A stretch of 48,824 nucleotides of DNA from an uncultured Eubacteriales bacterium. Lineage in GTDB: Bacteria; Bacillota; Clostridia; Oscillospirales; Oscillospiraceae. A model generated the notes under the pieces. That model was not told the DNA's origin and did no database searches. It saw nothing but the letters and a program-made list of their open reading frames with translations. This document shows positions 1 through 48,824 of this stretch, one piece after another (position 1 is the stretch's first letter; every line of letters begins with the position of its first letter). Location of the stretch: the NCBI GenBank assembly GCA_900316205.1, contig ONBX01000029.1, positions 1 through 48,824 on the forward strand, given 5' to 3'. The position numbers were made by a program, and so were the translations under genes.

Positions 1-395
1 ACGACTGACCCATCGGGATAATCAATGATGCTTTTCTCCTCAGAAAAGCCGCATCTGCGGTAGAAACCAATTGAATCATCGTCCGTCTGCGCTTCGATTT
101 TTCCTATTCCTTCCAACTCCATCGCGCTTAAGATCAGCTGTTTTCCGATCCCCCGACGTCTGAGCTTTTCAGACACGGCAATTCCGATGATCTCCGCGGC
201 ATCTTCTGAAATCTTTAAGACCATCAAGCCGGTTTTCTTGCCTCGATCTTCGTATACAAATACTTTTTTCGATGTATCGGACAAACAGTCTTCCATTCGT
301 CCTACATAGTCATTGTATGTCGGATGATACATACAGGAAGCATAGATCGAAAACGCTTCTTCCGACAACAGCCAATCTGTATCCTCGCATATCAT
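1..395 (-). CDS. GNAT family N-acetyltransferase, C-terminus cut by window edge
   Basis: The frame opens at an ATG at 395, with an in-frame stop about 30 bases upstream, and runs off the window at base 1, so about 131 residues are visible. The strand-loop IIGIAVSEKLRRRGIGKQ, with the loop at residues 79-86, is the acetyl-CoA pyrophosphate-binding motif A of GNAT enzymes (R/Q-x-x-G-x-G). FYRRCGF further on is the usual C-terminal strand of the fold. The acetylated substrate cannot be told. Base composition is A+T-richer than in most of the window and the next gene is also a GNAT, so the two may have arrived together. That last point is an inference. Confidence 0.8.
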   Translation of the reverse strand, partial: MICEDTDWLLSEEAFSIYASCMYHPTYNDYVGRMEDCLSDTSKKVFVYEDRGKKTGLMVLKISEDAAEIIGIAVSEKLRRRGIGKQLILSAMELEGIGKIEAQTDDDSIGFYRRCGFSEEKSIIDYPDGSV

Positions 396-455
396 TTTTT
401 CATAACCATCCTCACAAATCCGAATTTAGTGACATCCCGACAAACTGGAATTTGT

Positions 456-1055
456 TTATTCTTCGGATGACCGTTTCAGCAGTTCATATTGTTCTTCTGT
501 TGTTATTTTTCCGAGTTCGATCATGGCCTTTTCGTACTCGTTTACATAGTGTGAAAAAGTATCTGTCTTCTGCAACTTGAATCCCAGTGAAATATACAGA
601 AGTATTGCTTTCCAGCTCCACGGTTGAGTGTGGATATAGACAGGAAGACCACGGTGCTTTGCGTAAATGTTCATGACGGCCGTGCAAAGAGCTCTTCCGA
701 TGCCAATTCTTTGGTATCGTTCATCAACTACAAGCCAATGGAGGGAAGAAATGCAATTTATCCCCTGCATATCCTGCCATGCAATACAGGAACCAATGAT
801 ATCGTTAGCCTCGTTCATGGCGAAAAGGATGTTTGGGAACAATTCGGCCTTCTGCAGATAGGTTTCAACAAAATACCTCTCCGCTTCCGTTTCCGAATCA
901 AAATCACCAATGGCGCACTCCAGTTTTGCCCATTCTCTTTCAAAACCGGGCTGGTAGGAAACGATAGAAAAACCATCTGGCAATTCCACATCCCTGTATT
1001 CATAATCGGAGCATTTCATAATCGTATTGCAAAATGGAATGGTTCTGTCGAGCAT
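456..1055 (-). CDS. GNAT family N-acetyltransferase, 199 residues
   Basis: I start this gene at the ATG at 1055 because GGAGGG lies just upstream and the protein then begins MLDRTIPFCNTIM. The frame stays open 46 codons further upstream, but that part would run through a hairpin and a tRNA fragment. Residues 115-120 (QRIGIG) form the acetyl-CoA loop, preceded by the strand SSLHWLVVDERY, and LLYISLGFKL near residue 160 is the C-terminal GNAT strand. The substrate is unknown. The gene stands alone with a hairpin terminator-like sequence upstream. Its base composition is lower in G+C than the trmB operon that follows. Confidence 0.85.
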   Translation of the reverse strand: MLDRTIPFCNTIMKCSDYEYRDVELPDGFSIVSYQPGFEREWAKLECAIGDFDSETEAERYFVETYLQKAELFPNILFAMNEANDIIGSCIAWQDMQGINCISSLHWLVVDERYQRIGIGRALCTAVMNIYAKHRGLPVYIHTQPWSWKAILLYISLGFKLQKTDTFSHYVNEYEKAMIELGKITTEEQYELLKRSSEE

Positions 1056-1120
1056 AGTACCCTCCAAATCCCGAGTTGTCGAGATCATTATAACAGGCAA
1101 CGCACGATATGGAAAGAAGA

Positions 1121-1157
1121 AAAGGGACCCTGATCGTATCATAATCAGAGTCCCTTT
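1121..1157 (-). terminator. Rho-independent terminator closing the tRNA-Pro cassette array
   Basis: A 14-bp stem with one C-A mismatch (AAAGGGAC on one side, GTCCCTTT on the other) is followed on the minus strand by a T-rich run. It lies just beyond the last tRNA-Pro 3'-end copy and is placed to end any transcript of the array. Confidence 0.65.
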
Positions 1158-1165
1158 ATAAGAAA

Positions 1166-1304
1166 TGGTCCGAGTGACAGGGTTCGCTTGCATTTCTTTT
1201 CCGCTTGCGGGAGATGCGGAAAAGAAATCAAGGTATTCACCAGCGTTTGCGCTGGTTCATGCACATGTCACTGACATGTGCGGACATGATTCGAACCCTG
1301 TCAC
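1166..1304 (-). repeat. tRNA-Pro 3'-end cassette with three-hairpin core (element A)
   Basis: On the minus strand this unit ends with 21 bases identical to the 3' end of tRNA-Pro, including CCA (1166-1186). An inverted partial copy lies at 1290-1304, and 1174-1186 pairs with 1292-1304 as a 13-bp helix. The core holds three hairpins: 1192-1204 with 1216-1228 (13 bp), 1239-1245 with 1250-1256 (7 bp, loop TTTG) and 1261-1269 with 1273-1281 (9 bp). The outer helix copies the stacked acceptor and T stems of tRNA, with the core sitting where the T-loop would be. The element near 48559-48702 has the same plan with other stem sequences. I do not recognise it as a named RNA or mobile-element family. 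Confidence 0.8.
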
Positions 1305-1308
1305 CGGC

Positions 1309-1343
1309 AAAAAGCGGGAGCCCTCATGGGGCTCCCGCTTTTT
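1309..1343 (-). terminator. Hairpin terminator between the two tRNA-Pro cassettes
   Basis: A perfect 15-bp stem (AAAAAGCGGGAGCCC and its complement, 4-base loop) directly follows the CCA of the tRNA 3'-end copy at 1343-1366 on the minus strand. The A and T runs flanking the stem make it able to act as an intrinsic terminator. Confidence 0.75.
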
Positions 1344-1454
1344 GGTCCGAGTGACAGGGTTCGAACTCCCTGAAGGGACTAGGATGCCGCTGCGCGTCAT
1401 CCGTCGCTGCCGCCGCGCTGCGCGCGGGCAGGCTCTGTCTACCTGCCGCTCAAG
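1343..1454 (-). repeat. tRNA-Pro 3'-end cassette with multi-hairpin core
   Basis: Bases 1343-1366 repeat, without mismatch, the last 24 bases of tRNA-Pro including CCA. Upstream on the minus strand is a G+C-rich core with several small helices: GGCAGG with CCTGCC, GGATG with CATCC, and TCCCT with AGGGA. Just before the copied 3' end, CAGGG can pair with CCCTG to rebuild a T-arm-like hairpin. The core differs from that of the cassette at 1166-1304. The copies at 1495, 1343 and 1166 are direct repeats 152 and 177 bases apart, as tandem insertion at a tRNA 3' end would leave. Confidence 0.75.
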
Positions 1455-1497
1455 CCACAAACAAGGGAGGCCCCTGCGGGGTCTCCCTTGTTTGTGG
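1455..1497 (-). terminator. Hairpin terminator of tRNA-Pro
   Basis: A 15-bp perfect stem (1455-1469 with 1483-1497) begins within the CCA end of tRNA-Pro on the minus strand. Its T-rich 3' side suits an intrinsic terminator, although the terminal T run is broken by G. Because the CCA bases lie inside the stem, the hairpin and the mature tRNA end are alternative structures. Confidence 0.65.
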
Positions 1498-1570
1498 TCC
1501 GAGTGACAGGGTTCGAACCTGCGGCCTGATGGTCCCAAACCACCCGCGCTACCAGCTGCGCTACACCCGG
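1495..1570 (-). tRNA. tRNA-Pro (anticodon TGG)
   Basis: The 76-base minus-strand sequence folds as a full cloverleaf with encoded CCA. The acceptor stem pairs CCGGGTG with CACTCGG (one G-T), the T-loop is TTCGAAC, and the anticodon loop TTTGGGA carries TGG (positions 1535-1537 on the plus strand). A strong promoter lies at 1614-1642. Two further copies of its 3' end follow downstream in cassettes. Confidence 0.96.
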
Positions 1571-1613
1571 ATCTGTTCTCTTTTCCGCCCCCCTTCATCG
1601 GGAGCACCTGGAT

Positions 1614-1642
1614 ATTATAGCCCATTTTGCCACAGCATGCAA
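1614..1642 (-). promoter_or_regulatory. Sigma-A type promoter for tRNA-Pro
   Basis: On the minus strand TTGCAT and TATAAT are separated by 17 bases, with the tRNA 5' end about 44 bases below the -10 box. Confidence 0.8.
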
Positions 1643-1670
1643 GAGCTTTCTTGTCCTTCTCCTATCCTTT

Positions 1671-1719
1671 GGGAATACGGATTGCCACACCGGTGACGTC
1701 GGTCACCGGTTCGCAATGA
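1671..1719. repeat. Interspersed hairpin repeat, short form (family X)
   Basis: A 9-bp hairpin (1689-1697 with 1702-1710, loop GTCG) is framed by GGGAATACGGATTGCC on the left and TCGCAATGA on the right. The same frame, with extra hairpins inside, recurs at 26780-26898. The repeat lies between the divergent tRNA-Pro and trmB promoters. Confidence 0.6.
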
Positions 1720-1788
1720 CGCATTTGGATATGCCCGGTTCCCTATCGGATGCCCTGTATTTCCTTCCCTTTCCCGGGCCTAATGTCC

Positions 1789-1817
1789 TTGATGTTTGGC
1801 GGATCTTGTGGTATTGT
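1789..1817 (+). promoter_or_regulatory. Probable promoter of the trmB-xth-dus-sigma operon
   Basis: TTGATG and TATTGT are 17 bases apart. Transcription would begin near 1824, giving a short leader that carries the GGAG at 1825-1828 before the ATG at 1841. Confidence 0.55.
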
Positions 1818-1840
1818 GTAATGTGGAGTGTGATCACAAC

Positions 1841-3076
1841 ATGAGAATGCGTAAACGGCACAACCTGGCCCCGCGGATGGAGGCCTGTTCCGCTTACTTG
1901 ATCGAAGACCCCGCCGCCATGCGGGGCGAATGGCTGGCCGCCTTCCCCGAGCAGGACCGGCTCTATGTGGAGCTGGGCTGCGGCAAGGGCCGCTTCACCG
2001 TGGAGACGGCGCAGGCGGAGCCCACAGCCCTGATCCTTGCCATCGAAAAGGTGCCTGACGCCATGGTCCTGGCCATGGAGCGGGCAAGGGACGCGGGGAT
2101 CACCAACGTGCGCTTTATGGACTTTGACGCGGCAAACCTGGCGGAGATTTTCGCGCCGGAGGAGGTCGACCGCATCTACCTGAATTTCAGTGACCCCTGG
2201 CCCAAGAGCCGGGACGCCAAGTTCCGTCTCACGGCCCCCAGCTTTCTGCGCCTCTATGCCGACGCGCTCTCCCCCGGGGGACAGATCCATTTCAAGACCG
2301 ACAACACCCCTCTCTTCGACTGGTCCGTGGAACAGATGACAAGCGAGGGCTGGGCCCTCTCGGAGCTGACCCACGATCTGCACCAGAACGGCCCGGTGGG
2401 CGTCATGACAGACTATGAGGCCAAGTTCTACGCCGAGGGGCTGAAGATCAACCGCCTGGTGGCCGCCAAGGCTGCCGAGACCAAGAACACCGCCGCAGGT
2501 CCCCTTCCGAGGCTCCGCAACGCCGCTTTGGGCGATGCCCGGGGCAGCAAAAAGCCCCAGCCCCCGGAGGACGCCGTTTCTCTGGTTCCCTCCACGCTCC
2601 CCCTTTGCCAGGCCTTTTTCCGGGATTTTGAGCAGGCGCCGGAGCTCTTTGAGGATCCGAGCCGGTTTCAGCCCTATGTCTATGACGAAGAGAAGGTTGC
2701 CGCCTGGTTTGCCCAGCGGCAGGAGCGGCAAAACGAGCGCCGCTTCTACATCCTGCTGGAGCAGGAGCCCATCGGCGAGCTGGTGCTCAAGCAGATCGAT
2801 CCGGAGCGCAGATGCTGCGCCCTGGGCATCTGCCTGAAAAACGACCGCTTCAAGAACCACGGCTACGGCACGGTGGCGGAGCGGCAGGCCCTCCGCTATG
2901 CCTTTGAGAAGCTCGGGATGGAGACGGTGCTGGCGGACTCTCTGCTCCATAACACCCGCAGCCAGCGCTCCCTGCAGAAGGCGGGCTTCCGCTTTGTGTC
3001 GGAGGACGGACATTTCAAATTTTACCAGATCAGCAAAGAGCAGTTTACCGGCAGCCGGAGGGAGGAGCAGGCATGA
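1841..3076 (+). CDS. trmB: tRNA (guanine-N7)-methyltransferase TrmB fused to a GNAT acetyltransferase domain
   Basis: The 411-residue protein starts at the ATG giving MRMRKRHNL, the usual TrmB N-terminus, with GGAG upstream. Residues 1-215 are TrmB: the SAM-binding loop ELGCGKG at 44-50, [11 protein letters not shown] near 114-124, and TDYEAKF at 190-196. The family makes m7G46 in tRNA. A charged linker near 220-245 joins a GNAT domain from about 246 to the end, with an acetyl-CoA loop-like stretch [12 protein letters not shown] and the C-terminal SLQKAGFRF. Ordinary TrmB proteins are about 210-230 residues, so the second domain is an addition. What it acetylates is unknown. The stop overlaps the start of xth by four bases, so the two are translationally coupled. 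Confidence 0.9.
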
Positions 3077-3828
3077 AATTCATTTCCTGGAACGTGAACG
3101 GTCTGCGGGCCGTGCAGAAAAAGGGCTTTGAGGACATTTTCCGCAGCTTTGAGGCGGATTTCGTCTGCCTGCAGGAGACCAAGCTCCAGGCCGGGCAGAT
3201 CGAGCTGGACTTTCCCGGCTACGAGAGCTACTGGAGCTACGCGGAAAAGAAGGGCTATTCCGGCACGGTGATCTTCACAAAGCACAAGCCCCTCTCCGTG
3301 CGCTATAACCTGGGCATCCCCGAGCATGACACCGAGGGCCGGGCGGTGACCCTGGAGTATGAGGACTTCTTCCTGGTCTGCGTCTACACTCCCAACGCCC
3401 AGGACGAGCTGAAGCGTCTGGACTACCGGATGCGTTGGGAGGACGACTTCCGCGCCTATCTGCAGGAGCTGGACAAGGCAAAGCCCGTGATCGTCTGCGG
3501 CGATATGAACGTGGCCCACGAGGAGATCGACCTGAAAAACCCCAAGCAGAACATCGGCAACCCCGGCTTTTCCTATGAGGAGCGGGGCAAGTTCACCCAG
3601 CTGCTGCAGGCGGGCTTTACCGACTCCTTCCGCTTCCTCTACCCGGATCGGACCGACGCCTACTCCTGGTGGAGCTACCGGGCGGCGGCCCGGGCCCGGA
3701 ACGTGGGCTGGCGCATCGACTATTTTGTGATCTCCGACCGGCTGCGGGACAAGGTGAAGGACGCCTTTATCCTGCAGGATGTGATGGGCAGCGACCACTG
3801 CCCGGTGGGTCTGGAGCTCACGCTGTAG
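3073..3828 (+). CDS. xth: Exodeoxyribonuclease III (AP endonuclease)
   Basis: The 251-residue protein matches the whole exonuclease III family. [13 protein letters not shown] opens the fold. QETKLQ holds the metal-binding Glu35, VYTPNAQ the catalytic Tyr105, [12 protein letters not shown] the Asp144/Asn146 pair, and [11 protein letters not shown] the C-terminal Asp-His pair. The enzyme cuts DNA at abasic sites and removes 3' blocking groups in base-excision repair. It starts inside the trmB stop (ATGA) and is probably co-transcribed with it. Its own TAG stop lies within a palindromic repeat that begins at 3825. Confidence 0.95.
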
Positions 3829-3896
3829 GGGCGGATAGCATCCGCCCGTTGCTTGATTCTCTCCCGCATCGACGGGCGGCTGATAGCCGCCCCTAC
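3825..3896. repeat. REP-like palindromic pair, GTAGGGGCGG family
   Basis: The left half starts GTAGGGGCGGAT and folds on itself. The right half ends CCGCCCCTAC, and the two ends are complementary, giving a 72-base palindromic unit. It supplies the stop codon of xth. Related units occur at 6585-6607, 16771-16836, 18758-18784, 18977-19000 and 42440-42463. Confidence 0.75.
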
Positions 3897-3922
3897 GAAA
3901 GCGCTTTTTTCAGGACGGATTT

Positions 3923-4894
3923 ATGATAACGATCGGAAACATCGAATTGACTGGACGGGCGGTGCTGGCCCCCATGGCGGGGGTGACGGACTTTGCCTTC
4001 CGTGCCCTCTGCCGCCGGGAAGGCGCGGCGCTGAGCACCTCGGAGATGGTCTCCGCCAAGGCCCTGGTGTACCGGGACGAGAAGACCAAATCCCTGCTCC
4101 ATCGCCTGCCGGAGGAAACGCCCTACGCGGTGCAGATCTTTGGCCACGAGCCGGAGGTCATGGCGGAGGGGGCAAAGCTCGCCCTGGAGCTCTCCGGCGC
4201 GGACATTCTGGATATCAACATGGGCTGCCCCGTGGGCAAGATCGTGAAGTCCGGGGACGGCTCCGCCCTCATGAAGGACCCCGCCCTGGCGGGGAAGATC
4301 GTGGAGGCGGTGAAGGAAGCCGTTTCTGTCCCCGTTACGGTGAAATTCCGCAAGGGCTGGGAGGGGGGCAGCGTCAACGCCGTGGACTTTGCCCGCACCC
4401 TGGAAAGCGCCGGGGCGGACGCCGTCTGCGTCCACGGCCGCACAAGGGTGCAGATGTACGCCGGCCGTGCCGACTGGGACATCATCCGGGACGTGAAGCA
4501 GGCGGTGAAGATCCCCGTCACCGCAAACGGCGATATCTTCACCGGGGATGACGCGGCCCACATCCTGCACTATACCGGCGCGGACCTCTGCATGATCGGC
4601 CGGGGCGTCTTCGGAAATCCCTGGCTTTTCCGGGAGGCCAACGCCGCCATCGCGGGCGAGCCCATCCCGGCCCAGCCGCCCCTTTCTGAGCGGTTGGACG
4701 CTGCGGCGGAGCAGATCCGCACCCTGGCGGACTTCGCCGGGGAGCGCATCGCCTGCCTGGAGGCCCGCCATCATCTGCCCTGGTATCTCCACGGCGTGGC
4801 CCACGCGGGGATCTACCGCCGGGAGCTGGTCCAGGTATCTACCCTGGACGACATGGACCGGATCCTGCGGCAGATCAAACGAGATTTGAAGTGA
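3923..4894 (+). CDS. dusB: tRNA-dihydrouridine synthase (DusB-like)
   Basis: The 323-residue protein has the flavin-binding start LAPMAGVTDFAFR at residues 15-27, the catalytic cysteine in NMGCPVGKIVKSG (Cys102), VHGRTR near residue 175 and the FMN phosphate loop IGRGVFGNPWLF near 230. It reduces uridine in tRNA D-loops using FMN and NADPH. The nearest bacterial subgroup by eye is DusB, but the exact target cannot be set from sequence alone. It lies 94 bases after xth, with the palindrome between, and 28 bases before the sigma factor. Confidence 0.9.
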   Translation: MITIGNIELTGRAVLAPMAGVTDFAFRALCRREGAALSTSEMVSAKALVYRDEKTKSLLHRLPEETPYAVQIFGHEPEVMAEGAKLALELSGADILDINMGCPVGKIVKSGDGSALMKDPALAGKIVEAVKEAVSVPVTVKFRKGWEGGSVNAVDFARTLESAGADAVCVHGRTRVQMYAGRADWDIIRDVKQAVKIPVTANGDIFTGDDAAHILHYTGADLCMIGRGVFGNPWLFREANAAIAGEPIPAQPPLSERLDAAAEQIRTLADFAGERIACLEARHHLPWYLHGVAHAGIYRRELVQVSTLDDMDRILRQIKRDLK

Positions 4895-4922
4895 AATACT
4901 CTCCACAGAAGGAAGTGATCCC

Positions 4923-5543
4923 TTGACACGAGAACAGGAGCTGACCATCGTTCGCCGAGTGCAGCACGGCGATGTGAACGCCTTTGAGTTGCTGGTGGCA
5001 GCCTACGAAAAAAATGTGTTCAACGTGGCCCTGCAGATGGTAGGGAACCGGGAGGACGCCCAGGACATGGCCCAGGAGGCCTTCCTGAAGGCCTACAACT
5101 CTCTCTCCTCCTTCCGGGGAGACAGTAAGTTTTCCAGCTGGCTCTACCGGATCGTGTCCAACGTCTGCCTGGACTTCAAGCGCCGGCAGGGCCGCCGCCC
5201 CAGTTCCTCCCTCACCGTGGAGGACGACGAGGGCGAGACCCTGGAGCTGGACATCGCCGATGAGAGCCAGTCGCCCGAGGCGCTGCTGGAGCGGAAGCTC
5301 ACCCGGGAGGCCGTGCGCCGCGGGCTGCAGGAGCTGCCTGATGAGCAGCGGCAGATCCTGCTGCTGCGGGAGATCCAGGGGATGAGCTATGAGGAGATCG
5401 GCGAGGCCATGGGGCTGGAGGAAGGAACGGTGAAATCCCGCATCTTCCGGGCGCGAAAAAATCTTTGCGCCTTTTTGCTGAAGGACGGGAACATTCCGGA
5501 CTCCATCGCGTCAAGAAACCCGAGAGGAAGTGATGTCCTATGA
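4923..5543 (+). CDS. RNA polymerase ECF-type sigma factor
   Basis: The start is a TTG at 4923, chosen because GAAGGAAG lies just upstream and the product opens MTREQELTIVRRV. In the 206 residues, region 2 covers about 15-85, with EDAQDMAQEAFLKAY for core binding and FSSWLYRIVSNVCLD for the -10 contact. Region 4 covers about 120-180, with GMSYEEIGEAMGLEEGTVKS as its helix-turn-helix. The family directs transcription of stress or envelope regulons. It overlaps the next gene by four bases and that gene encodes a zinc-finger anti-sigma factor, so the pair is very likely self-regulating. Confidence 0.93.
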   Translation: MTREQELTIVRRVQHGDVNAFELLVAAYEKNVFNVALQMVGNREDAQDMAQEAFLKAYNSLSSFRGDSKFSSWLYRIVSNVCLDFKRRQGRRPSSSLTVEDDEGETLELDIADESQSPEALLERKLTREAVRRGLQELPDEQRQILLLREIQGMSYEEIGEAMGLEEGTVKSRIFRARKNLCAFLLKDGNIPDSIASRNPRGSDVL

Positions 5544-6442
5544 GCCAATGTGAAAACTATCAGGAGCTGATCAGCCGCATGGTGGACGGCGATCTCAGCG
5601 CCCTGGAGGAAGCGGATCTCGCCCGACATATTGAGACCTGCCCCGACTGCGCCGCGCTGTTCCAGGCTTTTTCCGCCCTTTCCAGCCAGATCGGCAAAGA
5701 TTTGGAGGAATCCCCCTTTGATCTGCGGGACAATGTCATGGCCGAGATCCATCGGGAAGAGATCCGCCGCCGCAACCGCATCCCCACCATTTTGCGCAGC
5801 GTCCTCTCCGCCGCTGCCTGCGTTGCGCTGATCGTCGGCGTGTATCTGGGCGTGTCCATCACCCAGGGCAAGAATCTGGTCACCGCTGCCTATGATGCCG
5901 CTCCCGCCGCTGCCGAGGAGAACACCGCCGCCGCGGAAGAGGAAGTCCGGGCCATGCCCGAGGACGCCCCCGCCGCCGCGGAGGAGGCTCCCGCCGAAGA
6001 GGCCGCCGACGCGCCCACGCTGCAGGCCAACGCCGTGGAAGCTGCCCCGGAAAACGACCATCCCCTGCTGGGCATGGGATCCGCCGCAGCCGCCCCCGAG
6101 GAGACCACCCAGGAGGAAACCGAGGCGGAGGCGCCCGCCGAGGCGCTTGGGGAAACTGCCGAGGATGAGGCCGCCGAAGCCCCCGCCCTGGAGGAGTGGG
6201 AGCTTACAAACTGGGACCTGTCCCTGCTGCGGGAGCTTTTGAAGGGCAGTCCGGAGGAGCGCAGCGCCGAGGAGATGGCCTCCCATGCCTTCGGCAGGAT
6301 CCATCTTCAGAATCTCCGGGAGGAGTACAGCGTACTGCTCTATGAAGAGGACGGTGTGCTCTATTACCTGGACCCGGCGGAGGAGACCGTATACCGCTCC
6401 GCCCTCACCGCGGAGGAACTGCGCGCCTTCCTGGCCGCCTGA
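5540..6442 (+). CDS. Anti-sigma factor with N-terminal zinc finger and one membrane segment
   Basis: The 300-residue protein starts inside the sigma gene's stop. HIETCPDC at residues 30-37 is the HxxxCxxC signature of zf-HC2 anti-sigma factors. A single membrane helix follows at about 85-107. Residues 115-220 are very rich in Ala, Glu and Pro and are probably an extended segment outside the membrane. The last 80 residues look folded and match no family I know. By analogy with the family, the cytoplasmic finger holds the sigma factor until a signal releases it. The signal is not visible here. Confidence 0.88.
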   Translation: MSQCENYQELISRMVDGDLSALEEADLARHIETCPDCAALFQAFSALSSQIGKDLEESPFDLRDNVMAEIHREEIRRRNRIPTILRSVLSAAACVALIVGVYLGVSITQGKNLVTAAYDAAPAAAEENTAAAEEEVRAMPEDAPAAAEEAPAEEAADAPTLQANAVEAAPENDHPLLGMGSAAAAPEETTQEETEAEAPAEALGETAEDEAAEAPALEEWELTNWDLSLLRELLKGSPEERSAEEMASHAFGRIHLQNLREEYSVLLYEEDGVLYYLDPAEETVYRSALTAEELRAFLAA

Positions 6443-6458
6443 AACCGGGCATAGAAAG

Positions 6459-6501
6459 CCTGGGCTGTGAAAAAAACGATGTTTTTCACAGCCCAGGTTT
6501 T
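6459..6501 (+). terminator. Terminator of the trmB-to-anti-sigma operon
   Basis: A perfect 16-bp stem (CCTGGGCTGTGAAAAA and its complement, 7-base loop) is followed by TTTTCTGT, 17 bases after the anti-sigma stop. Confidence 0.85.
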
Positions 6502-6584
6502 CTGTCTTATAGAAACAGTATTCAACTCTCAAAACGCAAAACGATAAGACGCTGTCTCAAAATTCAGCAGGCGGAAAAAGCGCC

Positions 6585-6607
6585 GTAGGGGCGGCTATCA
6601 GCCGCCC
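6585..6607. repeat. REP-like palindrome, GTAGGGGCGG family
   Basis: GTAGGGGCGGCTATCAGCCG and the bases after it form a short hairpin of the family described at 3825. It lies between convergent genes. Confidence 0.6.
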
Positions 6608-6631
6608 GGCAGAGTCTGGTTGCAGTCCCAC

Positions 6632-6682
6632 AAAAAAGTGAGGCGAATTCGCACTTCCCTGGGAATTCGCCTCACTTTTTTT
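6632..6682. terminator. Bidirectional terminator hairpin, GGCGAATTCG family
   Basis: An 18-bp stem (AAAAAAGTGAGGCGAATTC and its complement) closes a 12-base loop, with A and T runs on either side. It lies between the convergent anti-sigma and FRG genes and can end both transcripts. The inner GGCGAATTC half-stem recurs at 18813, 19192 and 42368. Confidence 0.75.
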
Positions 6683-6756
6683 ACTTTTTGACATCTTACC
6701 GCGCGGGCGAAGCTATCCGTCCCTACTCTCACTTGCGGACTTTTGAGGCAGCCCCT

Positions 6757-7572
6757 TTATTCGTTTTCCCGCTCTTTCACGAAATAGTGCCGTCCGATCC
6801 ATTTGGACAGGCCGTCCAGCCCCGGGTAGACGATGCGCTCGGACATGTTGAGCTGGTCCAGCATATCCCGCACCCGCCAGCGGAGGGAGCGGTCGATCAC
6901 ATACTTCACGCTGTTTTGGGTGCAGCACTGGAGGAAGTCCTCCACATTTTCCATCTCCATGGGCACCACGGAGAAGAAGGAATACTGGTTCACGATGCGG
7001 GCGTTGATGGAGGGCGGCTCCAGCACCACCATGCTCCGGTCGCCCATCTCCCGGTCATACTGCTCCAGACTTTTGGCCGCGGCGGCCAGCATGTCCACGG
7101 AGAAGACCTCCGCCTGATACTGGCGCATCACCTGCTGGTAATTCTCCGGCAGCAGGGCGTGGAGCTCCCGGATGTCCATGCGCCAGACCATGCAGTCATG
7201 GTCCGCCATGTGCTCCAGATTCTCCTCGCTCATGGCAAAGTGCAGCGCCACCAGGGCGGACTGGGTCCAGTCCAGCAGCCGGGTGGGCAGGCCGTGGTGC
7301 TGGCCCAGGATCATCTGGTGCCACACGGACTGGGACACCCCCGGGTCCTCGATCACGGCATATTTGGCAAAATTTTTCAGGATCGCAGGCTCCAGGGTCT
7401 GCTGCAGCTGCTTGCAGTTGCGCCGCAGGCTGGTGACCATGCGAAAGTCCGCGTTGGTCATGCCCCGGTAGACATAGGGGCTGCGGTTTCGTCCCAGGTC
7501 GGGCCGGTCCTCCTGCTCGGAGAGCAGGGGCATCAGCTCCTCCAGGGTCTTGATGTGGATTTCCTGGATCAT
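6757..7572 (-). CDS. FRG-domain protein
   Basis: The 271-residue protein starts at the ATG giving MIQEIHIKTLEEL. The domain signatures are PYVYRGMTN near residue 31 and the strongly conserved GQHHGLPTRLLDW near 92, followed by ALVALHFA. FRG domains are found in many bacterial and phage proteins and their biochemical role is not settled. Here the domain fills most of the protein and no other domain is seen. GGAG lies about 15 bases before the start, which is rather far, so the start is less sure than the family. It stands alone behind its own promoter. Confidence 0.85.
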   Translation of the reverse strand: MIQEIHIKTLEELMPLLSEQEDRPDLGRNRSPYVYRGMTNADFRMVTSLRRNCKQLQQTLEPAILKNFAKYAVIEDPGVSQSVWHQMILGQHHGLPTRLLDWTQSALVALHFAMSEENLEHMADHDCMVWRMDIRELHALLPENYQQVMRQYQAEVFSVDMLAAAAKSLEQYDREMGDRSMVVLEPPSINARIVNQYSFFSVVPMEMENVEDFLQCCTQNSVKYVIDRSLRWRVRDMLDQLNMSERIVYPGLDGLSKWIGRHYFVKERENE

Positions 7573-7669
7573 ATTGCTTTTCTCATTCTCCTTGCTTCGG
7601 TACGGGGATCTGAAACCAGCCTCCCTTCCGAGTCCCGCCTCAGCTCTCGCACCCTGTATTCTCAGCAAG

Positions 7670-7698
7670 ATTCTATCACAAACGGACGATTTTTGAAA
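7670..7698 (-). promoter_or_regulatory. Probable promoter of the FRG gene
   Basis: TTTCAA and TAGAAT are 17 bases apart on the minus strand. The leader would be about 90 bases. Confidence 0.45.
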
Positions 7699-7704
7699 GA
7701 TGCA

Positions 7705-7741
7705 AAAGGGGCTCTGATCACAGGCGGATCAGAGCCCCTTT
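7705..7741 (-). terminator. Terminator of the polysaccharide deacetylase gene
   Basis: A perfect 15-bp stem (AAAGGGGCTCTGATC and its complement) lies 16 bases after the stop of the gene ending at 7757 and is followed by TTTTG on the minus strand. Confidence 0.8.
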
Positions 7742-7756
7742 CCTGCGGGCTGTTTT

Positions 7757-9193
7757 CTACGGTTCCGGTGCCGGTTCAGGCTCAGGCGCGGGCTCCGGTT
7801 CCGGTACGGGATCGGGTTCCGGCGCCGCTGTGGGTTCCGGCGCCGCTGTCGGTTCCGGCGCAGGCTCCTGATAGGGGATCCAGGTGTAGCGGACGGGCTT
7901 CACCTCTTCTCCCTCTGGGGGAAAGGCGGAGGCCAGCCAGGTGGCATATTCGCTCAGCTGCGTCCTCTTCTCCGGGAAGAAGCGGTAGACCGACGTGGGG
8001 TCGTCGCTGGTGTTATAGGGCATGATGTAGCGCTTGTTTTCAAACATTTTCACGCCGAAGCGGTAATACTGGCTGGTAAGCTCCTGGATCTTCTCGTTGG
8101 CCCCGCCGATGGGATAGGCCAGCACAAAGGGCTCCTTGCCGAACATTCTTGTCAGGTAGAGCCGGGATTCACGCATCTCGTATTCCCGCTCCTCCGTTGT
8201 AAGATCCAGCAGGTTGTCGTGGGACATGGTATGGCTTTGGAAATCCACATAGCCGCTGGCCGCCATCTCCAGAGCCTGGTCCGGATCCAGGTGGCTGCCG
8301 CTGTGGTCAAAGGCGTCGCAGATCATGAAGATCGTGACCTTCACATGGTACTTTTCCAGCAGGGGCAGGAGGTTGAAATAGGTGTTCTTCCAGCCGTCAT
8401 CATAGGTCAGCAGCACCGGCTTTTCATAGTCCTCCACATGCTCCAGGTCGGAAAACCAGATGGGGGTATAGCCGTTATCCAGCATATAGACGATCTGCTC
8501 CTCCATGCTGCTGGGTTCCACGAAGAGGTTGGCGCTTTCATCGCCTCCGCCCACGCCGTGGTACATCATCACCGGCACGTAATAGCCCTGGGGCAGCTCC
8601 CAGTCCCCCGCGGCCGGGGTGCAGTAGAGGTGGTCAAACTCCTCGTCATAGAGCAGGCCGATCTGGATGGCCTCGCAGAAGGATTCCACCGGCAGCAGCA
8701 TTTCCTCGCCGCCCCGGCAAAGCAGCACCGGCGCCTCCAGGCGCACGCTCTCGTCCAGGTAGCGCAGCTCGTCGCTCTCCGCCTGCAGCTCCACCCGGCT
8801 CTTGCGCCAGGGGAAGGCGCAGCTCTCACCGTCCTCGCCGATCTCCGGCTCCAGTCCCAGCGCTTCGGCCGCCTCGGAGAGATAGACGTAGCGGACGCCA
8901 TCGTGCAGGACGCTGCCGCTTGCAAGCTCCGTTCCGTCCATGGTCACGGGGCAGTCCGCCGTCAGCTCCGGCTCCGGGAAGGGCGTGGGCTCCGGCGTGG
9001 GCTCCGGGGTGGGTTCCGGGGTCGGCTCCGGCGTGGGCTCGGGCGTGGCAGGCGTCTCCTCCGGCACCGCCGGCTCAGCGCTGTCGGCTCCGCCGCAGGC
9101 CGGAAGGATCAGCATCAGCAGCGCCAGCGAGAGGCACAGCCACAGAAGGAGCAGCCCTGACGCCGGCTTTCTGTTCGTTTCACTTTTCTCCAT
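7757..9193 (-). CDS. Lipoprotein polysaccharide deacetylase with Pro/Glu/Thr-rich linkers
   Basis: The 478-residue protein starts at the ATG giving MEKSETNRK, with GAGGAGAG upstream. A membrane segment ends in the lipobox LPAC (Cys33). Five near-identical Glu-Pro-Thr-Pro units follow as a stalk. Residues about 85-195 resemble the copper-amine-oxidase-like N-terminal domain seen in Clostridial wall proteins. Residues about 215-400 are a NodB deacetylase: LTYDDGW holds the catalytic and metal Asp pair, and SHTMSHD the two zinc histidines. The tail is again Pro-Glu-Ala-rich. It probably removes acetyl groups from cell-wall or surface sugars outside the membrane. The substrate cannot be read from sequence. 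Confidence 0.9.
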   Translation of the reverse strand: MEKSETNRKPASGLLLLWLCLSLALLMLILPACGGADSAEPAVPEETPATPEPTPEPTPEPTPEPTPEPTPFPEPELTADCPVTMDGTELASGSVLHDGVRYVYLSEAAEALGLEPEIGEDGESCAFPWRKSRVELQAESDELRYLDESVRLEAPVLLCRGGEEMLLPVESFCEAIQIGLLYDEEFDHLYCTPAAGDWELPQGYYVPVMMYHGVGGGDESANLFVEPSSMEEQIVYMLDNGYTPIWFSDLEHVEDYEKPVLLTYDDGWKNTYFNLLPLLEKYHVKVTIFMICDAFDHSGSHLDPDQALEMAASGYVDFQSHTMSHDNLLDLTTEEREYEMRESRLYLTRMFGKEPFVLAYPIGGANEKIQELTSQYYRFGVKMFENKRYIMPYNTSDDPTSVYRFFPEKRTQLSEYATWLASAFPPEGEEVKPVRYTWIPYQEPAPEPTAAPEPTAAPEPDPVPEPEPAPEPEPAPEP

Positions 9194-9239
9194 GGTTTTC
9201 TCTCCTCTTCGCCCGCAGGCGGTTCGAATATCCTTACCA

Positions 9240-9268
9240 GTTATAAAAGATTCCGGAGGAAAATGCAA
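9240..9268 (-). promoter_or_regulatory. Promoter of the polysaccharide deacetylase gene
   Basis: TTGCAT and TATAAC are separated by 17 bases on the minus strand, about 45 bases before the start codon. Confidence 0.6.
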
Positions 9269-9326
9269 GCTTTCTTTGTATTCTCTTGCTTTTTATCCCT
9301 CCGGGGGCTTGCGCCGCTCTCCCTCT

Positions 9327-9367
9327 CGCGCCCTGCGTTTTGGGAACGCAGGGCGCGCATCTTTTTT
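9327..9367 (+). terminator. Hairpin with T run lacking an upstream plus-strand gene
   Basis: A 13-bp stem (CGCGCCCTGCGTT and its complement) is followed by CATCTTTTTTGC, the form of a plus-strand terminator. The only genes nearby are the divergent deacetylase and opp genes. The stretch 9269-9626 holds no convincing gene. It has several short C/G-rich inverted repeats and a G+C drop near 9510-9650. Confidence 0.5.
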
Positions 9368-9626
9368 GCTCTGCTCATACGGAAAAGGGCCCGTTGCAAA
9401 ACATGCAAAAAAGCGCAGGAGAGGGCCTCTTGCGTGCCCTGCGGGCAAAGCTCCCCCTGCCGGCTCGTCCTGGTCTTTCAGGGGCAAAATAGCTGCCGCA
9501 GCGCGCAAAATGGAAAAATAATGTAATTCTGTAAATATTTACCGCGTTAAATTGCACAATTCCACGCCCCTGTTTTTTTGCATGTTTGCTAAGTCTCCCA
9601 AAATTTTGGAAATTGCGGAAAACAAA

Positions 9627-9655
9627 TTGCAAAAGCCGAGTCGAGAGGCTATAAT
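9627..9655 (+). promoter_or_regulatory. Promoter of the opp operon
   Basis: TTGCAA and TATAAT are 17 bases apart in an A+T-rich stretch. The leader is about 105 bases and contains a weak CCGG-based hairpin before the start of the permease gene. Confidence 0.8.
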
Positions 9656-9765
9656 CCGATTTAATTTAGTAAATCAGCGAAGCGTTCCGCCGGGTTTTTC
9701 CCCGGTTTTCTCCCGATCCGAGGAGCGGCGTAGCCTTCGATCAACAATCTATGTGAGGGATCGGA

Positions 9766-10707
9766 ATGACCGGATATATCGTAAAACGCATCGTGGTGGC
9801 GTTCCTGACGCTGCTGCTCATCATGTGTATTACCTTCCTGCTGATGAATGCGGTCCCCGGCAGCCCCTTTCTGACGGAAAAGTCCACGCCGGAGATGATC
9901 GCCCGCGCCAACGCCAAGTACGGGCTGGACAAGCCCCTGTACGTGCAGCTTTTCAACTACATCAAAAGCTATCTGCAGGGAGATCTGGGCACCTCGCTGA
10001 AGATGCAGGAGGGCACAAGCGTCTCCAGGATCATCTTCCATCAGGGCAAGTTCACCCTTTCTCTCAAGCTTGGCGTATATGCCCTTGTGCTGGCAGTGAT
10101 CATCGGCATCCCGCTGGGCTGCATCGCGGCCTACAACCGGGGCAAGTGGATCGACGGCTTCCTGCGCGTGATGACGACCGTCGGCGTCGCGGTGCCGACC
10201 TTCGTGCTGGCAACGCTGCTGCTGGTGACCTTTGCGGTGAAGCTTCAATGGCTGCCCACCCTCAGCGGCAGCCTGCCGGACGCCAAAAGCTATGTGATGC
10301 CGGTCATCAGCCTTTCCTTTTACTACACCTGCTATGTAGCCAAGCTCACCCGCACCAGCATGCTGGACGCCATCAACCAGGATTACATCCGCACGGCACG
10401 CGCCAAGGGCGTGAAGACCCGTGCCCTGATCCTCAAGCACGCCCTGCGCAACTCGCTGATTCCGGTCATCACCTATCTGGGGCCGGTCATGGCGGGCATC
10501 ATCACCGGCAGCTTTGTGGTGGAGTCCACCTTCTCCATTCCCGGCCTTGGCAAATACTATGTTCAAAGCGTCCTGAACCGGGATTATCCGGTCATCATGG
10601 CCACCACGGTGGTTCTGTCCGCCCTGGTGATCCTGATGAATCTGGTGGTGGACATCGCCTACAAGATCGTAGACCCGCGCATCACCCTGACAGAGAAGGA
10701 GGACTGA
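9766..10707 (+). CDS. oppB: Oligopeptide ABC transporter permease OppB
   Basis: The 313-residue membrane protein has a first helix at about 5-27, then a large extracytoplasmic loop and five more helices, the layout of OppB/DppB permeases. LNAVPGSPF-like and KYGLDKPLYVQ motifs after helix 1 are typical. The EAA loop DYIRTARAKGVKTRALILKH near residue 207 contacts the ATPases. It forms the membrane channel with OppC. It is the first gene of a five-gene operon and is followed after three bases by oppC. Confidence 0.94.
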   Translation: MTGYIVKRIVVAFLTLLLIMCITFLLMNAVPGSPFLTEKSTPEMIARANAKYGLDKPLYVQLFNYIKSYLQGDLGTSLKMQEGTSVSRIIFHQGKFTLSLKLGVYALVLAVIIGIPLGCIAAYNRGKWIDGFLRVMTTVGVAVPTFVLATLLLVTFAVKLQWLPTLSGSLPDAKSYVMPVISLSFYYTCYVAKLTRTSMLDAINQDYIRTARAKGVKTRALILKHALRNSLIPVITYLGPVMAGIITGSFVVESTFSIPGLGKYYVQSVLNRDYPVIMATTVVLSALVILMNLVVDIAYKIVDPRITLTEKED

Positions 10708-10710
10708 GCG

Positions 10711-12069
10711 ATGGACGGAAAGTTTGCCAAGATCAGTCCCTTCCAGATCGACCCTGACAAGATCCCCGCGCTGACGGCAGAGGACTTTGCCCCCGCAGGG
10801 GAAAGCGAAAAGGCCTCCATGGTCCAGATGCACAAGAGCGTCTCCTACTGGCGTGACGCCTGGCGCCGTTTCAAGGCGAATACGGTGTCCATGGTCGCGC
10901 TGGCGGTCTTCCTTCTTTGTCTGCTGTTCGCTTTTGTCGGGCCTTCTCTGATCCCCTACAGCTATGCCGAGCAGTACCGCGCCTCCCAGAAGCTGGCCCC
11001 CTTTGCCTATTCCAAGGGCGAGGAGACCATCCGCATCCTGGAAGGCACCTGCGACGGCTTCTACGCCACGGCTCTGCAGCCCGGCAGCATCACAGCCCTC
11101 TCCAAGGGCGACTACTACATCTCCTCTCAGGGCAGGACCTATGCCTTTTCCCTGACAAAGGCCGTGGAAAAGAGCGTGCTGATCCTGAACAGCAAGGCGG
11201 AAGAGCCGCTGATCCTTGTGAAGGAAGCCGACCTTCAGCCCGACGGCAGCTATAAAGCTTATGCGGCCATTGCCTTCACGGACAGCCCCGCGGAGGGCGC
11301 CGCCCGGCTCAAGCTGGTGCGCAGCGTCTTCCCCCACGTCTTCGGCACCGACTCGGCGGGGCGCGACATCATGGCCCGCACCATGTACGGGACACGCGTC
11401 TCCATCATCATCGGCGTGGTGGCCGCCCTGATCGTGCTGATCATCGGTTCGATCTACGGCGCCATCTCCGGTCTTGCCGGGGGCGCTGTGGACTTTGTGA
11501 TGATGCGCATTGTGGAGCTCATCTATTCCGTGCCCGAGGTTTTGATCGTGCTGCTGCTGCAGGTAGTGCTGAAGGACCCGCTGCAGCAGTGGTTTGACAC
11601 CAGCCCCTCCGCCTTTGCCCACGCGATGAGCGATCTGGGCGCCGGCATCGTCAGCATTTTCATCACCTTCGCCCTGCTCTACTGGGTCACCATGGCGCGG
11701 ATCGTCCGCGGCCAGGTGCTGCAGCTGAAAAAGCAGGAATATGTCACCGCGGCCACTGCCCTGGGCGCCTCCAACGGCCGGATCATCCGGCGGCATCTGC
11801 TGCCCAACTGCGTGGGTCAGCTGGTGATCACCACCTGCCTGCAGATCCCCAGCGCCATCTTTCTGGAATCGTTCCTGTCCTTCCTGGGTCTGGGCGTCTC
11901 CGCGCCGATGGCGAGCCTGGGCTCCCTGTGCTCCGACGCGCTGGAGACCATCACCCTGTACCCCTACAGGCTGGTGTTCCCCGGCATCATCCTCACGGTG
12001 GTGGTGCTGACGCTGAACCTTGTGGGCGACGGCCTGCGGGACGCGCTGGATCCGCGTCTGAAGAAGTAG
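10711..12069 (+). CDS. oppC: Oligopeptide ABC transporter permease OppC with an enlarged extracytoplasmic insert
   Basis: The 452-residue protein is the second permease. One helix at about 62-84 is followed by a long soluble stretch to about residue 220. The FGTDSAGRDIMARTMYGTR motif then opens the permease domain, with five more helices. The EAA loop EYVTAATALGASNGRIIRRH contacts OppD/OppF. Usual OppC proteins have about 290-320 residues. The extra 110-130 residues lie between helix 1 and the FGTD motif and should face outside. Similar inserts are known in some Clostridial homologues, but their role is not known to me. Confidence 0.92.
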   Translation: MDGKFAKISPFQIDPDKIPALTAEDFAPAGESEKASMVQMHKSVSYWRDAWRRFKANTVSMVALAVFLLCLLFAFVGPSLIPYSYAEQYRASQKLAPFAYSKGEETIRILEGTCDGFYATALQPGSITALSKGDYYISSQGRTYAFSLTKAVEKSVLILNSKAEEPLILVKEADLQPDGSYKAYAAIAFTDSPAEGAARLKLVRSVFPHVFGTDSAGRDIMARTMYGTRVSIIIGVVAALIVLIIGSIYGAISGLAGGAVDFVMMRIVELIYSVPEVLIVLLLQVVLKDPLQQWFDTSPSAFAHAMSDLGAGIVSIFITFALLYWVTMARIVRGQVLQLKKQEYVTAATALGASNGRIIRRHLLPNCVGQLVITTCLQIPSAIFLESFLSFLGLGVSAPMASLGSLCSDALETITLYPYRLVFPGIILTVVVLTLNLVGDGLRDALDPRLKK

Positions 12070-12082
12070 GGAGGAAACGGCT

Positions 12083-13090
12083 ATGGACGAAAAGAAAACG
12101 CTCCTTGAGGTCAAGGATCTCAAGGTCTCCTTCTTCACCCCGGCGGGTGAAGTCAAGGCCGTTGACGGCATCTCCTACTCTCTCGGCTATAACGAGGTCA
12201 TGGGCATCGTGGGCGAATCCGGCTCCGGCAAGAGCGTGGAAGCCTATTCCATCATCGGCCTTCTGCAAAGCCCCGGCAAGGTCACCGGCGGCTCCATCAC
12301 CTTTGAGGGCGAGGATGTCCTTTCCTTCAGTGAGGAGCAGATGCGCCAGTTTCGCGGCAACCGGGTCAGCATGATCTTCCAGAACCCCATGACCTGTCTC
12401 AACCCGGTCTACACCATCGGCAACCAGCTTGTGGAGGCGCTGCTGTGCCACGACAAGGGCTACAGCAAGGAGCAGGCCCGGGCCCGGGCCATCGAGATGC
12501 TGGAGCTGGTGGGCATCAACAACGCCGAAAAGCGCATCGACCAGTATCCCCACGAATTCTCCGGCGGCATGCGGCAGCGGGCCATGATCGCCATGGCGCT
12601 GATCTGCGAGCCCAAGCTCCTCATCGCGGACGAACCCACCACCGCCCTGGACGTGACCATCCAGGCCCAGATCCTGGAGCTGATGAAGGCGCTGCAGAAA
12701 AAGGAAAACACCTCCATCATCTTCATCACCCACAACCTGGGCGTCGTGGCCGAGATTTGCGACCGGGTGTCGGTCATGTACGCAGGCCGCATCGTGGAGC
12801 AGGGGCCGGTCAACGACATCTTCTATGACCCGCAGCACCCCTATACCAAGGGTCTGCTGGCCTCTACCCCCCGTCTGGACGAGGAAGGCAGGGAGCGGCT
12901 TGTGCCCATCGAGGGCACGCCCATCGACCTGCTCAATCCGCCCCAGGGCTGCAATTTCGGCCCCCGCTGCAAGGACTGCATGAAGATCTGTCTGCGGCAG
13001 AAGCCGCCCTTTGTCCAGGTGGGCGATGGGCATATCTCCGCCTGCTGGCTCCATTTCCGGGAGCAGCCGGGAAAGGGGGATGCGACATGA
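12083..13090 (+). CDS. oppD: Oligopeptide ABC transporter ATP-binding protein OppD
   Basis: The 335-residue ATPase has the Walker A GESGSGKS, the Q-loop in MIFQNPMTCLNPV, the signature FSGGMRQR, the Walker B LLIADEPTTALD and the switch histidine in FITHNLG. The C-terminal oligopeptide-binding extension carries four closely set cysteines in GCNFGPRCKDCMKICL, a pattern linked with a [4Fe-4S] cluster in related DppD proteins. Its stop overlaps the start of oppF by four bases. Confidence 0.95.
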   Translation: MDEKKTLLEVKDLKVSFFTPAGEVKAVDGISYSLGYNEVMGIVGESGSGKSVEAYSIIGLLQSPGKVTGGSITFEGEDVLSFSEEQMRQFRGNRVSMIFQNPMTCLNPVYTIGNQLVEALLCHDKGYSKEQARARAIEMLELVGINNAEKRIDQYPHEFSGGMRQRAMIAMALICEPKLLIADEPTTALDVTIQAQILELMKALQKKENTSIIFITHNLGVVAEICDRVSVMYAGRIVEQGPVNDIFYDPQHPYTKGLLASTPRLDEEGRERLVPIEGTPIDLLNPPQGCNFGPRCKDCMKICLRQKPPFVQVGDGHISACWLHFREQPGKGDAT

Positions 13091-14076
13091 GTGACGTTCT
13101 TCTGAAAATCGAAAATCTCAGCAAATACTTCCCCGTCAAGGGCAAACTGTTCCGGAAGAAAAAATATGTGCAGGCCGTGGAGTCGGTCTCCCTTCAGATC
13201 TTCAAGGGCGAGACCCTGGGTCTGGTGGGCGAGTCCGGCTGCGGCAAAACCACCCTGGGACGCACCATCATCCGGCTGTACGAGCCCACTGCCGGGCGCA
13301 TCGAGTATGACGGAAAGCCCATCTACGACAGCGCTCAGAAGATCGCGGTGGACATGCTGCCCTACCGGCGCAAAATGCAGATCATCTTTCAGGATCCCTC
13401 CGCTTCCCTGGACCCGCGCATGACCGTGGGCGAGATCGTGGGCGAAGCACTGGACATCCACAAGCTCTGCTCCGGGAAGAAGGAGCGGCAGGAACGCATC
13501 AAGTCCCTGCTGGACGAGGTGGGTCTGAACACCGAGCACGCCAACCGCTTCCCCCACGAGTTTTCCGGCGGGCAGCAGCAGCGCGTGGGCATTGCCCGGG
13601 CCCTGGCCGTGGAGCCGGAGTTCATCGTCTGCGACGAACCCATCTCCGCTCTGGACGTGTCGATCCAGTCCCAGGTCGTGAACATGCTGGAGGATCTGCA
13701 GCGGGACAAGGGGCTGACCTATCTCTTCATCGCCCACGACATCAGCGTGGTGCGCCATATCTCCAACCGCATCGGCGTCATGTATCTGGGCCAGCTGGTG
13801 GAGCTGGGAGAGAGCTATGAGCTGTGCAGCCACCCCATCCACCCCTACACCCAAACCCTGCTCTCCGCGGTGCCCCTTCCGGACCCGGAGAAAAGCCGTG
13901 CCCGGCAGCGCATCCTGCTGGAGGGCGATATCCCCAGCCCCTTGGATCCGCCCGGCGGCTGCCGCTTCCACACGCGCTGTCCCTATGCCACGGAGCGCTG
14001 CCGCTCCGAGCAGCCCGCTCTGAAGGAATACGGCACCGGTCACTACGCGGCCTGCCACCTGCTGGAGCAGGGCTGA
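13087..14076 (+). CDS. oppF: Oligopeptide ABC transporter ATP-binding protein OppF
   Basis: The 329-residue partner ATPase has Walker A GESGCGKT, signature FSGGQQQR, Walker [13 protein letters not shown] and the switch region [13 protein letters not shown]. The C-terminal extension again has spaced cysteines ([16 protein letters not shown]). It pairs with OppD to drive peptide uptake. Sixty bases separate it from oppA, and that gap contains a short palindrome with a T run. Confidence 0.95.
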
Positions 14077-14092
14077 CTAACCTTGGTAACAG

Positions 14093-14111
14093 GCTCAGAT
14101 CTGAGCTTTTT
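14093..14111 (+). promoter_or_regulatory. Short palindrome with T run between oppF and oppA
   Basis: GCTCAGATCTGAGC is a perfect palindrome followed by TTTTT. It could be a weak terminator or a processing and stability element that sets oppA apart from the upstream genes. No new promoter is evident. Confidence 0.45.
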
Positions 14112-14136
14112 ACAATTTCAAAACAGGAGGAATAAC

Positions 14137-15885
14137 ATGAAAAAGACAATTGCTTTGCTGCTTGCTCTGTGCATGGTCTTTGCGCTGGCCGCCTGCGGCT
14201 CTCCCAGCAGCGCGCCCGCAGCCAACGACACCCCTGCCGATGCCGACGCCAGCAGCCCCGCCGATGCTTCCGCTGATACCGCCGCCGAGCCCTTCGTGGT
14301 CAACGCCTGCATCGCGTCCGAGCCGGAAACCATCGATCCGGGCCTGATCAGCTCTGTCGACGGCTCCACCTACACCCAGCACCAGTTTGAGAATCTGATG
14401 AAGTATCAGATGATCGACGAGCAGGCTGCGGATGACCCCAACATGAAGAACACCGAAGTCGTCTGCGGTCAGGCAGCGTCCTATGTGGTCTCCGATGATC
14501 TCTGCACCTACACCTTCACCCTGCGGGACGACATCTTCTGGTCCGACGGCCAGCCCGTCACCGCCAAGGACTTCGTCTACAGCTGGCAGCGCCTGGTGGA
14601 TCCCGCCACCGCCTCCGACTACGGCTACTTCCTGGACAACATCGTCCTGAACGCCGCCGCGATCCAGGCCGGTGAGAAGGACAAGAGCGAGCTGGGCATC
14701 ACCGCCATCGACGACAAGACCCTGGAGATCCAGCTGGAGGCCCCCTGCGCCTACTTCATCGAGATGTGCGCCTTTGCCTCTCTCGTCCCCCTGCGTGAGG
14801 ACGTGGTTGAGGGCAACGAGAGCTGGACCGATCCCGCCACCATCGTGGTCAACGGCCCTTACAAGGTCGTCGAGTGGGTCCATGACAGCTACATCCGCAT
14901 GGAGCCCAACGAGTACTACTACGATGTGAAGAACCTGGGCCCCGACGCCATCGTGTGGTGGCTGAGCGACAGCGAGACTGCCATCCTTTCCGCCTATCAG
15001 TCCGGTGAGTACAACTTCATCGAGAGTTTCCCCACCGACATGATCGAAAGCCTGACGGCCTCCGGCGACTGCTTCATCAATCCCTATGTGGGTACTTACT
15101 ACCTGTACCTGAACTGCTCCAAGATCACCGACTGGCGTGTGCGCGCGGCCATGGTCCTCTCCGTTGACCGCGAGAACATCGTCGAGAACGTGACCCAGGG
15201 AGGTCAGGTTCCCGCCACCGGCTTTGTTGCCTCCGGCATCCTGGATTCCACCGGCGCAGACTTCGCCTTCGGCGTGTCCGAGCTGGGCGCCATCTACAAC
15301 ACCCTCCAGAGCATGTACCCCGACGCGGATCTGAGCACCTATGCCGGCAAGTGCGAGCTGGCCAAGCAGCTGTACGATGAGGCTGTTGCCGACGGCTCCT
15401 GGGATCCCAACACCACCGTGGTCTACAACTTCAACACCTCCGATACCCACAAGGCCATTGCGGAAGCCTGCGGCTCCGACTGGCAGACCGTTCTCGGCAT
15501 GAGCATCACCCTGGAGAACCAGGAGTGGGCCACCTACACCAACGGTCTGGGCGAGCACGCCTTCGGCGTTGCCCGTCTCGGCTGGATCGCCGACTACAAC
15601 GACCCCGTGACCTACCTGGAGCTGATGGTCACCGGCAACTCCTACAACTACGGCCTGTACTCCGATGAGAGCTTCGACGCCAACATCACCGCTGCCAAGG
15701 CCGCTCTGGCCGGTCCCGACCGTGACGCCCTGCTGTACTCCGCGGAGGAGACCCTCTTCGGTGAAGGCGGCTTCCCTGTCTGCCCCATCTACTATTACAC
15801 CAACATGTACTGCAACAATGGCCTGACCAACCTGGGCTACACCGGCATGGGCTACTTCTTCTTCCAGTACGCGCAGAAGGCCTGA
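14137..15885 (+). CDS. oppA: Oligopeptide-binding lipoprotein OppA
   Basis: I start at the ATG after CAGGAGGAATAAC; the protein has 582 residues. A signal peptide ends in the lipobox LAAC (Cys21), then an Ala/Asp/Ser-rich tether leads to a family-5 solute-binding domain. Typical marks are ASEPETIDPGL, LRDDIFWSDGQPVTAKDFVYSWQ-like residues near 140, and TVVYNFNTSDTHKAIAEA. It captures peptides outside the membrane and passes them to OppBC. Codon use is strongly biased to C-ending codons, as expected of a highly expressed gene. Confidence 0.95.
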   Translation: MKKTIALLLALCMVFALAACGSPSSAPAANDTPADADASSPADASADTAAEPFVVNACIASEPETIDPGLISSVDGSTYTQHQFENLMKYQMIDEQAADDPNMKNTEVVCGQAASYVVSDDLCTYTFTLRDDIFWSDGQPVTAKDFVYSWQRLVDPATASDYGYFLDNIVLNAAAIQAGEKDKSELGITAIDDKTLEIQLEAPCAYFIEMCAFASLVPLREDVVEGNESWTDPATIVVNGPYKVVEWVHDSYIRMEPNEYYYDVKNLGPDAIVWWLSDSETAILSAYQSGEYNFIESFPTDMIESLTASGDCFINPYVGTYYLYLNCSKITDWRVRAAMVLSVDRENIVENVTQGGQVPATGFVASGILDSTGADFAFGVSELGAIYNTLQSMYPDADLSTYAGKCELAKQLYDEAVADGSWDPNTTVVYNFNTSDTHKAIAEACGSDWQTVLGMSITLENQEWATYTNGLGEHAFGVARLGWIADYNDPVTYLELMVTGNSYNYGLYSDESFDANITAAKAALAGPDRDALLYSAEETLFGEGGFPVCPIYYYTNMYCNNGLTNLGYTGMGYFFFQYAQKA

Positions 15886-15920
15886 GCCCGCTGAACCCTC
15901 ATCTCACGCAAACTTGAAAG

Positions 15921-15966
15921 CCCCCGTCTCCGGGAAGCACGCTTCACCGGAGACGGGGTTTCCTTT
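15921..15966 (+). terminator. Terminator of the opp operon
   Basis: CCCCGTCTCCGG pairs with CCGGAGACGGGG and is followed by TTTCCTTTTG, 35 bases after the oppA stop. Confidence 0.85.
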
Positions 15967-16084
15967 TGCGTTCCTCCGGCGCGGGACCGATCTCCCCTTC
16001 CACCCGCTTTCATAAGCCCCCTTCCCCTCTCATATACATGGAGCAGGAATCGCGCGGCAGAGCCGCGCACAGGGAGTGGTGGCA

Positions 16085-16333
16085 TTGCATACCGATATAG
16101 AGGAACGCTCCTGCGATCTGGCAGCGTTTATTCTGGAAAACAAGGCGACCGTCCGGGCCGCCGCCGCAAAGTTCGGCATTTCCAAAAGCACCGTCCACAA
16201 GGACCTGACCGAGCGGCTGCGCCGGGTGGACCCGGGGCTCTATGCCCAGGTAAGGCTGCTTCTGGACTGGAACAAGGCACAGCGGCACATCCGCGGGGGT
16301 CTCGCCACCCGGCGCAAATACAAGGGCGAATAG
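16085..16333 (+). CDS. spoIIID: Sporulation transcriptional regulator SpoIIID
   Basis: The 82-residue protein matches SpoIIID over its full length: DIEERSCDLAAFILENKATV, the helix-turn-helix KFGISKSTVHKDLTERL, and the basic end HIRGGLATRRKYKGE. I start at the TTG at 16085 because it aligns with the family Met and lies eight bases after AGGGAG. Two GTG codons at 16076 and 16079 are alternatives but are too close to that site. SpoIIID acts in the mother cell during sporulation. It shows that this organism very likely forms endospores. Confidence 0.93.
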   Translation: MHTDIEERSCDLAAFILENKATVRAAAAKFGISKSTVHKDLTERLRRVDPGLYAQVRLLLDWNKAQRHIRGGLATRRKYKGE

Positions 16334-16369
16334 GAGCCCCGGCGTGGGCCAGTCATTGCCGCAGCGCAG

Positions 16370-16401
16370 CCAGATGCCGCCGCTGCGGCGGTCTGGTTTT
16401 T
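16370..16401 (+). terminator. Terminator of spoIIID
   Basis: CCAGATGCCGCC pairs with GGCGGTCTGG around a short loop and is followed by TTTTTCC. Confidence 0.75.
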
Positions 16402-16467
16402 CCGGTGTTCTCTCCGCAAGCGCAGCCATCCGCCCTCCCAAAAGCCTTTTCCTTGAGGCGAAGGTGC

Positions 16468-16703
16468 CCGTAGCGCCGAGCATTGCTCGGCGCTACGGGG
16501 CAGAGTGTCAAAAAACCTCGCAGCAATGTCAGATGACAGAGCAGCGGGGGAGCTCGAGGGGGCAAGGCCCGCCTCGAGTACAATAGCCCGCCGCTCGAAA
16601 AGCCTTGAAAATCAAGGCTTTTCGAAAACAGCATTTTGTGTTCGGCCAAAATGCTCGGCGGGGAAAGCGCAGTCAAAAAAGTCCCCAAAGGACTTTTTTG
16701 ACA
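16468..16703. repeat. Multi-hairpin element between spoIIID and GH43 (element D)
   Basis: This non-coding stretch holds a series of near-perfect hairpins. 16468-16482 pairs with 16486-16500 (15 bp, loop ATT). CTCGAGG pairs with CCTCGAG near 16553-16578. A three-way junction is closed by 16587-16593 with 16656-16662 and encloses 16595-16608 with 16612-16625 (14 bp) and 16630-16638 with 16647-16655 (9 bp). GTCAAAAAAGTCC pairs with GGACTTTTTTGAC at the right end. TGTCAAAAAA at 16506-16515 can instead pair with TTTTTTGACA at 16694-16703, closing the whole unit. The function is unknown. The plan resembles the elements at 41043 and 35939. Confidence 0.7.
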
Positions 16704-16718
16704 TGCTGGGGGAAGCAC

Positions 16719-16836
16719 AATGGCCGACCAATGGTCGGCCCTACGTCAGAGACAGGACGCCGCACCAATCGTAGGGGCGACCTGTGGCCGTCTGACCGAT
16801 TGCGACCAAATGGAGGCGGCCAAAGGCCGCCCCTAC
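16719..16836. repeat. REP-like palindromes, GTAGGGGCG family
   Basis: TGGCCGACCAATGGTCGGCC near 16720 is one hairpin. From 16771 to 16836 GTAGGGGCGACC and GGCCGCCCCTAC face each other as a palindromic pair like the one after xth. The remaining bases to 16968 show no gene. Confidence 0.65.
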
Positions 16837-17007
16837 GGCGTGGGAGAGGCGCTCGCAAGTGGGTGAGGACGAGATTCTTCGCGGGAGAAGATCCATAGGA
16901 CTCTGCTCCCGTGATTTTTCATGTAGCCCGAGTATTTATGGTGGACAAATCTCCGGAAACGGGATAACATGGAGCATCATATTATCCATGAATCGAGGAA
17001 TGTCGTT

Positions 17008-18636
17008 ATGATCCGAAATCCCATCCTGCCGGGCTTTCACTCCGACCCCTGCCTCTGCCGCCGGGGAGACGACTACTATCTGGCCTGCTCCACCTTTGAG
17101 TGGTTCCCCGGGATCCCGGTGTATCATTCCCGGGATCTGAAGCACTGGGAGCTGCAGACCCATCTGCTGCGGGACGCGGAGGGGCTTTCGCTGCGGGGCC
17201 TTCCCTCCGCCAAGGGCGTGTGGGCGCCCTGCCTGAGCTGGTGTGAGGAAGACGGCCTGTTTTACCTGGTTTATGGCGTCATGCGCTCCATGAACGCCCG
17301 CTTTTTTGACATCGACAACTATCTGATCACCGCCCCGGAGATCGACGGCCCCTGGTCGGAGCCTGTGTATCTCCACTCGGCGGGCTTTGACGCCTCGCTC
17401 TTTCACGACGACGACGGGCGCAAGTGGCTCCTTTCCCTGGAATGGGAGACCCGGGACGACCGGCGCAAGCCCGGCGGGATCTGCCTTGTGGAGTATGACC
17501 CTGCGGCGAAAGCCATTGTGGGCTATCCCAGGCGGATCTCCATGGGCGCCACCCTGCGCGGCTGCCTGGAAGGGCCGCACCTGTACAAAAAGAACGGGTT
17601 TTACTATCTGCTCTGCGCCGAGGGCGGCACGGGCTATTACCACTGCGCCACCCTCAGTCGCGCGAAAAACGTCTTCGGCCCCTATGAGCCCTGCCCCCAC
17701 AACCCGATCCTCAGCTCCGTGGCAGAGAACCGGGACGAGAGCGCCGACACCGACCATCTCAAGCCCCGCTATTATAACCCGGACGTTCCCCTGCAAAAGG
17801 CGGGACACGGGAGTCTTGCCGAGACGCCGACAGGCGAGGTGTTCATGGCCTACCACTGCGCCCGGCCTTTTGTGCCGGAGCTCTGCTGCACCCTGGGCCG
17901 GGAGGCCGCCATCCAGAAGCTGGAGTGGACGGAAGACGGCTGGCTGCAGCTTCCCGGCGGCGGCTGTCTTGCCCGGCTGGAGAGCGAGGAGGCCCAGCTT
18001 CCGCCCTTTGCGGCAAGGATCTTGTCCGGCTTTGACGGCTTCGATGCCCCGACGCTGCGCCCGGACTGTTACGCGCCGCGGATCGACCCCGGGACTTTTG
18101 CCGATCTGAAAGCCCGTCCCGGCTGGCTGCGCCTGCGGGGCCAGGAGTCCTTGAGCTCCACCAACCGGGTCAGTCTTCTTGCGCGGAAGCTGACGAGTCT
18201 GCAGGCCGTAATCACGACCAAAATAGACTTTGCCCCGGAACGGTACCAACACAGCGCAGGGCTGGCCCTGTACTACGACAACATGAACTATGTCTGGCTG
18301 CGCAAGACCTGGAGCGAGGAGCAAAACTGCCCGGTGCTCAGCGTCCAGGAGGTGGACCGGGGTGTGAAGAACGACCACCGGTCCTGCGAGACCCCGGCGC
18401 CGGCGGGTCCGGTGTGGCTGCGAGTGCGGATCGAGGGAAAGCGCTTTGCCTTCTCCTGGTCCTCTGACGGAGAAACCTGGACGGCCATCGGCCCGGACTT
18501 TGACACCTGGCACCTGTCCGACGAGCACAGCGGCTACGGGGAGTTTACCGGCACCATGTTCGGCCTCGGCTGTGTGGACGCCATGCTGCGCCGGCAGACG
18601 GCGGATTTTGATTTTCTGGATTATGAGGCGCAATAA
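17008..18636 (+). CDS. Glycoside hydrolase family 43 beta-xylosidase/arabinofuranosidase
   Basis: I prefer the ATG at 17008: GAGGA lies at proper spacing and the product then begins MIRNPILPGFHSDPCLC as in the family. An upstream ATG at 16969 is in frame but has a poor site. The 542-residue protein has a five-blade GH43 domain, with Asp13 as likely base, Asp128 (AGFDASLFHD) as pKa modulator and Glu188 (GCLEGPHLY) as acid. From about residue 345 a beta-sandwich domain typical of long GH43 xylosidases follows. No signal peptide is present, so it should act on short xylo- or arabino-oligosaccharides inside the cell. No transporter for them lies next to it. Confidence 0.92.
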   Translation: MIRNPILPGFHSDPCLCRRGDDYYLACSTFEWFPGIPVYHSRDLKHWELQTHLLRDAEGLSLRGLPSAKGVWAPCLSWCEEDGLFYLVYGVMRSMNARFFDIDNYLITAPEIDGPWSEPVYLHSAGFDASLFHDDDGRKWLLSLEWETRDDRRKPGGICLVEYDPAAKAIVGYPRRISMGATLRGCLEGPHLYKKNGFYYLLCAEGGTGYYHCATLSRAKNVFGPYEPCPHNPILSSVAENRDESADTDHLKPRYYNPDVPLQKAGHGSLAETPTGEVFMAYHCARPFVPELCCTLGREAAIQKLEWTEDGWLQLPGGGCLARLESEEAQLPPFAARILSGFDGFDAPTLRPDCYAPRIDPGTFADLKARPGWLRLRGQESLSSTNRVSLLARKLTSLQAVITTKIDFAPERYQHSAGLALYYDNMNYVWLRKTWSEEQNCPVLSVQEVDRGVKNDHRSCETPAPAGPVWLRVRIEGKRFAFSWSSDGETWTAIGPDFDTWHLSDEHSGYGEFTGTMFGLGCVDAMLRRQTADFDFLDYEAQ

Positions 18637-18686
18637 TGCTGTCCCCGCGCAGCGATCGGCCGTCCCGGCGCAGAACCATATAGAAA

Positions 18687-18730
18687 AAAAGGTTTGGCAA
18701 AATCGCGTACGATTTTGCTAAACCTTTTCT
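18687..18730 (+). terminator. Terminator of the GH43 gene
   Basis: AAAAGGTTTGGCAAAATCG pairs with CGATTTTGCTAAACCTTTT with one G-T wobble, 4-base loop, about 50 bases after the stop. Confidence 0.85.
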
Positions 18731-18757
18731 ACAGAGGAACGCAGCCCCGTCTTTGCC

Positions 18758-19000
18758 GTAGGGGCGGCGGCTTGTCCCCGCCCGGCGGCAGCGACCTTTT
18801 TCAGGCAAAAGCTTCGGCGAATTCGTAACACGCTGTGAATTCACCGAATCTTCCCGTTTGGGCATAGCCTTGGCGTGCGAGCTGCCGGGAGGGGCGAACC
18901 CCTTCCCTGCGGCGGGAAAGGAACGGGCGGACGAGCATTGCTCGTCCGCCCGTTTTTCCAGGAATGCAGTCTTGGGAGGCGGCCAAAGGCCGCCCCTACG
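18758..19000. repeat. Cluster of interspersed palindromes
   Basis: In order: a GTAGGGGCGG unit at 18758-18784; a hairpin at 18813-18848 with the inner GGCGAATTC core and a 12-base loop; a perfect 15-bp hairpin at 18922-18954 whose tip GAGCATTGCTC matches that of the hairpin at 16468; and a GGCGGCCAAAGGCCGCC unit ending CCCTACG at 18977-19000. No gene is seen between 18637 and 19302. Confidence 0.65.
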
Positions 19001-19191
19001 ATGGGACGCCCCTGGCCTCCCCTGCAAGGGGATGTGTCGCCGCCGTTTGCGGCGGTGACGGAGTGGGCTCCCCCGGGAGGCAGAAAGCGGCTTGCAAAGG
19101 GGACATTCCATGATATATATAATAAAAGATGAATTTAACACAGCGGTTTTGAATCTTTTGATCACAGGAGGCTTGCTTTATCCTGTCACGA

Positions 19192-19236
19192 AAAAGATCG
19201 GCGAACTCGCAAATGATACGAGTTCGCCGATCTTTT
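19192..19236. terminator. Bidirectional terminator, GGCGAACTCG member
   Basis: A perfect 18-bp stem (AAAAGATCGGCGAACTCG and its complement, 9-base loop) lies between convergent genes. It shares its inner stem with the hairpins at 6632 and 42368 but has a different outer stem. Confidence 0.75.
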
Positions 19237-19302
19237 CTTTTGATACGGGTCAGCTTCTGCCGGAAGGACCAATGCCTTCCCCTGCGGCGCAAAACCGCAG
19301 CA

Positions 19303-20682
19303 TCACAGGAAGCGGTCGTAGCGCTGGCGGAGGCTCTCCTCCCCCTGATCCAGGATCTTATGGATCAGGCCGGAGACCTCGGCCAGGGACAGGCTCTTGC
19401 CCCGGATCTCCACCGTCCTGCGCAGATCCAGCCGGTCCAGGCGGCTCATTTTGTCCATCAGGCCGCCCAGATTGCGGAAGGCCTCGTCCGAGACGGTCTT
19501 TTCCCGGGCATAGCCGCCGCTGCGGTACTTTTCGATGACGGTGCCGTAGCCCTCCCAGGCGTTGGCCACCGAATCCTCCCAGGAGAGATAGAGCCCCTGC
19601 TGGGCCTGCTGACCCACCCGGCGCATCTGCTCCGGCTTATCCAGCAGCCCCCGCAGCATCTCGGCCATGGAGGCGGCGTTTTCCTCAATGAGAAAGCCGG
19701 TCTCCCCGTCTTCCGCGTCCTCCGCGGCGCAGCTGCCCCGGACCAGGACGCTGGGCAGCGCGCAGGCCGCGGCCTCCCGCACCACGAGACCGTTGGTGTC
19801 AAAGGTGGAGGGGAAGAGGAACAGGTCCGCCCGGCAGTACCAGGCGCGGATCCGCTCCCGGTCCCGGATGGGCTCCACGAAGATCACCTTTTCCCCCAGG
19901 GCCAGCTCCTCAGCATAGGCCTGGATCTCCTCCTTGTCACCGCCGCCGCCCACGAAGATCATGCGGAAGTTCTTTCCTTCGGCGTCCAGCATTTTCAGGG
20001 CGTCCAGGATGATGCGGATGCCCTTGTACCACATCATGCGGCCCACGAAGAGCAGCACAGGCACCCCCGCGGGCAGGTCAAAGTCCCCGGTGACCTCCCG
20101 AACCGCCGCGTCGGAGACTCTCCCCTTGGGAAAGTCCACGCCGTTTGGCATGACCACATAGTCTCCCTCATAGCCCAGGCTCCGCAGGTTCTCCCCCGCA
20201 CCCCGGCTCACGGTCCACACCTCGTCGCAGGCGGAGACGTTTCGCACCAGCAGGCGGATCAGCTCCTCCTGCAGGTGCTTGCCGCGGACGGCGTTGGCGA
20301 TGTCGATATCGAACTTGGTGTGATAGGTCAGCACCACCGGGGCCTGGATCTGGTCCCGCAGGGAGCGGGCCAGCAGGGTGGAGCTCACCGGGCAGTGGCT
20401 GTGGATCAGGGCGAAGTGCTCCGCCTCCAGCTTTGCCATCAGCTCCGGGGAGAAGGGAATCCCCGCCCGGTATCCCAGCTTGCCCGGCAGGTTCATGCTG
20501 GGATAGCGATAGACCGGGAAGGGATAGCCGGAATCGTCCACATCCGGGTAATAAGGGGTCACCACGGCGGCGTGGCCGTGGTTTTCCGTCAGAATCTGGG
20601 CGTAGTTTTTTACCGCGTTGGCCACCCCGTCGATCACCGGCGGGAAGGAATCGTTCATGAGGCAGATGTTCCGCTCTTCCAT
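19303..20682 (-). CDS. GT4 family glycosyltransferase
   Basis: The 459-residue protein starts at the ATG after GGAGGATTTCC. Residues 1-180 form the acceptor half: MNDSFPPVIDGVANAV, HSHCPVSSTLLARSL, and TYHTKFDIDIA near 130. LFVGRMMWYKGI opens the nucleotide-sugar half, and the E-x7-E-like motif lies in TFDTNGLVVREAAA. The pattern is close to enzymes that add glucose or mannose to diacylglycerol or phosphatidylinositol, so it may build membrane glycolipids. That role is an inference. The last 60 residues are an added charged helical tail. It has its own promoter. Confidence 0.88.
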   Translation of the reverse strand: MEERNICLMNDSFPPVIDGVANAVKNYAQILTENHGHAAVVTPYYPDVDDSGYPFPVYRYPSMNLPGKLGYRAGIPFSPELMAKLEAEHFALIHSHCPVSSTLLARSLRDQIQAPVVLTYHTKFDIDIANAVRGKHLQEELIRLLVRNVSACDEVWTVSRGAGENLRSLGYEGDYVVMPNGVDFPKGRVSDAAVREVTGDFDLPAGVPVLLFVGRMMWYKGIRIILDALKMLDAEGKNFRMIFVGGGGDKEEIQAYAEELALGEKVIFVEPIRDRERIRAWYCRADLFLFPSTFDTNGLVVREAAACALPSVLVRGSCAAEDAEDGETGFLIEENAASMAEMLRGLLDKPEQMRRVGQQAQQGLYLSWEDSVANAWEGYGTVIEKYRSGGYAREKTVSDEAFRNLGGLMDKMSRLDRLDLRRTVEIRGKSLSLAEVSGLIHKILDQGEESLRQRYDRFL

Positions 20683-20715
20683 GGAAATCCTCCAAAAGGC
20701 AGAGATTGATAACAA

Positions 20716-20738
20716 GGCCCGCGGCGACGCCGCGGGCC
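20716..20738 (-). terminator. G+C-rich hairpin in the glycosyltransferase leader
   Basis: GGCCCGCGGCG pairs with CGCCGCGGGCC around one base. It lies after the beta-helix gene and also downstream of the promoter at 20752, so it may end readthrough or modulate the glycosyltransferase transcript. The T run is poor. Confidence 0.5.
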
Positions 20739-20751
20739 CTTCACCATGTGC

Positions 20752-20780
20752 AGTATAACACGCTTTTCGCTTTCTGGCAA
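20752..20780 (-). promoter_or_regulatory. Promoter of the GT4 glycosyltransferase gene
   Basis: TTGCCA and TATACT are 17 bases apart on the minus strand, about 70 bases before the start codon. Confidence 0.65.
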
Positions 20781-20786
20781 CCGTTC

Positions 20787-22562
20787 TCACCAGACCGGAT
20801 CCACCGCGCCAAGGCATCTGCCGTCCTCAATAAGGATGCAGCCCTCCTGGAGCGGCTCGCCGTCCCAGCTGCAGTCACCGCCGCGCAGGAAGATGTAGTT
20901 TCTCCCCTCGTCGCAGTCGTGGATGCTGCAGCCCTCGAAGAACACGTTCCAGCAGGTGGTAAGATCCGCCCCGGCATAGGCACACTCGTAGATCTCCGTC
21001 TGCCGCAGCTGCAGGTCCTCGCAGTTCACCGCATACACGCCGATGACGCCGCAGCCGAAGAGGCCGCAGTCGGAAACCGTCACGCCGGTGCAGGTATAGA
21101 GATCCAGCACGTTCCCGGTGCAGTAGCCCGGCGCCTCGCTGTGCCCCGCGGTAAAGCCGGACAGCAGGATGCTCTCGCATTCCCGGAAGCGGAGCACGCA
21201 GGCGTAGCGGGGTTCCGCGAGGAGGACGGTATCGTCCTTCCCCGCGCCCACGATGCTGAGATTCTTCACGTTCTGAATGGTGAGGCTGTAGCCGTCATAG
21301 TCCTCCTCCCAGGAATACCAGTCGCTGCCGCTGCCGCCGTAATCCGACGCCTCGGACAGGGCGTAGACTCCCGGCTCCAGGTAGATGACGGTGTCCGGCG
21401 CGATGGCGGCAAGGAGCTCGTCCACCGTGGAAACGTGTACCTCGCTCCCCCCTTCGGTCAGCTCTGTCCGCTCCGGTCGGGCGTCCTCCGCCGGGGGACC
21501 GGCGTATTCCGCCTCGCCCCATTCCATGTGGTCCAGGTCAAAGCTGATCAGCTCCTCCCCGTCCCCGTTCCGGGCAAAGAGGCTGCTGCCCGCAGGGTAA
21601 TAGCGCTCCTGGCTGCGCAGGGAAAAGCCGCAGCGATCCACCAGGGCGCTCTTTCCCTCGAACTGGAACACCGCGTCCAGGATGCGGTTTCCCTCCACTT
21701 TGCAGCCCAGCAGCGAGGTCCGATCGCACCAGCTGCTGTGCAGGATATGCTGCACCCGGTTGCCGCTGATCTCGCAGTTGACCAGGGCCAGATCCCGGCA
21801 GCGGTCGGCGGTGATGAGCTCATAGCCCGCGCTCTCCTTGCCCTGGCCGTTGTCGCAGAGCTCGCAGTCCACAAGGCGCAGGTCCCGGCTGCCGTAGGCC
21901 TCCACGGCCCCGCTGCTGCAGCCGTCGATGCGGCAGTTTTGCAGGATCAGGGTCCTGCAGTTGGAGGCGGTGAGACCCACGGAGCCGCAGCCGAAGAGCC
22001 GGCAGGCTTCCACGCTCACGTTATCGCAGAAGCTGCAGCTCAAAACGCCCGCGGCGCAGATCCCGGGCTCCTGGGTGTGGCCCAGGTTCAGACCCTCCAG
22101 GCGCAGATCCGCGCAGCCGGAAAAGCTCAGCACCTCGGCGTAACGGGGCCGGGCCAGGAGGGAGACCTCCCCCTGCCCCAGAAGCCGCAGCCCGTCCACA
22201 TTCTGGATGCACAGGGTGCAGCCGCCGGGGACCAGGCTCCAGATGTAATAGCCCTTCAGATCCTCCTGACCGTAGTCGGCAGCGGTGCTCAGGTCATAGT
22301 CGCCCTCGCGCAGCACCACGGTGGTATTGGGCGCGATGGCGGCGAGCAGCTCATCCACGGTGCTCACCGCTACGGCGCCCTCCGGCAGCTCCTCCGGCGC
22401 CTCCGTGCTCTCCGGTGCGGGCTCCGCCGTGCCTTCCTGCGCGGGCTCTTCCGTGCTTTCCGGCGCGCTCTGCGCAGCCGTCTCCCCCGCGCCGCAGGCC
22501 GAGAGCAGCAGGGCCAGCAAAAGCAGCAGCGGGAGCATTCGTTTTCCATATGTGATCTTCAA
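20787..22562 (-). CDS. Beta-helix repeat lipoprotein with internal duplication
   Basis: The start is a TTG at 22562 with GAGGGG upstream; the protein has 591 residues. A signal peptide ends in the lipobox LSAC (Cys22), then an acidic Ser/Thr/Glu/Pro tether. Two homologous halves follow, each opening with VSTVDELLAAIAP (near 65 and 375) and then a Gly/Asp/Tyr box. Each contains many short strands such as LRLVDCELCDNG and VTVSDCGLFGCG, the turn pattern of a right-handed parallel beta-helix. Conserved cysteines and asparagines line the turns. Such folds often bind or cleave polysaccharides. No catalytic residues can be named, so the activity is unknown. It should sit on the outer face of the membrane. 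Confidence 0.8.
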   Translation of the reverse strand: MKITYGKRMLPLLLLLALLLSACGAGETAAQSAPESTEEPAQEGTAEPAPESTEAPEELPEGAVAVSTVDELLAAIAPNTTVVLREGDYDLSTAADYGQEDLKGYYIWSLVPGGCTLCIQNVDGLRLLGQGEVSLLARPRYAEVLSFSGCADLRLEGLNLGHTQEPGICAAGVLSCSFCDNVSVEACRLFGCGSVGLTASNCRTLILQNCRIDGCSSGAVEAYGSRDLRLVDCELCDNGQGKESAGYELITADRCRDLALVNCEISGNRVQHILHSSWCDRTSLLGCKVEGNRILDAVFQFEGKSALVDRCGFSLRSQERYYPAGSSLFARNGDGEELISFDLDHMEWGEAEYAGPPAEDARPERTELTEGGSEVHVSTVDELLAAIAPDTVIYLEPGVYALSEASDYGGSGSDWYSWEEDYDGYSLTIQNVKNLSIVGAGKDDTVLLAEPRYACVLRFRECESILLSGFTAGHSEAPGYCTGNVLDLYTCTGVTVSDCGLFGCGVIGVYAVNCEDLQLRQTEIYECAYAGADLTTCWNVFFEGCSIHDCDEGRNYIFLRGGDCSWDGEPLQEGCILIEDGRCLGAVDPVW

Positions 22563-22699
22563 GGCTTTCCCCTCTTTTCCAGGAATCCTCCCCGGTGGGG
22601 CGGCTTCCTCTTTTCTGGCCCCATCCTACCACCATTTTTCCGGGAAGTCGACTGCTCTTCTCAATTCTTATGAAAGCTTAAGGACTCGCCTTCACGCCG

Positions 22700-22925
22700 C
22701 CCGCGCTTAATCACCGCGTTATGGCCCCCTGCCTGCAGCGGCGTGAAGCACCGGATGTGCTTCCCCCAGCGGGGGAAGCTCCCTCCAGTGCTCACACTGG
22801 AGGGTGATGAGGGAGAGTGCCGGATCGCGGCAAGCAAAATCATAAAAGCACCTGGCAAGTTTCTCCCTCACCTGTCAGCTTCGCTGACATCCTCCCCCGC
22901 TGGGGGAGGAACAAACTTTGACTCC
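22700..22925. repeat. Palindromic repeat cluster of the CTTCCCC type
   Basis: CTTCCCCCAGCGGGGGAAG (22760-22778), CCCTCCAGTG with CACTGGAGGG, TGTCAGC with GCTGACA, and CCTCCCCC with GGGGGAGG follow each other and end in GGATG/GATGAGGG-type tails. Related units lie at 28691-29110, 29975-30118 and 44280-44345. No gene is seen in 22563-23047. Confidence 0.7.
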
Positions 22926-22991
22926 CCCGCCCACCGCAGGGGCGATCCTCGATTCGTCCGACTCCTTCGCGGATCTCCAAAACTAAAAACC

Positions 22992-23033
22992 AAAAAAAGT
23001 GCTGTGAAAAAAACTTTTCACAGCACTTTTTTT
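22992..23033 (-). terminator. Terminator of the 2-oxoacid oxidoreductase operon
   Basis: AAAAAAAGTGCTGTGAAAA pairs perfectly with its complement around a 4-base loop, with T runs on both strands, 15 bases after the last gene. Confidence 0.88.
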
Positions 23034-23047
23034 GCTCTAAGATGTGC

Positions 23048-23590
23048 TTATTCCTTGTTGGCGGCCTCGATGCCGGCGAAGAGGGCCTTCTTGTTGCCCT
23101 CCAGGAAGCGGGCCTTGCGCTCGCCCAGCTCGATGCGGATGGCTTCCACCATGCTGTCGGTGCTGCAGGCGGGGCTCTTGGCCATCAGCGCGCCCAGGAT
23201 GGCGACGTTTGCGCCCTTGGGGTTGCCGACTTCCTCGGCGATGTGGTTGGCGTCGCAGTAGACAACGGTGATGTCGTCCCGCTCGGCCTTGCGGTCGATG
23301 ATGGAGCTGTTGATGATCAGCACGCCGCCGGGCTTCACATGGCTCTCAAACTTGTCCAGAGAAGGACGGTTCATGGCGATGATGGCGTCGGCCTTCTCGA
23401 CCATCGGGGTGCCGATCGGATCGTCGCTCACGATGACGGAGCAGTTGGCCGTGCCGCCGCGCATCTCGGGGCCGTAAGAGGGCAGCCAGGAGACGTGCTT
23501 GCCTTCCAGCATGCAGGCCATAGCCACAAATTTACCGATCAGGAGCATGCCCTGACCACCGAAGCCGGCGAAAAGATAACGTTTCGTCAT
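23048..23590 (-). CDS. 2-oxoacid:ferredoxin oxidoreductase, gamma subunit
   Basis: The 180-residue protein is a full-length gamma domain: [17 protein letters not shown] at the start, then [27 protein letters not shown] and NMAILGALM-like stretches. This subunit bridges the catalytic heterodimer in enzymes that oxidise 2-oxoacids with CoA and ferredoxin. It overlaps the beta gene by four bases and is last in the operon. Confidence 0.92.
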
Positions 23591-24351
23591 TTCTGTTCAG
23601 CCCCCTTATCTTTATACACGCCCAGCGGGTAGTAAGGAATCATGTTCTCTTCCAGCCACTTGAGAGCCTCGACCGGGTTCAAGCCCCAGTTCGTCGGGCA
23701 GGCGGAGAGAACCTCGATCATGCAGAAGCCCTTGCCTTCCAGCTGGTACTGCATGGCCTTCTTGATGGCCTTCTTGCACTTGATGATGTTGCCGTTGTTG
23801 TTGACGGCGCAGCGCTCGATGTAGTAAGAGCCGGGAACCTGGGCCAGCATCTCGCTCATCTTGATGGGCGCGCCGCACCAGGCCTCGTCACGGCCGTAGG
23901 GAGAAGTGGTGGTCTTCTGGCCAACCAGCGTGGTCGGGGCCATCTGGCCGCCGGTCATGCCGTAAATGGCGTTGTTGACGAAAATGGTGACGAGCTTCTC
24001 GCCGCGGTGCGCGGCATGGACGACCTCGGCGGTGCCGATGGAGGCCAGGTCGCCGTCGCCCTGATAGGTGAAGACCAGGGTGTCGGGCTTGGCGCGCTTG
24101 ATGCCGGTGGCGACAGCGGGAGCGCGGCCGTGGGCGGCCTCGAACATATCGCAGTTGAAGTAATCATAGGCGAAGACAGAGCAGCCGACCGGGGCGACGC
24201 CGATGACGTTGCCGGCCTCGAGCTTGCCTTCCTTGACCAGCTCATCGATGCTCTCGGCGACCAGGCGGTGGATGATGCCGTGGTTGCAGCCGGGGCAGTA
24301 GTGGAACTGCTTATCGGTCAGCAGCTGGGTTTTCTCAAAGACAACAGACAT
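23587..24351 (-). CDS. 2-oxoacid:ferredoxin oxidoreductase, beta (thiamine diphosphate) subunit
   Basis: The 254-residue protein has CPGCNHGIIHRLV near the start and the thiamine diphosphate and magnesium motif GDGDLASIGTAE, with NNAIYGMTGGQMAPTT about 30 residues on. YIERCAVNNNGNIIKCKKAIKKA is typical of the 2-oxoglutarate/2-oxoisovalerate group. It supplies the cofactor site for decarboxylation. One base separates it from the alpha gene. Confidence 0.94.
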   Translation of the reverse strand: MSVVFEKTQLLTDKQFHYCPGCNHGIIHRLVAESIDELVKEGKLEAGNVIGVAPVGCSVFAYDYFNCDMFEAAHGRAPAVATGIKRAKPDTLVFTYQGDGDLASIGTAEVVHAAHRGEKLVTIFVNNAIYGMTGGQMAPTTLVGQKTTTSPYGRDEAWCGAPIKMSEMLAQVPGSYYIERCAVNNNGNIIKCKKAIKKAMQYQLEGKGFCMIEVLSACPTNWGLNPVEALKWLEENMIPYYPLGVYKDKGAEQK

Positions 24352-24352
24352 C

Positions 24353-25435
24353 TTACTTTCCCTCCTTCAGCATGGCGAGGATGCGGGCTTTGACTTCTTC
24401 GGTGGTCGGGAAGAGGCTGCCGCAGTGGCCGAGGAACTCGACCGGGCGGGCGCCGCTGACGGCCAGGTTGACGTCCTCGAGCATCTGGCCTTCGTTGACC
24501 TCGATGTCCAGCACTGCCTTGACCTGGGGCTGGTTGACGGCCTTCTTGAGCTCGTCGTAGGGGAAGGGCCACACCGTGATGGGACGGAACAGGCCGACCT
24601 TGTAGCCCTCTTCACGCAGCTCGTCCACAGCGCTGCGGGCGACGCGGGAGACGGTGCCGAAGGCGGTGAGAACGATCTCGGCGTCCTCGGTGCGGTAGTT
24701 CTCGAACATCACTTCGTTCTTCTCGATCTCGCGGTAGCAGGCCTGCAGCACGTTGGTGTGATCGGTCAGCTCCTCGGTGGAGATGTACATGGAGTTGATG
24801 ACGGCGCGCTTGGCGGGGTCGTCGCCCGGCTTCCAGCCCATGGCGGCCCAGGGCTTGGCTTCTTTGGTCGGCTTGTACTCGACCATCTCCGGCATTTCGA
24901 CCGGCTCCATCATCTGGGCGATGATGCCGTCGAGCAGGAACAGAACGGGGATGCGGTACTTCTCGGCCTTCTCATAGGCGAACATCATCGTGTCCACGAC
25001 CTCCTGGATGGAGGAGGGCGCGTAGGTCAGCAGGTGGTAGTCGCCGTTGCCGCCGCCCTTGGTGGCCTGGAAATAGTCGCCCTGGGAGGCCTGAATGTTG
25101 CCGAGGCCGGGACCGCCGCGCATGACGTTCAGAATCACGCAGGGCAGCTGGGCGCCCGCGATGTAGGAGATGCCCTCCTGCTTCAGGGAGACGCCGGGGC
25201 TGGAAGAAGAAGTGATAACGCGCATGCCGGTACCGGCAGCGCCGTACACCATGTTGATCGCCGCCACTTCGCTCTCGGCCTGCAGGAAGCAGCCGCCGAT
25301 TTCGGGCATACGGGCGGACATGTATTCGGGGATCTCAGTCTGCGGGGTAATGGGGTAGCCGAAGAAGAAACGTGCGCCGGCGCGAATGGCAGCCTCGGCG
25401 ATCGCTTCGGACCCCTTCATGAGAGTTAATGCCAT
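24353..25435 (-). CDS. vorB: 2-oxoacid:ferredoxin oxidoreductase, alpha subunit (VorB-like)
   Basis: The start is the ATG after AAGGAGGAAACGAAA; the protein has 360 residues. KGSEAIAEAAIRAGARFFFGYPITPQ opens the pyrimidine-binding domain, TSSSSPGVSLKQEGISYIAG forms the glycine-rich core, and AFGTVSRVARSAVDEL starts the C-terminal domain. The family includes 2-oxoisovalerate and 2-oxoglutarate oxidoreductases, and these cannot be separated by eye. With peptide uptake encoded nearby, oxidation of branched-chain amino-acid skeletons is plausible. That link is an inference. Confidence 0.9.
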   Translation of the reverse strand: MALTLMKGSEAIAEAAIRAGARFFFGYPITPQTEIPEYMSARMPEIGGCFLQAESEVAAINMVYGAAGTGMRVITSSSSPGVSLKQEGISYIAGAQLPCVILNVMRGGPGLGNIQASQGDYFQATKGGGNGDYHLLTYAPSSIQEVVDTMMFAYEKAEKYRIPVLFLLDGIIAQMMEPVEMPEMVEYKPTKEAKPWAAMGWKPGDDPAKRAVINSMYISTEELTDHTNVLQACYREIEKNEVMFENYRTEDAEIVLTAFGTVSRVARSAVDELREEGYKVGLFRPITVWPFPYDELKKAVNQPQVKAVLDIEVNEGQMLEDVNLAVSGARPVEFLGHCGSLFPTTEEVKARILAMLKEGK

Positions 25436-25448
25436 TTTCGTTTCCTCC

Positions 25449-25658
25449 TTATAGTCTTTCGATGCGGATCGCGACATCCGGGCAGGTGCGTGCGCAGGAT
25501 GCGCAGCCGATGCAGTCATCCGGGTTCACGACTTCAGCGGGATGGTAGCCTTTTGCGTTGAGTTTGGTCTTGGAAAGGGCAAGCACGCCTTTGGGACATG
25601 CTCTCGCGCACAGGCCGCAGCCTTTGCATACAATCTCGTTGATTGTAACCTTAACCAT
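25449..25658 (-). CDS. 2-oxoacid:ferredoxin oxidoreductase, ferredoxin-like delta subunit
   Basis: The 69-residue protein has two CxxCxxCxxxCP sets, CKGCGLCARACP near residue 11 and CIGCASCARTCP near 50. It therefore carries two [4Fe-4S] clusters that move electrons from the active site to soluble ferredoxin. It lies 13 bases before the alpha gene, the usual order of four-subunit enzymes. Confidence 0.94.
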   Translation of the reverse strand: MVKVTINEIVCKGCGLCARACPKGVLALSKTKLNAKGYHPAEVVNPDDCIGCASCARTCPDVAIRIERL

Positions 25659-25757
25659 GTTCTTACCTCTTTTCCTTGATAGATTTGCAGGTCTATTCTA
25701 AAAACCGTCACGCGACGGATGGGGATACGCTTTTCGCTTCGTCCCGGCCGGGCAGGC

Positions 25758-26516
25758 TCAGTCCATATTGGTCCGGTAGAAATTGCCGGGGCGGGGGTTG
25801 GAGGGGTTCTGATCCAGACTGTGGATCCAGGAATCCCAGTCGCGCTGCATATAGGTGTCGATCGCAAGGGGGGTGCCGATGTATTTCGGGTCGTGCCCTT
25901 CGGCGAGGAAGCGGTCGAGAAACTGCTTCTTGCCGGAGGTGTAGAGCACCGGAACGCCGGTGCGCTCCGAGACCTCGCGGATCATCTCGTAGCCGTCGCG
26001 CAGCTCGGCGTCGGTGGTGGCGATGGCGAGGTTGGTGTTGTTGATCATGCCGGTGATCTGCAGGCGGGAGTGGATCTGCATCTCCTCCTGCAGCTTGATG
26101 ATGCGCTCCACCGTCCCGGCGAGCGGGCGGCGGATGTTCACCACGTTCAGCACCTCCAGGGCGCCGGGCTCGAGCTCCATGAAGTCCTGATAGTAACGCG
26201 CCACGGCCGTGGCGCCCACGGCGTCGCCGCCGACGTCGAACACAACGGTGTCCCAGTCCATGGCGAAGGCGGAGGCAACCTCAGCGGGAACGGAGAGCGT
26301 TTCAATACCGGCGCAGGCGAAGTTCGGGGAGACCAGGCGGATCTCCTTCATCTGGGTCATCCTGCCCCGCTCGGTCAGCCGGAAGTAGGTGTTCACCATA
26401 TCCAGGTCCAGCAGCTCCGTCCGCTCTCCCCGCTCCGCCGCGCGAAAGGCGAAGTTCAGGGCAAGCTCCGTTTTGCCGCTGCCGTAGTTGCCGATCAGGA
26501 CCTTCATCTTTTTCAT
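25758..26516 (-). CDS. P-loop ATP-binding protein linked to the oxidoreductase operon
   Basis: The 252-residue protein begins MKKMKVLIGNYGSGKTELAL, a Walker A loop. LLDLDMVNTYFRLTERG resembles the switch region of MinD/ParA-like ATPases, and TVVFDVGGDAVGA is a Walker B. The second half has an alpha/beta Rossmann pattern (LQITGMINNTNLA, VLYTSGK). It is first behind the promoter at 26569, with a 99-base gap before the ferredoxin gene. A role in assembling or regulating the oxidoreductase is suggested only by position. I do not recognise a named family. Confidence 0.75.
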   Translation of the reverse strand: MKKMKVLIGNYGSGKTELALNFAFRAAERGERTELLDLDMVNTYFRLTERGRMTQMKEIRLVSPNFACAGIETLSVPAEVASAFAMDWDTVVFDVGGDAVGATAVARYYQDFMELEPGALEVLNVVNIRRPLAGTVERIIKLQEEMQIHSRLQITGMINNTNLAIATTDAELRDGYEMIREVSERTGVPVLYTSGKKQFLDRFLAEGHDPKYIGTPLAIDTYMQRDWDSWIHSLDQNPSNPRPGNFYRTNMD

Positions 26517-26568
26517 AGCCGCAGCCTCTCTTTATCCTCTGTGAAAAAAGCATCATTTTTCAAGTAGC

Positions 26569-26597
26569 ATTTTAGCATTGTCCCGAAGATGCGTCAA
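26569..26597 (-). promoter_or_regulatory. Promoter of the P-loop/2-oxoacid oxidoreductase operon
   Basis: TTGACG and TAAAAT are separated by exactly 17 bases on the minus strand in an A+T-rich stretch. The leader is about 45 bases. Confidence 0.8.
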
Positions 26598-26722
26598 TGA
26601 TGCAAAATGCCCATATTTTTATTTTTTTAAGCAACAGAGTGACGAAGAAATAAATTGTTTGTTTTCATTCTGATGCAGAAATTAGATTTCCCGTAAATTT
26701 TGCTCTTTCTGCGGGCAAAAGT

Positions 26723-26754
26723 GCGGCGGACGCCCTTTCGAGGCCGCCCGCCGC
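26723..26754. repeat. G+C-rich palindrome
   Basis: GCGGCGG pairs with CCGCCGC across an inner helix. It lies upstream of the operon promoter. Nothing else is seen from 26600 to 26779. Confidence 0.45.
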
Positions 26755-26779
26755 AAGGTATCGGCAAAGTCTGTTCCTG

Positions 26780-26898
26780 TCATTGCGAACCCGCCACGGG
26801 TGTAAGTTCGCCTTAGCCAAATCAAAGATTTGGAGGCTCACTTAAGTGACCGATGTCACTGGCGTGGGGTCTGCCCTGCGGGTACAATCCGTATCCCC
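26780..26898. repeat. Interspersed hairpin repeat, long form (family X)
   Basis: TCATTGCGAAC on the left and ACAATCCGTATCCCC on the right match the frame of the short unit at 1671-1719. Inside are further hairpins: CCAAATC with GATTTGG (26817-26833), the palindrome TCACTTAAGTGA, and GTGAC with GTCAC. The long form therefore looks like the short one with hairpins inserted at its tip. Confidence 0.6.
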
Positions 26899-27004
26899 AG
26901 GAAGATGCATGTATCAAGGCTGTTTACCGGATAACGGATCCCCCCGCGCGTCGGCCCGACTGCCTCCTCGGAATATCACGTTTCGAGCTTTGTCGGCGCA
27001 TTTT

Positions 27005-27038
27005 GAAAACACCCCGAGGACAGCCTCGGGGTGTTTTC
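27005..27038 (-). terminator. Terminator of the ATP synthase operon
   Basis: A perfect 15-bp stem (GAAAACACCCCGAGG and its complement, 4-base loop) begins within the atpC stop codon region and ends in a T run on the minus strand. Confidence 0.88.
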
Positions 27039-27299
27039 AGTCCTCCAGGATCTGCCCGGAGGAAACCAGGATGTTCACTTCGTTTTTTTCCACGCTGGCA
27101 ATGCCGGAAGAGATGCGCAGGCGCATTGTGCCCTCCTCACAGCGCAGGCGGAGGATCCCCGCCTCCAGGTTGCAGAGCATATCCGCGTGGCCCTTCAGCA
27201 CCCCGACAGAGCCGAAGCCTGTTGGCAGATTCAGCGACTCCACCATCCGCTCCAGGATAGGCCCGTCGGCGGTGAGCACGTGCAGCGAGATCCCGTCCA

Positions 27300-27300
<1 letters not shown>
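27037..27300 (-). CDS. atpC: F-type ATP synthase epsilon subunit, short form
   Basis: The 87-residue protein matches the N-terminal beta-sandwich of epsilon: LHVLTADGPIL, VGVLKGHADMLCNLEAGILRLR and the final strand IASVEKNEVNILV. Usual epsilon proteins are 130-140 residues, with two C-terminal helices that can block rotation. Here the stop follows the sandwich directly, so that inhibitory domain is absent. The stop is set against a clean terminator, so this is unlikely to be a sequencing slip. Its start overlaps the atpD stop. Confidence 0.9.
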
Positions 27301-29110
<1,810 letters not shown>

Positions 29111-29126
29111 TCAAGCGGAATGGGCT

Positions 29127-29966
29127 TTATAACGCCGCGGCGCCGCCCACGATCTCGGAGATCTCCGTGGTGATGGCGGCCTGGCGGGCGTGGTTCAGCT
29201 CCAGGGTCAGCTCCTGGATCAGCTCCTCGGTGTTGTCCGAGGCGGAGGTCATGGCTGTCATGCGGGCGGCATGCTCGCCGGTGCGGGCCTCCAGCAGGGC
29301 GGAGTGGACCTGGTTCACCAGGGTCAGCTCCAGCAGCCGCTCCAGCACGGTCTCCCCGTCCGGCTCGCAGATCACGTCCCGGTCCTCCCCGCCCTCCGGA
29401 AGCTGCAGAGGCAGCAGGGTCGTGACACAGGGGCTTTGCTGCAGCACGGAGCGAAAATGCTGGTACACCAGCCGCACCTCGCTGACCTCGCCGGAGGTGT
29501 AGAGCTGCTTGAGCTCCTCCGTCAGGCTCTGGGCCTCCTGCGCGGTGGGCGCATCGCTGATCTCCAGGCGCTTATCCACGCCGCCGATCAGATCCCGGCC
29601 CCAGCGGCCCGCCACATAGAGCAGGCTCTCACGCTTTTCCTCGGCCCGGAGCTGCTCAAAATAGCGCAGCAGGCTGTGGTTGTAGGTGCCGCAGAGGCCG
29701 CGGTTTCCCACAATGAGCACATAGCAGAGCTTTCCCTCCTCCGGCGCGGGCCGGAGATAGGGGCTTTTCCCCGCATCGGCTCCGCCTCCCAGAGAGAGCA
29801 GGATCTCCCGGCTCTTCTCCGCGAAGCTGCGCAGGCGGGAGGCGGCAGACTGGGTCTTGCGCAGCTTTGCCGCCGCCACCATTTTCATGGACTTGGTGAT
29901 CTGCCGGGTGCTCTCCACACTTTTGATGCGCATGCGGATCGCGCGCAGATTGGCCAATACAATCAC
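29127..29966 (-). CDS. atpG: F-type ATP synthase gamma subunit
   Basis: The 279-residue protein starts ANLRAIRMRIKSVESTRQIT after a few residues, the N-terminal helix of the rotor shaft. It ends with MTSASDNTEELIQELTLELN and NHARQAAITTEISEIVGGA, the C-terminal helix. IVGNRGLCGTYNHSLL is the conserved strand near residue 80. Length and motifs are normal. It follows the alpha fusion after 169 bases of palindromic repeats. Confidence 0.96.
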   Translation of the reverse strand: MIVLANLRAIRMRIKSVESTRQITKSMKMVAAAKLRKTQSAASRLRSFAEKSREILLSLGGGADAGKSPYLRPAPEEGKLCYVLIVGNRGLCGTYNHSLLRYFEQLRAEEKRESLLYVAGRWGRDLIGGVDKRLEISDAPTAQEAQSLTEELKQLYTSGEVSEVRLVYQHFRSVLQQSPCVTTLLPLQLPEGGEDRDVICEPDGETVLERLLELTLVNQVHSALLEARTGEHAARMTAMTSASDNTEELIQELTLELNHARQAAITTEISEIVGGAAAL

Positions 29967-29974
29967 TTCCTCTT

Positions 29975-30118
29975 AGCCTTCCCCTCTGGGGAAGGGGGAC
30001 CGCGGAGCGGTGGATGAGGTTCGTCGAGGAGGAGTGAAGAGAGAAGAGATATGGTGTCCGCTTCGCGGATGATTCCAATCCATCACGCCACAGGCGTGAT
30101 ACCACAACTATTCACTAT
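29975..30118. repeat. Palindromic repeat between atpA-fusion and atpG
   Basis: CTTCCCCTCTGGGGAAG is followed by GGACCGCGGAGCGGTGGATGAGG, then GTCCGCTTCGCGGAT and CACGCCACAGGCGTG hairpins, and an A+T-rich run of TATTCACT units near 30108. It is related to the units at 22700 and 44280. Confidence 0.7.
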
Positions 30119-30135
30119 TCACTCTTCTCTATTCA

Positions 30136-32376
30136 CTACCCCTGAAAGCTTTCCTTGAACTCTGCGATGATCTCCCGCAGGCGCTGCAGCTCCTCCTTCG
30201 AGAGCTTGCGCCCGGAGAGGATCTCACCCTCCAGCTGGGGCCACTTCTGGCGCACGAAGGGCAGCAGCTCCGCTTCGAAGCGGGCCACATCCCTGAGCTC
30301 CAGGGAATCGGCAAAGCCCTCGCTGACGGCGAAGATGCTGATGACCTGGTCGCTGGCCTCCATGGGGGCGTACTGGGGCTGCTTGAGAAGCTCGGTCATC
30401 CGGTCGCCCCGGTGCAGGGTAGCCTGGGTGGCCTTGTCCAGGTCGCTGCCGAACTGGGCAAAGGCGGCCAGCTCCCGGTATTGGGCCAGCTCCATGCGGA
30501 GTCTGCCCGCCACCTGCTTCATGGCCCCCAGCTGGGCCGAGCCGCCCACACGGCTCACCGAGAGGCCCACGTTCACTGCGGGACGGACGCCGGAATTGAA
30601 CAGATCCGTCTCCAGGAAAATCTGGCCGTCGGTGATGGAAATGACGTTGGTGGGGATATAGGCGGAGATGTCCCCCGCCTGGGTCTCGATGATGGGCAGG
30701 GCGGTCATGCTGCCGCCGCCCTCCTCGTCGCTGAGGCGGGCAGCCCGCTCCAGCAGACGGGAATGGAGATAGAACACGTCGCCGGGATAGGCCTCCCGTC
30801 CGGGGGGCCGGTGCAGCAGCAGGGAGATCTCCCGGTAGGCCACGGCCTGCTTGGAGAGATCGTCATAGATGATGAGTACGTCCCGGCCCTTGTACATGAA
30901 GTATTCGCCCATGGCGGCGCCGGCGTAGGGCGCGATGTAGAGCATGGGCGCCGATTCCGAAGCGCTGGCGGACACCACGATGGTGTAGTCCAGGGCGCCG
31001 GCCTGGCGCAGCTTTTCCACAAAGCCCGCCACGGTGGACTCCTTCTGCCCGATGGCCACGTAGATGCAGATCATGTCCTTCCCCTTCTGGTTCAGGATCG
31101 TGTCCAGGGCGATGGCGGTCTTGCCGGTCTGGCGGTCGCCGATGATGAGCTCGCGCTGGCCCCGGCCGATGGGGATCAGGGCGTCAATGGCCTTGATGCC
31201 GGTCTGCATGGGCTTGGAGACGCTCTTGCGGGCGATGACGCCGGGAGCGGGGCTTTCAATGGGGCGGCTGTGCCCGGTGCGGATCTCCCCGCCGCCGTCG
31301 ATGGGACGGCCCAGGGCATCCACCACCCGGCCGATCAGCTCCTCGCCCACGGGCACCTCGATGATGCGCCCGGTGCGGCGCACGGCCGCGCCCTCCTGGA
31401 CAGCGTCGTAGCTGCCCAGCAGCACCACGCCCACATTGTCCTTCTCCAGGTCCATCACCATGCCGCGCAGGCCGCCCTCCAGCTCCAGCAGCTCGCCCGC
31501 CATGGCGTCGGACACGCCGGACACCCGGCAGATACCGTCGGACACGCTGATGACCCGGCCGGTCTGGTAGACCTCCGGCTGGGCGCTGACCTGGGAGAGC
31601 TCCTCCCGCAGGGCCCTGAGGGCGTCCTCGCCGCCGTCGTCGGCTGCGGCGATGTTCTTCCTTGCCCGCTCCAGAAGGCCGGCAAGGCTTCCGTCATAGA
31701 CGGTGTCCCCCACCTGCAGCACCAGGCCGCCGATGAGAGATTCGTTCAAAACAAGCTCAGGCTCCTGCTCGATGCCCGCCTTTTTCAGGCAGCGCGTCAG
31801 GCGCTCCAGCACCTCCTCCGCGGGCTTTTCCACGGCGGAGAGGGTCAGGGTCAGACTGCCGCCCTCCAAAAGGCGAAGCCGGTCCCCGGCGGTGAGCTTC
31901 AGCTCCCGCTCCATTCGCTGGGCAAAGCGCCGGTCCAGATCCCGCCGCGCGGCGGCATAGTCCGGCTTTTGCAGCAGCAGAGCGGTCTGCTCGCAGATCT
32001 CCTCCGCGGCCCGGGCATTCAGATCCCGCCTGAGGCTGCGGCGATAGCGTTCCTCGTCTCCGGCGCTGTCCCGGGCCAGGGCCGCCAGTTCCTTGTCGGT
32101 GGCCTGGGCGCTGATGGCCCGGCGCTGCCGGGCGGCTTCCTCCGCCTCCTGGGCGATGCGCTCCACCGCCTTCCGGCCCTGGGCGTCCTTCTCCGGCAGC
32201 TCCCGCATCAGCTTTTCGGCGTTATCTGCCGCCTGCTCGGAGTCCGTCAAGCCCTTTTGCACCTCGTCCCGGTGCTTTTCCAGCATGTTCCGGACGATCT
32301 TTCTGCCCACCAGGAACAGGCCGCCTGCCAGGATCGCAAAGTTGATGAGGCCATACAGGATGTTCCATCCGCTCAC
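30136..32376 (-). CDS. atpA: ATP synthase b'-delta-alpha fusion protein
   Basis: One 746-residue frame, starting at a GTG with GGAGG ten bases upstream, joins three subunits. Residues 1-155 are a b-type stalk: a membrane helix at 6-26 then a charged coiled coil. Residues about 160-240 match the C-terminal domain of delta, with [20 protein letters not shown]. Residues about 250-746 are a complete alpha subunit, with [17 protein letters not shown], Walker [10 protein letters not shown] and [13 protein letters not shown]. The N-terminal helical domain of delta is not seen. b-delta fusions are known in Actinobacteria; I know of no described b-delta-alpha fusion. No other atpH or atpA is in the operon. 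The start overlaps the atpF stop by four bases. Confidence 0.9.
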
Positions 32377-32816
32377 CGGGCATCGACCTCCTCTCCCAGC
32401 AGCTTCCTGGCCAGAGAGGCAGCCAGGGCAGGCTCCGCCGCCGTCAGGCGCTCATGCTCCTGCCGGCTCTGCTGCTGCATCTGCTCCCGCTTCTGTCCCT
32501 CCTGCTCCCGGATGCCGCGCCTGGCGGCAAGCAGGGTGTCTCCGCTCTCCCGCAGGCTCTCCTCTTCGGTGCGCTGCAGCAGGGCGCGGGCCTCCTCCCG
32601 GGCTGCCTGCTCTTCCGCTTCCCGGCGCGCATCGGCCTCCTGGAGGGAGGCCGTGGCCTCCCGCTCCTTTTCCAGGCCCGCGTCGATGCGCGCCTGGCGG
32701 GCGTCCATATGCTCGCAGATGGGCTTGAAAAGGAAACGCCGCAGCAGGAAATATAGCAGGAAGAAGTTGATGACAGTCCATATGAGCTCGGAAATATTGA
32801 TGCTTAACATGGACAC
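32373..32816 (-). CDS. atpF: F-type ATP synthase b subunit
   Basis: The 147-residue protein has one membrane helix ([19 protein letters not shown], about 12-30) and a long Glu/Arg/Ala-rich coiled coil. It ends with the [12 protein letters not shown] motif that meets delta. It forms the peripheral stalk with the b'-like N-terminus of the downstream fusion protein, giving a b/b' pair. It lies between atpE and the fusion gene. Confidence 0.93.
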
Positions 32817-32838
32817 TGTCCTCCTGTGCCGAAATGTC

Positions 32839-33066
32839 TTAAATCTTGCCGACCAGCATAAAGGCGACCAGCATGCCGTAGATGGTCAGCGCTTCCATCA
32901 GGGCCAGGGACAGGATCAGCGAGCTCCGGATGTCGCCGGCGGCCTCGGGCTGACGGGCAATGGCCTCCATGGCCTTGGATGCGGTGCGTCCCTGGGAGAT
33001 GGCGGTGGCGGCTGCGGTGACGCAGAGCACCAGAGCGGCGGCAAGTGCGATAAGTCCTCTTTCCAT
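32839..33066 (-). CDS. atpE: F-type ATP synthase c subunit
   Basis: I start at the ATG preceded by AGGAGG at eight bases; the protein has 75 residues. Two membrane helices flank the polar loop [10 protein letters not shown]. The ion-binding glutamate lies in [10 protein letters not shown]. Compared with known sodium-type c subunits, the helix-1 Gln (SQGRTA) and the Tyr are kept, but the residue after Glu is Ala, where sodium rings have Ser or Thr. This favours protons but is not decisive. Confidence 0.95.
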
Positions 33067-33104
33067 GATCAAATCCTCCTAAATTGTATATGGTAGATTG
33101 TTTC

Positions 33105-33794
33105 TTACTCTTCTTCCACCGCTTCCGACACATAGATCGAAAGCAGCATGGTGAACACCATGGCCTGCAGCGCGCAGAACAGCAGGCTCAGCACGTTCAT
33201 GATGAGCGGCACGCCGATGGGAAAGATCTCATAGAGCGTTTCCGTAACCATCTCCTCGCCGTACAGGTTGCCGTAAAGACGCAGGGCCAGGGAGGCCGGG
33301 CGGATCAGCTGCTCCAGCAGGTTCAGCGGCAGCATCAGCACCACCAGGAAGATGGGCTTGATGGAGGCAAAGCTTGCCAGATACTTGCCGAGGCCCCGCT
33401 CCTTCACGCCGATCACGTGGGTGGTGAAGAAAGCGATGACGCCAAGGCCCGCCGTCACCGAGAGGGAGGCCGTGGGCACGGCGAAGCCCTTCAAATGCCC
33501 GGCGCCCGGCAGGATGCCGGAGTAGTTGCACACGATGATGAAGATAAAGAAGGTGGCAAACACCGAAAAGTATTTGCGCCCGTGCTCCTTGCCCAGGTTT
33601 CCCTCATAGTAATTGCGCAGATAGCCTACCGCGATCTCCGCCGCGTTCTGCAGCGGCCCCGGCACCTCCTTCAGGTTCCGGGTGGCCAGCCAGCTCAGAA
33701 GCGTCAGCACCGCGATGATGGCCCACATGGTGGTGACGGTGCTCGTCACCTCCAGCGGCCCGATGGAAAACAATACGTTGGACGCGTGTTCCAT
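33105..33794 (-). CDS. atpB: F-type ATP synthase a subunit
   Basis: The 229-residue membrane protein has five or six helices. The key half-channel arginine lies in EQLIRPASLALRLYGNLYGEE (the second Arg region), and FALQAMVFTMLLSIYVSEA is the last helix. It carries ions to and from the c ring. It is the first gene of the operon, ordered a-c-b-(b'-delta-alpha)-gamma-beta-epsilon, which is the common bacterial order apart from the fusion. Confidence 0.94.
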   Translation of the reverse strand: MEHASNVLFSIGPLEVTSTVTTMWAIIAVLTLLSWLATRNLKEVPGPLQNAAEIAVGYLRNYYEGNLGKEHGRKYFSVFATFFIFIIVCNYSGILPGAGHLKGFAVPTASLSVTAGLGVIAFFTTHVIGVKERGLGKYLASFASIKPIFLVVLMLPLNLLEQLIRPASLALRLYGNLYGEEMVTETLYEIFPIGVPLIMNVLSLLFCALQAMVFTMLLSIYVSEAVEEE

Positions 33795-33880
33795 GTTCTC
33801 CCCTCTTCCGTTTCAGATCCCGCCGCCCTCCGGGGACAGCGCTTCGTGAATCACTCGCAGCAAAATTCACACGATAGGGT

Positions 33881-33909
33881 ATTATACACCATTTTTCCCG
33901 GAAAAGAAA
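33881..33909 (-). promoter_or_regulatory. Probable promoter of the ATP synthase operon
   Basis: A perfect TATAAT lies on the minus strand at 33881-33886, with only a weak -35 (TTTCTT) 17 bases upstream. The leader would be about 80 bases. Confidence 0.55.
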
Positions 33910-34019
33910 GTCCCGGTTTGAACACTTGCGCGAAATTGTTGAAATCAAAAACTGAAATCTGGAGACATGTGCCAGAGCCTGTGCGTTTTCCCCGCGCCAA
34001 AAGTTTTTATTTTTCCCCC

Positions 34020-34048
34020 TTGACAATTCATACTGCCTGTGCTATTCT
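34020..34048 (+). promoter_or_regulatory. Promoter of initiator tRNA-Met
   Basis: A perfect TTGACA and a TATTCT are 17 bases apart. The tRNA starts 36 bases below the -10 box. Confidence 0.85.
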
Positions 34049-34083
34049 AATCAAGCTCCCAACGAGGGGGCCTAAAAGTATAT

Positions 34084-34158
<75 letters not shown>

Positions 34159-34159
<1 letters not shown>

Positions 34160-34197
34160 AAACGAAAGAGACGCTTTGTGCGTCTCTTTTCGTTTTG
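34159..34197 (+). terminator. Terminator of tRNA-fMet
   Basis: AAAACGAAAGAGACGC pairs with its full complement around a 5-base loop and begins at the last base of the tRNA. Confidence 0.85.
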
Positions 34198-34378
34198 CCT
34201 GTGGAGCGTTTGAAGCAACGGCCTCCGGAGGAGGTCGTTGGAATTGAGGGCTCCCGCCGCCTGCGGCGGATGCAGGGAGCCCTCAATTTCCGCAGCGGTC
34301 GAAAAACCGGAGGATCAGCGTAAGCCCGAACGGTTTTTCGGGCACCGCAAGGCGGGCCAAATCCTTCCCCCACAACCA
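34198..34378 (+). repeat. tRNA-fMet 3'-half cassette with structured insert (element E)
   Basis: GGAGGTCGTTGG at 34230-34241 equals the variable loop and 5' T-strand of tRNA-fMet (34125-34136). CAAATCCTTCCCCC-A-CAACCA at 34358-34378 equals its T-loop end, acceptor strand and CCA with one change. Between them, in place of two T-loop bases, lie 116 bases of structure. A 14-bp hairpin (AATTGAGGGCTCCC and its complement, around an inner GCCGCC/GGCGG helix) comes first. The motif AGCGTAAGCCCGAA ... TTCGGGCACCGCAA at 34317-34350 follows and is shared with 35642-35674. A terminator follows the CCA. Confidence 0.75.
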
Positions 34379-34380
34379 CT

Positions 34381-34417
34381 AAAACACAGTCCACCACTCC
34401 GTGGGCTGTGTTTTTTT
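34381..34417 (+). terminator. Terminator after the tRNA-fMet cassette
   Basis: AAAACACAGTCCAC pairs with GTGGGCTGTGTTTT and is followed by more T. It closely resembles the terminator at 35550-35589. Confidence 0.8.
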
Positions 34418-34531
34418 GCTGTTACAGAAGAAGAACAAAGCAGCCGAGATTCTTTTTGACTCTGACATGGATTTGAGCTATGATAAGAAGAACAAAATTA
34501 CAAATCGAAGCATTGAAAGGAGATGCGTTGG

Positions 34532-35524
34532 ATGAACGCATTGAAAGAAAAGCACCTGCGGCCGGGCCGCAAAATAACAGACCAGTTTCTGATCGCATCT
34601 GTGCTGACCTTTGCTATTGTACTCTTATCCACGATCCTCTTCCCTTTGGGGGATCTGGCGCTGGGCTTCTTTGAAAGCGTCCTCGGAGGCGACCGCGATG
34701 CAGCGGTGTTCCTCAAGAATTATTTTGACTTTTTCGGCATCTGGATCGGGCTGTTCCTTATCGTCGTCCTGTTCAAGGGCAACAGAACGATGCTGCAGGC
34801 TCTGAAGTACAGCAGAGAGCGCGCTCGCGGCGCGGACGGCCTCCCGGGAAACCGCGCCGGCAACAATTTCGGCGGTTTTCTGATCGGGCTTGCGCTGGGC
34901 TTCGGATGCAACGGCTTCTGCATTCTCATGTCCGTCCTGATGGGGGACATTTACCTGGAATACAGCGGCTTCAAACTGCTGCCCTTCCTGCTGTTCTTCC
35001 TGTGCGTTTTCATCCAGTCGGCGGCAGAGGAACTGACAGACCGCTGGTATCTGTATCAGAAGCTGCGCAGAAGATATAAGGCGCCGTGGATCGCGATCTT
35101 CGTCAATTCTCTGGTGTTCATGGCGATGCATCTGCTGAACCCGGGCGTAACCTTTCTGGCGATGCTGCAGGTGTTCCTTGTGGGCGTTCTGTTCTCGCTG
35201 TTTGTCTACTATTACAACGGCCTGTGGGTCGCCATGGCGTTCCACGCGGCATGGAACTTTACGCAAAGCATTGTCTTCGGTCTGCCGAACAGCGGGATCG
35301 TATCCGCCTATTCCGTGTTCAAGCTGGATGCAGCCTCGGCGACAAGCGGCCTGTTCTACAATGTTAACTTCGGCGTGGAGGGCAGCATTGGTTCCAATAT
35401 CATTCTCCTGGCCCTGATCCTCTTTGTTTTCCTGAAAAACAGGCGGAAGGGCGAGCACACGGACATCTGGGCGGACACGGACCAGGCGGCGATCGCGAAG
35501 CTCGCCGGCGAGACAACTGCGTGA
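34532..35524 (+). CDS. CPBP-family intramembrane metalloprotease (CAAX protease-like)
   Basis: I start at the ATG at 34532 because AAAGGAG lies nine bases before it; the in-frame ATG at 34523 is too close to that site. The 330-residue protein has about eight membrane helices. The family motifs are in order: EELTDRWYLYQKL (EExxxR) near 172, VFMAMHLLNPG (FxxxH-like) near 200, and AMAFHAAWNFTQ (HxxxN) near 240. Members cleave membrane-bound substrates or protect against bacteriocins. The target here is unknown. It sits alone between the tRNA-fMet cassette and the related element at 35590. Confidence 0.88.
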   Translation: MNALKEKHLRPGRKITDQFLIASVLTFAIVLLSTILFPLGDLALGFFESVLGGDRDAAVFLKNYFDFFGIWIGLFLIVVLFKGNRTMLQALKYSRERARGADGLPGNRAGNNFGGFLIGLALGFGCNGFCILMSVLMGDIYLEYSGFKLLPFLLFFLCVFIQSAAEELTDRWYLYQKLRRRYKAPWIAIFVNSLVFMAMHLLNPGVTFLAMLQVFLVGVLFSLFVYYYNGLWVAMAFHAAWNFTQSIVFGLPNSGIVSAYSVFKLDAASATSGLFYNVNFGVEGSIGSNIILLALILFVFLKNRRKGEHTDIWADTDQAAIAKLAGETTA

Positions 35525-35549
35525 GGCTCCATGGCGTATCTCCCGCTGC

Positions 35550-35589
35550 AAAAAAACGCAGTTCACCGGTCGGTGGACTGCGTTTTTTT
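35550..35589 (+). terminator. Terminator of the CPBP protease gene
   Basis: AAAAAAACGCAGTTCACC pairs with GGTGGACTGCGTTTTTTT around GGTC, 25 bases after the stop. Confidence 0.85.
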
Positions 35590-35730
35590 GCCGTTATGGG
35601 GAAGGATCCGGTTCGATGCTCTCCGGATTATGAGACCGGCGAGCGCAAGCCCGAAGCAGTTTTCGGGCACCGCAACCCGGGGCGCAGCGATAACCCGGAG
35701 TTCGCGTAAAGCTCTGTTCCCGCAGCCATA
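35590..35730 (+). repeat. Degenerate tRNA-fMet-related structured element (element F)
   Basis: The motif AGCGCAAGCCCGAA ... TTTCGGGCACCGCAA at 35642-35674 matches that at 34317-34350. ATAACCCGGAG at 35690-35700 and GTTCCCGCAGCCA at 35716-35728 resemble a decayed anticodon stem and acceptor end of tRNA-fMet. GGGGAAGGATCCGG at 35598-35611 is an inverted match to the tRNA 3' strand. It looks like an older relative of the cassette at 34198. Confidence 0.55.
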
Positions 35731-35846
35731 TCGGGTGGATGCAGCAGATTTCACGTTACATTCTCTTTATCTTTTTGCTCTTTTCCTTGAAATTACTTGA
35801 AGTAATTGCTATCATTCAATCACCACTCCGACGCAGGAGGCTTCTT

Positions 35847-36753
35847 ATGCAGGATCGATACGCCGGCGATGTCGGTGATTACGGAAAGTTTGCATTGCTT
35901 CGTGCAATGGAAGCGCAGGGCCTAACGGTAGGTGTTAAGTAAACGCTGATGAAATCGGCAAGAGCGAATCCCGAGAAAATTTGCGTCCTGACGATGGCAC
36001 TTTTTCGCAGGAATACTTTGTGTATTGCAAGAAAAAGTGACGAAGTCAGGGCACAAATTGTCCGGGAGGCGCCGCAGACGATTTGATCAGCGGTTACTTA
36101 ATTGGTATCTTGCAAAAACCTTACCCACGGAGGTCCATGACGACGGTAAATACAGGATTCCCACTCAATATGAGAACTTGGATCCGGAGCTCTCTTCGGC
36201 TTTGAACAGGATTTTCTACCTTCGTGAGGCCCGTTCCGTACAGGCGCTGGAGCAGGCTTGCCTGCTTGCCAGCAATCTTTTTGTGAACGAAACGGTTCCC
36301 AGGGAGATCGACCAGCGAAAAGTCTGGCATCAGACAGCCCTTGCAAGACTTGTGGACTGCGACATTGTTTTTTTGGATCCTGATAACGGCTTGAACGTGA
36401 AGAGCGTCAAGCCGGGCTCACAGAAGAGTCCAAAATACGTTTGGCTCCATGAGGTCTCTGACTACATTGCATCTGGTAAGAGTGTGATTGTTTACAATCA
36501 CAGACCACGAAAAAAGATTGAGTCCTACCTCGTAGAATGTGCCGCACGTTTTTCCAGCGATCCTGTTCTAAGTGGGAAGCGTTTTTCCGTGATGACATTT
36601 CCTCGCCGTTCCATTCGGGACTTTTTTATCATTCCCGCATCCCAGACACACGAGGAAAGAATACGCCAGGCGCTTCAAAGCCTGTTGGATGGGCCCTTCG
36701 GGAGGTCAGGCTTTTGCCTTTTACAACCGACTTTTCGAGGATTTGCCGAGTAA
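35847..36753 (+). pseudogene. Conserved protein of unknown function, disrupted by a hairpin element
   Basis: The gene starts at the ATG after CAGGAGG with MQDRYAGDVGDYGKFALLRA. After codon 30 (GTT) a 159-base element plus a four-base duplication (TTAA) brings a stop two codons later. Joining GTT at 35936 to AAT at 36100 restores LTVGVNWYLAKTLP and an open frame to 36753, 247 residues in all. Later motifs are IVFLDPDNGLNVKS, KYVWLHEV and VIYNHRPRKKIESYL-like. I know the pattern as a widespread uncharacterised bacterial protein. The remainder is intact, which suggests a recent insertion. Confidence 0.85.
35939..36097. mobile_element. 159-bp MITE-like nested hairpin with TTAA target duplication (element H)
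   Basis: The ends are 19-base inverted repeats with two mismatches (GTAAACGCTGATGAAATC on the left). TTAA occurs on both sides (35935-35938 and 36098-36101) but once in the restored gene. Inside, AATTTG and TCCTGAC pair with GTCAGG and CAAATT, then CACTTTTTC pairs with GAAAAAGTG, then AATAC with GTATT around TTTGT. The whole is a long imperfect cruciform. It has no reading frame of its own and would need a transposase supplied elsewhere. I do not recognise the family. Confidence 0.85.
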
Positions 36754-36762
36754 CATTGATGT

Positions 36763-36800
36763 ACCCGGAGCAGGTTACCGCCTGCTCCGGGTTTATTTCT
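36763..36800 (+). terminator. Terminator of the disrupted gene
   Basis: ACCCGGAGCAGG pairs with CCTGCTCCGGGT and is followed by TTATTTCTCTTCTT. Confidence 0.8.
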
Positions 36801-36874
36801 CTTCTTCCATCGGCTCGCAGGAGACGTACTCCACCGCAACGCCCTTCCGGAGATTTGCCTTGTAGTATAATCCT

Positions 36875-38083
36875 TTATCTCTCTGCCCTGTTATAATGGA
36901 TACACATGGCATAGAAAACGATTGCTGTCAGCTGCGACAGCACAGACACGGCGACCAGAAATACAGGGTTCAGATCATACAAAATACCGAGCAGCCAGCT
37001 TCCAAGAAACCACGCAATCCCAAAACCGGTCTCAAAGATGCCAAAGCCCGTGCTTCGCATAGAACGTGGAATGATCCCGCTGACCGCTGCTTTCATAATG
37101 CTTTCCTGTGCACCCATCCCGATGCCCCACAACAGGATACCGATGCCGATCATCCATGCTTCTCCTGACAGGAAAACAAAGCAGGAGAAAAAGGTACTGC
37201 AAAGTGTGGAAAGGATCAGAGCCTTCATCCCGACTTTATCATAAAGCCAGCCGAATACAAGTGCCGCGAAGGCATCCACCGCCATAGCAGCCGCATAGAG
37301 CAGGCTGAGAGCAGACTCCGGAAAAGCAACCGTTTTTGCCGCATGAAGCGTAATCAGCGTGAAATCTGCAAAGCCGAATGCGAACAGACAGATGGCCGCC
37401 ATATACAGAACGAAGGACTTTTTCAGTCGGAACGCTGACGGTGCCTCTTCCTGCTTTTCAAACATCTCCGGATTGGGATATTTAATTTTGGCACTTAGGA
37501 CGAGGGCAATCGTGATCATTGCCGGAATCAGAAGTACGGCAAAGGAGAGCCTGTATGTGGTGAACAAATCCTCTGTTCCTTTAACAAGGGCCGTTACAAA
37601 CAGAATGACCGGTCCGAGAAACGCGCCCAGCTGATCCAGGAATTCCTGATAGGCGAAACCTTTGCCGGTTCCTATTTCACTTGCCGCAAAGCTGACAAGC
37701 GTGTTTTTCGCAGGCTTCTTTACAGCCTTGCCAATGCGTTCCAGAATCACAAGCCCGCAGGCCCAGATCCATCCATGCTCGGGAATCAGGGCCAGGGCGG
37801 GGATCGCAAGGACCTGAATGACATACCCGGCGATAACCAGTGTCCAATACTTCCTGGTTTTATCGGCAACGAATCCGGAAATCAGCCGCAGAGAATAACC
37901 GCAGAGCTCTCCGATACCGGAAACAAAGCCGATTGAAGCAGCGGACGCCCCTGCAAGATTCAGATATTCCCCCAATATACTTCTGGCGCCTTCGTGCGTC
38001 ATATCCGAAAACAGACTCACCATCCCCATCAGCGTCAGAAACGCTACGGCGCCGGATATCGCTTGTTTCTTGTTGTTGACCAT
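36875..38083 (-). CDS. Major facilitator superfamily transporter
   Basis: The 402-residue protein has about twelve membrane helices in two halves. SGFVADKTRKYWT after helix 2 is the MFS loop motif, and GWLYDKVGMKALI in the second half is its repeat. The central loop lies near residues 195-215 (KIKYPNPEMFEKQEE). The N-terminal line MVSLFSDMTHEGARSILGEYL is typical of a subgroup annotated only as MFS. The cargo is unknown. Its base composition is lower in G+C than the flanking operons. An AGGTGATG stretch before the start is a modest ribosome binding site. Confidence 0.87.
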   Translation of the reverse strand: MVNNKKQAISGAVAFLTLMGMVSLFSDMTHEGARSILGEYLNLAGASAASIGFVSGIGELCGYSLRLISGFVADKTRKYWTLVIAGYVIQVLAIPALALIPEHGWIWACGLVILERIGKAVKKPAKNTLVSFAASEIGTGKGFAYQEFLDQLGAFLGPVILFVTALVKGTEDLFTTYRLSFAVLLIPAMITIALVLSAKIKYPNPEMFEKQEEAPSAFRLKKSFVLYMAAICLFAFGFADFTLITLHAAKTVAFPESALSLLYAAAMAVDAFAALVFGWLYDKVGMKALILSTLCSTFFSCFVFLSGEAWMIGIGILLWGIGMGAQESIMKAAVSGIIPRSMRSTGFGIFETGFGIAWFLGSWLLGILYDLNPVFLVAVSVLSQLTAIVFYAMCIHYNRAER

Positions 38084-38421
38084 ATGGCATCACCTGAAAA
38101 CTTAGGTCCATGATACCGCGCACCTTGCGCGCAGGTTCATGCAAGCGTAGCTTACCACAGAATGCTTCATTTGTAATCAACAATTATTCCCCCGTCAGAC
38201 TATGATTCCCGGGGTGCTCCGCCCTCCCCGCCTCCCCTCCTCCTTTCCTGACCTGCCGTCTTCGACGGCAGCATGAAATGCACAAAGAGCCTCTTTTTCA
38301 AAGCCAAATCAGGGATTTGGGAACCTGTCTGCCCCTCTGGGGAGATGCCCCGACCAAATTCCGTTACCCGGACAGAACGCCTAAATCCGCCCTTGCCTTT
38401 AGAAGTTGTGCACAATTTCTG
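38084..38421. other. Intergenic region, no gene seen
   Basis: It holds CCGTCTTCGACGG and CCAAATCAGGGATTTGG hairpins, a C-rich run near 38218-38250, and on the minus strand nothing with a good start site. Confidence 0.5.
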
Positions 38422-38449
38422 TTGACATTTTTTATGCAATGCGTATAAT
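38422..38449 (+). promoter_or_regulatory. Strong promoter of a 47-residue protein gene
   Basis: Perfect TTGACA and TATAAT boxes are 16 bases apart. The transcript would have a leader of about 125 bases before the ATG at 38581. Confidence 0.8.
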
Positions 38450-38580
38450 ACAGCCTCGACAAGGATGCACCACTTCGATCCGAAAACCAAGCCGGTTCCC
38501 AGGAATGCATCGTACCGGCCGCGGAAATCCAAATCACTGCGCCGCGCCCCGGTATCTGTCAGGAAAGGAATTCATCTCAA

Positions 38581-38724
38581 ATGAAAAACACCAGCAAGAG
38601 CTTTTCTCAGTCCCTCCGCCAGTATTTCCGCGAGGGCATGGTCCTTTACGCCGCCGCTACCGCCGGCTATCCGGAGATCCTGGGCCTTCTGAAGATGTCC
38701 CAGCAGTCCGGCAGCGAGGAATGA
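38581..38724 (+). CDS. Small protein of 47 residues, unknown function
   Basis: The frame runs from an ATG after AGGAAAGG to a TGA at 38724. The product begins MKNTSKSFSQSLRQYFREG and continues with a mildly hydrophobic helix (MVLYAAATAGYPEILGLL) and a polar end. It has a basic amphipathic N-terminus and could lie at the membrane. A consensus promoter and a strong terminator bracket this gene alone, which argues that it is real and well expressed. I do not recognise the family. The 125-base leader has no clear riboswitch. Confidence 0.65.
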   Translation: MKNTSKSFSQSLRQYFREGMVLYAAATAGYPEILGLLKMSQQSGSEE

Positions 38725-38789
38725 TCGGAAAAGCCCAGTCGGATGCAGGCAGCTTCGGCCGCCCCCGACGCCGGGTATAAAACAGTAGC

Positions 38790-38826
38790 AGGCGCCCTTC
38801 CCTCGGGAAGCGGCGCCTCTCTTTTT
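38790..38826 (+). terminator. Terminator of the 47-residue protein gene
   Basis: AGGCGCC and CTTCCC pair with GGGAAG and GGCGCCT around a tiny loop with one bulge, followed by CTCTTTTTCCC. Confidence 0.8.
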
Positions 38827-38912
38827 CCCTTTCTTCTTGCCCTTCCCGCTCCCCTGTGCTATGATCGCATTGGATTCATACTCCCCTGGAACGCTTTTTT
38901 CGGAGGTCCGCC

Positions 38913-39806
38913 ATGTTCAGAAAGCTAAAACCGCTCCCGCTCCTGCTGCTCTGCCTTCTCCTGCTGCTCCCCGCCTGCGGGAAAGCCTCCGCTCCCGCCC
39001 CCAGCGCCGCCCCGGAATCCGCATCCGCGCTGATCGAGGAGCTGGTGACCTTTTACGCCCAATACGGCGACGCGGCCGAAGAGCAAAACGCCGCGCTGCT
39101 GGAGCGGCTGCGCAGCCTGGACCCGGACGCCGCAGCCCGCTGGGAAAAGATCCTGAAGATCTGGAAGTCTGCCAATACGGAGCTGGAGATCCACCCCGGC
39201 GTCCTGCCGGACGGCCTGCCCGACACGGATGAGCTCTGTCTCGTGGTCCTGGGCTTCCAGCTGAACCCGGACGGCAGCATGCGTCCAGAGCTGGTGGAAC
39301 GGCTGCAGGTGGCCCTGGCCTCCGCGGAGAAATATCCCAATGCCCTGATCGCCTGCACCGGCGGCGGCACCGCCTCGGGCAATGCCTCCGCCACGGAGGC
39401 CGGCTGCATGGCCCAATACCTGATAGGCCACGGCGTTGCCCCGGAGCGCATCCTCGTGGAGGACCGCTCCCAGACCACGGCGCAGAACGCCGCCTTCACC
39501 TGTCAGCTCCTGGCGGAGCAGTACCCCCAGGTGCGGCAGCTCGCCATCCTCTCCAGCGACTATCATATTGCCACCGGCGTGCTGCTCTTCTCCGCCCAGG
39601 CCACTCTCACCGCGGAGGAAGTCGGAAAGGAGCGTTACACCGTCGTCTCCAACGCCGCCTGGCCCGCCCCCTCTGGCAGCCTCTCCCCCATGTTCCAGGC
39701 CGGCGCCATCATCGAGCTTGCCGGGGACGTGAAGACCGCCTATGAAATCTATTACGACACCTATGATATCCACCCGCTGCCCTCCCCGGAGAGCGCGGCC
39801 AAATAA
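38913..39806 (+). CDS. DUF218/YdcF-like lipoprotein
   Basis: The 297-residue protein has a signal peptide ending in the lipobox LPAC (Cys22) and an Ala/Pro-rich tether. The DUF218 domain starts with CLVVLGFQLNPDGSMRPELV near residue 108. It continues with ACTGGGTASGNASATEA and ILVEDRSQTTAQNAAF, then SSDYHIATG. The family includes SanA/ElyC-type envelope proteins and enzymes of unclear activity. The first 100 residues after the tether are helical and unassigned. It acts outside the membrane. The next small frame begins 14 bases later. Confidence 0.85.
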   Translation: MFRKLKPLPLLLLCLLLLLPACGKASAPAPSAAPESASALIEELVTFYAQYGDAAEEQNAALLERLRSLDPDAAARWEKILKIWKSANTELEIHPGVLPDGLPDTDELCLVVLGFQLNPDGSMRPELVERLQVALASAEKYPNALIACTGGGTASGNASATEAGCMAQYLIGHGVAPERILVEDRSQTTAQNAAFTCQLLAEQYPQVRQLAILSSDYHIATGVLLFSAQATLTAEEVGKERYTVVSNAAWPAPSGSLSPMFQAGAIIELAGDVKTAYEIYYDTYDIHPLPSPESAAK

Positions 39807-39820
39807 GAAAGGATCCGGCC

Positions 39821-39907
39821 ATGTCTATCGCGCTTTTTCTCTGTTCAATCCTGGCCGTTCCGGTGATCCTGCTCCTGCCCGGAGCCCGGGCGCTGTTCTT
39901 TTCCTGA
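39821..39907 (+). CDS. Possible 28-residue membrane peptide
   Basis: ATG at 39821 follows GAAAGGATCC and the frame gives MSIALFLCSILAVPVILLLP and eight more residues before TGA. It is almost all hydrophobic, enough for one membrane helix. It lies in the 116-base gap between two same-strand genes. Size makes it uncertain. Confidence 0.35.
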   Translation: MSIALFLCSILAVPVILLLPGARALFFS

Positions 39908-39922
39908 GAATGAGGTGATCCT

Positions 39923-40303
39923 ATGCTCAGCACCGAAGCGTACAGCCGTATCCTCTCCCGGCTTCTGGACGAGCTGCCGGCGGAGTTCTTCCGGGAGCTC
40001 TCCGGTGGGGTGATCGTATCGGAAGCCGCGCCTGTCCCGGACTATGCCAAGGCCGGGGACCTCTACACTCTGGGCCAGTATCAGATCTCCCACGGCATGC
40101 GCCAGATCGTGATGTATAAGGGCTCCTTCGACCGGGTCTATCCCCATGCGGAGGAGGCGGAAGCGGTGCCGCTCCTGCGCAGGATCCTGCGCCACGAATT
40201 CCGGCACCACCTGGAATATCTGGGCGGCGTACACAATTCCGCGTCCCTGGAGGCGGAGGACGAGCGGCAGAAGCAGGCCTACCTTGCCGCCCACCGGGAA
40301 TAA
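39923..40303 (+). CDS. Small zincin-like metallopeptidase
   Basis: The 126-residue protein has HEFRHHLE near residue 90, an HExxH zinc motif, with further acidic residues after it. Length and layout (an N-terminal helix with LLDELPAEFF, a central strand set, then the zinc helix) fit the small zincin family found in many Firmicutes. No signal peptide is present, so it should be cytoplasmic. The substrate is unknown. A terminator follows directly. Confidence 0.8.
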   Translation: MLSTEAYSRILSRLLDELPAEFFRELSGGVIVSEAAPVPDYAKAGDLYTLGQYQISHGMRQIVMYKGSFDRVYPHAEEAEAVPLLRRILRHEFRHHLEYLGGVHNSASLEAEDERQKQAYLAAHRE

Positions 40304-40308
40304 AACGC

Positions 40309-40350
40309 AAAACAGGACGCTGTGCCGCATCGACACGGAGTCCTGTTTTT
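40309..40350 (+). terminator. Terminator of the zincin gene
   Basis: AAAACAGGAC pairs with GTCCTGTTTT, with a weak inner TGTG/CAC helix, followed by TTC. Confidence 0.75.
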
Positions 40351-40351
40351 C

Positions 40352-40380
40352 TTGCCGGGGGAGCGCCTGTATGGTATAAT
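40352..40380 (+). promoter_or_regulatory. Promoter of the LURP-one-like gene
   Basis: TTGCCG and TATAAT are 17 bases apart, about 30 bases before the start codon. Confidence 0.7.
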
Positions 40381-40411
40381 GATTAAAAGAACAATAAAGG
40401 AGGAAACAGTC

Positions 40412-41017
40412 ATGGGTGTGTTTTCCAAAGTCCATCGCTTCCGGGAAGCCGGCGAAGCAGCCAATGTGAGGAATGTGGAGCGCTTCGGGGAGCCCCGGCG
40501 TTCTCTCTTCACCTCTTCCAAGGTCATGACCCTGCACCACCGCATTGAGATCACCGACGCCAATGAAAACCTGCTCTACCGGGCGGAGACAAAGTTCCCC
40601 TCCCTCCACGACAAAACCGACATCTATGATGCCCGGGACCAGCACGTGGCCCACATCGAAAAGAAGTTCTTCACGCTGCACGAGCGGCATTTCATCACCA
40701 TGGCAAACGGCACCGCCTTCCAGCTCTCCAACGAGCTCTTCCACCTCATCAAAGACGTCTCCAATCTGGAAGGCCTGGGCTGGCAGCTTCAGGGCAATGT
40801 CCTGGGTCTGAACTTCGAGCTCTATGATGAAAAGGGCGAGATCATCGCCGTCATCGCCCAGAAGCTCTTCTCCCTCCACGACAAGTACTGCATCGATATC
40901 TACCGCCCGGAGTATGAAAAGGAAGTGGTGGCCATCCTCATCACCCTGCAGCACATGATCCGGGACCGGGAGGCCGCCTCTTCGTCCTCCTCTTCCTCGT
41001 CCTCCTCTTCCGACTGA
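40412..41017 (+). CDS. LURP-one-related (YxjI-like) protein with poly-Ser tail
   Basis: The ATG follows AAAGGAGGAAACAGTC; the protein has 201 residues. Repeated strand pairs (HHRIEITDANENLLYRAETK, HVAHIEKKFFTLHERHFI, ELYDEKGEIIAVIAQKLFSLHDKY) match the twelve-strand barrel of the LURP-one/Tubby-like family, which has no fixed role in bacteria. It ends with a run of eleven serines and Asp, coded by TCC/TCT/TCG repeats. It stands alone behind a good promoter. Confidence 0.8.
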   Translation: MGVFSKVHRFREAGEAANVRNVERFGEPRRSLFTSSKVMTLHHRIEITDANENLLYRAETKFPSLHDKTDIYDARDQHVAHIEKKFFTLHERHFITMANGTAFQLSNELFHLIKDVSNLEGLGWQLQGNVLGLNFELYDEKGEIIAVIAQKLFSLHDKYCIDIYRPEYEKEVVAILITLQHMIRDREAASSSSSSSSSSSD

Positions 41018-41042
41018 GCCCCTCCCCCCACGGCAGCAAGCC

Positions 41043-41255
41043 CGATAATGATCATCGGATGGCGAAATCAATCGAAAATTCGATTGATTTCGCTGCCAAA
41101 CGACAAGTTTGGCAGCGAATGATTCTAAAAATCATTCGCCCGATGCTCATTGCAACGACGATATGGCAAAACAGCGCTCTGTTTTGCAGCGCCGCAAAGC
41201 GGTGCGGCGAAAAACACTTTTTCGCCATCCTATCATCATGATAATCTGGCCCGTT
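41043..41255. repeat. Complex multi-helix element (element C)
   Basis: The left module is a four-way junction. CATCGG (41053-41058) pairs with CCGATG (41140-41145) and encloses three hairpins: 41062-41076 with 41079-41093 (15 bp), 41094-41101 with 41107-41114 (8 bp), and 41115-41124 with 41130-41139 (10 bp). The right module has 41166-41174 with 41179-41187 (9 bp) and 41206-41214 with 41218-41226 (9 bp). GGATGGCGAAA at 41057-41067 can instead pair with TTTCGCCATCC at 41220-41230, closing the whole. ATGAT-rich ends are roughly inverted. It has no coding capacity and lies just upstream of the next gene's start. Confidence 0.75.
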
Positions 41256-41306
41256 CCATGAAGGCCATCGAGCCTCAGATTTCTTTCCGTGCAAGGTGAT
41301 CCATCC

Positions 41307-41996
41307 ATGACTTCTTCCCTCCGCCTCAACCGCAGCCCCAGGGCCATCCTGCTCAACATGCTCCTGGCCGCGGTGAGCCTGTTTTTTAACGGCTTCGGCA
41401 TCTACCTGACTATCCAGGCCAACATCGGCGCCGCCCCCTGGGACGTGCTGAACCTGGGCATCTCCAAAAGCCTGGGGATCCTCTACGGCAACGCCTCCAT
41501 CGCCGTCTCCGTCACCATCCTCATCATCGACATTCTCCTGCGGGAGCCCATTGGCCTTTCCATGTTCATCGACGCCTTTGTGGTGGGCAAGGCCGTGGAC
41601 TTCTTCAACTGGCTCCACCCGGTGCCCGCCTGCCGCAGTCTCGCGGTTTCCATCCCCGTGCTGCTGGCGGGTCTCGTGGTCATCGCCTACACCCAGTACG
41701 GCTACATGGTCGCCTCCCTGGGCTGCGGCCCCCGGGACAGTCTGCTGGTGGGCCTTGCCAAGCGCTGCAGCCGGCTTCCCATTGGTCTGGTGGGCATCCT
41801 GCTCCAGGGCACGGCCACCTTCGTTGGCTGGCTTCTGGGCGGCCCCGTGGGCGTCGGCACCATTCTCTGTGCTTTCTGCGCCGGGCCCATCATGCAGCTG
41901 GCCTTTCAGAGCGTCCGCTTTGACGCCACCCACATCCGCCACCAGAATCTGCAGGAATCCTTCCACATTCTCTTCCCCCGCCGCTCCCATTCGTAA
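41307..41996 (+). CDS. YczE/YitT-like integral membrane protein
   Basis: I start at the ATG giving MTSSLRLNRS, with AAGGTG nine bases upstream; the protein has 229 residues and five or six membrane helices. FNGFGIYLTIQANIGAAPWDVLNLGISK and LGCGPRDSLLVGLAKR are the two conserved cytoplasmic-side loops of YczE-type proteins. The family's function is unknown, and YitT relatives are equally obscure. The preceding 290 bases hold element C and no visible promoter. Confidence 0.82.
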   Translation: MTSSLRLNRSPRAILLNMLLAAVSLFFNGFGIYLTIQANIGAAPWDVLNLGISKSLGILYGNASIAVSVTILIIDILLREPIGLSMFIDAFVVGKAVDFFNWLHPVPACRSLAVSIPVLLAGLVVIAYTQYGYMVASLGCGPRDSLLVGLAKRCSRLPIGLVGILLQGTATFVGWLLGGPVGVGTILCAFCAGPIMQLAFQSVRFDATHIRHQNLQESFHILFPRRSHS

Positions 41997-42108
41997 AGGG
42001 AAACGTGAGCGTGCCAGCAGGCCCTTTGTTTCAGGCCGGCGCTTATCGCGCCAGGCGATTTTTTCCTTGACTCTATTGACACGGATCTGATCCGGTACGG
42101 AGCTCGAC

Positions 42109-42318
42109 ATGGATGAACTGCTCTATGAATTGGCAAGAGGGATCGTCTCCTTCTTCGTGAAGCGAATCCCGGAACCATTATGGAGGCGATTGACCAGGCG
42201 CAGCAGGGGCGTGAGGATCGCTGCGATTCTTCTCTTCTACTGTCTCGTGTTTTCTCTTATGGCAGGCCTCGCCTTTCTCCTTTGCTTCTTTTTCAAAGGG
42301 TTTTCAACCATGATATAA
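42109..42318 (+). CDS. Small membrane protein, 69 residues
   Basis: The ATG follows CGGAG at six bases. The first 35 residues are an amphipathic, Arg-rich helix, and residues about 38-64 form one long hydrophobic segment (AILLFYCLVFSLMAGLAFLL). It ends KGFSTMI. No family is recognised. It follows the YczE-like gene on the same strand after 112 bases. Confidence 0.55.
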   Translation: MDELLYELARGIVSFFVKRIPEPLWRRLTRRSRGVRIAAILLFYCLVFSLMAGLAFLLCFFFKGFSTMI

Positions 42319-42367
42319 GCCTTTCGCAATGCTGCTGAGGCCGGTCTTCCTGTTCTCTGTGCGATCG

Positions 42368-42417
42368 AAAAACGTGGGGCGAATTCGTATCTCGCTACGA
42401 ATTCGCCCCACGTTTTT
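42368..42417. terminator. Bidirectional terminator, GGCGAATTCG family
   Basis: A perfect 22-bp stem around TCTCGC with A and T runs outside lies between convergent genes. It shares the inner GGCGAATTCG stem with 6632 and 19192. Confidence 0.8.
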
Positions 42418-42439
42418 ATTTGATTGACGCCATTCTGTG

Positions 42440-42463
42440 CGGGCGGCTGATAGCCGCCCCTAC
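42440..42463. repeat. REP-like palindrome, GGCGGCTGATAGCCGCC type
   Basis: A 7-bp G+C hairpin ending CCCCTACG, of the family described at 3825. Confidence 0.6.
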
Positions 42464-42522
42464 GGCGGGTGAACTATGAAAGTCAGCGATTATTTCGTGT
42501 CCCGGGTCCTTCTGCCTGGAGC

Positions 42523-43407
42523 TTATTTCCACTCCTGGTTCTGCTGCATCCGGTCGCGGACCGCGCGGCCGGTGGGGGTGTTGGCAAGGCCGCCCAGGGC
42601 CGTCTCCCGGAACTGGACCGGCATGGAACGGCCCACCTCGCCCATGGCCTCGATGACCTCGTCCACGGGGACCACGCACTCGATGCCGGCAAGAGCCATA
42701 TCGGCGGCGCTGATGGCGTTCATGGCGCCGATGACGTTGCGCTTCACGCAGGGCACCTCCACCAGACCCGCCACCGGGTCGCAGACCAGGCCCATCAGGT
42801 TGGAGAGCGCGATGGCCACCGCCTGGGCGATCATTTTGTCGCTGCCGCCCTTGAGGGACACCAGAGCCGCCGCCGCCATGGCGGAAGCGGTGCCGATCTC
42901 GGCCTGGCAGCCGCCGGAGGCGCCGGAGATGCAGGCATTGCGGGCAATGACCATGCCCACGCCGCTTGCCACATAGAAGGCCTCCAGGATCTGGCGCTGG
43001 GTCAGGTCCTTGTCCTTCTGCAGCGGCAGCAGCACCGCGGGCAGCACGCCGCAGGCCCCCGCCGTGGGAGCCGCCACGATGCGTCGCATGCAGGCGTTGG
43101 ATTCCGCCATGGAGAGGGCTTCTGCGATCACCTCGCCCACATAGCCTCCGGCGATGGCCTTGCCGCGGAGCTGATACTGGCGCATGCGCATGCCGTCGCC
43201 GCCCACCAGGCCGCTGACGCTGCGCCGGGTGCCGGTGTAGGCGTCCGCCGCGTCCCGCATGGCCTGCCAGGTGATGAGCATTTTCGCCATGGATTCCTCC
43301 CGGGTGACCTGGCGCTCCTCCATATCCCAGCGGAGGACCACTTCCCAAAAGGGGATGTCCTCCAGCTTTGCCAGCTCCAGGATCTCAGCGACGGAGTGAA
43401 AAGCCAT
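42523..43407 (-). CDS. sdaAA: L-serine dehydratase, alpha subunit (iron-sulfur)
   Basis: The 294-residue protein has the cysteines of the [4Fe-4S] serine dehydratase family in TAGACGVLPAVL, NACISGASGGCQAEIG and LVCDPVAGLVEVPCVKRN. VTREESMAKMLITWQAM is the usual N-terminal part. The enzyme turns L-serine into pyruvate and ammonia. The alpha subunit binds the cluster and its start overlaps the beta gene's end by 23 bases, so the two are coupled. Confidence 0.95.
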   Translation of the reverse strand: MAFHSVAEILELAKLEDIPFWEVVLRWDMEERQVTREESMAKMLITWQAMRDAADAYTGTRRSVSGLVGGDGMRMRQYQLRGKAIAGGYVGEVIAEALSMAESNACMRRIVAAPTAGACGVLPAVLLPLQKDKDLTQRQILEAFYVASGVGMVIARNACISGASGGCQAEIGTASAMAAAALVSLKGGSDKMIAQAVAIALSNLMGLVCDPVAGLVEVPCVKRNVIGAMNAISAADMALAGIECVVPVDEVIEAMGEVGRSMPVQFRETALGGLANTPTGRAVRDRMQQNQEWK

Positions 43408-44074
43408 ATTCCTCGTCCTCCTTGTCGTAATAAGTCAGGGAAAGAATGCCCGGCAGATCCCGCAGGAACTCCACCTGGCTGGGCTTGATGTGCTGGTCCG
43501 TCTCCAGGACCATCAGCGCGTCGCCGCCCCGCTTGGCCCGGTTCAGGCTCATGTTGGCCACATTGATGTGCAGCTGGCTCAAAATGGTGGTCACCGCCGC
43601 CAGGGTGCCGTATTCATCGTGGTTGTGGATGACCAGGGTGTTGAAGGCCCCGGTAAAGAGCACGTCGATGCCGTTGATCTTGTGCACCTCGATGGCGCCG
43701 CCGCCGATGCTGCAGGCCTGCATCTCCAGCCGGGCGCCGTTTTCGCCGATGAGCTCGATGACCGCTGTGTTGGGGTGGGCCTCCCGCAGCTCGATGGTGT
43801 CGATGGAAAATTGCAGCCCGTCCTTCTCCGCCTCCTCAAAGGCAAAGGGGATACGAAGGTCGTCCGGCTTCATACCCAGCAGGCCGCCCACCAGGGCCCG
43901 GTCCGTGCCGTGGCCGCTGCCGGTCTGGGCAAAGGAGCCGTGGAGGTGGATCTTCGCCTGCACCGGGATCTCCCCCAGCAGGGTCCTTGCCATGCTGCCG
44001 ATGCGGGCCGCCCCCGCCGTATGGGAACTGGAGGGCCCGATCATGATGGGTCCCAGAATGTCAAACAGATTCAT
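43385..44074 (-). CDS. sdaAB: L-serine dehydratase, beta subunit
   Basis: The start is the ATG after CAGGAGAGGCAGAGAT; the protein has 229 residues. FDILGPIMIGPSSSHTAGAARIG is the conserved N-terminal loop, FAQTGSGHGTDRALVGGLLG lies near residue 48, and an ACT-like domain (NTLVIHNHDEYGTLAAVTTIL) covers the last 90 residues. ACT domains in this family are thought to sense serine. It is first in the two-gene unit. A TATGAT-type -10 lies near 44130, but no firm -35 is seen. Confidence 0.95.
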   Translation of the reverse strand: MNLFDILGPIMIGPSSSHTAGAARIGSMARTLLGEIPVQAKIHLHGSFAQTGSGHGTDRALVGGLLGMKPDDLRIPFAFEEAEKDGLQFSIDTIELREAHPNTAVIELIGENGARLEMQACSIGGGAIEVHKINGIDVLFTGAFNTLVIHNHDEYGTLAAVTTILSQLHINVANMSLNRAKRGGDALMVLETDQHIKPSQVEFLRDLPGILSLTYYDKEDEEYGFSLRR

Positions 44075-44279
44075 ATCTCTGCCTCTCCTGCACGCTTTTT
44101 TCTCGATATCCGCCGAAAACAAAGATCAGCGCCACTATATCATATCGCTCCGGAAAAAGGAAGAGAAAACGCCCCGTTTTTCGGCCTTTTTTCGCGTGCC
44201 TGCCCTGGCTTCGCGCAGGCTGGTCCGTCATCATAGGAGCTCGGTCATCCCCCCCGCCGCCCGCAAAGCCCCGCCCAAT

Positions 44280-44345
44280 GCCTTCCCCGCGCACGGGGAA
44301 GGTGGCGCGAAGCGCCGGATGAGATCCCCGCGAAGCGGAATCCTC
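44280..44345. repeat. Palindromic repeat of the CTTCCCC type
   Basis: CCTTCCCCGCGCACGGGGAAGG is followed by GGCGCGAAGCGCCGGATGAG and then CCGCGAAGCGG. The same frame occurs at 22700 and 29975. No gene is seen in 44075-44452. Confidence 0.7.
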
Positions 44346-44387
44346 GTCCCCGCCGCAGGTGGCCTCTGTCACGCCCCACGCCCATAC

Positions 44388-44424
44388 AAAAAAAGCGGCA
44401 GCCCTCAAAGGCCGCCGCTTTTTT
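44388..44424 (-). terminator. Terminator of the NifX/SlyD fusion gene
   Basis: AAAAAAAGCGGC-A-GCC pairs with GGC-C-GCCGCTTTTTT, 29 bases after the stop on the minus strand. Confidence 0.8.
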
Positions 44425-44452
44425 GTTGATCATTCTGTCCTCGGAGTCGTTC

Positions 44453-45292
44453 TTACGCCTCCGCGACCTCCACCAGTTCGATGCGGAAGTTCAGCTCCTT
44501 GCCCGCCATCTCATGGTTGGCGTCAAAGGTGATGGTGCTCTCGTCCTTGGCGGCGATCTTCACCGGGAAGGGCCGTCCGTACTGGTCCTGCAGATAGACC
44601 TGCTGACCCACAAAAACGCTCTCCGCCCCGGGGACTCTCGCGATCTCCACGGTGAAGATGGCGTCCGGGTCCACTTCGCCGTAGGCCTCGGCAGGCGTCA
44701 GATGCACATCCAGCACCTGGCCCACTTCCATATCCGCCACCGCCGCGTCAAAGCCCGGGATCATCTGGCCCGCGCCGCAGATGAATTCCAGGGGCTCGCC
44801 CCGGTCATAGGAGGAATCGAACTGGGTGCCGTCGTTGAAGGTGCCGCGGTAGTGGGTGCGGCAGCGCTTGCCGCTGTTCCTTCCCATCTTTGCTCCGTGG
44901 CAGCCCTGGCCGCAGCCATGCTCGCCGCAGCCGTGCTCGCCGCAGGAGTGGTCTTCGCCGTGGTGATGTTCGCAGTTGGCGCCGGTGTTGTGGAGCTCGC
45001 CCCGCAGATAGGCGGCCACCGCCTCGTCCGTGTCGCCCTCTGCGCCGGCGCAGAGCTCGATGCCCCGCTCCTCAAGCGCGGCCTGAGCGCCGCCGCCGAT
45101 GCCGCCGCAGATCAGCACGTCGATCCCCTGCTCGTCCAGGAGCTTGGCCAGGGCGCCGTGGCCGCTGCCGTTGGAGCCGATGATCTCAGATCCGAGGATC
45201 TTGCCGTCTTCCACCCGGTAAACCTTAAACGCCTCGGTATGGCCGAAGTGCTGGAAGATCCTGCCGTTTTCGTAGGGCACTGCGATTTTCAT
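44453..45292 (-). CDS. NifX-like domain fused through a His/Cys-rich linker to a SlyD-like prolyl isomerase
   Basis: The ATG follows AAGGAGAACAAAC; the protein has 279 residues. Residues 1-100 (MKIAVPYENGRIFQHFGHTEAF, LICGGIGGGAQAALEERGIEL) match the dinitrogenase iron-molybdenum cofactor-binding fold. Residues about 111-137 hold five Cys and seven His in repeated GEHGC units, a likely metal-binding stretch. Residues about 150-279 match FKBP-type SlyD proteins: GTFNDGTQFDSSYDRGEPL, GAGQMIPGFDAAV, then an insert-in-flap domain and FDANHEMAGKELNF. Each part alone is known; the joining suggests a metal chaperone or carrier. That role is an inference. It follows the VanX gene after 29 bases. Confidence 0.85.
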   Translation of the reverse strand: MKIAVPYENGRIFQHFGHTEAFKVYRVEDGKILGSEIIGSNGSGHGALAKLLDEQGIDVLICGGIGGGAQAALEERGIELCAGAEGDTDEAVAAYLRGELHNTGANCEHHHGEDHSCGEHGCGEHGCGQGCHGAKMGRNSGKRCRTHYRGTFNDGTQFDSSYDRGEPLEFICGAGQMIPGFDAAVADMEVGQVLDVHLTPAEAYGEVDPDAIFTVEIARVPGAESVFVGQQVYLQDQYGRPFPVKIAAKDESTITFDANHEMAGKELNFRIELVEVAEA

Positions 45293-45321
45293 GTTTGTTC
45301 TCCTTGTATTTTCATTCTTTT

Positions 45322-45981
45322 TTATCGTTTCAGATACCCGGACGACACCGGGAAGGTGAAATAGGTGTCGGGATAGGGCTCGTTTTTCAGGGAAAAGTGC
45401 CACCACTCGCAGCCGATGGGCTGGAAGCCGTTGCGGAGCATGGCCCGCCGGAGGAGCATCCGGTTTTCATACTGCTCCTCGGTGATGTCCCTGCAATCCG
45501 GGTGGGAGAGGGGGCTGAAAAGGTCGAAGGGGCTTCCCATGTCCAGCTCTCTGCCGGTCTTCATGTCCAGCAGGGTCAGATCCACGGCGCTGCCCCGGCT
45601 GTGGCTGGACTGCTTTGCGATATAGCCCTCGGCAAAGAGGGCCTGCTTTTCCAGTTCCGGGTAGAAATAGGGCTTCATGCGGATGTCCTGGTCCTCAATG
45701 CCCCAGAGGATGAAGTGCTTCACCGCCGTGGCGGGCCGGTAGGCGTCAAAGATCTTCAGCCGGTAGCCCTGGACCATCAGCTCGCCCGCGGCGGCCTTCA
45801 GGGCCCGGGCCGCCTCGATGGTCAGCAGGGCGCAGGGCTCCTCATAGCCGTCGATCCGCTCGCCGATGAAATTATAGCTGGAATAGTAGCGGATCTCCTG
45901 GACGATGCTCGGCACATAGTCCGCCAGCAGCACGAAGCCGGAGGGATCCATGGTCATGTCGTTGCGGTACTCCGTTCTCAT
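45322..45981 (-). CDS. D-alanyl-D-alanine dipeptidase (VanX/DdpX family)
   Basis: The 219-residue protein has the VanX zinc motifs SSHSRGSAVDLTL near residue 125 (His and Asp ligands) and EWWHF near 191 (catalytic Glu and His ligand). IFDAYRPATAVKHF carries the conserved Arg. No signal peptide is seen. Such enzymes split D-Ala-D-Ala. Without the vanH and vanA partners nearby, this is more likely a wall-recycling or sporulation enzyme than a vancomycin resistance system. GGGGAG lies eight bases before the start. Confidence 0.92.
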   Translation of the reverse strand: MRTEYRNDMTMDPSGFVLLADYVPSIVQEIRYYSSYNFIGERIDGYEEPCALLTIEAARALKAAAGELMVQGYRLKIFDAYRPATAVKHFILWGIEDQDIRMKPYFYPELEKQALFAEGYIAKQSSHSRGSAVDLTLLDMKTGRELDMGSPFDLFSPLSHPDCRDITEEQYENRMLLRRAMLRNGFQPIGCEWWHFSLKNEPYPDTYFTFPVSSGYLKR

Positions 45982-46128
45982 CCTGCTTCTCCCCTTTTCT
46001 CTTTGTTGCTCAGCGCATTATATCACAGCCCCGCAGCCGAATCCAGCCCCGAAAAGCAGGAAACACCGGGATTTCCCGGGGCGTTTTCTGTTTTTTCGGG
46101 CCATGTTTCTCAAATCGGCGCAGCATCC

Positions 46129-46157
46129 TTGCATCCTCGCTCTTTTTCTGCTAAGAT
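46129..46157 (+). promoter_or_regulatory. Promoter of the secreted phosphoesterase gene
   Basis: TTGCAT and TAAGAT are 17 bases apart, about 52 bases before the ATG. A long imperfect hairpin lies just upstream (46048-46090). Confidence 0.6.
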
Positions 46158-46209
46158 ACAACTAACTCTTAAGTTCAGCCTGACATACGCACAGATAGGG
46201 AGTAAACCA

Positions 46210-47472
46210 ATGAAGAAAGCTTTCATCGCGGTTATGATCCTGTTTTCCCTGATATTTTCCCTATGCTCCTTCAGCGGCACGGATCACGAGTCTGAAACGG
46301 GGCTGCCGGCAGATTCTGCGATCTCCGGCATTGTGGAAGAAGCCCCCTCTGTCGAGTCCGCACCGTCTGACGCTTCGGAAGGTACGGACGACGCGCTGCC
46401 CACAGATGCTGAACAGCTGTCCGAGGACGTCTCCCTTTCCCAGCCGTCGGAGGACACTACGGACGAACCGGAAGGTCGTCGTGACTGGAGCGGGATACCC
46501 GAATCCTTCTGGATGGCAATGGACGGATCTCTGGATTACATTCAGGATTACGTTGACGCCCACCCTAACTCTTTTGCCTTTCCGGTGATCACCGACGTGC
46601 ATGCAAACTTTGAATGGAACGAGCCGAATTATCTCGCCTGGAGCAAGCCGGATCTGTTCCCCGTGTTCCTGTTTCTGGGAGACATGACGAACGGATACAT
46701 CGAAAGCCAATTTGAGGGTGCGGTCGATTATATGAAGGGCGCCACCGGGCAGAAACTGATCGTCAGCATCGGCAATCATGACTTTGGGGGTGGGAATGCT
46801 ACTGACCATCCCTGGGTCGAAGGAGATAAGCTTCCCAAAGAATGGTGGATCCCTCTTCTGGAAAGCGACTGCGTTTTTTGTGAGGGTGACAACACCTTGA
46901 CCTACTATTGGGACGACACAGAAAACAAGGTCCGCTACATCATGATGGACTCCAACAGCACCAAATTGAGGGCCAACGGTGTACAGCGGTTTGATATGAG
47001 CAATCTGAACTGGCTGGCCTCTGTTCTGGAATCCAGCGGGGACAAAGACATTATCGTGCTGAACCACGCAATGGGAACCGGATGCTATCTTGTCACAGAC
47101 GCTGAAAAAAACGCTTGGAAGAAAGACACCGGCATCACAAACATCGAAATCTTCAACAGCATCCTGCTGGCATACAAGGATAAAACCAGCATTTCCCTTG
47201 AGGTGGACGGTGTTTCCCAGGAACACGATTTTTCCGAAGCGAGCGGAGATCTGATCGGCTACATTACCGGGCATTATCACAACGCCGGACACGATGACAG
47301 CGCCGGCCTCAACAAATGGACCTGCAATGCCCTGACCTGCAACGGAGGTGGGAAACGGCAAAGCTACAAGGGTCTCTCCTTCTTTATCATCGACAAGGAC
47401 CTGCACAAGGTCATCTTCCTCGTGGTTCGTTACCAAAACCCCGAATACGAGGTCTACGAATACAACTATTGA
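46210..47472 (+). CDS. Secreted calcineurin-like metallophosphoesterase
   Basis: The ATG follows AGGGAGTAAACCA; the protein has 420 residues. A signal peptide (about 1-22) precedes an acidic Ser/Glu/Asp/Pro tether to residue 95. The metal-binding motifs are FPVITDVHANF (DxH), FLGDMTNG (GD), SIGNHDFGGG (GNHD), IIVLNHAMG (H) and GYITGHYHNAGH (GHxH), so the active site is complete. The signal peptide has a Cys in SLCSF, but this is a poor lipobox. The substrate is unknown. Its G+C content is lower than that of neighbouring genes. Confidence 0.87.
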   Translation: MKKAFIAVMILFSLIFSLCSFSGTDHESETGLPADSAISGIVEEAPSVESAPSDASEGTDDALPTDAEQLSEDVSLSQPSEDTTDEPEGRRDWSGIPESFWMAMDGSLDYIQDYVDAHPNSFAFPVITDVHANFEWNEPNYLAWSKPDLFPVFLFLGDMTNGYIESQFEGAVDYMKGATGQKLIVSIGNHDFGGGNATDHPWVEGDKLPKEWWIPLLESDCVFCEGDNTLTYYWDDTENKVRYIMMDSNSTKLRANGVQRFDMSNLNWLASVLESSGDKDIIVLNHAMGTGCYLVTDAEKNAWKKDTGITNIEIFNSILLAYKDKTSISLEVDGVSQEHDFSEASGDLIGYITGHYHNAGHDDSAGLNKWTCNALTCNGGGKRQSYKGLSFFIIDKDLHKVIFLVVRYQNPEYEVYEYNY

Positions 47473-47556
47473 GCACATCCTTGCTCTCCCCACTTCGGCA
47501 GATCCGCCTTGGACATCTGTGCCGTCAGAGGACGTCCGGGCGGAGGCTGTTCTGCG

Positions 47557-47596
47557 AAAAATCGGGCCGCTGTCCCTTCAGCGTCCCGATTTTTCT
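47557..47596 (+). terminator. Terminator after the phosphoesterase gene
   Basis: AAAAATCGGG pairs with CCCGATTTTT with an inner GCTG/CAGC helix, followed by C and TT. Confidence 0.8.
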
Positions 47597-47669
47597 TCGG
47601 CAGTTTCTTCGCGGCCGAAGCGCTTCCGCTCCCCCGGCGTGCCCGGGGTTCGAATCCCCGCTGGAGCAC
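47597..47669 (+). repeat. tRNA 3'-end copy with T-arm (element G)
   Basis: CGGGG-TTCGAAT-CCCCG at about 47645-47661 is a complete T-arm hairpin and is followed by an acceptor-like strand CTGGAGC and AC. Bases 47649-47669 equal 48680-48700 exactly. No cloverleaf lies upstream. Instead there is a CTTCGG/CCGAAG hairpin. It is a detached tRNA 3' end, here without the full CCA. Confidence 0.65.
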
Positions 47670-47671
47670 AA

Positions 47672-47768
47672 AAAGAAGGCCCCCGATTGAGGTCTTCCTT
47701 CTTGGACAGAACGCAAGTTCTGCTAAGCAAGTACCCCGGCCCTGTTCAGGGCCGGGGTACTTGCTTAG
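47672..47768. repeat. Hairpin run including a 22-bp perfect palindrome
   Basis: AAGAAGG with CCTTCTT is followed by CAGAAC-GCAA-GTTCTG and then 47723-47744 pairing perfectly with 47747-47768 around two bases. Nothing else is seen before the HIT gene's end at 47870. Confidence 0.65.
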
Positions 47769-47869
47769 ACAGGCTGTGATGCGGACGGAAGGCTCTCCTC
47801 GACCGATGTATTGCTGCTTCCGTTTCAGCTCCCACGGCCGGCGATTTCCGGGACGCAGAGGTCCCGCTC

Positions 47870-48304
47870 TTACAGATTCGCCTTGATCTTCTCAATCATC
47901 TCGGCATATTCGCTGTCGCTGAGTTTGATTTGGCCGGGATTCATGGCAAAGACGCCGCCCCACTCGTACCCGTCGCGATACTTGGGCACCAGGTGGACAT
48001 GAAGATGGCAGCCGGTGTCTCCGTAGGCGCCGTAATTGAGCTTCTCGGGATGGAAGGCCGCGTGGATCGCCTTCGCGGCGCGGGCCACGTCTTCCATAAA
48101 AGCCGCCCGCTCCTCGGCGCTGATATCCACGATCTCGCTGACGTGGTCTTTGTAGGCAACGATGCAGCGCCCGGGATGGCTCTGCTCGCGGAACAGGATC
48201 AGCGTGCTCACGGAGAGCTCGCAGATGGGGATGCCGAAGGCGTCGAGCAGTTCGCCGCCCATGCAATAGCCGCATTTGCTGCGCGGGACTTCTTGTTCGG
48301 TCAT
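47870..48304 (-). CDS. HIT family hydrolase
   Basis: I start at the ATG giving MTEQEVPRSKCGYC, with GAGGTG upstream; the protein has 144 residues. HLHVHLVPK near residue 106 is the histidine triad. CGYC near 11-14 with later residues could bind zinc, as in related HIT proteins. Members split nucleotide-phosphate or nucleotide-sulfur bonds. The gene lies between two identical 21-base copies of a tRNA 3' end (47649 and 48680). Confidence 0.88.
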   Translation of the reverse strand: MTEQEVPRSKCGYCMGGELLDAFGIPICELSVSTLILFREQSHPGRCIVAYKDHVSEIVDISAEERAAFMEDVARAAKAIHAAFHPEKLNYGAYGDTGCHLHVHLVPKYRDGYEWGGVFAMNPGQIKLSDSEYAEMIEKIKANL

Positions 48305-48455
48305 GGGATGCACCTCGTTTCTATAATAATTGTATCCTCTGATATGGATTATAACGCAATAAGCATCCGTCCGCAAGGACTATAACGTGATCGGAAAGAC
48401 TTCGTTTTCGACCTATTATTCATTATTCAGTTTTCCCTTTTCAGTATTCATTTAG

Positions 48456-48550
48456 AAAACCCTGTCACATGCGAAGGAATCATGAATACTGAATACTTAG
48501 CTTGGATGATACAAAGTGAAAAGCTCGCTGACTGCCGTTGACAGGGTTTT
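48456..48550. repeat. Inverted repeat flanking A+T-rich DNA
   Basis: AAAACCCTGTCA at 48456-48467 is inverted at 48539-48550. Inside lie ATGAATACTGA-type repeats. It abuts the element at 48559. Confidence 0.5.
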
Positions 48551-48558
48551 CGCTTTAT

Positions 48559-48702
48559 GTGCTCCAGCGGGGATTCGCTTGCATTTGCTTTCCCTTGCGG
48601 GGGACGGGAAAGCAAATAGAGGTATCGCCCAGTTTTTGAACTGGGCGATGAAAGCCACATTGGTGGCTTTCGTACATAATTCGAATCCCCGCTGGAGCAC
48701 CA
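48559..48702 (+). repeat. tRNA 3'-end element with three-hairpin core (element B)
   Basis: A perfect 19-bp inverted repeat (48559-48577 with 48682-48700) encloses three hairpins: 48583-48594 with 48606-48617 (12 bp, loop TTGCGGGGGAC), 48625-48634 with 48639-48648 (10 bp, loop TTTG) and 48650-48658 with 48663-48671 (9 bp). The right arm ends in CTGGAGCACCA, so it equals a tRNA T-strand, acceptor strand and CCA. The order, loop sequences and spacers match the element at 1166-1304, while stems and arms differ. The unit lies opposite in sense to that one relative to the CCA end. Confidence 0.8.
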
Positions 48703-48772
48703 AAAAACACAGGGGGCCTTTGGCCCAATGTCATTAAGATAGTGACATTGGCCGAGGACAGGAAACCTGAAG

Positions 48773-48806
48773 AAAAGAGCACATCGGAAACGGTGTGCTC
48801 TTTTTC
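48773..48806 (+). terminator. Hairpin terminator downstream of element B
   Basis: AAAAGAGCACA pairs with TGTGCTCTTTT, followed by T. A separate hairpin (CCAATGTCA with TGACATTGG) lies between it and the CCA. Confidence 0.75.
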
Positions 48807-48824
48807 ATGAAAAATAGCATGACG

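Follow-up and report, generated by a model that had tools for sequence, protein, structure and literature searches.

Three-hairpin elements with tRNA-copied arms: candidate integron-like cassettes stacked behind tRNA genes in Oscillospiraceae

Introduction

The classic case of gene capture through folded single-stranded sites is the integron, which is rare in Firmicutes. Phages of the CTX-phi type integrate at dif from a folded single-stranded attP by means of XerC/XerD. The IS200/IS605 and REP/RAYT elements have hairpin ends that act as single strands, and small non-autonomous copies of them occur. Stepwise insertion behind a tRNA gene is represented by the additive genomic islands at tRNA-Lys in Methylophilaceae, recognisable by repeats of the final 20 bp of the tRNA, and by the tycheposons of 4–200 kb, in the passages that describe these islands and elements (PMC10872708).

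We analysed a 48,824-nucleotide stretch of DNA (the window; contig ONBX01000029.1, assembly GCA_900316205.1) from an uncultured Eubacteriales bacterium, in which two distant elements share a core of three hairpins between arms that copy tRNA sequence. A first-pass annotation, made from the sequence of the window, had known of no described RNA or mobile element with this plan. A search of the full-text literature (preprints outside its scope) agreed, returning nothing that combines target-copied arms with three hairpins on a T-arm-like stem.

Results

Two copies of one plan in the window

Copy 1 spans 1166–1304 and copy 2 spans 48559–48702. The common order of parts that the first-pass annotation had proposed for them was recovered in full, with every part in its place. 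Copy 1 has arms of 13 bp and stems of 13, 7 and 9 bp; copy 2 has arms of 19 bp and stems of 12, 11 and 9 bp. The lengths given earlier stand except for stem 2 of copy 2, which is 11 bp and not 10. The features are as follows, R1 being a covariance model built from five copies.

1119–1160, minus strand: terminator-like hairpin; the same hairpin directly follows the CCA of tRNA-Pro at the empty site L224 (genome G044)
1166–1186, plus strand: left arm of copy 1, 21 nt, identical to the reverse complement of the tRNA-Pro 3' end from T-loop to CCA
1183–1295, plus strand: core of copy 1, R1 match of 127.5 bits
1187–1191, plus strand: conserved linker CTTGC
1192–1228, plus strand: stem-loop 1 of copy 1, 13 bp, loop TTGCGGGAGAT
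1230–1236, plus strand: conserved linker AAGGTAT
1239–1256, plus strand: stem-loop 2 of copy 1, 7 bp, loop TTTG
1261–1281, plus strand: stem-loop 3 of copy 1, 9 bp, loop ACT
1282–1289, plus strand: conserved linker GGACATGA from stem 3 to the right arm
1290–1304, plus strand: right arm of copy 1, putative inverted T-arm half-site TTCGAACCCTGTCAC, matching tRNA-Pro
1309–1343, unstranded: terminator-like hairpin of the unit, with an A-run before and a T-run after it; a terminator by reading on both strands
1343–1363, plus strand: further direct copy of the tRNA-Pro 3' end (reverse complement), border of the next unit
1364–1493, unstranded: coreless unit with a second terminator-like hairpin at about 1457–1493; no R1 match at E ≤ 0.05
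1495–1570, minus strand: tRNA-Pro(tgg), insertion site of the array (ARAGORN)
48559–48577, plus strand: left arm of copy 2, reverse complement of the tRNA-Lys(ttt) 3' end, 19 bp
48574–48685, plus strand: core of copy 2, R1 match of 116 bits
48583–48617, plus strand: stem-loop 1 of copy 2, 12 bp
48624–48649, plus strand: stem-loop 2 of copy 2, 11 bp, loop TTTG
48650–48671, plus strand: stem-loop 3 of copy 2, 9 bp
48682–48702, plus strand: right arm of copy 2, complete tRNA-Lys 3' end CGAATCCCCGCTGGAGCACCA

The arms had been read as copies of tRNA-Pro in one element and of another tRNA in the other. Both assignments hold, the second tRNA being tRNA-Lys(ttt): the arms of copy 2 are identical to the 3' end of the tRNA-Lys(ttt) genes beside the copies at L080 and L126, and the gene to which copy 2 belongs would lie past the contig end. 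The extent of the arms in copy 1 had to be revised. Its left arm (TGGTCCGAGTGACAGGGTTCG, 21 nt) exceeds its own paired part and represents the whole tRNA 3' end from T-loop to CCA, and its right arm represents the inner part only, of which CGAACCCTGTCAC pairs with the left arm.

Between copy 1 and the tRNA gene sits the coreless unit, whose borders are copies of the tRNA-Pro 3' end. Near the other end of the window, at 48726–48800, a repeat (AATGTCATTAAGATA ... GCACATCGGNAACGGTGTGC) breaks the cassette terminator, as the same repeat does at another contig end (L072, 9680–9790); it is probably an insertion-sequence end that breaks the assembly. The second tRNA gene of the window is tRNA-Met (34084–34159; ARAGORN). 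At gathering score the window matched two tRNAs only in Rfam, consistent with the earlier view that no known RNA family is involved. Matches at 1100–1480 with E ≤ 1 are far under the gathering score (33.4 bits for the best, against 197).

Size and distribution of the family

The source genome contains six exact matches of a first sequence pattern and 13 copies detected with R1 (E ≤ 1.3e-27). As the first-pass annotation had anticipated, further copies occur in related genomes: at E ≤ 1e-3, R1 gave matches in 34 of the 61 genomes of the genus, the source included, with up to 20 per genome, a recurrence well outside chance. At the family level 7 of 150 genomes had matches, namely the source and six genomes from five other genera. 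Many of the genomes are metagenome assemblies, for which presence or absence depends on the assembly. A second model (R2, built from 65 copies) matched 5 of 394 genomes of the order, again including the source, and newly found G530 (8 matches) and G560; searches over more than 40 genomes ran under strict filters, and given these filters the range in the order may be wider. Copies from other genera keep the plan with different linkers, and in 3 of the 23 listed (the outer copies L110, L115 and L117) stem 1 is unrecognisable.

Scanning named genome contigs with a pattern gave 50 loci. The core is present in 47, many of which are contigs already in the genome set and are not independent of it; the other three (L281, L284 and L285) look like chance matches. 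The titles of the 47 loci name Ruminococcaceae, Oscillospiraceae, Clostridiales/Clostridia and Eubacteriales bacteria, and several give as sources goat and roe-deer rumen, other stomach chambers or colon. DNA similar to copy 1 was not found in phage or plasmid collections. One pattern had no match in IMG/VR; a looser pattern matched four contigs there, three of which carry this element beside a tRNA-like end.

Linkage to tRNA genes and matching of the arms

We retained 76 of 101 nhmmer hits as near-complete cores in larger loci (at least 50 bits, near full length). A tRNA gene on the opposite strand lies within 1500 bp of 61 of the 76 cores, and the tRNAs represent 16 anticodon types. The core-tRNA distance is 46–68 bp in 49 of the 61, in line with abutment on tRNA genes, which the first-pass annotation had proposed to check in related genomes, and 159–707 bp in the remaining 12, eight of which are outer array members. 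Among the 47 core-bearing named loci, ARAGORN placed a tRNA on the expected side in 38, at 46–75 bp in 32 of those; in several of the loci without an ARAGORN tRNA, the tRNA sequence is split by another insertion or holds Ns. A tmRNA gene is also used as a site: at L085 the core lies about 57 bp behind a tmRNA (Rfam, 1564–1914, 160 bits) that ARAGORN missed.

At the same locus (1564–2888; also L264), two cores with a 116-aa ORF between them form an array at the 3' end of the tmRNA gene (ssrA). Arrays at L147 (5715–5826), L126 (5889–6001) and L096 stand on tRNA 3' parts severed from the 5' part, the tRNA having apparently been split by insertion of a prophage or ICE. An integrase gene lies just past the core at L147.

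The target-matching ends described for the two window copies extend to the 61 tRNA-linked elements, whose arms on average fit their own tRNA far better than other tRNAs. Over 12 nt, left arms scored 10.05 against their own tRNA and 5.51 against other tRNAs (2000 draws); the corresponding values for right arms were 8.28 and 5.42 (s.d. 0.18). The single best-matching tRNA type was the element's own for 45 of 61 left arms (4 ties) and 33 of 61 right arms (9 ties). The tRNA, the left arm and the right arm agree in 53–56 of the 61 elements at the four positions next to the loop, in 25 at the eighth position and in 10 at the twelfth, and the outward drop arises mostly because the right arm departs. 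Conservation of the inverted arm thus covers the loop and about 8 nt, which would correspond to the size of a recombinase half-site.

Inserted units, arrays and cargo

Insertion can be followed by comparing an empty with a filled site. At the empty site L224 (G044), a terminator-like hairpin stands directly after tRNA-Pro; at the filled site L124 (G033), a hairpin of the L224 type follows a copy of the tRNA 3' end. This one pair, from two genomes and not from within one species, defines a clean insertion of 183 bp between two T-loop motifs, with the tRNA left intact and its 3' end duplicated, as is characteristic of tRNA-targeted integrative elements. The L124 insert consists of the core, the inverted arm, a different terminator-like hairpin and the copied tRNA 3' end. 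The distal hairpin of L224 and L124 is shared by the window and L016/L119, and hairpins of the 1119–1160 type lie distal to the copies in the window, L119/L016, L124 and L037. Read in this way, the hairpin at 1119–1160 would be the ancestral tRNA-Pro terminator, displaced.

The three-hairpin element is one end of an inserted unit of about 165–185 bp or more, sometimes with an ORF. The parts of a unit are the inverted T-arm, the core, a terminator of its own and the copied tRNA 3' end. The flank upstream of the element appears, by reading, to be whatever previously lay behind the tRNA.

Units are stacked behind tRNA-Ser, -Pro, -Leu, -Lys, -Ala, -Arg and -Gly. We compared the scores (of two kinds, entered by hand) of the cores nearest to and farthest from the tRNA in 23 arrays, setting aside L114 and L238, whose arrays are cut short where the contig ends. 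The nearest core had the higher score in 18 arrays and the lower in 4, with 1 tie (p = 0.004); the counts are 16, 3 and 1 when three arrays with interiors over 1 kb are removed. This polarity would follow from entry of new units at the tRNA and decay of old ones.

Most interiors are short: 75 of the 103 closed by a core or a tRNA measure at most 100 bp. A strict test found a perfect hairpin of at least 7 bp in 49 of these 75, its failures including imperfect hairpins and T-runs cut by the interior end, and 27 of the short interiors have A-runs and T-runs at both feet of the hairpin.

In all eight units of 0.5–0.95 kb (L073, L082, L085, L148, L099, L032, L038 and L249), the longest ORF lies between the tRNA and the core on the tRNA strand (p = 0.008), the count omitting five doubtful closed interiors of more than 1000 bp (L075, L124, L138, L149 and L240). 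A single gene in fixed orientation followed by a site is a feature of integron cassettes; it is present in these eight units, and most units are without an ORF. Several loci are repeats of one another (L250 = L149, L264 = L085, L272 = L124, L033 = L145). Pfam identified two of the eight ORFs as HTH_3 regulators and one as a 23S_rRNA_IVP protein, and five had no match at E ≤ 0.01. An integrase of their own, as integrative elements carry, is absent from the eight unit ORFs, and most units are gene-free.

Exchange of cores between tRNA genes

For each of the 61 tRNA-linked cores we identified the nearest core, skipping pairs within one locus. It was in another genome at a different tRNA for 33 cores, in another genome at the same tRNA for 16 and in the same genome at a different tRNA for 12. 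A tRNA-Arg copy in G000 and a tRNA-Ser copy in G039, for example, are 92 per cent identical. Neighbours at the same tRNA in another genome (16/61) are over-represented relative to the frequency of such pairs (113/1830), which indicates that part of the descent follows the tRNA. The core is nevertheless not tied to one tRNA and would move between tRNAs.

A reading as gene-capture cassettes

Mobility of the family is indicated by the empty site, the patchy distribution, the arrays and the exchange of cores. With middling confidence, we interpret the units as integron-like, site-specific gene-capture cassettes that insert at the T-arm of a tRNA gene. In sequence, a unit combines a copied tRNA 3' end (T-loop to CCA), a terminator-like hairpin, accompanied in some units by an ORF on the tRNA strand, an inverted T-arm half-site and the three-hairpin core; in the one empty/filled pair it lies precisely at the end of the T-loop. 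One strand of the DNA at the site would fold, its two arms forming a T-arm-like duplex half-site of about 12 bp. A recombinase acting in trans would recognise the three hairpins with their conserved loops and linkers, much as extrahelical bases and the folded stem are recognised in attC, and would join the folded site to the tRNA T-arm, which would take the role of attI. New units would enter next to the tRNA while older ones shift outward and decay.

More tentatively, we propose that this is a separate gene-capture system, in which the T-arm of any tRNA or tmRNA can dock, the three-hairpin fold of single-stranded DNA is recognised, and the core re-acquires arms that match its target. If so, one family of sites colonises many tRNA genes and damages none.

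Several observations weigh against interpreting the units as cassettes. No recombinase is linked to them, most are gene-free, and the right arm is best matched by its own tRNA in only 33 of 61 elements. In addition, a crossover in the T-loop alone would leave a chimeric tRNA whenever a unit enters a different tRNA. Either only matching insertions would survive, with selection acting on a few T-arm bases, or the arms would be copied from the target.

Candidate enzymes

ORFs of at least 90 aa around 75 loci were clustered. Eight clusters span four or more array loci, and inspection by eye revealed no recombinase among them. The arrangement of attI beside an integrase, as in integrons, is not seen: the arrays stand at many tRNA genes and have no recurrent recombinase-like ORF cluster. 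The integron integrase profile TIGR02249 gave no match over its curated cut-off of 265 bits in 22 bearing genomes (genomes that carry the element). The best match scored 84.9 bits; most matches fall into two pieces (profile positions of about 5–181 and 237–308), and one of 55 bits (G046) spans positions 9–304.

Nine matches to PF00589 were found in the source genome; judged by eye, they include XerC-like and XerD-like proteins. At L165 a core and a 291-aa tyrosine recombinase (4747–5622) are separated by about 130 bp. Of 38 genomes tested for relatives of this recombinase, 11 have them (15 copies in G080): 5 of the 20 that bear cores and 6 of the 18 that do not. We rejected it as the enzyme.

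PF00589 proteins were clustered from 16 genomes, 8 bearing and 8 not, with 115 loci yielding 110 proteins (66 and 44, respectively; 5 missed, short fragments left out). The XerC-like and XerD-like clusters occur in both bearing and non-bearing genomes. A cluster of seven integrases of the L093 type was found in 6 of the 8 bearing and none of the 8 non-bearing genomes, a split with P of about 0.03 for one cluster if proteins fall at random, among 21 clusters examined. Its members adjoin tRNA-Ala(ggc) or tRNA-Pro(ggg) wherever a tRNA is seen. They look like ordinary integrases and are a weak lead for the enzyme.

These data bear on a first alternative, that the units are very small integrative elements, non-autonomous and dependent on tyrosine integrases borrowed from tRNA-targeting phages and ICEs. 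Their arms would then be ordinary double-stranded att core sites, and the hairpins would serve replication, packaging or the binding of a host factor. Integration at att sites usually leaves a 20-bp repeat of the tRNA 3' end, several bearing genomes are rich in PF00589 matches (15 in G027, 14 in G034 and 11 in G033), and the distribution of the L093-type cluster points the same way. However, a tRNA-targeting integrase usually uses one tRNA, whereas here one core family occurs at 16 anticodon types and the L093-type members, where a tRNA is seen, keep to two. That cluster is also missing from the bearing genomes G152 and G197, and its P value is weak with so many clusters examined. To our knowledge an inverted arm is not part of ordinary att sites. 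We regard this explanation as unlikely.

A single-strand transposon of the HUH/Y1-like kind (IS200/IS605 or REP type) is an improbable second alternative. The core would be its left end, the terminator hairpin its right end and TTCG its cleavage tetranucleotide, and the T-loop would be chosen by base pairing. In its favour, the ends can fold and their stems do not depend on sequence, insertion is 3' of a short fixed motif in the T-loop, and there are units that lack a gene of their own. Against it, Y1 transposase genes (PF01797) are distributed without regard to the element: 7 of the 22 bearing genomes and 7 of the 18 others have them, and at E ≤ 1e-5 the remaining 15 of the 22 have none, which led us to reject this transposase as the enzyme. 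The fixed orientation of the ORFs is also unfavourable, and we know of no HUH/Y1-like element that restores the tRNA and copies 20 nt of its target.

If the units are integron-like cassettes, the reaction may depend on a Xer protein of the host, on a borrowed integrase or on a protein of another kind, for example a serine recombinase, a reverse transcriptase or a casposase-like Cas1. The genome of G072, which is 95 per cent complete, has no PF00589 match at E ≤ 1e-6, yet it carries one well-formed element behind tRNA-Ala.

Folding, covariation and wobble pairs

As single-stranded DNA, copy 1 folds with z = -9.8 on the plus strand and -10.1 on the minus strand, and copy 2 with z = -13.1 and -14.2 on the two strands; none of 200 shuffles was as good for either copy. 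Because both strands fold equally, the active strand is not readable from folding.

The 57 distinct rows of an alignment of copies (A4), fitted to the R1 structure, have 94.7 per cent of their cells paired, against 76.5 per cent for shuffles. Changes on both sides were found at 28 of 39 pairs, and the covariation score is 0.443, compared with 0.138 for shuffled rows and 0.04–0.07 for slid partners. All four Watson-Crick pairs are in use at several stem positions. The selection on structure that the first-pass annotation had deduced from two copies is thereby borne out, and the outcomes that it had named in advance as counting against it (no more copies, loss of pairing, a match to a known family) did not arise. 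Sequence is conserved in the unpaired parts, namely CTTGC, the stem-1 loop, AAGGTAT, the stem-2 loop region and GGACATGATTCGAA. In being conserved by structure rather than by sequence, the sites resemble attC. In stem 2, about half of the copies have a fixed double mismatch (TC opposite TC; A4 columns 89–90 with 166–167) and the others have Watson-Crick pairs, as if there were two alternative recognition states.

In the three main stems (33 pairs), G·T makes up 11 of 1802 cells (0.6 per cent) and A·C 6 of 1802. The acceptor and T stems of 56 tRNAs from the same loci have G·T in 57 of 672 cells (8.5 per cent) and A·C in 9 of 672. The count for the main stems omits six model pairs of conserved linker and loop bases that are rich in fixed G·T; with these included, G·T occupies 136 of 2165 cells. 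From the balance between G·T and A·C in the variable stems, pairing within DNA (as a single strand or a cruciform) or hairpin correction seems likelier than pairing within RNA; correction by template switching would likewise remove wobbles.

A third alternative, a structured or regulatory RNA spread behind tRNA genes, perhaps an acceptor-T-arm mimic that acts on tRNA processing, has to be judged against these counts. A terminator-like hairpin does follow the core on the plus strand, the arms resemble an acceptor/T-arm minihelix, and covariation is strong. A DNA site is nonetheless preferred over an RNA because G·T is rare in the main stems and both strands fold equally. Moreover, by reading there is no common upstream flank able to hold a promoter, no Rfam family matches the element at gathering score, and the units duplicate and carry ORFs, all of which makes an RNA more improbable still.

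Least probable of all is replication slippage, in which snap-back synthesis at tRNA terminators and at the self-complementary T-loop TTCGAA gives inverted tRNA 3' ends that a hairpin-seeking repeat then enters: the right arm plus A-run does form a nearly complete inverted tRNA 3' end in window copy 2, L074 and L137, and perfect Watson-Crick stems fit hairpin correction, but the proximal terminator differs from the ancestral one retained distally, and a core plan common to several genera needs a mobility of its own.

Discussion

The family is frequent in one genus of gut bacteria and scattered among the relatives of that genus. If the units are gene-capture cassettes, they represent a second solution to gene capture, one that docks at tRNA genes with arms copied from the target. 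They would supply many natural insertion points that spare the tRNA, and covarying sites from which the rules of structure recognition could be read directly. The identity of the enzyme that folds and cuts the site becomes a testable question.

The elements share with integron cassettes a foldable site kept by structure, placed after a single ORF of fixed orientation, and arrays at one primary site. The gene-poor units resemble the integrase-free cassette arrays of integrons. Integrons have attI beside the integrase, whereas many tRNA genes and a tmRNA gene are the primary sites here. The fold also differs, with three separate hairpins on one stem and arms that copy the target tRNA. The R-box motif of integrons reads RYYYAAC ... 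GTTRRRY; an R-box pair was found at the edges of 0 of 76 sites on either strand. No IntI exceeded the cut-off in the 22 bearing genomes, and most units are without an ORF. We class the elements as integron-like and not as integrons because IntI, attI and R-box ends were not found.

In CTX-phi, as proposed here, a single strand supplies both inverted half-sites, which pair to make a duplex recombination site. There the target is dif and the unit is a phage genome; here the target is a tRNA gene and the units hold no phage genes. Single-stranded hairpin ends and small non-autonomous copies are shared with IS200/IS605 and REP/RAYT elements, from which the present family differs in having no Y1 association, a restored tRNA and arms that match the target over 8–20 nt.

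Additive islands and tycheposons, in the passages that describe them, likewise grow by stepwise insertion behind a tRNA gene and have copies of the tRNA 3' end as borders (PMC10872708). They differ from the present units, in which no recombinase gene was seen. Compared with the islands and tycheposons of those passages, the units described here are hundreds of bases long, with a three-hairpin core and an inverted T-arm at each border.
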